Source: Planctomyces sp.
GTDB taxonomy: Bacteria; Planctomycetota; Planctomycetia; Planctomycetales; Planctomycetaceae
NCBI GenBank assembly: GCA_005778115.1
Contig: SXKJ01000160.1
Location: forward strand, 1-35,365
DNA: 35,365 nucleotides
Direction of reading: 5' to 3'
The notes under the pieces are model-generated. The model was given only the letters and a program-made list of their open reading frames with translations, was not told the origin of the DNA and ran no database searches. Made by a program: the position numbers and the translations under genes. Shown here piece by piece: positions 1 through 35,365 of the stretch (positions within the stretch are counted from its first letter, which is position 1; every line of letters starts with the position of its first letter).

Positions 1-16
1 CGTTGGAGTCACCGGT

Positions 17-39
17 GGGCTGACGCCGCCCCGCTCGCC
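17..39 (+). repeat. Dispersed GC-rich repeat, family F, copy 1
   Basis: A 23-nt sequence beginning GGGCTGACGCCGCC and ending GCTCGCC. It recurs exactly, in reverse complement, at 34634-34656 beside the transposase end, and with one mismatch at 33983-34005 inside a kinase gene. Here it lies just upstream of the first gene. Seen directly; function unknown. Confidence 0.75.
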
Positions 40-66
40 AATTATTTCAAAACAGACGGGCAAAAC

Positions 67-1908
67 ATGACGAGCGACTCGAATGCAACAACGGCCAAAA
101 TCGAAGCGGCCGTACAAAGCGGACAGCTCTCGAAGGCAGCGGAAGAAAACCTGCGAACGTGGCTGACTCAGCCGCAGTATGAAGCGTATTGGCCGCGTCT
201 GCGGCAACTGATCGAAGCTGGTTCTTGGGGTGTGTTGCAGGACTCGTTTTGGGAGAGCATCCCGTTCGGCACGGCTGGCCGGCGCGGCCCGATGGGGGAT
301 CTCGGCACGGCGACGATCAACGAGCGGACGATTGCCGAGTCGGCCTGCGGAGTCGCGGCGCATGTTTTGAAAACGCTCGTGCCGCAGATGCGCCGAGCGG
401 TGATCGCTCACGACACCCGGAATCGGTCGCAAGAGTTTGCTCGCATCACGGCCAGCGTCTTCGCGGCTCACGGCATCAAGACGTATTTGTTCTTGTCACA
501 TCGAGCCAGTCCGGAGCTGTCATTTGCAGTGCGGCATCTGGGATGCGGCGTCGGGATCGTGATCAGCGCGTCGCACAATCCGCCAGCGGATAATGGTTTC
601 AAAGTTTTCGCGGCCAGCGGCGTACAAGTGTTGGATGTCGAAGCGAAACAACTCACGGCCAGCGTCGAGGCGGTTACGCACATCCCAACGTGCGATTTCT
701 TAGAGGCACTCAACGATGGTCGCATTGAAATGATCGGCGAGGAAGTCGATGCCGCGTTCATTCGAGCGGTTGTCGATTGCTCTCTGTCGCCGCGCCGCGA
801 CATCGTGGCGTTCTTCAGCCCGTGTCATGGCGTCGGCGAGACGTCGGTGTTCCGAGCCGCTCGCGAGGCGGGGTTCTCGAACGTGTCGATTCATCCGGCT
901 CAGCGATTACCGGACGGCAACTTTCCGTTCGCTCCCGATCGTTTCCCGAACCCCGAACGCAAGGTAGTGCTCGAAGCGTTGTACGCCCCGGCCAAGCAGA
1001 TCAACGCCGACCTGATCTTCGCGTCCGATCCGGATGCGGATCGCATCGGACTCGCGGCGCGGACGCCGGACGGCGGCTACTCGATCATCAACGGCAATCG
1101 CACGGGAATGCTGCTGACCGATTATGTGCTGAGTCGCATGAAAGCCTCCGAAAAGCTGACGCCGAAAACATTCGTCGCTAGCACGCTGGTCAGCTCGCCG
1201 ATGATCGAGCCGATTGCTCGCTCGTATGGCGTCCGTTGCATCCGCAATTTGATGACCGGCTTCAAGTACATCGGCGGCGCGATGGACGCCGAAGGGGCCG
1301 AACACTTCGCGTTCGGCTTCGAGGAGTCGATCGGGTTCCTCGCCGGAGCGTATGCTCGTGACAAAGACGCGACGATCGCCGGGCTGTATCTGCTAGAGTT
1401 GGCCGCTGAACTTAAGGCGTCGGGCAAGACGCTGCTCGGCCGACTGGATGAGCTGTTCGTCGAGCACGGCTACTTTTGCGACGGACAACTCGCGAAAACC
1501 TGCACCGGCGAATCGGGACGAGCACAAATCCAGAAGATCAGCGCGACGCTGCGATCGTCGCCGCCAACGACCATCGGTCCCGCGCGGCTGACTCTTGTCG
1601 AAGACTACAAGCAGCACGAGGTCCGTTCGCTCCCCGAAAATCGTGCGACCGGCTCGCTTGATGGGCCAACCGGCGATCTGCTGATTTTCGACGGCGTAGT
1701 CGAACAGCCGGGAGCCACGACGGGGGTGCGTTTCGCCGCTCGACCATCCGGTACCGAGCCGAAGATCAAGTTCTACATGTTCGCTCATCCGGCCGAGGGG
1801 AGCCGCGATCAACTTCCGCTCCCCGAATTGAAAAAGACTCGCGAAGCGGTTCTCATGTCCGTCCAGAACGCACTATCGCAATGGATCGACGCGACTGTTG
1901 CAACGTAG
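67..1908 (+). CDS. Phosphoglucomutase/phosphomannomutase (alpha-D-phosphohexomutase family)
   Basis: A 613-residue enzyme interconverting hexose 1- and 6-phosphates in the cytoplasm. The family landmarks appear in order. The GTAGRRG segment lies near residue 70. The active-site loop SASHNPP carries the phospho-acceptor Ser169. The metal loop DPDADR is at 321-326 (Asp321, Asp323, Asp325). The sugar-binding loop GFEESIGF has Glu419 and Ser421. The phosphate-binding loop RPSGTEPK starts at Arg559. The length fits the PgcA-like bacterial and eukaryotic PGM2-like group rather than the roughly 450-residue PMM/PGM group. The ATG at 67 has only a weak ribosome site. The inositol-phosphate synthase that follows 58 nt downstream uses glucose 6-phosphate, so a supply role is plausible (inference). 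Glucose versus mannose preference cannot be read from the sequence. Confidence 0.95.
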   Translation: MTSDSNATTAKIEAAVQSGQLSKAAEENLRTWLTQPQYEAYWPRLRQLIEAGSWGVLQDSFWESIPFGTAGRRGPMGDLGTATINERTIAESACGVAAHVLKTLVPQMRRAVIAHDTRNRSQEFARITASVFAAHGIKTYLFLSHRASPELSFAVRHLGCGVGIVISASHNPPADNGFKVFAASGVQVLDVEAKQLTASVEAVTHIPTCDFLEALNDGRIEMIGEEVDAAFIRAVVDCSLSPRRDIVAFFSPCHGVGETSVFRAAREAGFSNVSIHPAQRLPDGNFPFAPDRFPNPERKVVLEALYAPAKQINADLIFASDPDADRIGLAARTPDGGYSIINGNRTGMLLTDYVLSRMKASEKLTPKTFVASTLVSSPMIEPIARSYGVRCIRNLMTGFKYIGGAMDAEGAEHFAFGFEESIGFLAGAYARDKDATIAGLYLLELAAELKASGKTLLGRLDELFVEHGYFCDGQLAKTCTGESGRAQIQKISATLRSSPPTTIGPARLTLVEDYKQHEVRSLPENRATGSLDGPTGDLLIFDGVVEQPGATTGVRFAARPSGTEPKIKFYMFAHPAEGSRDQLPLPELKKTREAVLMSVQNALSQWIDATVAT

Positions 1909-1966
1909 CCGTCATGTCGATCTTTCCCGCCTGAATATCCCACCTCTCCTGTGATTGGTTGCTGTG

Positions 1967-3181
1967 ATGACTCAAGAGAAAATCGGACTGTGGTTGATTG
2001 GAGCTTGGGGCGGCGTGTCGACAACCGTCGCCGTCGGACTCGCTGGGTTGCAAGCCGGAGTGGCTCCCGAAACGGCGTTGGTCACTTCGCTGCCGAGATT
2101 CACCCGTCTGAACTTGGCCGACTGGTCGCAGTTTGTGATCGGCGGCCACGAAATCCGTGAGACAAGCTACGCCGCCGAAGCGGAAGTCCTGCGAGACAAG
2201 TCGCGTGTCTTCGACCGAGACTTGTTGAACGCGACCGTCTCTCGGCTGGCTGAGTGGGACAAGAACATCCGCCCCGGCTGCCTGATCAACGTCGGCCCGA
2301 CGATCGAAAAATTCGCTGGGCCAAAAACGCTCGCGACGAAGGGAGAAACTCCGCTCGCCGCAGTGAAACGGTTGCGAGCTGACATCGAGGAGTTCAAGAA
2401 GGCTAACAACCTCGGCCACGTCGTCGTCTTGTACTTGTCGTCCACCGAACCACCGCTCGCGACGGATGCCAGTTCGTGGAGCTGGGCTCAAATTTCCGCC
2501 GCACTGGCCAGCAACGCCGCGTCGCCAGTTCCGGCCAGTACGCTGTATGCCATCGCGGCGTTCGAGACCGGTTGCAGCTTCGTGAACTTCACACCGAGCG
2601 TCGGGTCGAATCTGCCAGCTCTCGAAGAATTCGCAATCAAGCAAAAATGCCTGCACGTCGGACGGGACGGCAAGACGGGTGAGACGCTGATGAAAGCAGT
2701 CCTCGCGCCGATGTTTGCCGCTCGCAATCTGAAAGTCATGAGCTGGGTCGGCCACAACATCTTCGGCAACATGGACGGCAAGGTGCTCGACGATCCGATC
2801 AACAAAGCCAACAAGGTGCGGTCGAAAGATCACTTGCTCACGGAAATCCTTGGCTACAAGCCGCAGACGCTGGTCAGCATCGAATACATCGAGTCGATGG
2901 GCGACTGGAAAACCGCCTGGGACCACATCCACTTCGAAGGCTTCCTTGGCACGAAGATGACTCTGCAATTCACTTGGCAAGGCTGCGACTCGCTGCTAGC
3001 CGCGCCACTGGCACTCGACCTCGTCCGCTTAACCGAGCGTGAGCAGCGTCGAGGCAAATCGGGCGTGATGAATCATCTCGCCGCGTTCTTCAAAAGCCCG
3101 ATGGGACCGCACGAACCTGAGTTCGCAAAGCAGTTCATCGCCCTCGAAAAATGGACCGACGAAGTGGCGGCCCAGCAATGA
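1967..3181 (+). CDS. Myo-inositol-1-phosphate synthase (inositol-3-phosphate synthase)
   Basis: About 404 residues; NAD-dependent cyclisation of D-glucose 6-phosphate to inositol 3-phosphate, the first step of inositol-lipid and inositol-solute synthesis. The N-terminal nucleotide-binding loop reads GAWGGVSTTV (about residues 11-20). Family segments NFTPS, GRDGKTGETLMK and VGHNIFGNMDGKVL follow. The catalytic-domain segment KSKDH-like (RSKDHLLTEILGY) and the C-terminal WQGCDSLLAAPLALDL segment are also present. I chose the ATG at 1967 over an in-frame TTG at 1955 because it puts the Rossmann strand at the usual distance from the N-terminus. The stop overlaps the next start (ATGA), which indicates translational coupling to the prenyltransferase. 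The size and the compact N-terminus resemble archaeal and bacterial forms rather than the longer eukaryotic enzyme. Confidence 0.93.
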   Translation: MTQEKIGLWLIGAWGGVSTTVAVGLAGLQAGVAPETALVTSLPRFTRLNLADWSQFVIGGHEIRETSYAAEAEVLRDKSRVFDRDLLNATVSRLAEWDKNIRPGCLINVGPTIEKFAGPKTLATKGETPLAAVKRLRADIEEFKKANNLGHVVVLYLSSTEPPLATDASSWSWAQISAALASNAASPVPASTLYAIAAFETGCSFVNFTPSVGSNLPALEEFAIKQKCLHVGRDGKTGETLMKAVLAPMFAARNLKVMSWVGHNIFGNMDGKVLDDPINKANKVRSKDHLLTEILGYKPQTLVSIEYIESMGDWKTAWDHIHFEGFLGTKMTLQFTWQGCDSLLAAPLALDLVRLTEREQRRGKSGVMNHLAAFFKSPMGPHEPEFAKQFIALEKWTDEVAAQQ

Positions 3182-4098
3182 GTCCTCGCGTTCTTGCCTA
3201 CCTACGATTGCTTCGCCTGCCGACGGTCTTCACCGCGCTGGCCGACATCTTCCTCGGTTTCCTGCTGACGCATCCGACGTTGATCAGCGACGACGGCCCG
3301 AATCCACTGCCGACGTTCCTGCTGCTGTGCGCAGCATCGGCCGGGTTGTATCTCTCGGGAATGGTCTTCAACGATTACTTTGACCGACTAATCGACGCTC
3401 AAGAGCGTCCGGATCGTCCGATTCCATCCGGGTTAGTTTCGCCGGTAGCTGCGTTTCGCCTTGGAATGGGATTGATGCTGATTGGTGGAGTCTCCGCAGC
3501 CTGTGTGGGGATGCCGAGTTTGCTTGTCGCCGCCATGCTTTGCGCGTTGATCATCGGATATGACGGCGGCTTAAAGAATTCACCGTTGGGACCACTCGTC
3601 ATGGGAAGTTGCCGAGTCGGTAACGTGCTGCTCGGTGCGAGCGCGGTTCCGTCCCTGTCCGCAATCTTTCAACAGCCACCGCTGCCGATTGCGTTGGGTC
3701 TGGGGACGTACATTGTCGGAGTCACGCTGTTTGCTCGGCAAGAAGCGACGGTCAGCCGACGCGGCGCGTTGTTGGGAGCGGCGACGGTCATCAACATTGG
3801 AGTCGTCGCGTTGGCGATGTTCGTCAACAAGTCTGAATCGGTGGTGCCAGAACATCGGCTGCCGGCGCTCGGGATACTGGCAATGATCCTGTTCACACTC
3901 GATCGCCGTTTGGCAGTAGCGATTACTCAGCCAAATCCACCCGTCGTGCAAATGGCGATCAAGGTATTGTTGTTGTCGCTGGTAATGCTCGACGCGACGT
4001 TGATCTATGCCTTCAACGGTGATGTGGAACTGGCGATGGGCACGGTTGCTCTACTGATTCCTGCGATCGGCCTCAGTCGGATGATCTCCATGACGTAA
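3178..4098 (+). CDS. UbiA-family membrane prenyltransferase
   Basis: 306 residues with about eight or nine hydrophobic segments; transfers a polyprenyl chain from its diphosphate to an acceptor in the membrane. The first Asp-rich motif is NDYFDRLID (Asn65, Asp66, Asp69, Asp73). The second region starts YDGGLKNSPLG at Tyr128 and runs into MGSCRVGNVLLG. This arrangement recalls the EboC-like subgroup of UbiA proteins, but the neighbours here do not include the other ebo genes, so I do not use that name. The start is the ATG at 3178 overlapping the stop of the inositol-phosphate synthase gene. An upstream in-frame ATG at 3151 lies inside that gene and is unlikely. The acceptor is unknown; a polar-headgroup or inositol-derived acceptor is suggested only by the coupling. 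Confidence 0.88.
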   Translation: MSPRVLAYLRLLRLPTVFTALADIFLGFLLTHPTLISDDGPNPLPTFLLLCAASAGLYLSGMVFNDYFDRLIDAQERPDRPIPSGLVSPVAAFRLGMGLMLIGGVSAACVGMPSLLVAAMLCALIIGYDGGLKNSPLGPLVMGSCRVGNVLLGASAVPSLSAIFQQPPLPIALGLGTYIVGVTLFARQEATVSRRGALLGAATVINIGVVALAMFVNKSESVVPEHRLPALGILAMILFTLDRRLAVAITQPNPPVVQMAIKVLLLSLVMLDATLIYAFNGDVELAMGTVALLIPAIGLSRMISMT

Positions 4099-4113
4099 GC
4101 TGGTGAAATGCAG

Positions 4114-4140
4114 ATTTGAGATTTCAAATTTGAGATTTGA
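4114..4140. repeat. AT-rich direct/inverted repeat between convergent genes
   Basis: TTTGAGATTT occurs twice (4115-4124 and 4129-4138) separated by CAAA, and the block is partly self-complementary (AAATTT/AAATCT strings). It lies between the 3' ends of the prenyltransferase and the small minus-strand gene. It may form a weak bidirectional terminator; no strong GC stem is present. Confidence 0.5.
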
Positions 4141-4151
4141 CTCTTTGAAAC

Positions 4152-4358
4152 TCAGCCTGGCTTGCCAACCGGCTTGAAACCCATGTCTCGGAATAGAGTT
4201 GACTCGATAGGAGAGGTCAACTTCACGGTGACGATCTCTTCCCAAGGGACAATTGCCGTGCGTGCCCCCATCGTATCGGGGCGGTCGCGTTCCAAGAGCA
4301 CCGCCGAATCGGAGACTTGAAAGTTGCTGAACGCGATCCCCTCATTCAGCGAAATCAC
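4152..4358 (-). CDS. Small conserved-looking protein of unknown function (68 aa)
   Basis: A 68-residue soluble protein without signal or membrane segment. I do not recognise a family. The composition is protein-like (a patterned strand-rich core such as AIVPWEEIVTVKL) and the third-position GC matches the neighbours. The start is uncertain. The only good codon after the upstream in-frame stop is GTG at 4358, and the ten codons before it (PKLGIVV-like) also read naturally, so an unusual start or an upstream frameshift is possible. It lies downstream of tRNA-Glu on the same strand, beyond that tRNA's terminator. Confidence 0.5.
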   Translation of the reverse strand: MISLNEGIAFSNFQVSDSAVLLERDRPDTMGARTAIVPWEEIVTVKLTSPIESTLFRDMGFKPVGKPG

Positions 4359-4480
4359 GACGATGCCGAGCTTGGGGATCGAATCGGGTCAGCGTTGAAA
4401 CAAATTCTTCCAGCAGAGGTTTTTTTCCATGGCGGACACTCCGTTGCGACGTTTAAGCCGATCCTTGGAAAGCGGAAATC

Positions 4481-4516
4481 CAAAAAGAAAACCCGGAGCA
4501 CCCAATGGCGTCCGGG
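4481..4516 (-). terminator. Rho-independent terminator after tRNA-Glu
   Basis: Read on the minus strand, CCCGGA and TCCGGG form the stem around a 13-nt loop and are followed directly by TTTTCTTTTT. It begins 14 nt after the tRNA 3' end. Confidence 0.7.
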
Positions 4517-4529
4517 CTTCCAACTTGAA

Positions 4530-4604
<75 letters not shown>

Positions 4605-4618
4605 GTAAAGCGGGGCAC

Positions 4619-4646
4619 ACTTTAGGGGCTCAACATTGACTGTCAA
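4619..4646 (-). promoter_or_regulatory. Sigma-70-type promoter of tRNA-Glu
   Basis: On the minus strand TTGACA (4646-4641) and TAAAGT (4624-4619) are separated by 16 nt and end 14 nt before the tRNA 5' end, the spacing expected for a tRNA leader. Confidence 0.7.
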
Positions 4647-4678
4647 GCCGCCGATTTCACACGCAATTGACGTTGAGA

Positions 4679-4882
4679 TTAGCCGTTGGTTTCATCGGCA
4701 CCGGCGGCACCAACTTCTTGAGCACGTTGGATTGCAGCCATCACCTCGCTGCGATGAATTGGAACATCGCGCGGCGCTTGAATGCCCAGGCGAACCTTGT
4801 CGCCTCGAACCTCGATCACGGTCACTATGATCTGATCGTTAATGACGACGCTTTCATTCCGTTTGCGTGACAGGACTAACAT
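4679..4882 (-). CDS. csrA: Carbon storage regulator CsrA, post-transcriptional RNA-binding regulator
   Basis: A 67-residue protein opening MLVLSRKRNESVVI and continuing with the conserved VRLGIQAPRDVPIHRSEV segment. The conserved arginine near position 44 and the N-terminal Arg6 used for RNA contact are both present. CsrA dimers bind GGA motifs in leaders and usually block translation. The frame stays open upstream, but the ATG at 4882 is certain from the family N-terminus and a GGAGAG ribosome site about ten bases upstream. The C-terminus has a short Ala/Gly-rich tail (EVGAAGADETNG), longer than the core needs. It lies upstream of tRNA-Glu on the same strand with no evident terminator between them. 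Confidence 0.95.
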   Translation of the reverse strand: MLVLSRKRNESVVINDQIIVTVIEVRGDKVRLGIQAPRDVPIHRSEVMAAIQRAQEVGAAGADETNG

Positions 4883-4894
4883 GGCGGTACACTC

Positions 4895-4952
4895 TCCGAG
4901 ACTCTGACTCCAAAACTCGCATATGCGGTGTCCCTTCGGACTGATCACTCCG
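4895..4952 (-). promoter_or_regulatory. GGA-rich csrA leader (possible autoregulation)
   Basis: The minus-strand leader carries four GGA triplets within about 58 nt (TCC on the plus strand at 4895, 4909, 4931 and 4949), one inside the ribosome site. An 18-bp imperfect palindrome, TCGGACTGATCACTCCGA, lies at 4935-4952. GGA motifs overlapping the ribosome site are the known CsrA target. Autorepression is an inference. Confidence 0.45.
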
Positions 4953-4997
4953 AAAATACGAAAAATAATTCGTGGAGGATTGAAAATGTTTGACGGG

Positions 4998-5025
4998 AGT
5001 CTAGGGGAGCAGTCCGCTTGGTCAA
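4998..5025 (-). promoter_or_regulatory. Candidate promoter for csrA
   Basis: On the minus strand TTGACC (5025-5020) and TAGACT (5003-4998) are separated by 16 nt, which would give a csrA leader of roughly 105-110 nt. The rest of 4883-5326 holds the divergent upstream region of the REC gene. A lone TTGACA at 5048 on the plus strand lacks a convincing -10, and I see no further gene there. Confidence 0.35.
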
Positions 5026-5326
5026 GCCGCCGGACTAGACTGTTCACTTGACATTCGCAACTCGACTCCTCCTGATCTGCAATGTTTGCCCCAATTTCTC
5101 AGCTATTTTCAATGAAGGGTCCAGCGACAGAGCTTGCCTAGGCTCAAAATGTCACGACCATTCGGTCGACTTGGACTTGAGTTTTGAAATGCGAATTCGG
5201 CCACGCGAATTGCGTATCTCCTTCGGGGATTGACTCGCTGACGTCTCCCAATCTCTGTAACGTTTCCAACGTGGGAGTGTCTCCAATTCGTTGGGAATCC
5301 TCGCTAGGGGCTCAGGAGATTGAACG

Positions 5327-5884
5327 ATGTTATTCAGCCATGTTGGCAGCGTATCGGCGGAAACATTGGCACATCACATCCTGCTGATCGAGGATGATGT
5401 TGCATCTGCGGATTCGCTCAAGGCGTTACTGGAACTGCATGGCTACCGAGTGCAGGTGGCGAAAGATGGCGGCCAGGCGCACTCAGCATTTCACATGCGG
5501 CGACCAGATTTTGTCATCACCGACTTGATCCTGCCGGGCGAGAATGGATTCGAATTAATTGATCGAATGAAGCGTTCGGACGAATCGGTTCCAGTTTTGG
5601 TTCTGTCAGCCATTTCCCTAGAGGATGCTCGCACTCTGACCGAACGGCTGGGTGCTGACGGGTATTTGACAAAACCGGCCCTCCCCGATGATTTGCTCGC
5701 AGAGATCAAAAAAATCGCTCAGCGAGTGTGGGAGCGGACTCATCATGGCGGACAGAAGGAAGAAAAACGGATTCGGTTCAACTGTCGCTGTGGGAAGAAA
5801 TTCAAAGTCAGTCCCGTGCATCGCGGACGCACGCTAACATGCCCCGACTGTGGCGAACCGCTGATTGTGCCTCGATACGAGTGA
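5327..5884 (+). CDS. Response-regulator receiver domain fused to a C-terminal zinc ribbon
   Basis: 185 residues. Residues 17-130 form a CheY-like receiver. The acidic pocket is IEDD, the phospho-acceptor is Asp66 in VITDLILPG, the switch Ser sits in LVLSA, and Lys116 is in LTKPA. After a charged linker, residues about 150-183 form a zinc ribbon with CxC at 153/155 and CPDCG at 172-176, ending VPRYE. There is no DNA-binding output domain. An AGGAG ribosome site precedes the ATG at 5327. The following FHA gene suggests a phosphorylation-signalling pair, but no histidine kinase is adjacent. Zinc-ribbon tails of this type are common in planctomycete signalling proteins; the output mode is unknown. 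Confidence 0.88.
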   Translation: MLFSHVGSVSAETLAHHILLIEDDVASADSLKALLELHGYRVQVAKDGGQAHSAFHMRRPDFVITDLILPGENGFELIDRMKRSDESVPVLVLSAISLEDARTLTERLGADGYLTKPALPDDLLAEIKKIAQRVWERTHHGGQKEEKRIRFNCRCGKKFKVSPVHRGRTLTCPDCGEPLIVPRYE

Positions 5885-5973
5885 CCCATGTCGGCAACAG
5901 AGTTGACGACATTGGCGAGTTGCTGTTGGTTTCGTGGTGCGCGGATCTTGGTAATGGCGTGAGCGGTTTTTCA

Positions 5974-6564
5974 ATGGCAGCGATCCTCATCATTCTTTCT
6001 GGAAAGCACCAAGGGAAACGCTTGACGCTGCCCGAGGGTGAGGCTGTCATCGGACGGGATGAGACTTGCCAAATTCGTCTGGCCACCAATGAGATCAGCC
6101 GCCAGCACTGCCGACTGATGTGCGTGGGGGACAAGGTCGTGGTCCACGACCTTGGCAGCCGGAATGGAACGCTGATCAACGATGTCGCGATTCAGGGCCA
6201 GGCGGAGTTGCAGCCGGGCGATACGCTGCGAGTTGGCCCTGTCGCATTCCAACTCGCGGGGAAGAAGCCGGCTGCGACCACGGCTCCCAAAAAATCCGCG
6301 TCCGACGACAGCATCATGGACTGGCTAGCGGATGAAGAGGACGAGAGCCAATCGGGCGACACAACCATCGTCAGACAGACTGCAGCTCCGGCGCGCCAGG
6401 TTGTGCCGACTCCGATGCCAGGGGACATTCCCACGCCGCTGCCGCCTCAGAAGAAATTCAAGACCGTTGGTGAAGAGGGCGAGGACATCATTCAGCGGCA
6501 TTACGAGTTGGTCCAAGCAGGCAAGTTGCCGAAACGGATCCCGGCCTTGAAGACAGACAAATAA
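5974..6564 (+). CDS. FHA-domain protein
   Basis: 196 residues. Residues 1-100 are a forkhead-associated domain that binds phosphothreonine peptides. VIGRDETCQIRL, EISRQHCRL and DLGSRNGTLIND supply the conserved GR, S-x-x-H and N-G elements. A low-complexity Pro/Ala/Asp linker follows, and a short helical C-terminus (EDIIQRHYELVQAGKLPKR) may be an interaction segment. The ATG at 5974 starts directly at the first FHA strand. A GTG at 5959 in the same frame is an alternative, and neither has a strong ribosome site. Several Ser/Thr kinases with FHA or WD40 modules lie elsewhere in the window, but no direct partner can be assigned. Confidence 0.88.
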   Translation: MAAILIILSGKHQGKRLTLPEGEAVIGRDETCQIRLATNEISRQHCRLMCVGDKVVVHDLGSRNGTLINDVAIQGQAELQPGDTLRVGPVAFQLAGKKPAATTAPKKSASDDSIMDWLADEEDESQSGDTTIVRQTAAPARQVVPTPMPGDIPTPLPPQKKFKTVGEEGEDIIQRHYELVQAGKLPKRIPALKTDK

Positions 6565-6582
6565 GGCGGAAGGCCACGGCAT

Positions 6583-7260
6583 ATGCGGATTATTGCAGGA
6601 CAATTTCGTCGACGAAAACTGTTGGCGAACCCCGGACTGACGACTCGGCCTATCACCGATTTCGTCAAAGAATCGCTATTCGAGCGACTCGGCGACTGGA
6701 TTGCGGGACAGCGAGTCGCGGACATTTTCTCCGGGACGGGGACGATCGGACTTGAGGCTCTCAGCCGTGGCGCGGCAAGCGTCGTGTTCCTCGAAAAAGA
6801 TCGGAAAGCGGTCGACCTGCTGAAGCACAATGTTGCGTCGCTCGGCGAGGAGGCTCAAGCGGCGTGCTTGTGCTGGCAGACGGACATCTTCCGTTGCTCG
6901 TTTCGGCCGAAAGGGAACTCGGCCAAGTTTGTGCCGTTCGATTGGATGTTCTTCGATCCGCCGTTCGCAATGATTGAAGAGCTGTCTCCCACGTCGGAGT
7001 TGTTTCGCGTCCTCAAACAGCTCGCCCGTGAGGATGTCAGTTCGCCGGACACGCGGTTGGTCTTGCGGACGCCGGAAGAAGCGAAATTCGTCATGCCCGA
7101 CGTCTGGGAGCTGGCACATCATTGGCCGTTCTCGCACATGGAGATCTTCATCTATCGGAAGGCCAAGCCACCCGAGCCGGAAACTCTCGAAGAACAACCG
7201 CCACCAGTCGCCGAGCCTCTCGACGAGACCCCTATCGCGACATCGGAGACCGACGTATGA
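6583..7260 (+). CDS. rsmD: 16S rRNA (guanine-966-N2)-methyltransferase RsmD
   Basis: 225 residues. The RsmD N-terminus MRIIAGQFRRRKL leads to TRPITDFVKESLFERL. SAM-binding motif I is DIFSGTGTIGLEALSRGA (about 46-63), and the catalytic N-methyltransferase motif is FDPPF (124-128). It methylates G966 of 16S rRNA in the 30S subunit. The C-terminus carries about 25 extra Pro/Glu-rich residues beyond the usual fold. A GGAAGG ribosome site precedes the ATG. The stop overlaps the next start (ATGA), so the dehydrogenase is likely co-translated. Confidence 0.93.
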   Translation: MRIIAGQFRRRKLLANPGLTTRPITDFVKESLFERLGDWIAGQRVADIFSGTGTIGLEALSRGAASVVFLEKDRKAVDLLKHNVASLGEEAQAACLCWQTDIFRCSFRPKGNSAKFVPFDWMFFDPPFAMIEELSPTSELFRVLKQLAREDVSSPDTRLVLRTPEEAKFVMPDVWELAHHWPFSHMEIFIYRKAKPPEPETLEEQPPPVAEPLDETPIATSETDV

Positions 7261-8039
7261 GCGTACTTGATCGATTTCGCCTGGATGGCCAGCGGCTCTT
7301 CATCACCGGCGGCAGTCGAGGACTCGGACGAGAGATGGCCCTGGCGATTGCTGACGTGGGCGCTGATGTGGTTCTGGTCGGCCGCGATCTCGACAGTTTG
7401 GAAAAGACGGCCGACGACATTCGACAGCTCGGCCGAACCGCGAATATGTTGGTCGCGGATGTCGGAGTGCCAAGCGAATGCGAACAGGTCTGCCAACAAG
7501 CCCTCGATCAATTCGGGCCATTTGACATTCTCATCAACAATGTTGGCGGTCGGCGGATTAACGTGCCGGTTGAGGATCAGACGCTCGCACAGTGGCAACA
7601 GATTCTCGACATCAACCTGACCAGCACATTCCTCTGCACGAAGCTGATCGGCGGGGGGATGGTCAAACGCGGAACCGGTGGCCGAGTCATCAACATCGCG
7701 TCGATCTCCGGCATGGTGGCGAATCGGGGGATCGGAGGCCGCAGCTACGAGACCTCGAAGGCGGCCATCATCCAGTTCACGCGAGCACTTGCGACCGACT
7801 GGGCTCCGCATCGGATCACGGTCAATTCGATTTGCCCTGGTGGATTCATGACCGAGCCGAATGTCCGCTGGGCGGCTCAAAACCCTGCGATCATCGAGAC
7901 GTTCAAGCAGCAAATCCCGGCGGGCGACTTCGGCCAACCGGAGGATCTAGGCCCGCTGGCGGTTTACCTCGCCAGCGACGCTGCCCGCTATGTGACCGGC
8001 GCGGCCATCGTCATTGACGGCGGCTACACGCTCTGGTGA
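7257..8039 (+). CDS. Short-chain dehydrogenase/reductase (SDR), classical type
   Basis: 260 residues, cytosolic NAD(P)-dependent oxidoreductase. The nucleotide loop TGGSRGLG lies at 17-24, the NNVGG segment near residue 96, and the catalytic Ser in NIASISG. Tyr164 and Lys168 form the YETSK motif, and the fold ends VTGAAIVIDGGYTLW. Overall it resembles the gluconate 5-dehydrogenase/3-oxoacyl-ACP reductase-like group; the substrate cannot be stated. The start overlaps the rsmD stop. Neighbours give no pathway clue. Confidence 0.9.
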   Translation: MSVLDRFRLDGQRLFITGGSRGLGREMALAIADVGADVVLVGRDLDSLEKTADDIRQLGRTANMLVADVGVPSECEQVCQQALDQFGPFDILINNVGGRRINVPVEDQTLAQWQQILDINLTSTFLCTKLIGGGMVKRGTGGRVINIASISGMVANRGIGGRSYETSKAAIIQFTRALATDWAPHRITVNSICPGGFMTEPNVRWAAQNPAIIETFKQQIPAGDFGQPEDLGPLAVYLASDAARYVTGAAIVIDGGYTLW

Positions 8040-8129
8040 GCGGTCGATTCGATTCGCTACCAACCACACGTTCGGCGACTATACTGCCGCCCGCTCTAAA
8101 CCCTCGTTTTCCGCACTGCGAAGACCATC

Positions 8130-8375
8130 ATGGCAGACTTCAATAAATTCGATCCGCGAGTCGATTCGCTGGTCATTGAAACCAAGACCTTTTGGGATTC
8201 CGCTATCGGCAAACTGGCCGATTCCGACATGCACTGGCTGGCCGATGCAGTTCATCGCCACCCGGAAAAGGCGAGCAACGTCCAGTACGAGCGGGCTCAT
8301 ACCGGCTTCACCCGGACGATTACCGTCACTTTCGCCGACATCGAGCGGCTGTACGACGAGAAAATGAGCGGCTGA
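8130..8375 (+). CDS. Small protein of unknown function (81 aa)
   Basis: 81 soluble residues with no signal or membrane segment. A helical N-terminal half (VIETKTFWDSAIGKLADSD) is followed by a strand-like segment (FTRTITVTFADIERLY). No family is recognised. The reading frame, GC pattern and a GAAG element before the ATG support a real gene. It is the last gene of a plus-strand run and ends just before a perfect hairpin terminator. Confidence 0.65.
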   Translation: MADFNKFDPRVDSLVIETKTFWDSAIGKLADSDMHWLADAVHRHPEKASNVQYERAHTGFTRTITVTFADIERLYDEKMSG

Positions 8376-8384
8376 CCAACGAAA

Positions 8385-8408
8385 ACGCCGCGGGTTGAAC
8401 CGCGGCGT
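8385..8408. terminator. Hairpin terminator between convergent genes
   Basis: A perfect 9-bp stem ACGCCGCGG/CCGCGGCGT with a six-base loop (GTTGAA). On the minus strand it is followed by TTTTCGTT, so it looks best as the terminator of the lipoprotein gene. It may also stop the plus-strand gene. Confidence 0.65.
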
Positions 8409-8444
8409 CGTGAGCGTCTGCCTGTGGCCGGATGGCCGTTCAAG

Positions 8445-8759
8445 CTACTCCTTTTTCTCTTCTTTCTTCTCGGCGGGAGCCTCTTCTTTTTTGGCTTCTT
8501 CAGCCTTGGGCTCTTCCTTCTTCTCGCCCGCATCAGCCGGTTTGTCTTCGGCCGGCTTCGCGGCTCCGGCGTCGCCCTCAGGAGTTGCCGGAACGTCGGT
8601 TCCGCCACCCTTGGTTGAACCGGCTTCGCCGCTTGTTGCCTTCGTGGGGGAGATCGGCTTGACCGGCGTCGCGGGTTCGCCGCAGCCGATTGTCCAAATC
8701 GAGAGCCCCAATACACTCACCAACGCTGTGAACTTCATGAAATTCCAGCCAAGTTTCAT
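8445..8759 (-). CDS. Small lipoprotein with Lys/Glu/Ala/Pro-rich tail
   Basis: 104 residues. A signal sequence with hydrophobic core FTALVSVLGLSIW ends in a lipobox-like TIGC, so the mature protein would begin at the Cys near residue 26 and be lipid-anchored. The remainder is low-complexity: a Thr/Pro/Gly stretch, then KKEE/PAEKKEE repeats, probably disordered in the envelope. An AAGGGA ribosome site favours the ATG at 8759; a second in-frame ATG at 8738 is possible. No enzymatic motif. Function unknown. Confidence 0.7.
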   Translation of the reverse strand: MKLGWNFMKFTALVSVLGLSIWTIGCGEPATPVKPISPTKATSGEAGSTKGGGTDVPATPEGDAGAAKPAEDKPADAGEKKEEPKAEEAKKEEAPAEKKEEKKE

Positions 8760-9044
8760 TGGCTGATCCCTTTCGTGTGAGAACGATCAAACCATAACCC
8801 ACTCGGCCGAACTTCCCAGTTCCATGTTCCGCCGATTTTCGGAGGAATCAACCGGCGTCGGTTTGATCAATCCGCCAGTCGCCCGAAGCTTCCCAGCCTG
8901 GAAAGCGGCCGGATTAAACGTTGCTGCCCTCTCGATTGCAACCGAACCGACCGATCCAGAAGCCCCTCCCCGGCCGAGCCTCCCTGCGACCGATGCGACC
9001 CTCCGAGTCGAGTCCGCACAATCGTCACGATCCGGAGGGTGAGC
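8760..9044. other. Intergenic stretch without recognised gene
   Basis: The only structure I see is an 8-bp inverted repeat ACCCTCCG (8998-9005)/CGGAGGGT (9033-9040) with a 27-nt loop and no T-run. It lies between the lipoprotein start and the repeat that follows the glycosyltransferase gene. Confidence 0.4.
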
Positions 9045-9095
9045 TCTCTTGCCCGTTCCTCAAAGGCAGTGACGGGCAGGAGTACCCGTCCTACG
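9045..9095. repeat. Hairpin repeat, family B, degenerate doublet
   Basis: At 9071-9095 a 25-nt unit (GACGGGCA, loop GGAG, TACCCGTC, then CTACG) matches the family B units at 20223-20305 with two changes. A decayed inverted partner, CTCTTGCCCGTTCC, lies at about 9045-9059. It sits just after the stop of the minus-strand glycosyltransferase. Confidence 0.65.
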
Positions 9096-9098
9096 GAC

Positions 9099-10262
9099 TC
9101 ACCGAAACAGCCCGCGTCGAAGGACTTCCAGCGGATAGAACGTATCGCGCCACCGCACCCCGCCTTGCCGCAGCGTGATCCAACCCGATCGCAGAAACGC
9201 GAACACGAACGCCAATCCGGACGGCATCAGCATCGGGAATAGCCAGAACGAATGCCCGAAGAGCCAGGCATTCAATCCGTAAAGAAAGTGCGACAGCACC
9301 GCCGCCGCGACGAAGCCGGGTCGAGCGTCACCCGCGACGATCGCTCCGACAACTGGACCGCAGAAGACGATCGTTGTCATACCGCAAATCCAAAGCAGTT
9401 GTACGACCGAGAAATTGGCGGACGCGAACGCATTCTTCTCCAAACCAGTGACGCAGGCCCAGGCTCCGGATTGCCATCGGATGCTAAGGCCGTCTCCCGC
9501 TCGCAGAATGCAGCATCGTGCCCCTGACCGCTTCAGCATTTTTCCGAGCTTCACGTCGTCCAAGATGTCGAGCTTGATCGGCTCGAACCCACCCGCCCGC
9601 TCCAACGCCGACCGGCGGACGAGGTTGTACGCCCCGACCCCGCAGTACGCTCGCGGCCACCGAGTCGGAATCAAATACGGCTGAGTCCCCGCCGCGAAGA
9701 TCAGCCCGAAGCACGCCACGAACGCAGCTTCGAGTATCCCCCCCGCTTCGATATCAGGAAACAACGGCAGATGATCTACCCCGTGAGCGACCGCGAATCG
9801 CACCGCTCGCCGCAACGTCTGCGGATCGTGAACGACATCCCCATCCGAAAAGAGTAACCACTCGCCCGTCGACTGCTGAGCCCCCACCTGCAATGCGTGA
9901 TTCTTCCCCAGCCAGCCTTCCGGCAAGTCGGTGATGTGGATGTCTAGCAAGCGTTTCCCCGCCAACCGATCCATGATCGGGCCGGTCTCATCACGCGAAC
10001 GGTCGTCGATCGCGATGATCTCGAAATCGGGATAGTCCGACGCGAGCAACGACTTGAGCCCCGCCTCGATCTTGTGCCCCTCATCGCGAGCCGGCACGAC
10101 AACCGACACTCGCGGCCACATCGCGGGATCAGGCAGCCGATCGGATTGCCGCTTCAACGACCGGCCAAGCATCCAAACCGTCGGCATCCCTGACACCACA
10201 ACCCAGATCGCGAACAGCAACCAGCCCATCACCTCGATCATCGTCTGCAAAATTCGCTCCAT
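9099..10262 (-). CDS. Membrane-bound family 2 glycosyltransferase
   Basis: 387 residues. An N-terminal membrane segment (about 10-30) is followed by a cytosolic GT-A domain. VSVVVPARDE is at 52-61, Asp86-Asp87 lie in IDDRSRDET, and the metal-binding DxD is Asp140/Asp142 in FSDGDVV. Next come an acceptor-region ILDDVKLG and a C-terminal block of about three membrane helices (about 290-365). The GWLGKNHAL segment near 117 is shared with hopanoid- and carotenoid-associated glycosyltransferases, so a lipid acceptor is plausible, but no hopanoid or carotenoid gene is adjacent. A second possible start is the ATG at 10241. Confidence 0.88.
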   Translation of the reverse strand: MERILQTMIEVMGWLLFAIWVVVSGMPTVWMLGRSLKRQSDRLPDPAMWPRVSVVVPARDEGHKIEAGLKSLLASDYPDFEIIAIDDRSRDETGPIMDRLAGKRLLDIHITDLPEGWLGKNHALQVGAQQSTGEWLLFSDGDVVHDPQTLRRAVRFAVAHGVDHLPLFPDIEAGGILEAAFVACFGLIFAAGTQPYLIPTRWPRAYCGVGAYNLVRRSALERAGGFEPIKLDILDDVKLGKMLKRSGARCCILRAGDGLSIRWQSGAWACVTGLEKNAFASANFSVVQLLWICGMTTIVFCGPVVGAIVAGDARPGFVAAAVLSHFLYGLNAWLFGHSFWLFPMLMPSGLAFVFAFLRSGWITLRQGGVRWRDTFYPLEVLRRGLFR

Positions 10263-10263
10263 C

Positions 10264-10350
10264 AGTTCGTAGTACCGCCTTCAGGCGGAATCAGAGAGAA
10301 TCCAGTTCGTGGATCAGAAATGCTACCGCCTGAAGGCGGAACTACGAACT
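10264..10350. repeat. Hairpin doublet repeat, family C (REPIN-like)
   Basis: Two 27-nt units in inverted orientation (10264-10290 and 10324-10350) that match at 25 of 27 positions. Each contains the palindrome CCGCC-TTCA-GGCGG or its complement flanked by TAGT/ACTA and GAAC strings. They are separated by 33 nt, for a total of 87 bp. It fills most of the gap between the divergently oriented glycosyltransferase and protease genes. Confidence 0.85.
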
Positions 10351-10388
10351 CGCTCACATCAGGTCTCATGCGACGAGCACATTAAGTA

Positions 10389-10940
10389 TTGCTGATCGTC
10401 ACATTTCTTGCCTTCTCGTGGTTGGCAATGATGGTCGTCCACGAGGCGGGGCACGTCGTTGGAGCCGTCTGCATCGGAACAATTGTCGAAAAAGTAGTGC
10501 TGCATCCGCTGGCGATCTCGCGAACCGATGTCGCCAACAACCAGAATCCATTGGTTGTGATTTGGGCGGGACCAGTTCTTGGAGCGCTGTTGCCATTGGT
10601 GCTGCTTTCGCTCCGCAGAAGAGTGAACGAGGGATTGAGGCCGTTTGCGAAGTTCTTTGCGGGTTTCTGTCTGGTTGCCAACGGAGCCTACATCTCAGTT
10701 GGCTCGATTGAGCGAATCGGTGACGCGGGTGACCTGCTTGGCCACGGCAGCCCGGGTTGGACTCTTTGGCTCTTCGGAGTCGTGACGATTCCAACCGGAT
10801 TCTGGTTGTGGAATGGGCTTGGTCCGTCATTTGGTTTGGGCACAGCGAACGGAGAAGTGAATCGCCGACTCGCTTACTTGTCTGCCGGATTGCTGGCACT
10901 TACCGTTCTTCTCGAACTCTGTTTTTCACCTCACCAATAA
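10389..10940 (+). CDS. M50-like membrane metalloprotease
   Basis: 183 residues, about five hydrophobic segments. The zinc motif HEAGH is at His18-Glu19-His22 inside the first membrane helix. A second region, NPLVVIWAGPVLGALLPL, resembles the NPxxxxxxGP element of site-2-type proteases. GDAGDLL near residue 115 may give the third metal ligand. The only workable start is TTG at 10389, because an in-frame stop lies six bases upstream and the first ATG (10428) would remove half of the helix carrying the zinc motif. The gene is six bases from the mutase gene, so it is probably co-transcribed. The substrate is unknown; intramembrane cleavage is inferred from the family. Confidence 0.78.
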   Translation: MLIVTFLAFSWLAMMVVHEAGHVVGAVCIGTIVEKVVLHPLAISRTDVANNQNPLVVIWAGPVLGALLPLVLLSLRRRVNEGLRPFAKFFAGFCLVANGAYISVGSIERIGDAGDLLGHGSPGWTLWLFGVVTIPTGFWLWNGLGPSFGLGTANGEVNRRLAYLSAGLLALTVLLELCFSPHQ

Positions 10941-10946
10941 CGCAAA

Positions 10947-12170
10947 ATGACCACCATGCCCGACCTGCAAGACCTGACTCGCAAACTCAACACGAACAAC
11001 GGCTCGAAGATTGTGCTCCTCGTCGCCGACGGACTCGGCGGACTGCCACTGACACCGGACGGACTAACGGAACTCGAAACCGCGAAGACGCCGAATCTCG
11101 ACGCTCTCGCGAAGCGCGGAACGCTCGGCTCAAGCACTCCCGTTCTGCCGGGCATCACTCCGGGAAGCGGGCCGGGACATCTCGGCCTGTTCGGTTACGA
11201 CCCGCTCGAATACCAAATCGGCCGCGGCGTGTTGGAAGCGCTCGGAATTGATTTCGAGCTAGGCCCGAACGATGTCGCCATTCGAGGCAACTTCTGCACG
11301 ATCGACGCCAAAGGTCTGATCACCGATCGCCGAGCTGGCCGCATCCCCACGGAAGAGGGTGAGCGAGTCGTCGCGAAACTCGCCAAGTCCATCAAGGTTC
11401 CCGGCATCGAAGTCTTCGTCCGGCACGTCAAGGAGTATCGGCTTGTCATCGTGCTGCGTGCCGACGGACTCGGTGGTGACGTCGAGGACACCGATCCGCA
11501 GAAGACCGGTGTCGCGCCGCTCGAACCGACCGCTCGCAGCGCGGGTTCGCAACGCACGGCCGAGCTGCTCAAAGAATTCATCCGGCAAGCTCGTGAGGTT
11601 TTGAAGGACGAGCCGAAAGCCAATCTGCTGACACTGCGCGGCATCGACAAGAAGCCGCCAATCCCGACGTTTGAAGAAATGTACGGCCTGAAGCCTGGAG
11701 CGATCGCCGTCTACCCGATGTACCGCGGCCTCGCCCGACTGGTCAGCATGAACGTGCTCGACGCCGGCCAAACGCTGTCCGATCAAATGTCACGGCTCGA
11801 ACAGGCGTGGAAGGACTTCGATTTCTTCTTCGTCCACTTCAAGTACACCGACTCCACTGGCGAGGACGGCAACTTCAACGAAAAAGTCCGCCGCATCGAA
11901 GAGCTCGACGCCGCGATCCCGCGTATCACCGCGCTGAAGCCCGACGTCCTGATCGTCACCGGCGACCACAGCACGCCGAGCAAAATGAAATCGCACAGTT
12001 GGCACCCAGTCCCGGTCCTGCTCGCCGCCGAGGAACGCTGCCGCCCAGACCTCTGCGACAAGTTCGGCGAACGCGAATGCCTGAAAGGTGGACTCGGCCA
12101 ATTCCCCGCGAAATACCTGATGGGCTTCGCACTGGCCCACGCCGGACGGCTCGACAAGTTCGGGGCGTAG
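10947..12170 (+). CDS. apgM: 2,3-bisphosphoglycerate-independent phosphoglycerate mutase, archaeal type
   Basis: 407 residues of the alkaline-phosphatase/iPGM superfamily, interconverting 3- and 2-phosphoglycerate in glycolysis. Metal-binding Asp28 lies in VADGLGG. The probable phospho-acceptor Ser74 lies in TPGSGPGHLGLFGYDP, and the C-terminal metal motif is TGDHSTP (Asp340, His341). The intervening insert contains the GRGVLEALG, RRAGRIPT and VHFKYTDSTGED segments typical of the ApgM group. The length is close to the family norm of about 400. An ATG three codons downstream (10956) is an alternative start. It is followed 25 nt later by a PhyH-type gene. Confidence 0.92.
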   Translation: MTTMPDLQDLTRKLNTNNGSKIVLLVADGLGGLPLTPDGLTELETAKTPNLDALAKRGTLGSSTPVLPGITPGSGPGHLGLFGYDPLEYQIGRGVLEALGIDFELGPNDVAIRGNFCTIDAKGLITDRRAGRIPTEEGERVVAKLAKSIKVPGIEVFVRHVKEYRLVIVLRADGLGGDVEDTDPQKTGVAPLEPTARSAGSQRTAELLKEFIRQAREVLKDEPKANLLTLRGIDKKPPIPTFEEMYGLKPGAIAVYPMYRGLARLVSMNVLDAGQTLSDQMSRLEQAWKDFDFFFVHFKYTDSTGEDGNFNEKVRRIEELDAAIPRITALKPDVLIVTGDHSTPSKMKSHSWHPVPVLLAAEERCRPDLCDKFGERECLKGGLGQFPAKYLMGFALAHAGRLDKFGA

Positions 12171-12195
12171 TCGGTCCGCAATTGAGGGTTCGTCG

Positions 12196-12921
12196 ATGAC
12201 CAGCGAATGGCAGGACGAAGTCCTCGAAGATGGTTTCGCCATCATCCCCGGCGTCTTCTCGTCGTCGGAAGTTGAAGAGTTGAACTCCGGATTGGATCGC
12301 GTCCTGCATCGAGTCGCAGAAGCCGAAGGTCCGATCCGCGACAAAGCCGGGACCGTGTATGCAGGTCGTAATTTGTTGCGGCTGTTTGAGCCGGCGAAAA
12401 CAATTTGGCGCCGATCGCCGCTGCTCGAACTGCTGCGCGATGTGCTCGGCCCGGAGTTCGGCTTGGTGCGAGTGTTGTTCTTCGACAAACCTCCGGAGCG
12501 AACATGGGCGTTGCCGTGGCATAAGGATTTGACGATCGCAGTAAAGCCGCATTCCGGCGAGAGCATCGTCTTCAGCAAGCCGACGCTGAAAGCCGGTGTG
12601 CCGCATGTTGAAGCCAGCCGCGAGGTGCTCGAAGCGATGCTCACGCTGCGAATCCATCTCGACGACATGACTGAAGAGAACGGTCCGTTACTGGTCGTGC
12701 CCGGTTCACATCGGCTCGGCAAAGAGCCGGTCGCAAGTTACGAAACCGCGCGAACCATTCTCGGCTCGCGCGGCGACGTCCTGGCGATGCGACCGATGCT
12801 GGCTCATCGCAGCATTTCGTCACGCGAAGGGACGACGTTGCATCGCCGCATCTTGCACTTAGAGTTCTCTGGCCTGCCGCGCTTGCCAGAGGGATTCGAG
12901 TGGCACGATTTCATCGCGTAA
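12196..12921 (+). CDS. Phytanoyl-CoA dioxygenase (PhyH)-family Fe(II)/2-oxoglutarate oxygenase
   Basis: 241 residues. The iron-binding HxD is His109/Asp111 in WHKDL, and the distal His is probably His204 in LAHRS. PLLVVPGSHRLG is the family signature, and arginine in LHRRILHLEF is positioned for 2-oxoglutarate. The N-terminus EDGFAIIPGVFSSSEVEEL is the usual opening helix of PhyH proteins. A GAGGG ribosome site precedes the ATG. The substrate is unknown: the family covers lipid, halogenation and natural-product hydroxylation, and nothing nearby narrows it. Confidence 0.88.
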   Translation: MTSEWQDEVLEDGFAIIPGVFSSSEVEELNSGLDRVLHRVAEAEGPIRDKAGTVYAGRNLLRLFEPAKTIWRRSPLLELLRDVLGPEFGLVRVLFFDKPPERTWALPWHKDLTIAVKPHSGESIVFSKPTLKAGVPHVEASREVLEAMLTLRIHLDDMTEENGPLLVVPGSHRLGKEPVASYETARTILGSRGDVLAMRPMLAHRSISSREGTTLHRRILHLEFSGLPRLPEGFEWHDFIA

Positions 12922-12922
12922 C

Positions 12923-13099
12923 TCAATCGACGAACGCGAACTCGTTCGCCAGGAGCAGTGACTGAACGACGGTCGTCCAGCGGTCCGAGGTCGGCATGTC
13001 GGAAAGAAACTCGCAGGCGGCTTGTTGCTCAGAGTCGGTCGGTGGTCGCTGAAAACAAATCAGAAAGAGTTGTCGCACGCACTCGGAACGGCCAGTGCC
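12923..13099 (-). pseudogene. C-terminal remnant of a DUF1553 (PSD1) protein
   Basis: Read on the minus strand, the last 59 codons before TGA (12925-12923) contain CVRQLFLICFQRPPTDSE, then ACEFLSD, and end SLLLANEFAFVD. This is the pattern of the end of planctomycete DUF1549/DUF1553 proteins. A TGA at 13102-13100 closes the frame upstream, and nothing recognisable continues beyond, so only the tail survives. It is convergent with and two bases from the PhyH stop. Confidence 0.65.
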
Positions 13100-13102
13100 T
13101 CA

Positions 13103-13467
13103 GCACGGATCAGCTCGGGTTGTAGGGATCACGGTCGCATTGACGGTGCCGAAAGCCGTTTTGCGAGCCGACCGGCCAATCGGCCGAAAACCGTCACACA
13201 GCGATTTTTTCATTGGAAGACTACGTTTGGCGGCGTATTCTGTTGCCCGCTTAGGCGTTCTCCGTCGAAGCCGTGGGCTGTGCCTCCAGCCTGTGAACCC
13301 GTTCCTTCTTTCTTGAGTGCGGCGATGGAAGCACGGTGTGGAGCCGTGTTGGATTAATCTCATCGCGATTCGAGCAGTGGATGGCTCGTGCGATTTCCTT
13401 CAGCAGGAGTTCCCTGGCGTCGAGCTTGATTTGTGGCTGAGAAACCCCGTCGGCCGATCCTCGGCCA
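13103..13467. other. Intergenic stretch, no gene recognised
   Basis: TGACGGT (13141-13147) and ACCGTCA (13190-13196) form an outer stem with an inner GGCCAATCGGCC, followed by T6 at 13205-13210, a possible plus-strand terminator. GGCCGA-TCC-TCGGCC (13452-13466) is a perfect hairpin ending one base before a possible ATG of the next gene. A minus-strand reading frame here has no recognisable features. Confidence 0.4.
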
Positions 13468-13506
13468 ATGTGGTGGGTCAGCCAGCCAACTCCGCCGGCA
13501 TCGCTT

Positions 13507-14850
13507 ATGGGTGTCATTCTTCGTGGATATTCGGTCAACGACGCGACCTGGTTTTACCTGTCGCTGCTGCTGATCCTCGCGGTTTTTTTCCGGTTCAACC
13601 GAGTCTTCTCGTTACGGAACTTGGATCTCGCGCTGCTGTTGTCGATCGCGCCCGGATTGCTGCTGGTGCAGCGCGGTTACTCCTTTGGTTTCGGCTGGCT
13701 GTTCGTGGTCACGGGCTGTCTGCTCGTGCGATTGTTTAGCGACAGTTTTTGGAAGCGGCGGCCGTTACTGGAGCAAAACCTGAACCCCGCGGGGATGGCC
13801 TTCCTGGCGGTCTCCACGTTCGTCTTCTTGGTCAGCAGCGCCTTGACCGCATCGCCTCCCCAAGAAACGGTCGAGACTGTGCGCCGCGCGGATGAAATGC
13901 TCAAACGACAGGACACGACGTTGGAGCAACCAGCGACCGAGGAATCTCAAGCCGGCCCCACCGCGCGTTTGGTGGCGGCTCCTGTTGTGCGGGCGTCGGA
14001 CTTAGTCGTCTCAGGCGTTTCTCCCAAACCGGACAACCGCTGGGCCGTCGAGCAGATCGCCGCACGAGCAACCGCTGTGCTCGCTCACTTCGCAGTCGTG
14101 GCGGGATTGTGGATGCTCGGCAAGCGGCTGTTCGGAGACGCGAACTCTGGCTTGGCGATGGCGACCCTTTACCTGTTGTTGCCTTGCACGTCGATGGACG
14201 TCGGCAAAGTGAATCACGTCCTGCCCGCCGCGCTGATCGTGTGGGCGTTGGTGAGCTATCGCAATCCGCTTGTCTCCGGCGGACTGCTGGGGCTGGCATG
14301 CGGAACTCTGCTGTTCCCGCTGTTTCTGTTGCCGCTGTGGGTCGTGTTCTACGGCAAGCAGGGAGCCGTCCGGTTCATGCTGGCCCTGGGAGTGGTTGCC
14401 GCAGTGCTGGCGGGAAGTTTGTTACTCACCTCGGCCGATTCGCATTCCTTCACGCAACAGATTCGCGGGTCGATCGACTGGAGCAGCCTGACGCTCGATC
14501 GCGAGACGCTCGGCTTTTGGAGCAATCACGACGGCGCGTATCGCATTCCGGTCATCGTCACGTTCTTCGTGATGCTGCTGACGCTGACGTTCCTGCCGCG
14601 TGAAAAGAACCTCGAACATCTCTTAGGACATTCGACCGCCATCATCGTCGCCACGCAGCTCTGGTATCCGCAGCAAGGAGGAGCCTATGTGCTGTGGTAT
14701 CTGCCTCTGCTGTTGGCCGTCATGTTCCGGCCCAAGCTGACCAGCCAAACGCCGCCAGTCATCGTGCCCGCTCCCTCCGAAGAGCAGCAATTGACCGGCC
14801 CTGCCCGGCAAGCCGTCGGCATCTCTTGGTTTGGACGCCGCGGTTCGTAG
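13507..14850 (+). CDS. Polytopic membrane protein of unknown function (GT-C-like topology)
   Basis: About 447 residues with roughly ten hydrophobic segments. Three or four lie at the N-terminus, followed by a polar loop (about 115-180) rich in Glu/Gln/Thr/Pro. A second block then runs from RATAVLAHFAVVAGLW to the segment before the Pro-rich tail. The pattern, including LLPCTSMDVGKVNHVLPAALIVWAL, recalls GT-C glycosyltransferases of the GT87/DUF2029 kind, but I see no convincing catalytic Asp motif, so I give no function. The start is uncertain between ATG 13507 (preferred, family-like MGVILRGYSVNDATW) and ATG 13468, which lies directly behind a hairpin. Neither has a good ribosome site. Confidence 0.75.
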   Translation: MGVILRGYSVNDATWFYLSLLLILAVFFRFNRVFSLRNLDLALLLSIAPGLLLVQRGYSFGFGWLFVVTGCLLVRLFSDSFWKRRPLLEQNLNPAGMAFLAVSTFVFLVSSALTASPPQETVETVRRADEMLKRQDTTLEQPATEESQAGPTARLVAAPVVRASDLVVSGVSPKPDNRWAVEQIAARATAVLAHFAVVAGLWMLGKRLFGDANSGLAMATLYLLLPCTSMDVGKVNHVLPAALIVWALVSYRNPLVSGGLLGLACGTLLFPLFLLPLWVVFYGKQGAVRFMLALGVVAAVLAGSLLLTSADSHSFTQQIRGSIDWSSLTLDRETLGFWSNHDGAYRIPVIVTFFVMLLTLTFLPREKNLEHLLGHSTAIIVATQLWYPQQGGAYVLWYLPLLLAVMFRPKLTSQTPPVIVPAPSEEQQLTGPARQAVGISWFGRRGS

Positions 14851-14862
14851 TTTACTGCGCGC

Positions 14863-14929
14863 GTTGTAGCTGAATTCGTAAGAATTCAGTTTGCGACAAC
14901 CTCAGAATTCTCACGAATTCAGCGACTAC
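14863..14929. repeat. Hairpin doublet repeat, family D
   Basis: Two inverted units containing CTGAATTC-GTRA-GAATTC. The first (14866-14889) is a perfect 8-bp stem with loop GTAA; the second (14901-14929) is its imperfect reverse complement with flanking GTAGTCG. The units are only 11 nt apart. It lies just after the membrane-protein stop. Confidence 0.75.
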
Positions 14930-15088
14930 GAGCGCTCATGCGTAGTCCTCTTCAGCCGACCGCACAACTGGCAGGCTTGCGACGCTCCGCCAAGGGGATA
15001 TCTTGGCCGCCCGTGACGTTGGCTGACGAGACTGCTCGCCTGCGTCGGTTTGGCAGAGAATGGCTTCACCATTTTGAGGAGAGTTGTC

Positions 15089-15778
15089 ATGCGTCGCTGG
15101 CTCGCTTGGTTCGGAATGAGTTTGCTGTTGTCTTTCGCCTGCGTGGTGTCGCTGCGTGGTGTGTCGGCGGAGGAACTGTCCGACAAAGAGAAGCAAGAGG
15201 GCTTCGTCAGCCTCTTCAACGGCAAAGATTTTGAGGGCTGGGCCGGCCCCGTCGATAACTACGAGGTCACGGAAGGAACCGTCTCGTGCAAAGCAGGCAA
15301 GGGAGGCACGATCTTCACCAAGGCCGAATACAGCGACTTCATCGTACGCCTGGAATTCAAAGTCCCATCAGGCGGCAACAACGGCTTAGCGATTCGATAC
15401 CCTGGCCAAGGAGACACGGCCTACGTCGGCATGTGCGAACTGCAAGTGCTCGACGACAACTACGACAAGGTCAAAGGCAAGCTCGATCCGCGACAGGTCC
15501 ACGGCTCCGCTTATGGAATGGTCGCCGCTAAACGCGGTTTCCAAAAACCGAACGGCGAATGGAACGTCCAGGAAGTCACCGTCAAAGGCTCAACCATCAA
15601 GGTGGTCCTGAACGGCACGGTGATCCTCGATTGCGATCTCAAAGAAGTGAAGGAGTTCATGGGAGGCAAGCCGCACGAAGGCATGAACCGCACAAAAGGC
15701 CACTTTGGCTTCGCCGGCCACGGCGACGCCGTCGTCTTCCGCAACATCCGCATCAAGGACTTGGCCGAGAAGAAGTGA
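15089..15778 (+). CDS. Secreted DUF1080 (3-keto-disaccharide hydrolase-type) protein
   Basis: 229 residues. A signal peptide (MRRWLAWFGMSLLLSFACVVSL, cleavage probably after VSA near 30) directs it to the envelope. The mature protein is a single concanavalin-like jelly roll. It has FVSLFNGKDFEGW, GTIFTKAEYSDFIVRLEFK, GNNGLAIRYPG, CELQVLDD, GSAYG, the GEWN segment and C-terminal GHFGFAGHGDAVVFRNIRIK, all in the DUF1080 order. Some family members hydrolyse 3-keto-glycosides; others are uncharacterised. A GAGGAG ribosome site selects the ATG at 15089 over an in-frame ATG at 15050. Such proteins are very numerous in planctomycetes, and no sugar dehydrogenase is adjacent. Confidence 0.9.
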   Translation: MRRWLAWFGMSLLLSFACVVSLRGVSAEELSDKEKQEGFVSLFNGKDFEGWAGPVDNYEVTEGTVSCKAGKGGTIFTKAEYSDFIVRLEFKVPSGGNNGLAIRYPGQGDTAYVGMCELQVLDDNYDKVKGKLDPRQVHGSAYGMVAAKRGFQKPNGEWNVQEVTVKGSTIKVVLNGTVILDCDLKEVKEFMGGKPHEGMNRTKGHFGFAGHGDAVVFRNIRIKDLAEKK

Positions 15779-15789
15779 GACATCCGGCA

Positions 15790-15869
15790 TGGAGGGCTTG
15801 TTGTGGCCGGTCTCTCAGTACGTGAGTCAGCCTCAGTGCCTCGCGCTCCGCTCCCAACTCTGGCGTTGG
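15790..15869 (-). pseudogene. Decayed C-terminal fragment of a WD40 Ser/Thr kinase
   Basis: On the minus strand the frame reads TPELGAEREALRLTHVLRD followed by RPQQ. It aligns with TPALRAEREALSLIHFLRD of the intact WD40 kinase, whose tail lies 1 kb away. No WD40 or kinase sequence accompanies it. The region also holds two small hairpins (stem CTCCCAAC at 15851-15872; CTCCG/CGGAG at 15875-15890). Confidence 0.6.
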
Positions 15870-15952
15870 GAGTGCTCCGGCTTCACGGAGTTCGAATCGT
15901 CCAGCCCATTGACCTTGCCGACGATCAAATTGAGACCGCTTGCGCGAGTTTG

Positions 15953-16378
15953 TCACAAACCTGGAGGCCAAATCCCTCGCAAGACCCACAACCGTCGACA
16001 CGGGAACCAGAGTTCGTGGTTCATTTGCAGAGTTGCCACGGTCGCTCGACCAATGGCAGTGCGACCGACGATGCGCAAACCGTCGCTGGACCATGCGAAA
16101 TGGTGCTTCCAAACATCAACGCGAGGATTGAACAGCGGCACGGCTTTACCCGTTTCCGGGTCGATCGCCGAAGCGAGGTCGCGTTTGTACCGATTGCTTG
16201 TCGGGCAACTCAGCCAAAGATTTTAGCGGCTGGTCGAGCCACCCAACGCACGCGGTTGGATGTGTTCCAGCTCCAACGTCACCGGCAAGAACTCTTGCGG
16301 AACCAGGCAGTAGCCACACCGCTTTCTTGCGTCGCGTTCCACTTGCCGTCGCAATGAGATTTGAGAGCGTTTGGCCAC
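15953..16378 (-). pseudogene. HNH endonuclease gene with one in-frame stop (codon 52)
   Basis: The frame starts at GTG 16378, three bases after the stop of the preceding gene. It encodes KRCGYC (Cys21, Cys24) and then LELEHIQPRALGGS with the HNH His39. Codon 52 is TAA (16225-16223). The same frame then continues NLWLSCPTSNRYKRDL, DPETGKAVPLFNPR and HFAWSSDGLRIVGRTAIGRATV, the typical tail of small planctomycete and cyanobacterial HNH proteins, to the stop at 15953. A GAA-to-TAA change would explain the stop. The usual CxxC before NRYK has become CPTS, a second sign of decay. Intact relatives cut DNA. Probably non-functional. Confidence 0.75.
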
Positions 16379-16381
16379 AAC

Positions 16382-16693
16382 TTAGCGCTTCTTGGTCAGT
16401 TGATCGAGAATGCGCGCGGCCTCCGCTTTGCGAGCCGTCAATTCATGCACATCGACCAGCAGTTGGTCGAGTTCTCGTTCCTCTGCCACGGTGAGCGAAC
16501 GCACTTTGTTGGCTTTCAGCAACCCACTCAGCCGCCGCTGGTGGCGCGGTGCGAGACTGGCCCGCGCGGTCGCTCGAACGGATCGCAAATCCTCGTCGAG
16601 GATTGTCACCAGACACCGGGTGTTGTTCGACACGTCCAGCGGGACGGCTGTCCGAATATGACCACGCTCCACAATGGCTTCAATGGTTTGCAT
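16382..16693 (-). CDS. Small antitoxin-like protein preceding the HNH gene
   Basis: 103 residues. The N-terminal 35 (MQTIEAIVERGHIRTAVPLD, then RCLVTILDE) have the pattern of AbrB/SpoVT-like or AF2212-like antitoxin strands (xxTIEAxVxxxGxIxLxxPL, then xVLVTIxDE). The rest is strongly helical with many Arg, Leu and Glu (EERELDQLLVDVHELTARKAEAARIL). Coupling to the HNH gene (3-nt gap) suggests a two-gene unit such as a toxin-antitoxin or a nuclease with an accessory protein. That is inference, and the nuclease partner now carries a stop. The ATG at 16693 has no strong ribosome site. Confidence 0.65.
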   Translation of the reverse strand: MQTIEAIVERGHIRTAVPLDVSNNTRCLVTILDEDLRSVRATARASLAPRHQRRLSGLLKANKVRSLTVAEERELDQLLVDVHELTARKAEAARILDQLTKKR

Positions 16694-16812
16694 TTTGGTT
16701 GATGACTCCGGCGATCAATTGAGAATTCGACGGCAATTCTACGGCATCGTCGCCGCAATGCCACACGCAACCCCTGTTGTCGCGTGGCAAACTTGGTTCA
16801 ATCACGCCCAGG

Positions 16813-16837
16813 TAGTCGGGACGGAGTCCCAACCTAC
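16813..16837. repeat. Hairpin repeat, family A, single unit overlapping the WD40 kinase stop
   Basis: 23 nt of this unit (16815-16837) are identical to the family A units at 19579-19664 (stem GTCGGGAC/GTCCCAAC, loop GGA). On the minus strand the TAG that ends the kinase is the GTAG at the edge of the repeat. No second unit is evident nearby. Confidence 0.85.
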
Positions 16838-19800
16838 GGCTTCCATTCGCGGGCGAATTGCAGGGCGCGTTGGCGGACGGGTTCGCTGAGGGTCTGGTCC
16901 GCCGAGAGGGCGGCGAGCCATTCGGACTGCGGTTGGCCCTGGTCGCGCAGGAAGTGAATCAGACTCAGTGCCTCACGCTCCGCTCGCAACGCCGGAGTCC
17001 ACGAACGAGCGTCCCACACCTTGACCGTCTGATCCCTGCTCGCAGACGCTAGCCGTTTCCCGTCCGCGCTAATCGCCACGCTCCCGACCGCGCCGGTGTG
17101 CTCTTTCAATGTGAGCGTCTCCTGACCACTCGTGGCGTCCCACACCTTCACCGTCCCATCGCCACTTGCCGACACCAACCGTTTCCCGTCTGCGCTAAAC
17201 ACGACACTCGTGACAACACTGTTGTGCCCTTTCAACGTAAGCATCTCCTGACCGCTCGTGGCGTCCCACACTTTCACCGCCTGATCGTCGCTGGCCGACG
17301 CGAGCCGTTTTCCATCCGCGCTAAACGCCACGCTCGTGACCGCGCTGTTGTGCCCTTTCAACGTGAGCATCTCCTGACCGCTCGTGACGTCCCAAATCTT
17401 CACCATCTGATCTGCGCTTGCCGACGCCAGCCGTTTTCCATCCGCGCTAAACACCACACTCCCGACTTGGTTGGTGTGTCCTTTTAGTGTGAGCGTCTCT
17501 CGACCGCTCGTGGCGTCCCACACCTTCACCGTCTGATCCTCGCTTGCGGATGCCAGCCATTTTCCGTCCGAGCTAAACATCACACTCATGACCGCGCCCG
17601 AGTGCCCTTTCAACGCGAGCGTCTCCCGACCAGTCGTGGAGTCCCACACCTTCACCGCCTGATCTGCGCTCGCCGATGCCAGCCGTTTTCCGTCCGCGCT
17701 ATACACCACGCTCAAGACCCGGCGCGTGTGCCCATTCAACGTGAGCGTCTCCTGACCGTTCGTGACGTCCCACACCTTCACCGTTTGATCTTCGCTGGCT
17801 GATGCCAAATGTGTTCCGTTCTCACTGAAATTGGCGCACCAAACTGGGCCGCGGTGGCCTTTCAACGTAAGAGGTTTCTGATCGCTCGTCATGTCCGACG
17901 CATTCACCACGAGATCCCAGATTTTCACATTATTATTCGTTGCGGCAGCCAACTGTTTTCCATCTCGGCTAAATGCCACACGGTGGATGAAACCGGTGAA
18001 TCGTTTCATCGTCAGATCTTCCTGACCGCTCACAGCGTCCCACACCTTCACCGTCTCCCAACTTGTCGATGCGAGCCGCTTCCCGTCCGCGCTAAACGCC
18101 ACGCTATTGACCCTGCCGCCATACTCTTTCAACGTGAGCGTCTCCTCACCACTCATGGCGTCCCATACCTTCACCGTCTGATCCCAACTGCCCGACGCCA
18201 ACCGTTTCCCATCCGTGCTAAAAGCGACGCTCGTCACGCCGCCGATGTGCCCTTTCAATGTGAGCGTCTCTTGACCGCTCGTGGCGTCCCACAACTTCAC
18301 CGTCTGATCCTCGCTGGCCGACGCCAGCCACTTCCCGTCCGCGCTAAATGCCACACTCTCGACCCGGCCGGTGTGCCCTTTCAATGTGACCATCTCCTTG
18401 CCGCTCGTGGCATCCCACAACTTTACCGTCCCATCGAAGCTGGCGGACGCCAGCCATTTTCCGTCCGCGCTAAACGCCACGTCATCGACAATGTCGGAGT
18501 GCCCTTTCAACGTGAGCGTCTCTTGACCGCTCGTGGCGTCCCACAGCTTCACCGTCCGATCATAGCTTGTCGCTGCCAGCCATTTCCCGTCCGGGCTAAA
18601 CGCCACGCTCCAGACACTGCTCCCCTGCACTTTCAACGTAAGCGTTTCCTGACCGCTCGTGGTGTCCCACACCTTCACCATCTCATCCAAGCTCGCCGTC
18701 GCCAGCCGTTTCCCGTCCGCGCTAAACGCCACGCGCGTGACCTGGCTTCTGTGCCCTTTCAATTCGAGCATGTGAGAATGACAGAGCCGATGCCAGTAAC
18801 TCCACTCGAAGCCGCGATAATCCTCGGCCCCCGTGTGCTGCGGGCTACTTTGCTCAAGCCGTTCAAGCACAGAGTTGATTTCACCGAGTTCCCATTCCCG
18901 CCTCGCAAGATTCATCTGAGCCACATAAAGCTGATGACTCAATTCTACCGCGTTGTCATCAGCGCGATCCTTCTCACGCCGTGCCCGTGTTGCATTGACC
19001 ACTGCGGCTGCGGCGTGTGTGTTGGCATTGATTGCGAATAACGAAGAGATAGAAATGCCGGCGAGCAGTACGATGACAACCGCCGCGCTCAATGACGCGA
19101 CGGCTGGGTTGCGGTGACACCAGCGCCAGGCTCGTTCCGTGCGACTGACCGGGCGGGCTTGGATGGGATGGCCGGTGAGCCAGCGGCGGAGGTCGGCGGC
19201 GAGGGCGGCGGCGGACTGGTAGCGTCGGGCGGGGTCTTTCTCCAGGCACTTCAGGCAGATCGTCTCGACATCGCGGGGCAGGCGCGCGTCCAGCTTTCGC
19301 AAGGCGGGCGGCTCTTCGTTCAGAATTTGCACGATCAGCATTTGACGCTGGCCGCGGAACGGCAGTTCGCCGGTCAGCAGGCGGAACAGAATCACGCCCA
19401 GCGAGTACACGTCGCTGCGGCGGTCGGCGTGATGCGCCTCGCCGCGAGCTTGCTCCGGAGGCATGTACGCCGGAGTGCCGAGGATTGCGCCCTCGATCGT
19501 CATCGTGATTTCGCCCGCGTCGCGTTTGGCGAGGCCGAAGTCAGTTATGAAAGGAGTGAGGGTGGAGGCGTGAGGATCGTAGGTTGGGACTCCGTCCCGA
19601 CCTGACTTGGTGCTGGGATTCGCGCTGTCGTTGGGAATTGGGTCGGGACGGAGTCCCAACCTACTCTGAACCAGAATGTTTTGGGGCTTGAGGTCGCGAT
19701 GGACGACGCCGGCTTCGTGGGCGTGATGCAGGGCTTCGGCGATCGTTGCACACAACTCGACCGATTCTCGAACGGTCAGCGGGTGAACTTGAATCCAATC

Positions 19801-20217
19801 GTCGAGGCTGGCTCCGTCGATGAAGTCGCTGGCGATATAGATGCGGCCGTCCTCACGGCCGACTTCGTGGACTGAGACGATGTTTGGATGCCGCACCTGC
19901 GCGGCGGCTCGCGCTTCGCGCAGAAACTTTTCGGCGTCAGCTTCGGTGAGGTTTTCTTTTCTTGGAATCTTGATCGCCACGATGCGATCGAGTTTTGTGT
20001 CGCGAGCTTTCCAAACGGTGCCGAAGGCTCCTTGGCCCAGGCAGTTCAGCAACTGGAAATGGCCGAGCATCTTGGCGGGTGGGCCATCGGTAGTCAGGGT
20101 CTGCCCGTCCTTCGCCAGATTGAAACAACTACCGCACGACGGACACGACACGTCGCCAGACGGGTCGTCGTTGACGACGTCGATCGGATTGTGGCAGTGC
20201 GGACAACGAACTTGCAT
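16834..20217 (-). CDS. Membrane Ser/Thr protein kinase with zinc ribbon and 14 WD40 blades
   Basis: 1127 residues. A zinc ribbon (Cys5, Cys8, Cys25, Cys28) leads to a Hanks-type kinase domain with GQGAFG at 61-66, Lys83, HRDLKPQN at 173-180 and DFG at 226-228, followed by GTPAYMPPEQA. A membrane helix (about 372-396) precedes a heptad-rich stalk. Fourteen WD40 repeats (about 484-1077, consensus VAFSADGKRLASASxDQTVKVWDATSGQETL) should form two seven-blade propellers on the far side of the membrane, and a helical tail follows. Between the catalytic loop and DFG there are about 40 extra residues (about 184-223) encoded by a family A repeat doublet. The frame is open upstream to a TTG at 20265, but those residues are encoded by another repeat, so I place the start at ATG 20217. 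Activity with the insertion is uncertain. Confidence 0.9.
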   Translation of the reverse strand: MQVRCPHCHNPIDVVNDDPSGDVSCPSCGSCFNLAKDGQTLTTDGPPAKMLGHFQLLNCLGQGAFGTVWKARDTKLDRIVAIKIPRKENLTEADAEKFLREARAAAQVRHPNIVSVHEVGREDGRIYIASDFIDGASLDDWIQVHPLTVRESVELCATIAEALHHAHEAGVVHRDLKPQNILVQSRLGLRPDPIPNDSANPSTKSGRDGVPTYDPHASTLTPFITDFGLAKRDAGEITMTIEGAILGTPAYMPPEQARGEAHHADRRSDVYSLGVILFRLLTGELPFRGQRQMLIVQILNEEPPALRKLDARLPRDVETICLKCLEKDPARRYQSAAALAADLRRWLTGHPIQARPVSRTERAWRWCHRNPAVASLSAAVVIVLLAGISISSLFAINANTHAAAAVVNATRARREKDRADDNAVELSHQLYVAQMNLARREWELGEINSVLERLEQSSPQHTGAEDYRGFEWSYWHRLCHSHMLELKGHRSQVTRVAFSADGKRLATASLDEMVKVWDTTSGQETLTLKVQGSSVWSVAFSPDGKWLAATSYDRTVKLWDATSGQETLTLKGHSDIVDDVAFSADGKWLASASFDGTVKLWDATSGKEMVTLKGHTGRVESVAFSADGKWLASASEDQTVKLWDATSGQETLTLKGHIGGVTSVAFSTDGKRLASGSWDQTVKVWDAMSGEETLTLKEYGGRVNSVAFSADGKRLASTSWETVKVWDAVSGQEDLTMKRFTGFIHRVAFSRDGKQLAAATNNNVKIWDLVVNASDMTSDQKPLTLKGHRGPVWCANFSENGTHLASASEDQTVKVWDVTNGQETLTLNGHTRRVLSVVYSADGKRLASASADQAVKVWDSTTGRETLALKGHSGAVMSVMFSSDGKWLASASEDQTVKVWDATSGRETLTLKGHTNQVGSVVFSADGKRLASASADQMVKIWDVTSGQEMLTLKGHNSAVTSVAFSADGKRLASASDDQAVKVWDATSGQEMLTLKGHNSVVTSVVFSADGKRLVSASGDGTVKVWDATSGQETLTLKEHTGAVGSVAISADGKRLASASRDQTVKVWDARSWTPALRAEREALSLIHFLRDQGQPQSEWLAALSADQTLSEPVRQRALQFAREWKP
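19579..19664. repeat. Hairpin doublet repeat, family A (REPIN-like), inside kinase coding sequence
   Basis: Two perfectly inverted 24-nt units (19579-19602 and 19641-19664) separated by 38 nt, total 86 bp. Each unit is a hairpin with stem GGTTGGGAC/GTCCCGACC (one G-U pair) and loop TCC, flanked by GTA/TAC. It lies between the kinase HRD and DFG codons and is translated through in frame (LGLRPDPIPNDSAN, then SGRDGVPTYDP). Confidence 0.92.
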
Positions 20218-20222
20218 GATGG

Positions 20223-20305
20223 CGTAGGATGGGCACTCCTGCCCGTCCGCCTTTTTGCGAGACAACGAAGGAACCGCAGGGACGGGCAGGAGTGCCCATC
20301 CTACG
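20223..20305. repeat. Hairpin doublet repeat, family B (REPIN-like), in the WD40 kinase leader
   Basis: Two perfectly inverted 26-nt units (20223-20248 and 20280-20305) separated by 31 nt, total 83 bp. Each unit has stem GGATGGGCA/TGCCCGTCC (one G-U pair) and loop CTCC, flanked by CGTA/TACG. It ends six bases before the kinase ATG and so forms its leader. Confidence 0.92.
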
Positions 20306-20357
20306 TCACGCTAAGAATCCGTGAATCAAGAGACAACTCACCGCAGACGCTGGGCGA

Positions 20358-21149
20358 TTATTTCAAAGCGTCCGCCGTGAGACGCACTTCGCCGAAATCG
20401 GTCTCGCCTGCCGAGACTCGGATCGTGATCTTGCCGCGCTTCCACGATTCTGACTGGGCGCCGCGAGTCACCTCTTGGACGTAGCCGGGTTGCTCGTGCC
20501 ACACGACAAAGGTGTGCTCGCCGGTTGGAAGATTTTTCAACTCAAAGCGGCCGTGCTCGTCGGTGACCGCCACATACGGATGATCTTTCACCACCAGCCA
20601 GCCGGTCATCCACGGATGAATTGAGCACTGCACCTGCGCCGGCAATCGCTCGGCTTGTTTGAAGCGCGGCCGCTCGGAGGATTTTCCAGCGGGGGTCAAT
20701 GCATTGAAGGGATCGTTCTTATCCAGCCCCGCCGCTGTGTTGTGATCGACTTGGTCCGGGTTGTCGATCAGCAACGTCTGACCGGTTCGCAGCACGCAGA
20801 TGTGTGGGTCGAATCGACAGCCCTTGTTTGCCAGCTTGATCTGCGCGGTGGCGGCTTCGTCGTAAGACGGATGAATCGCGACTTTCTCGCCCGGCTTGAT
20901 GTCGAGCCAGACCACGACATTCGCGATCCCACGGTCTTCGCGATGGACCATCAGTTTCTCAGAACGCGGCTCATACTTGCCGCAGAACTCGACATCTTTA
21001 CTGATCTGCAACTTCGGCTGCTCCGGCAGCGGACCATTGAGCACAAAGCGGCCCTTCAACGATCCCCAATCGGCGGCACTCGTCACGGCCGAGATCAACG
21101 CAATGATCAAAGTCGCCCAAACGGATGGGAGGATGGATCGTCGTGTCAT
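20358..21149 (-). CDS. Secreted cupredoxin-like copper protein with carboxypeptidase-regulatory-like domain
   Basis: 263 residues. A signal peptide (LPSVWATLIIALISAVTSAA) directs it to the periplasm. The middle part has type-1 copper ligands in the expected order: His136 in VDHNT, then Cys175, His178 and Met181 in CSIHPWM. GWLVVKDHPYVAVTDEHGRFELKNLP and WHEQPGYVQEV form a small beta domain like carboxypeptidase regulatory domains. Proteins of this kind are often annotated as methylamine-utilisation-like in planctomycetes; no methylamine genes are here, so a general electron-transfer or copper-binding role is safer. AAGGAGAG precedes the ATG. It follows the sigma-54 activator by 34 nt and is probably in the same transcript. 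Confidence 0.82.
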   Translation of the reverse strand: MTRRSILPSVWATLIIALISAVTSAADWGSLKGRFVLNGPLPEQPKLQISKDVEFCGKYEPRSEKLMVHREDRGIANVVVWLDIKPGEKVAIHPSYDEAATAQIKLANKGCRFDPHICVLRTGQTLLIDNPDQVDHNTAAGLDKNDPFNALTPAGKSSERPRFKQAERLPAQVQCSIHPWMTGWLVVKDHPYVAVTDEHGRFELKNLPTGEHTFVVWHEQPGYVQEVTRGAQSESWKRGKITIRVSAGETDFGEVRLTADALK

Positions 21150-21183
21150 CGCAGCGTCTCTCCTTCACGAAACTCAGTTTTGA

Positions 21184-24100
21184 CTAACGCGGTTTATTGA
21201 TGCGGTACTTGCGCAGCTTGCTGAAGAGCGTACTCCGGGGAATGCCCAGCGCGCGAGCCGCCTCCGCTTTGTTCCCGCTGGCCGCTCGCAGTGCGTCTTC
21301 AATCGCTTCGCGTTCGGCAAATTCATCGAGCGGCCCGCGCTCCAACGCTGTTGCCTCGACAGTGACCGGTTCTGAAATCCGCTCACGGGGACTTCCGCCG
21401 CGCGGTTTGGGTGCTGTGAATGATCTGGGAGACATTGGCTTCGCGGGATGAATTCCTCCTTCCAGAACCTCGCGCGGCAGGTCGTGCAAAACAATGCTCT
21501 CCCCTTCCGCCAATACGACCGCACGTTCCAGGACGTTCTCCAATTCGCGAATATTGCCCGGCCAGGAATATCGCTTCAGGGCGCTGAGCGCGTCGTCGTC
21601 GATCTGTTTGATCGGCTTGCTGAGCCGCTGCGAGGACCGACTCAAGAAATGCAGCGAGAGTTCGTGAATGTCTTCCTTCCGCTCCACCAGAGTGGGCAGC
21701 GCGATGCTGATGACATTCAGCCGATAGAACAAATCCTCGCGAAACTTCCCCTCGGCGATCAGTCGCTTCAGGTCTTGGTGCGTCGCCGCGATTAGCCGCA
21801 CATCCACCTGCACCGTGCGCGTGCCACCGACTTGCTCGAATTGGCGAGTCTGTAAAACTCTCAACAACTTGATCTGCGTCTCTAACGAGATGTCGCCGAT
21901 TTCGTCCAAAAACAACGTGCCCCCGTTCGCCGACTCGAATCGCCCCACGCGGTCCTTGTGTGCTCCGGTGAAGGCCCCTTTGACGTGCCCGAAGAGTTCG
22001 CTCTCCAGCAAGCTGGGGGACAATGCCGCGCAATGCACACCGACCATCGGCCCGGCTCGCCGCGAACTGTTGGAGTGGATGGCGTGCGCGAGCAGTTCCT
22101 TTCCGGTGCCGCTAGGCCCGGTCACCAACACCGAAGACTCGCTCTGAGCCACTTTGCGAACTGTGTCGAGCACTCGTTGAATCGCCGGACTGCTGCCGAT
22201 GATGTGCCCTCGCTCGAAGTCCTCGGCAGCCGGCTCCGGCTTTGAAATGCCGCCGGATTGCGTCGTCCGAATCTCCTGTTGAAGCATCGCGATCACGCGC
22301 CGCTGCTCGTCGATCTTCTCGACCTTCTTTTGCATCTCTTCGTTGACCCGCGAGAGATCCTGATGCGCCTTCACGCTGTGCAGAGCGACGCTCGTGATCT
22401 GTCCGAGTGCGTTGAGAAACGTCAGGTCTTCCGCCGTATAGGTCGTCCCATTCTGTTTGGGACCGAGCGCGACGACCCCCACCAAGTCGTTGTCGCTGTT
22501 GAATGCGTACAACAACTCAGCACGCAGACTTCGCAATGCCTGCTGTGTGGACGACAGCCCGCTGAGCAACGATTTCATTGACCGGGCGACCGCCGACTCA
22601 GACTGCAACGTCTGCATTAATTCGTCGTCGGCCACAAACTGAGCGGGGAAATCGGCAGCGCCCTCGACCGCAATCAACTGAAACGTCCGTTGCTCTCCGT
22701 CTCGAAGATAGACGGCGATCCGCTCGGCTCGCAGCACCTCGCGACAGGATCCAATCATCCGGTGCGCCAGCGTCTTTCGATCGACGACACGTTCCACCGC
22801 TCGATTCATCTGCTGCAAGGCTCGATCGAGCTGATACTTCTCCCGGTAAAAACGCCGATCGATCAATTGCTGTAGCCGATCCCGACTCCATAACAGCATC
22901 GTGACGGCGACGGCCAGAACCGCTCCTAAGATGATGACCTGCTGCCATCCAGGAAACGCCGGTCCGCCAGCGTTCCAGAAGTTCGCCGCCAAACCGCCCA
23001 AGGAGATCAATCCGGCAAACGCTCCGGTCAGCCCCAAGCTGACCGCGTAGTAGCGCATTCCCTTGCTGACGATCTGGTCAATCAGCATCAGCTTGAACCG
23101 CAGAATCGCGACCGCATAAGCCAACATGAACGACAGGCTCGCCAAGAACATCGAGAATCTTGCGCGGCCCAATGCGAACTCCACTTGGTCGAACAAGGCC
23201 AAGTGCAGCGTGTATCCGACCGGCGGAACAGCGAACACGCCCCCCCAAAACATCCACTTCAATTGATTGCGTTCGATGGGATTGGCCGTCCGCAGATAAC
23301 CCTGGGCCAGCGCCGTGAGCATCACCAGGAAGCATCCGGCCGCGAACGTCAAATAGGCGTAGATGCCGTCGCGAAGAGTCACCAGTGATTTCAAAATCAA
23401 CTCGGTCGCATCAGCCAAACCACTTTGGGACAGCCAATGCGCATAGCCCAGCATGCCGATCAACCAAATGAAGGTGATCGAGGGAACCACATACAGCGCC
23501 GCCAAGGCCGTGCGCGGAAACCGCGTCAACGGCCAAGTTCGACGCGGGTAGGTTAAGAAGAAGTGCAGCGAAACGACCGGCACGAACAAAGCACAGCCCA
23601 CGAATGGCAGATTCAAGGGGAGCGAACTCGCAACGATCCACCAATGAAACCCACCAACAAACGCCCCCATCGTCACCACGCACATCGCAAAGAACAGGCG
23701 TGCCGGCCGATCGAATGGGCGATGCCAGACCGCCAAGGCTCCCACCGCCGTGATCCCCAGTTGCAGCAAGAACCAGATCAGCGTCAGCAACATCTCGTCC
23801 AGAGGCAACGATTGCACGAAGACCCAACTCGTCTGCGGCACGCCGTCGTGAAGAAACGCCACTGCGATCAGGCGTTCGCCCGTTTCCAACTCCACAAGGC
23901 TGGGAAGCGGTTCACGAACGAGGGCGGGATCGTCTCCGGAATTCAGTAATCCTCCGGGAGGAATCTGAGCACGCCGAAGGCGACGCAGGCTGCGGGAAAA
24001 ATCGTTGAACGAGTGAATTGGCTGATCGCCGATGCGACGGAGCACGTCGCCAACAACCGGCTGCGGACCACTGCAACGAATCCCTGGCAGGTCACGGATG

Positions 24101-24264
24101 ACAATTCCTGACGGGAATCGAGCATCCGAATCATCCGACAACAGAACGCGAAGGCGCAGATCAGGAAACGTCGCGACATAAGCCAGGACGACTACGCAAT
24201 AAAGCAGGACGACACTGCTGGAGATGGCCACCAGAACTTTATCCGACCACTGACGAGGATTCAT
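21184..24264 (-). CDS. Membrane-embedded sigma-54-dependent transcriptional activator (PDZ-like, GAF, AAA+, Fis HTH)
   Basis: 1026 residues. One membrane helix (about 10-32) is followed by an extracytoplasmic PDZ-like region (about 45-150; GDVLRRIGDQPIHSFNDF). A block of about eight membrane helices (about 155-450), a short coiled coil and a GAF domain (about 490-620) come next. A coiled linker leads to the AAA+ sigma-54 interaction domain, with Walker A GPSGTGKE (Lys722), GAFTGA at 763-768 and GGTLFLDEIGD. The C-terminal Fis-type helix-turn-helix reads NKAEAARALGIPRSTLFSKLRKY. GAFTGA shows it can contact sigma-54. The layout suggests a one-component sensor that detects an envelope or membrane signal and activates transcription from the membrane. 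A near-consensus sigma-54 promoter lies 150 bp upstream on the other strand. Confidence 0.92.
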   Translation of the reverse strand: MNPRQWSDKVLVAISSSVVLLYCVVVLAYVATFPDLRLRVLLSDDSDARFPSGIVIRDLPGIRCSGPQPVVGDVLRRIGDQPIHSFNDFSRSLRRLRRAQIPPGGLLNSGDDPALVREPLPSLVELETGERLIAVAFLHDGVPQTSWVFVQSLPLDEMLLTLIWFLLQLGITAVGALAVWHRPFDRPARLFFAMCVVTMGAFVGGFHWWIVASSLPLNLPFVGCALFVPVVSLHFFLTYPRRTWPLTRFPRTALAALYVVPSITFIWLIGMLGYAHWLSQSGLADATELILKSLVTLRDGIYAYLTFAAGCFLVMLTALAQGYLRTANPIERNQLKWMFWGGVFAVPPVGYTLHLALFDQVEFALGRARFSMFLASLSFMLAYAVAILRFKLMLIDQIVSKGMRYYAVSLGLTGAFAGLISLGGLAANFWNAGGPAFPGWQQVIILGAVLAVAVTMLLWSRDRLQQLIDRRFYREKYQLDRALQQMNRAVERVVDRKTLAHRMIGSCREVLRAERIAVYLRDGEQRTFQLIAVEGAADFPAQFVADDELMQTLQSESAVARSMKSLLSGLSSTQQALRSLRAELLYAFNSDNDLVGVVALGPKQNGTTYTAEDLTFLNALGQITSVALHSVKAHQDLSRVNEEMQKKVEKIDEQRRVIAMLQQEIRTTQSGGISKPEPAAEDFERGHIIGSSPAIQRVLDTVRKVAQSESSVLVTGPSGTGKELLAHAIHSNSSRRAGPMVGVHCAALSPSLLESELFGHVKGAFTGAHKDRVGRFESANGGTLFLDEIGDISLETQIKLLRVLQTRQFEQVGGTRTVQVDVRLIAATHQDLKRLIAEGKFREDLFYRLNVISIALPTLVERKEDIHELSLHFLSRSSQRLSKPIKQIDDDALSALKRYSWPGNIRELENVLERAVVLAEGESIVLHDLPREVLEGGIHPAKPMSPRSFTAPKPRGGSPRERISEPVTVEATALERGPLDEFAEREAIEDALRAASGNKAEAARALGIPRSTLFSKLRKYRINKPR

Positions 24265-24412
24265 TTGTGGTTCTTCTCGGCGCTGAAAACGGAGATTTGA
24301 GCGCCGAACTTGTAAAATGACGCCCCCAGACTCACAACGCGCCGAGCACCCAATTCTCGATTTTCATTGGAGTTACGAGTTTCTAGCTTCGGCGCTCACA
24401 ATCATCGCCATT
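24265..24412. other. Upstream region of the sigma-54 activator gene
   Basis: A short AT-richer stretch between the activator start and the sigma-54-type promoter. No gene is supported. It is the natural place for activator-binding sites for the divergent promoter, but I could not pick out a convincing inverted-repeat enhancer. Confidence 0.35.
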
Positions 24413-24413
24413 C

Positions 24414-24429
24414 TGGCACGTTCGATGCT
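24414..24429 (+). promoter_or_regulatory. Sigma-54 (-24/-12) promoter candidate
   Basis: TGGCACGTTCGATGCT matches the consensus TGGCACG-rNNN-TTGCW at all but two defined positions. The invariant GG (24415-24416) and GC (24427-24428) are exactly ten bases apart, as required. The predicted start is about 24440. A gene for a sigma-54 activator begins 150 bp away on the opposite strand. Confidence 0.6.
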
Positions 24430-24439
24430 ATTTGTTCTT

Positions 24440-24604
24440 CGCATCAACAGACCCAGCCGAGACCCTCAATGGTCAATGCTGGCCAAATTCGACCAAGGAT
24501 TTTGACGGTTTCTCTGATTACGGTCTGACCCACTCTGTACTCAGCGTTCAGCACGTCACATTTCCAAGTCATTGGCCAGTCTCCATTGAGGGTCTTTTTC
24601 TTTT
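24440..24604 (+). ncRNA. Candidate sigma-54-dependent small RNA or attenuated leader
   Basis: From the predicted start the transcript contains a long inverted repeat. AGACCCTCAATGG (24460-24472) and CTGGCCAA (24479-24486) pair with TTGGCCAG (24572-24579) and CCATTGAGGGTCT (24583-24595). The intervening 85 nt pair weakly. The right arm is followed at once by TTTTTCTTTT (24595-24604), so it resembles a Rho-independent terminator in the plus direction only. The product would be about 160 nt. No good reading frame fills it. It could end an independent RNA or attenuate the BBP7 transcript downstream. It could also be a degenerate MITE. Confidence 0.4.
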
Positions 24605-24607
24605 CAC

Positions 24608-24622
24608 TGGCAGAATCTGCCA
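24608..24622. promoter_or_regulatory. Perfect 15-bp palindrome, operator-like
   Basis: TGGCAGAATCTGCCA is TGGCAGA and its complement around one central A. The one-base centre cannot form an RNA hairpin, so it looks more like a binding site for a dimeric regulator. The factor is unknown. Confidence 0.45.
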
Positions 24623-24722
24623 CCGCGCTCCGCTCATGGCGTCGAGCACCCAGTCCTTCTCGATACGACTGGGAGATTTTCCCCAAGTTCGCTGATCGTC
24701 ACGTCCGATACCTCAAGTACAT

Positions 24723-24764
24723 CCCCCATGTCGTCATGGGGGTGGCTCCGGCTTCGTCGCCGGA
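24723..24764 (+). promoter_or_regulatory. Two tandem hairpins upstream of the BBP7 gene
   Basis: CCCCCATG-TCGT-CATGGGGG (24723-24742) and TCCGGC-TTCGTC-GCCGGA (24747-24764) lie about 30 nt before the ribosome site. Neither has a T-run, so a leader structure or repeat element is more likely than a terminator. Confidence 0.5.
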
Positions 24765-24800
24765 CGTTCGAGATCGGATCGCTCAGGCAGGACAAGGACT

Positions 24801-26099
24801 ATGCGCAGCCGCCTCGCAGTCTGCGTGCTTGGTGTTTGGAGCTTGTTGGCGTCAACGACGTCGCAGGCCCAGCCTCCCGGCACGATCGCACCGCCGCGGA
24901 TTTATGCCCCCGCGCCGTACGACGCCTCGAATTCATGGCCGGCCTGGGGCGTGCCAGCCTACGACAATTACGCCAGCGCACGCGTCCCGGCGGACGGTCA
25001 ATTTGGTGCCGGTCCAGACGGATTGATCACCGAACAGATCTCGGGGGACCGAGGCCTTGCTTACGAAGACACTCCGGTCGATCGCTTCCTGACCGCGGCA
25101 GCAAAGTCCACCTGGATTCGGCTCGAATACATGGACTGGAGGTTTGAAGGACCAGGCAATTCGTTGCTGGGTTCCCCCGTCGCTGGAATCGTCGATCCGT
25201 CGCAGCCGTTCCAAGCCACGATCGCAGGACGGCCTGCCATAGTTCAGATTCCCACGACCTCCGCTCTGCGATTTCCCAACCTCCAAGGGATTCGCGGGAC
25301 GTTTGGTTTGCCCACGAGCGCAGGCACCTTGGAAGCCAATTACTTTGCGTTTTCAAGTTCGACCAATGGCCAATTCCTCGCAGTCCTTCCGCCCGATCCG
25401 CTCGCACCGGAACTTCAAGTTCAATATGCAACCAGTACGTTGCTCAACGGACAGCCAAGCAACAACTTGTTCCTCTACGACAGCTCATTTGAAGTGTCTC
25501 AGAGCACTCGACTGATGGGAGCGGAAGCGAATTGGATTGCCAATTCTCCCTATGAAACAGGGTTCGTCACGCGTCCGCTGGTCGGATTTCGGTACATCGA
25601 CTTCCAAGAGCACCTTTTACAACGCGGCACATTCGACCAACAAGGTTTGCTGGCGGTCCCGCTGGTTAGCGACATCAATTCGGATGCCACCAATCGAATC
25701 TACGCCCCGCAACTCGGCATGAGGTTTGAGTGGGTCGATCAGTGGTTTACGCTCGGCTTCGAGCCAAAGGTGGCGTTCGGAGTGAATCAGTATGAAGCGT
25801 CTGTTCGCACAGATCGCCTCCGCAGTCCCGGCGACCCCACGGTCATCACGTCAGCCAACGGAAATCGTTTCGCTCCGGTTGGAGACTTCTCGGTCTACGG
25901 GAAGATCCATCTGCGGGACAATTTCTCCGTGTTTGTCAGCTATCAAGTGATGGTCGCGAGTGGCATTTCGCGGCCAGCGGACAACATCTTCTATAACGAC
26001 AATGGCTCAACCCCCCCCCCCGCAATTGTGGTGGATCCCAGCTTCCGAAGCATGGTCTGGCAGGGATTGACGGTCGGTGGCGAAGTGAAATTCCGATAA
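24801..26099 (+). CDS. BBP7-family outer-membrane beta-barrel protein
   Basis: 432 residues. A signal peptide (LAVCVLGVWSLLASTTSQAQ) is followed by a Pro/Tyr/Ala-rich stretch and a barrel with alternating hydrophobic strands. Family landmarks include WIRLEYMDWRFEG, LRFPNLQGIRGTFGLPT, the GAEANWI and GFRYIDFQEHL strands, YAPQLGMRFEW, and the C-terminal GLTVGGEVKFR ending in an aromatic-basic pair. It is planctomycete-specific by what I know of the family; a pore or surface role is assumed. AAGGA precedes the ATG. An uninterrupted run of 11 C at 26011-26021 encodes Pro405-407 shortly before the last strand. The sigma-54-type promoter and leader hairpins lie upstream. Confidence 0.85.
   Translation: MRSRLAVCVLGVWSLLASTTSQAQPPGTIAPPRIYAPAPYDASNSWPAWGVPAYDNYASARVPADGQFGAGPDGLITEQISGDRGLAYEDTPVDRFLTAAAKSTWIRLEYMDWRFEGPGNSLLGSPVAGIVDPSQPFQATIAGRPAIVQIPTTSALRFPNLQGIRGTFGLPTSAGTLEANYFAFSSSTNGQFLAVLPPDPLAPELQVQYATSTLLNGQPSNNLFLYDSSFEVSQSTRLMGAEANWIANSPYETGFVTRPLVGFRYIDFQEHLLQRGTFDQQGLLAVPLVSDINSDATNRIYAPQLGMRFEWVDQWFTLGFEPKVAFGVNQYEASVRTDRLRSPGDPTVITSANGNRFAPVGDFSVYGKIHLRDNFSVFVSYQVMVASGISRPADNIFYNDNGSTPPPAIVVDPSFRSMVWQGLTVGGEVKFR
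26011..26021 (+). repeat. Poly-C tract (C11) in the BBP7 gene
   Basis: Eleven consecutive C within coding sequence, about 26 codons before the stop. Slippage by one base would replace the C-terminal strand, which is needed for barrel assembly in this class of protein. Confidence 0.9.
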
Positions 26100-26158
26100 C
26101 CAGGCGCGAGGGCACCGGCCGGGACCGTTGCCCCAATCCCCGCGATGCGGCCTATATT

Positions 26159-27319
26159 TCAGGCCGCCGGATTCGCAACACTATTTGCGGGACGGTCGCC
26201 CGGAGGCTCGTAACCCCAGCGGTCGAGGGCCACTTTCAAGAACGGGGCCCAGTGGTTGATCGTCGCGTCGTCGAAGCCGTAGCGGTTCGTCTCGTAGTTT
26301 GCGAGCGATTCCACATAAGACTTCAAACGCGGCTGAGCAGTGTCAAACCCCGGCAAACTCAAATGTGAATAGGCTCGCTCAAGAACATCGAGCGGCCGAG
26401 ACGTCATTTCTTCATGGCTAACTTCAAACAGTTGATTGGGCGGAATCAGTTCTTTGTCTCGTAGGAGACGCTCCATCAACAGTTGATAGCGAACCAAGCA
26501 CGCCTCTCGCACCGCATCCCAATCGTGCCGCTGCAACGCAAGCAGATGAAGGAAGCGATCCATGAGTTTTAGCGTCGAGGCAATCACGACATACGGATTG
26601 CGATAGACGTGGATGAACCGAGCATTCGGAAACATCTTCAGGATCGTCGGCAAACGGCCGGAGTGTGCGGGGTTCTTCAGAAGCAATTGCTTCCCATTAT
26701 GGGCCACCGCGACTTTCTGAAGCAGATAGCGATATGTCTGCTGCCAGCGTTCGATTTCCGCTTCGGACAAACCCTCGAACAAAATCGTACGGCGAAAAAT
26801 CTCGTCTCCGTGACGAGGGAAGTAGTAGCTGTGATAGTGGGTGATGTCGGTCATCGCTCCCAATGCGAAGTCTTCGGACATCGGCTCGTTGAGTCCGAGC
26901 TCGACGTTATCCATCGGGCGAGTCGCCGGCACCAGCTTTGCGAAGAGCCGATTTGCCAGCGACTCCGTGCTTAAAAACGCCCACGGAGCCTGGCAATGTA
27001 GAAAGCTCAAATGACCGAATTGCGGGTCGCGCAACAAATGGTTGTGCATGTTGGTCGTGCCGCTGCGCCAGTGTCCGATGATGAAGACAGGCGGCGGGTC
27101 CAACTTCTGAGCCGCGATCGCGCGGCCGAATCGCAGCCGTTCATACATCCGCAGCGGTGTCCCCAGAGTCGTAATCAGCAAGGCGCTTGCGGCCTGCGTC
27201 CAACCGATGGAATCGACTCCGCCATAGGATTTCAAAAGCTTCAGCCAAACAGGGATCGTGCAGCCGGCCAAAGGGTGAATCAGTTTGAGGCGGCGAGATT
27301 GCGATGGGGAACTACTCAT
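26159..27319 (-). CDS. Sulfotransferase family protein (copy 1)
   Basis: 386 residues, P-loop-like PAPS-dependent sulfotransferase fold. The 5'-phosphosulfate loop reads GHWRSGTTN (82-90) and the 3'-phosphate-binding segment is ARFIHVYRNPYVVIAS, with Arg and Ser in the expected places. LLKNPAHSGRLPTILKMFPN is the usual pre-3' loop segment. It has no signal peptide. It is one of two adjacent paralogues of nearly equal length (the other ends 114 nt upstream). Acceptors in this group include glycans, lipids and small alcohols, and none can be named here. It is probably last in a minus-strand run that starts with the DUF6807 gene. Confidence 0.87.
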   Translation of the reverse strand: MSSSPSQSRRLKLIHPLAGCTIPVWLKLLKSYGGVDSIGWTQAASALLITTLGTPLRMYERLRFGRAIAAQKLDPPPVFIIGHWRSGTTNMHNHLLRDPQFGHLSFLHCQAPWAFLSTESLANRLFAKLVPATRPMDNVELGLNEPMSEDFALGAMTDITHYHSYYFPRHGDEIFRRTILFEGLSEAEIERWQQTYRYLLQKVAVAHNGKQLLLKNPAHSGRLPTILKMFPNARFIHVYRNPYVVIASTLKLMDRFLHLLALQRHDWDAVREACLVRYQLLMERLLRDKELIPPNQLFEVSHEEMTSRPLDVLERAYSHLSLPGFDTAQPRLKSYVESLANYETNRYGFDDATINHWAPFLKVALDRWGYEPPGDRPANSVANPAA

Positions 27320-27433
27320 TCAATTCTCTGACTTCCTGACAGGCGGCCCGTAATAGTGGGGCGGGATTCTCGAAACAGAGAGCTGATTCGTCAAATCGCT
27401 CAGCCAAAAACCTCTTCAGCGACCGGCTGTGGC

Positions 27434-28588
27434 CTAATCGTCGCCGAACATTCCCCCTTGTTCCATCGTTTGCGTTGGATCGAGCGAATAGCCCAAGGCG
27501 TCGAAGGCAAAGCCCCATTCGCGTCGTACCAACTCTTGCTGCTCTGGCGCGAGCGTCACGTCATGCCCCGCTAGTTGGCCGAGCTGTGTTCCTCCCGGGG
27601 CCGTCAAACGCGCCTCAAGATGTTCAAAACCCGGCAGTCCCAGTTCCGCATAGACTCGGCGCAACGTGCTGACTGGGTTCGCGAGCAACTCCTCGTAACG
27701 AACATCAGCCAATTGGCTAGCCGGGATCGACTCGCGATCGGCAAAGAACTTTTTCATCAGCACGGGGTAAAGCCGAACGGTATCCGTCACCAATTGGTTG
27801 ATGTTCGGAGTTTGCAAGGCCCACTGTCCGCACAGCGATTCCCACTTGGGTTCCTGGGCTGCAAAGACGCGATAAGGATTGCGATGCAGGTGGATGAACT
27901 TTGCATTGGGAAACAGTTCCAGCAGTTGTCGCACTCGCCCGGTATTCGCGGCGTTGCGTGACAGCAAGCGCGGGAGGCCGGTGTGCCAGGCGACCTTTTG
28001 AAGGAGCCGGCGATAGCACTGCTTCCACTCGAGCACTTCCTCGGCGGAGAGATTTTCAAACAACACGCTGCGACGAAAAAGGGCCTCGTAGGAGCCGGGA
28101 AACGAGTAGCCGTGATAGATCGACAGGTCCGTGAGGTTGGCCATCGCCAATTCATCCCCTTGAGGACTGTCAGTGGAGAGCGGCAAGGAATCGACGTAGC
28201 GGGTTTTGCTACCGCGACGTTTCAAGAACCAGCTTGCCAGCGGTTCGATCGTCACCCAGCAAGAGGGCAGGGCGCAGTGCAGCAGGTTCGTCGTGGCGAA
28301 CTGGGGATCGTTCGCCATGAAGTAGTGCATCAGCGAATGGCCCGACTGCCAATACCCGAGGATGAACACCGGCGCGGGGTGCAATTCAGTCTGCTCGATG
28401 GCTCGACGAAAGCGCCACGATTCCCAGCACCGCTCCGGAGTCAGCGACCACATGCCGAACTGCATCAGCGCGGCACGCGATCGAAACTGCGAGTCCACGT
28501 TTCCGTAGCGTTGTCGCAGTCTGCGCCACAGGCTCGGCGTGGCCCCGAACAGAAAGTGCGGGAGTCGGCGTTTGTTCTGTTCGGACAT
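27434..28588 (-). CDS. Sulfotransferase family protein (copy 2, altered P-loop)
   Basis: 384 residues, paralogous to the next gene along its whole length (for example VFILGYWQSGHSLMH versus VFIIGHWRSGTTNMH, and AKFIHLHRNPYRVFAA versus ARFIHVYRNPYVVIAS). The 5'-phosphosulfate loop is GYWQSGHS (78-85): the basic residue is Gln81 and the first Thr is His84, so cofactor binding may be weakened or changed. The 3'-phosphate segment is intact. GAGGAG seven bases upstream selects the ATG at 28588. It starts 38 nt after the lactonase stop. Confidence 0.87.
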   Translation of the reverse strand: MSEQNKRRLPHFLFGATPSLWRRLRQRYGNVDSQFRSRAALMQFGMWSLTPERCWESWRFRRAIEQTELHPAPVFILGYWQSGHSLMHYFMANDPQFATTNLLHCALPSCWVTIEPLASWFLKRRGSKTRYVDSLPLSTDSPQGDELAMANLTDLSIYHGYSFPGSYEALFRRSVLFENLSAEEVLEWKQCYRRLLQKVAWHTGLPRLLSRNAANTGRVRQLLELFPNAKFIHLHRNPYRVFAAQEPKWESLCGQWALQTPNINQLVTDTVRLYPVLMKKFFADRESIPASQLADVRYEELLANPVSTLRRVYAELGLPGFEHLEARLTAPGGTQLGQLAGHDVTLAPEQQELVRREWGFAFDALGYSLDPTQTMEQGGMFGDD

Positions 28589-28626
28589 CAACTCTCCTCA
28601 GATTGGTCTGTCGGACCAAGACGCGA

Positions 28627-29796
28627 TCATTTCGTGAGCGGCTGGAACTTCACGCACACCGGTTTGCCGACGGAAACACTGACGTCGGTCGGCTCCAGTT
28701 GGCCCGTCGTCTGGTTGATGCGGAAGACGATCACGTTGTCGGTGTCTTGATTGGCGGCGAGCAAAAAATGGCCGGTCGGATCGATACCGAAGTTGCGCGG
28801 TGTCTTGATTCCCTGGCCCTGATGTCCAACGGCCGTCAACTTTCCAGTCGCGGGGTCGATGGAAAAGATCGCGATGCTGTGGTGCCCGCGATTCGAGCCA
28901 TACAAAAACTTGCCGCTGGGATGAACTTGGACTTCGGCCGTCGACATTCCTTTGCGGTCGGTAACCCCTTCCGGCAACGTCGAGATCGTTTGCTGGGGCG
29001 TGAGCACTCCTTTGTCGGCGTCGTATTGAAACGCGGTGACAGTCAGCAAACTCTCGTTGATGACGTAGGCGTAATTGCCGCTGGGATGAAAGGCGAAGTG
29101 TCGCGGCCCAGAGCCCTTCTCGACGCTGGCGGCCGGCGGATCATTCGCGGTGATCGTCCCTTTCTCCGGATCGAGCTTGTAGACCAGTACCTTGTCGAGT
29201 CCGAGGTCCGATACGAAGGCGAAGCGGTTTCCGGCATCAACGTTGATCGAATGCGCATGCGGAGTGAGCGGTTTGTCTTTGACGGGATCGTGCCCTTTGT
29301 GTTGCACAAAGCTGGAAGCCTCGCCGAGCTTGCCGTCCGCGAGGATCGGAAGGACCGCCGTGCTTCCGCCGCCGTAGTTCGCAACGAGTGCCGTCTTGCC
29401 GGATCGATCCACGGAAATGTGGCACGGCCCTCCACCGACCGACGATTGTTGGTTGAGCAGTTTCAGATCGCCAGTTGCAGTGTCGATGGAGAAGGCATTG
29501 ACGGCTCCCCCTTTCTTGCCGTTGACGTCGCTGAGTTCGCCGACCGCGTACAAGAATTTCTGATTCGGTGCGATCGCCAGAAACGAAGGATTCGTGACCT
29601 CTCCCGCGAGCACCGGCGGAGACAGTTTGCCGGTCGCGAGATCGAGTTCGCTGCGATAGATCCCCTTGCTGGATTTGCCGGTGTAGGTGCCGAAGTAGAC
29701 GCGCTGCTTGCCGGTGGGAGCATCCGCAGCACAGATCAACGTCGAAAAACCACAGAGACAGCAGACACTCAAGGCGAGACTTCGGAGGAGATTCAT
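28627..29796 (-). CDS. Secreted 7-bladed lactonase (6-phosphogluconolactonase/YbhE-like)
   Basis: 389 residues. A signal peptide (LLRSLALSVCCLCGFSTLICAA) is followed by a seven-blade propeller of the PF10282 family. It opens VYFGTYTGKSSKGIY, with SFLAIAPNQKFLYAVGE, GGPCHISVDRSGKTALVANYGGGS, TPHAHSINVDAGNRFAFVSDLG and PRHFAFHPSGNYAYVINE. Cytosolic homologues hydrolyse 6-phosphogluconolactone; a secreted copy more likely acts on another lactone or only shares the fold. AAGGAA precedes the ATG at 29796; the upstream in-frame extension is not plausible. It starts 59 nt after the DUF6807 gene, and both are exported. Confidence 0.9.
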   Translation of the reverse strand: MNLLRSLALSVCCLCGFSTLICAADAPTGKQRVYFGTYTGKSSKGIYRSELDLATGKLSPPVLAGEVTNPSFLAIAPNQKFLYAVGELSDVNGKKGGAVNAFSIDTATGDLKLLNQQSSVGGGPCHISVDRSGKTALVANYGGGSTAVLPILADGKLGEASSFVQHKGHDPVKDKPLTPHAHSINVDAGNRFAFVSDLGLDKVLVYKLDPEKGTITANDPPAASVEKGSGPRHFAFHPSGNYAYVINESLLTVTAFQYDADKGVLTPQQTISTLPEGVTDRKGMSTAEVQVHPSGKFLYGSNRGHHSIAIFSIDPATGKLTAVGHQGQGIKTPRNFGIDPTGHFLLAANQDTDNVIVFRINQTTGQLEPTDVSVSVGKPVCVKFQPLTK

Positions 29797-29855
29797 CGCG
29801 AGGGTTCCTTGATCAAGAAGTGGGAATCGAAAGCGGGCAGATGATCGTGAGTCGT

Positions 29856-30848
29856 TCAGGGCTGCTTCAGTTCGACCGCGAACGTGTCGAACCATTTCTG
29901 AATCGTGTCGCGAGCGGGTGGCTCGCCGGTGGTGATGACGATGCGGTAGCGCATACGAAGCGGCTTGTCGGCCGATAACGTCGTCTTGAAGAACGCTCCG
30001 AAGCGACCGTAGGGGCGTTCGGAGAAGAGGGAGGGCTTCGGCAGTGACGGATCTTCGAAATAGCAGACGGTGACTTGTTGGCCTTCGATCGGATAGGTCA
30101 TCGCGCACCACGGCAAATTGCTGTGCGCGGGGGGATCGCCTGAGTCGCCGACCTCGACCGCTTCGGGTTTCTCAGGAAAACCAGTCGGTCGAATGTAACG
30201 GGCGGACTTTTGTTCGGAGACGATTTGAGCGGCACGATATTGGAAGCCCGCGTGTTGTCGATCCCCTTCCAATTTGATCTCACCGCGCTGACTGGCGAGG
30301 CTGGTACGCCAATCGATTTGCCAGCCAGTCGTCCCGGCCGGAGCGCGTCGCACATCAATCGAACGAGTCTCGACGATGACCGGTTTCGCTTCCGCATCGG
30401 CCCAATGAATCTCGACGGTCGCGGCTCCGTGCTGCGCGTCGCCAGACTTTTCGAGGAACTTCACATGCCGTTGCGAGTTTCCGTTCGTGCAGTGCCAGAA
30501 GTCGCTGGTCTTGCCTTCGTAGCTGGTTTTGTTCCAAGCGCAGTAGAGCCCGCGATGATGCGTGAATTGCCCGCCGGGCCCTTTTGTCAGGATGGTTTTT
30601 CCATCCGGCGAGAAGACGTGGTGATAGACCTTGTACGTGTCGTGCTCGCTTTCTTTCGTGGATTTGTCGTATGGCAGCGCCATGTAGCGCACGACCGGCT
30701 TGTCTCCGAGCAACAGGTCGGTTGTTCCCGCTTGCGGCCCATCAGCCCAGCGGAACATCGCATCGTCGGCTTGCGTGGCTGTCGTTAGAGCGAGCGTGAA
30801 GACCGACACCAAACCAAGAATGGCGAGTCGTCGAAGAGCGATGATCAT
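29856..30848 (-). CDS. Secreted DUF6807 (PmoA-family) protein
   Basis: 330 residues. A signal peptide (LRRLAILGLVSVFTLALTTATQA) is followed by the DUF6807 fold. Landmarks are VVRYMALPYD, YHHVFSPDGKTILTKGPGGQFTHHRGLYCAWNKT and FWHCTNGNSQRHV, then the beta-sandwich core, and near the end PYGRFGAFFKTTLSADKPLRMRYRIVI. Members are annotated PmoA after a methane-monooxygenase subunit, but there is no such enzyme here; planctomycete copies are secreted and occur with sugar-active genes. The function is unproven. A GAGG element precedes the ATG. It is probably the first gene of the minus-strand run with lactonase and sulfotransferases. Confidence 0.87.
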   Translation of the reverse strand: MIIALRRLAILGLVSVFTLALTTATQADDAMFRWADGPQAGTTDLLLGDKPVVRYMALPYDKSTKESEHDTYKVYHHVFSPDGKTILTKGPGGQFTHHRGLYCAWNKTSYEGKTSDFWHCTNGNSQRHVKFLEKSGDAQHGAATVEIHWADAEAKPVIVETRSIDVRRAPAGTTGWQIDWRTSLASQRGEIKLEGDRQHAGFQYRAAQIVSEQKSARYIRPTGFPEKPEAVEVGDSGDPPAHSNLPWCAMTYPIEGQQVTVCYFEDPSLPKPSLFSERPYGRFGAFFKTTLSADKPLRMRYRIVITTGEPPARDTIQKWFDTFAVELKQP

Positions 30849-30971
30849 GGCGGTGGCCTCGATGTAGGAGATACGAAACGGCGAACGACGGCACGGCGGA
30901 ATTGTAGGCCCCCCGTCGAACGAAGAGAAACGGGGCGAGCAACGGCGTGTGGCACGCCAGATCCATCACGA

Positions 30972-32417
30972 TCACGAGCCATCGAATGGTTGCAGCGCGA
31001 GCCGAAACTCGCGGACGGACGGGAAGCGATCTTCGGGCTCGCGGGAGAGTCCGCGATGAATCGCATCCGCCAAGTCCGCGGGGATGTCTGAACGACGCTG
31101 AGTGATCGGGATTGGTGCCTCTTGCAAGATCATCAGGATTTGCTCGGACAGCGACTTGGGGAACTCGTAGATGTTCTGCCGAGTCAGGAGATGATAGAGC
31201 GACGCGGCGGACGAATACTGATCGACCGCCGGCTTGGAATCACGAAAGCTCGTGATCTGTTCGGGGGCCATGAATGGCGTCGTGCCGCCGATGGCTCCCG
31301 TCATGGTCAGGCCACTCAGTCGTGACGCTTGGAAGGTGCGAGCCAATCCGAAATCGGACAGCCGCGCGAACTCCACGCCGTTGGGAAGTTGCTCCACCAG
31401 CAAGTTCGACGGCTTGATGTCGCGATGCACGAACCCGCGCGCGTGAGCCTCTTCCAAGCCCTTGAGCATTTGCACGGTCAGTCGCACGGCTCGCGAAATC
31501 GGCATCGGCGACCTCGCTTCGTCCAGCAACCGCGCGGCATCGAGTCCAGGGACATAGTCCATCGCGAAGTACACCACGCCCTTCGATTCGCCGACATCTC
31601 GGCAGCGGACGATGTGCGGATGGTCGAGCGACTTCAGAATGCTCGCCTCTCGCAGAAACTTCAAATAGTCCCGCTGCGTGCCGCGGTTCGTTGGTGAAAT
31701 CGTTTTGATGGCCACGACCGATTGGTTGGCCTGGCAAATGGCGCGATACACGGCCCCCTTCGATCCGCGACCAAGTTCATCCACGATCAGATAGACAGCC
31801 AACGGCTGCGGACGTTGTTGGATGAAGTCTTGATAATTCGCCGGTAACAACCGCTCGATGTCATACGGACTGAGTCGCCCCACCAGTGCGGTGACAAACT
31901 CGGGCGCGGTTCCTGGCTGCCCGCCGACAGCGTCTAGCGAAAGAATGGGGGTACGTGGCCAGACTCCAACTGAGAATTGGCTCGGCAGGATTTCGGAGGG
32001 GGACTCTCCGAACGCCGCTTCGTCGAGCGTCTGTGTTGCCGATCCCGGCGCGAGTGAGTTCGGGGGGTTCCCTCGTTCGATACTCGAAGAGTATTGACCA
32101 TCGTCGATCGTCGCGTCCTCGGAGATCGAGACTTTCAACACAGTCAGCCCGCCACAGATTTCGTCGTCATCTTTGAGTTCGACCGACTCGACTCTCTCCG
32201 AGTTGACGAACGTGCCATTGCGGCTACCCATATCCAGCAACCGGCACAGCGGCGGATTGACCTCGATCAGAAAATGATTGCGTGAGAAATACACATCATC
32301 CTTCGGCAATCGAAACTGCGCCTTCTTCGATCTTCCGACGATGAAGTTCTGATGCTCCTCAAACGAAAACTCGCGCCCCACATGTGGTCCGGCCGTGATG
32401 GTCAGCGTGATTCGCAT
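30972..32417 (-). CDS. FHA-domain Ser/Thr protein kinase
   Basis: 481 residues. The N-terminal FHA domain (about 1-95; FIVGRSKKAQFRL, FSRNHFLIEV, DMGSRNGTFVN) precedes a low-complexity linker. A kinase domain (about 210-475) follows, with GRGSKGAVY, VAIKTI, HRDIKPSNLL, DFGLAR and TTPFMAPEQ. No membrane helix is seen, so it is probably cytosolic. FHA before kinase is a known planctomycete and actinobacterial layout for self- or partner-recognition. AGAGG precedes the ATG. It starts just downstream of a large hairpin repeat and of the broken kinase gene. Confidence 0.9.
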   Translation of the reverse strand: MRITLTITAGPHVGREFSFEEHQNFIVGRSKKAQFRLPKDDVYFSRNHFLIEVNPPLCRLLDMGSRNGTFVNSERVESVELKDDDEICGGLTVLKVSISEDATIDDGQYSSSIERGNPPNSLAPGSATQTLDEAAFGESPSEILPSQFSVGVWPRTPILSLDAVGGQPGTAPEFVTALVGRLSPYDIERLLPANYQDFIQQRPQPLAVYLIVDELGRGSKGAVYRAICQANQSVVAIKTISPTNRGTQRDYLKFLREASILKSLDHPHIVRCRDVGESKGVVYFAMDYVPGLDAARLLDEARSPMPISRAVRLTVQMLKGLEEAHARGFVHRDIKPSNLLVEQLPNGVEFARLSDFGLARTFQASRLSGLTMTGAIGGTTPFMAPEQITSFRDSKPAVDQYSSAASLYHLLTRQNIYEFPKSLSEQILMILQEAPIPITQRRSDIPADLADAIHRGLSREPEDRFPSVREFRLALQPFDGS

Positions 32418-32466
32418 GAAAGAAAACCTCTGGCGAGAAATCGCCTGGATTACTCATGGTCGGCAT

Positions 32467-32526
32467 TTAGCACGACGCGTAAACGAGTGGCACGCACACA
32501 GATCACTCGCTTGCGCGTCGTGCTAA
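32467..32526. repeat. Large hairpin repeat, family E
   Basis: Two 23-nt arms (32467-32489 and 32504-32526) that pair with one G-U and one mismatch around a 14-nt loop. The arms begin TTAGCACGACGCG and end GTCGTGCTAA. It fills the gap between the two kinase genes and has no T-run on either side. Confidence 0.85.
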
Positions 32527-32560
32527 CAAGAAGGCACAATGCGACACCGTTCGCATCGTT

Positions 32561-34540
32561 TCAGTCAGGTCGACTCCATCGACCGACTTCCTTCCCTCCC
32601 TGCTTGGCCACAATCTCGTCGTCCAAGATCTCGACCGCGACCGCCGGGTTGTTCCCTTTCTTCAGCGTAAATTTCTCGGTGTCAAACTCGACGTCGCCGG
32701 ACTTGATATGCAGCGTGTGATCGCCGGGTATGAGCTTGTATTCGTGATCGCCCTCTTTGAGTTCGATGGTCTCATCGTCGAACGCGACCTGCACGTCCTT
32801 GGAATGAAGCTCAATCCTGACCAGTGCATCGCCGTGGCGGAACCAGAGCGGGACGGCCAGCAGTAACAACGCTCCGAAGCCGACCACCGCCAGTGACAGT
32901 GCGAGTTTCTTGCCTTGCTTCTGCTTGGGGACGGGAGCGGCCTTTGTGACGAAGGTGGGCTCATCGGCGAAGTCCGGGAACCCGGAAGTGGTGCTCGGCG
33001 ATTCGTCTTTGGGAGCGGGAGGTGTTGGCACCTTGGTAGGCGTGAGGTCGGTTTTGCGTTCGGGTGGCGTGTTCGGATTGGGCGGGGCACTGATGTCGCC
33101 GGATCGTCTGAATTCGGCTTTTTTGGAGGCACTGTAGTCGGCGAGCGTCGTGGCGAACTCGGTCATGGTCGGGTAGCGATCCGCGTGATGTTTCGCGATG
33201 GCCTTGAGGACGATCGCTTCCAAAACAGGATCGAGATCGCGGCGATGCATCGTCGGTGGATCAGGTGGCGTCGTGAGGATCTTGGCGAAGAGCGCCGTTA
33301 CGGGTGCATCCGGTGCCACGTCGAACGGGAGATGTGCCGTCAGCAGTTCGTAGAAGATCACTCCCAAGCTGTAGACGTCACTGTGAGGGCCAATGTCGTC
33401 CAAGTTCCCGTGGAGTTGTTCCAGCGACATGTACGCGGGCGTGCCGATGATCATGCCGTTTTTTGTCAGCCGCTGATCGCGCACGCCGATCTTGCGAGCG
33501 AGTCCAAAGTCAGTGACCTTCGGTTTGCCGTCGGTCGTCACCATGATGTTCGCAGGTTTGAGATCGCGATGAATGATCCCCTGCTTGTGGGCGGTCCCGA
33601 CGGCCTGCGCGACTTGGCGAACCAACTGCACCACCGCCAAATCTTTGAGACCTTTCGAGCCCACCAGCTTGGTGAGCGGTTTACCGTCGATGTATTCCAT
33701 CGTCAGGTAGCGGCGGCCGTCGATCTCGCCAACGTCGAAGACCTAACAGATGTAGGCATGCGAGAGCTTCGCAGCGGTCTTGGCTTCACGATCAAAGCGT
33801 TCGAGTTCATCGGAGTCATTCGCCGCGCTGACATGCGGCACCTTGAGCGCGACTTCGCGATCCAGTTGCGTATCCAAAGCGAGATAAACTGTCCCCATGC
33901 CTCCGTCGCCGAGTTCTCGCAGGATGCGGTAACGGCCGAAGACCTTCGGCAGTTCCTTGCGCGGAGCATCTGACAAAGAACCGGCGAGCGGGCCGGCGTC
34001 AGCCCCTCGGTCTTTCGACGACTCCTTCCCGTCCGGCGGACGAACCACCCCTCGCTCGACGCCGGGCGTGGTGGCGGAACCCAAACTGATGACCTTGGAA
34101 GTATCTCGTTTGGCGACTTTGCGCTGTACGGGCTCCTGGGCTTCCACCTGGCGGATGAGCTGTTGCAGTTCCGGCGCTTGCTTGGGGAATCGTCTCGCGA
34201 AATCCCCGAACCGAGGCGGCTCACCAAACTGCCGACGAGCTTCCCATTCCACGAAGAGCAACAACGAGGAAACGGTTTCGGTCGTGCCGAGGTCCGGAAA
34301 CCGCCTGAGGTATTGTTCGATCTCGGTGTTTTGCCCCGACTGCCAACGGCGATCGAGGTCGATCTCCACCAGTTCAGCGAGCGCTCGCCGGCGTGATTCG
34401 GGCGACCAACTAGCAAGCTCGGCCGAGAAGATGTCGATTTGCCCCGCGTCCCAGTTTTGTTCAAAGCGCAACCTGAGATCGGCGATCCGATCCGAGTCGG
34501 ACCGAGCAACGGGCAGTTCCGACTTCGGTGGCGTAGCCAT
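32561..34540 (-). pseudogene. Membrane Ser/Thr kinase interrupted by an amber codon
   Basis: One frame of 660 codons. Residues 1-265 carry a helical N-terminal region with an RRFP motif, a linker, and the kinase N-lobe (GDGGMGTVY, Lys233). Codon 266 is TAG (33745-33743). The same frame continues VFDVGEIDGRRYLTMEYIDG, HRDLKPAN (His324), DFGLAR and GTPAYMSLEQ. A Pro/Thr-rich linker, a membrane helix (SLAVVGFGALLLLAVPLWF) and an extracytoplasmic tail follow. CAG-to-TAG at the usual ICQV position would explain the break. Translation would stop before the catalytic loop, and the ATG at 33700 downstream lacks the ATP-binding lobe. A family F repeat is embedded in the linker (residues 179-187). Confidence 0.85.
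33983..34005. repeat. Family F repeat inside kinase coding sequence
   Basis: GGCGAGCGGG followed by CCGGCGTCAGCCC, one mismatch from the copies at 17-39 and 34634-34656. It is translated as GADAGPLAG in the linker between the helical region and the kinase domain. Confidence 0.75.
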
Positions 34541-34633
34541 GCTGGTCTCGTGGTGCTTTCAGCAACGTTTGAGCAGCTGTTTTGAATTGATGTGAGTTTA
34601 CGAATCAAGCACCCCAGCGAAAGTTTTGAGCCT

Positions 34634-34656
34634 GGCGAGCGGGGCGGCGTCAGCCC
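34634..34656. repeat. Family F repeat beside the transposase 3' end
   Basis: Exact reverse complement of the copy at 17-39. It lies 14 bases past the transposase stop and could belong to the end of that element or be independent of it. Confidence 0.8.
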
Positions 34657-34669
34657 AATGGCACTTACT

Positions 34670-35365
34670 TTAAGAGTCTGGTTTGGGTTCGGGCGTTTTG
34701 GGTTTTCGTTTTTTGAATTGGGTGGATTTTGGTCGTCGGGCGTAGGTTTCTCGTTCGAACGAACGGCCGGGACGATTCGGGAGTTTGTCTTGCGTGCCAA
34801 TCAGCAAAGCTTGACGTTATTTGGCGCGCCAGCCAGAGGAGTCCTTGGCTTGCGAGGACCAGAGAACAATATTGAATGTGGTCCAATTGCTTTTGAAGCT
34901 CATGCGGCGTGGGGGCTGGGCAATGAGCGTGGCGGCTTGTCGGCGGAATTGCGTCACCAGGTTGTAGGCCACCAGCGAGGTCAGTAATTCTTTGTTGAAC
35001 ATCTCGACGCTTCTGGCCTGGATGCGTTCGGTGTTCAGCACCACTTTGAGGTTGCGGATATCGACCTCGACGTCGCCGCGGTGCCGATACAGTTCCGACA
35101 GGACTTCCGCCTGATGTGGCAGGCTCGTCACCAGGAACAGCGTCAGCGTGTCATGAATGCGGATCTCGTGCAGGCGGACTTTCAGAACGGCATCGGAGGG
35201 CAAGTCCGGATGCGTTTGGCGTTCCTTCGAGGCTGTGAGTTTTTTCTGAAAGTCGATTCGGATCATTTTTCCCGGCAGCGGTTTTTTGCTGCGGGGTTTT
35301 TTGGTCCAGTTCGTGTTGGATTTTGGCAACGGGATTGTTGCCGTCGTTGGTCTCGATTCCTGGTC
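34670..35365 (-). mobile_element. IS4-type transposase, 3' part, with one in-frame stop; runs off the window
   Basis: The frame is open from the window edge to TAA at 34819-34817 and then continues in the same frame to TAA at 34672. It contains the IS4 YREK signature in YRHRGDVEVDIRNLK (Y, R, E and K correctly spaced), then NTERIQARSVEMFNKELLTS and NLVTQFRRQA. After the internal stop come DKLPNRPGRSFERE and RRPKST, the usual C-terminus. The first two catalytic Asp residues lie outside the window. The internal stop would remove about 49 residues. Terminal inverted repeats cannot be judged with one end missing. Confidence 0.85.

Follow-up and report, generated by a model that had tools for sequence, protein, structure and literature searches.

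REPINs are said, following work by Bertels and Rainey in 2011, to be two REPs inverted as one unit and to involve RAYT transposases. Palindromic elements of Rickettsia (RPEs) were reportedly described by Ogata and colleagues in 2000. Hairpins inside genes are a known kind of insertion, both as intragenic GTAG REPs and as the Rickettsia elements. GTAG REPs have stems of 5-13 bp and loops of 2-20, and Planctomycetes are among their hosts (Di Nocera et al. 2013, PMC3733652). Some of these REPs are intragenic and some of those lie in frame, the TAG of the tag can serve as a stop codon, and different REPs occupy about the same recB site in two Xanthomonas species (PMC3733652). RPEs, mobile palindromes of about 105-146 bp, lie in frame within genes of conserved proteins, where they are tolerated; their repeat identity is said to fade with age (PMC2229807, PMC6649704). 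A guanylate kinase with an RPE insert is reported to be active with a changed affinity (PMC2229807). Nematomorph mitochondria carry coding perfect inverted repeats of up to 142 bp per arm that are scattered over genes (PMC6649704).

Here we describe a Hanks-type kinase gene of a planctomycete whose β7-β8 turn is filled, in frame, by a doublet of a multi-copy hairpin unit (unit A), and whose orthologues are either empty at this turn or filled by unrelated hairpin families. The gene lies in the window, the whole stretch of 35,365 nucleotides that was analysed, which is contig C117 of a genome of 7.43 Mb in 515 contigs. We consider it likely that a GTAG-REP doublet inserted into this gene, that such hairpins insert widely, and that selection keeps the in-frame copies in permissive turns, this one above all.

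In tag, stem-loop, copies, inverted dimers, in-frame cases and TAG stop, unit A resembles the GTAG REPs as the used parts of PMC3733652 present them. What sets the present case apart is that, across many genes and species, several unrelated families fill a single turn of the kinase fold; the text of that paper that was searched names no kinase. Like the RPEs, the unit-A doublet is a mobile-type palindrome in frame in a conserved protein gene, but its sequence is different, to judge from their description, and its arms are identical in several orthologues, with decayed exceptions. The perfect inverted repeats of nematomorph mitochondria also lie inside protein genes and are kept perfect, but the part of the source used here does not present them as a mobile repeat family that occupies one turn. 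We found no report of hairpins in kinase loops in the open-licence papers searched. Repeated use of one kinase turn by unrelated families looks new, and the literature searched gave no precedent for arms that remain identical as their spacers diverge.

A REP doublet within the kinase domain

The open reading frame of the kinase (16834-20265, minus strand) opens at a TTG at 20265 and stays open through the doublet; the ATG at 20217 is the likelier start (Table 1). With numbering from the ATG at 20217, the HRD motif starts at residue 173 (nt 19701) and DFG at residue 226 (nt 19542). The doublet lies between them and reads HRDLKPQNILVQ-SRLGLRPDPIPNDSANPSTKSGRDGVPTY-DPHASTLTPFITDFGLA in the kinase frame. 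The PF00069 match (161.9 bits against a cut-off of 31.7) spans the element, and the HRD, K, N and DFG columns are invariant around the insert. The relatives of the window are planctomycetes.

Table 1. Features of the kinase gene and its unit-A elements (window coordinates).
Feature	Position	Strand	Basis
Hanks-type Ser/Thr kinase gene with C-terminal WD40 region	16834..20217	(-)	ORF and profile match
Pkinase domain PF00069, broken in the β7-β8 turn by the doublet	19198..20055	(-)	profile match
Catalytic loop and β7, HRDLKPQNILV	19669..19701	(-)	sequence, alignment
Unit-A REP doublet (REPIN-like), 86 nt, encodes residues 185-213	19579..19664	(-)	inverted-repeat search and ORF
First arm, coding strand, GTAGGTTGGGACTCCGTCCCGACC	19641..19664	(-)	inverted-repeat search
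38-nt spacer between the arms	19603..19640	(-)	inverted-repeat search
Second arm, coding strand, reverse complement of the first	19579..19602	(-)	inverted-repeat search
DFG motif	19534..19542	(-)	sequence, alignment
Single unit A, 1 mismatch, at the 3' end of the kinase gene	16814..16837	(-)	pattern search

An earlier note, made from the letters of the window, had placed two perfectly inverted 24-nt units with a 38-nt spacer between HRD and DFG in an open kinase frame. The inverted-repeat search recovered exactly these arms, which are 100% complementary, and both the open reading frame and the domain match run across them. The size given to the insert needs correction. From HRD to DFGLA this kinase has 58 residues, where 54 of the 70 kinases in the same genome that matched the landmark pattern have 25 (23 loci gave no landmark); of this segment the element itself encodes about 29 residues and not the 40 or so proposed.

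The fold of the loop region had been left to prediction. AlphaFold2 (34 sequences) models the kinase domain with a mean pLDDT of 83.1 and a pTM of 0.82. In model numbering β7 spans residues 149-153, β8 residues 188-192 and the insert residues 153-181, of which 158-174 and 176-181 have a pLDDT below 50. The insert is predicted to be a disordered loop in the β7-β8 turn of a confidently folded kinase with an intact core. The closest solved relatives are PknB-type Hanks kinases (best by sequence, PknB, 1mru, E 1e-46). In the 60 listed of the 231 matched sequences, the best-matching stretch does not run across the insert: it ends by residue 161 or starts from residue 191, so that it stops ahead of the second half of the insert or begins beyond it.

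Unit A and its copies

Read from the sequence, unit A has GTAG at one end followed by nine pairs, one of them G-T, around TCC, and each unit alone forms a small hairpin behind GTAG. By this tag, its short stem-loop, its dispersed copies and its frequent inverted dimers, we classify unit A as a GTAG-tagged REP. The earlier note's reading of the element as a mobile hairpin hung on units elsewhere in the genome, and these are plentiful. A search with up to three mismatches finds 91 sites (47 forward, 44 reverse) in 7.43 Mb and none for the reversed-pattern control, so unit A is not a chance match. The loci retrieved contain 54 unit-A elements (≤5 mismatches), 42 of them inverted doublets. Occurrence is patchy, with unit A present in 5 of 61 genomes of the family (22-nt pattern, two mismatches). 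At the 3' end of the kinase gene, the TAG of the single unit's GTAG (16834-16836) is the stop codon.

The inverted pairing of a multi-copy unit, which bears out the description as a REPIN-like doublet, and the 16 Y1_Tnp matches in the genome recall REPINs. Where a REPIN would have a typical spacer, the spacers of unit-A doublets range between 0 and 186 nt. A search for unit A with up to five mismatches in the roughly 1.5 kb around each of the 16 matches, some of them at loci cut by contig ends, found no copy beside a transposase gene. As RNA the doublet is predicted to form a 24-bp stem of -57.3 kcal/mol (z -7.79; 0 of 200 shuffles as stable), in line with the expectation that the palindrome folds in the mRNA.

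Unit A also lies in frame in other conserved proteins. There are 20 stop-to-stop reading frames of at least 300 aa that cross a unit-A element; in some instances both strands of a single element are open. All ten that were scanned (the β7-β8 kinases left out) carry Pfam domains. They comprise two kinases, with the unit in a C-lobe loop (L003) or just behind the domain (L016), a cytochrome c protein, a DUF7133 protein, a polyketide synthase, a GDSL lipase with FG-GAP repeats, three planctomycete cytochrome/PSD1 proteins and a GFO/IDH oxidoreductase. Two of the scanned hosts (L151, L165) contain a single unit A. Kinases make up 4 of 13 likely real hosts, counting the ten scanned, the two β7-β8 kinases and L170 (without a Pfam scan); P is 0.0005 if the kinase share of genes is 3%, which is an estimate. 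Annotators should expect REP-encoded peptides in planctomycete proteins.

Unrelated hairpin families in the same turn

Orthologues and paralogues within the genus carry hairpins of at least six families at the β7-β8 turn. Family A (GTAGGTTGGGACTCCGTCCCGACC) occurs there in two kinases of this genome (contigs C117 and C368), the C368 paralogue with a unit-A doublet of its own, and in two of G004. Family B (GTAGCCCGACGCGCAAGCGAGGGG) is found in G009 and G006, family C (GTAGTGACCCCATTCATGGGGT) in G001 and G004, family D (GTAGCCACGCTCGCCAGAGCGTGG) in G000, G001, G007 and G010, family E (GGCGAGCGGGGGGCGTNAGCCCCCCGGT) in G007 and G006, and repeats like family F (GAGGGGCGAGGG) in G010, twice in G006 and in G009. 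In all 12 genomes of the genus, family B has 16-151 sites (control 0-2), family D 25-129 (control 0) and family C 1-305 (control 0); G001 has only seven family C sites, one of which is inside the kinase loop. Genome-wide counts thus cover families A-D, all of which are multi-copy. Labels were assigned by hand, and L035 (score 12) was called C and L036 (score 10) F by eye, below the cut of 13 applied to inverted repeats.

Three more kinases of this genome have loop hairpins (L221, L227, L233). In L233 an in-frame stop sits just behind the hairpin, which indicates that not every hairpin-bearing kinase is a working gene.

An empty-site orthologue, which the earlier note had proposed to look for, is present in the same genus (L040, G002). 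The note had also raised, against its own reading, the case of distant homologues with the same loop and no palindrome; many relatives do have long non-palindromic loops, but these are of other sequence. The loop of the window kinase itself is plainly hairpin-derived. That all long loops without a palindrome are decayed hairpins was considered and rejected, as only some of the 30 such loops fit. Their mean best inverted-repeat score is 6.93 against 6.15 for codon shuffles, and for 8 of the 30 fewer than 10% of codon shuffles score as high. Some loop hairpins (L289, L298, L302, L033, L039, L097) are inverted arrays of near-repeats of about 7 bp, for example GAGAGTT, and not GTAG REPs.

That the insert is an assembly artefact is very improbable. 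The genome is metagenome-derived, is in 515 contigs and carries the unit repeatedly, but the element is shorter than short reads generally are, and separate assemblies show in-frame hairpins at the same turn.

Placement of hairpins across kinase domains

Inverted repeats were scored (+1 match, -2 mismatch, span ≤230, cut-off 13, our own choice) and mapped onto a 296-column profile made from 50 kinases with short loops in this genome. The first set comprises 177 domains, 92 from this genome and 85 from others. It contains 36 strong inverted repeats; a codon-shuffled control (one shuffle per domain) contains two. Nineteen of the 36 lie between columns 146 and 156, with the consensus NilldedgevkllDfG, the β7-β8 turn. 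Eight are in the activation loop (columns 164-171), two in β4-β5 (85-89), two in αD-αE (108-109) and three in the C-lobe, and two are weak and span long stretches. If placement were uniform, 19 of 36 in 10 of 296 columns would have P ~5e-19, and a cautious hand count of separate events (11 of 23 at the turn) gives P 6e-11.

The turn is not the sole target. Exclusive use of the turn was rejected because 11 of the 17 inverted repeats in the 92 kinase domains of this genome lie elsewhere and six at the turn. Kinases picked by similarity cluster more strongly, with 16 of 22 repeats in the loop and the other six in the activation loop, which partly reflects their choice by likeness to the window kinase. 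A second set of 81 domains from 80 loci of named records, which partly overlaps the first (L265, L266, L277 and L292 appear to be contigs already included), has four repeats, all at the turn. One is the G010 orthologue already in the first set (L277), and the others, in a Gemmataceae (L302), a Pirellulaceae (L298) and L289, are weak (score 13-14) short near-tandem repeats.

Such clustering could also arise if a transposase preferred a DNA target common to kinase genes at the turn, making it a hot spot of insertion and not of survival. The flanking DNA is well conserved (HRDLKPxN and DFG codons) and the adjoining activation loop is the second commonest site. We nevertheless regard this as improbable, since by eye the bases beside the insert vary from case to case, the turn is shared by different families and by heptamer-like repeats, and single units and doublets also occur in many other genes.

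We favour survival in permissive turns. Hairpin elements, presumably mobilised by a Y1/RAYT transposase, would insert at numerous sites, and most insertions in the conserved protein core would be lost through selection. Copies with an open frame and a frame-keeping length would survive in surface turns. The β7-β8 turn would be the most permissive place in these kinases, so that unrelated hairpin families pile up there. They would lengthen the turn as a predicted disordered loop and leave HRD, DFG and the fold untouched. The modelled loop is most likely close to neutral for catalysis. Of the two fates that the earlier note had offered, a tolerated insertion is favoured, and nothing shows a new function for the loop.

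It is conceivable, though quite unlikely, that the residues encoded by the hairpin altered how these kinases bind substrates, are regulated or choose partners, and that selection retained them. The turn is near the active site, and inserts are kept in orthologues (family C in two genomes, family D in three, an activation-loop hairpin in five). Against a functional loop, its sequence differs per lineage and is predicted to be disordered, the orthologue L040 has no insert, and the peptides are whatever the repeat spells in that frame.

Under the permissive-turn reading, the hairpins amount to a natural insertion screen. Several families mark the kinase turns that can take up about 20-35 additional residues, and orthologues and paralogues agree in the turn that is marked. 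The system makes it testable how selfish repeats become protein, whether homogenisation or selection holds a 24-bp palindrome in a coding gene, and whether a lineage-specific loop by the active site alters a kinase.

Outside the turn, one orthologous kinase has a family-B-like hairpin in its activation loop in five genomes (L109, L114, L117, L120, L121), starting 12-18 nt behind DFGLA, and a sixth orthologue (L107) has a decayed copy. A hairpin beside a Y1_Tnp match (L072, 1847-1962) resembles the GTAGGTCAGGCTTTCCAGCCTGAC hairpin of the L182 and L191 activation loops. On G000 contigs C7, C46, C494 and C496, several kinases match PF00069 in two pieces that part near profile column 150, a pattern suggestive of large inserts in the activation region.

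History of the inserts

A quick tree of 87 kinase rows was built with the loop excluded; 34 of its 84 inner branches are poorly supported. On this tree at least 10 changes are required to account for where loop hairpins occur and 13 for the family they belong to, gain and loss not being told apart. In the clade of eight around the window kinase, five members have hairpins of families A, B, F, C and C, two have long loops that lack a strong palindrome, and one is empty. The empty member (L040) branches first under midpoint rooting. The clade of the C368 paralogue has family A in three genes and an empty site in one (L088, G001). Filled and empty genes also have different codons ahead of DFG, so the latter half of the turn changed either together with the insertion or later.

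Spacer length, frame and place are the same for the unit-A doublets in C117 and C368. Their spacers agree at 18/38 positions (shuffle P 0.038), and identity of the unit-A spacer against two G004 genes is 20/38 (P 0.003) and 17/38 (P 0.034). Because these spacers are somewhat more alike than chance, the C117 and C368 doublets may not be independent and may go back to a shared source or to gene conversion between the two kinases.

A broader form of this idea is that gene conversion, anchored on HRDLKP/DFGLA DNA, spreads loop cassettes among some 90 paralogous kinases while transposition is rare. About 90 kinase domains do occur in one genome, the spacers of the C117/C368 type agree as above (17-20/38, P 0.003-0.04), and the codons just before DFG are alike among filled genes, e.g. 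P-F/Y-I-T, and unlike those of empty ones. We think it rather unlikely all the same, given the at least six hairpin families at the turn, close orthologues that differ in family while the rest of the domain forms one clade, and a loop likeness across clades that is mainly in the repeats themselves.

Arms appear to be better kept than spacers. When the three filled genes of the C368 clade are compared in pairs, every pair agrees at 48/48 arm positions, compared with 29-35/38 for spacers and 613-653/681 for the gene body. In the activation-loop hairpin of five genomes, 24/24 positions of the left arm and 18/21 of the right are kept, and third positions of the left arm are unchanged at 8/8 against 48/125 in the gene body; these five rows were chosen for an intact palindrome (score over the cut), with L107 left out. 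In L107 the left arm differs at two positions and the right arm has decayed, as have the L091 and L035 hairpins. Either selection on DNA or RNA maintains the hairpin, or the family rewrites the arms, or the effect is weaker than apparent. In insert-bearing kinases the protein sequence is kept: between L026 and L079, 4/227 body codons differ in amino acid and 21/223 silently.

Permissiveness alone does not explain identical arms with drifting spacers. Other points against the permissive-turn reading are the absence of unit A within about 1.5 kb of the Y1_Tnp matches, the stop in L233, the related C117 and C368 spacers, and our own cut-off and labels. Tentatively, the turn could be a standing landing pad where mobile hairpins of unrelated families supplant each other, so that every lineage has a loop of its own by the active site, and where rewriting of the arms by the genome-wide family keeps a live palindrome in a working gene. 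We hold this to be rather unlikely.

Other hairpins and kinases in the window

The window contains further hairpins. Immediately upstream of the likely kinase ATG there is a doublet of another GTAG-like family (20220-20308), with 29-nt arms that are 97% complementary and separated by 31 nt; the unit of this doublet has a further copy at 9066-9095. Of the hairpins at 10264-10350 and 32467-32526, one is like the L187/L227 kinase repeat and one belongs to family B. Family E units occur at 16-40, 33975-34011 and 34633-34657. The window also encodes two more kinase domains (31023-31787 and 33308-33931), the second with a TAG inside its frame.
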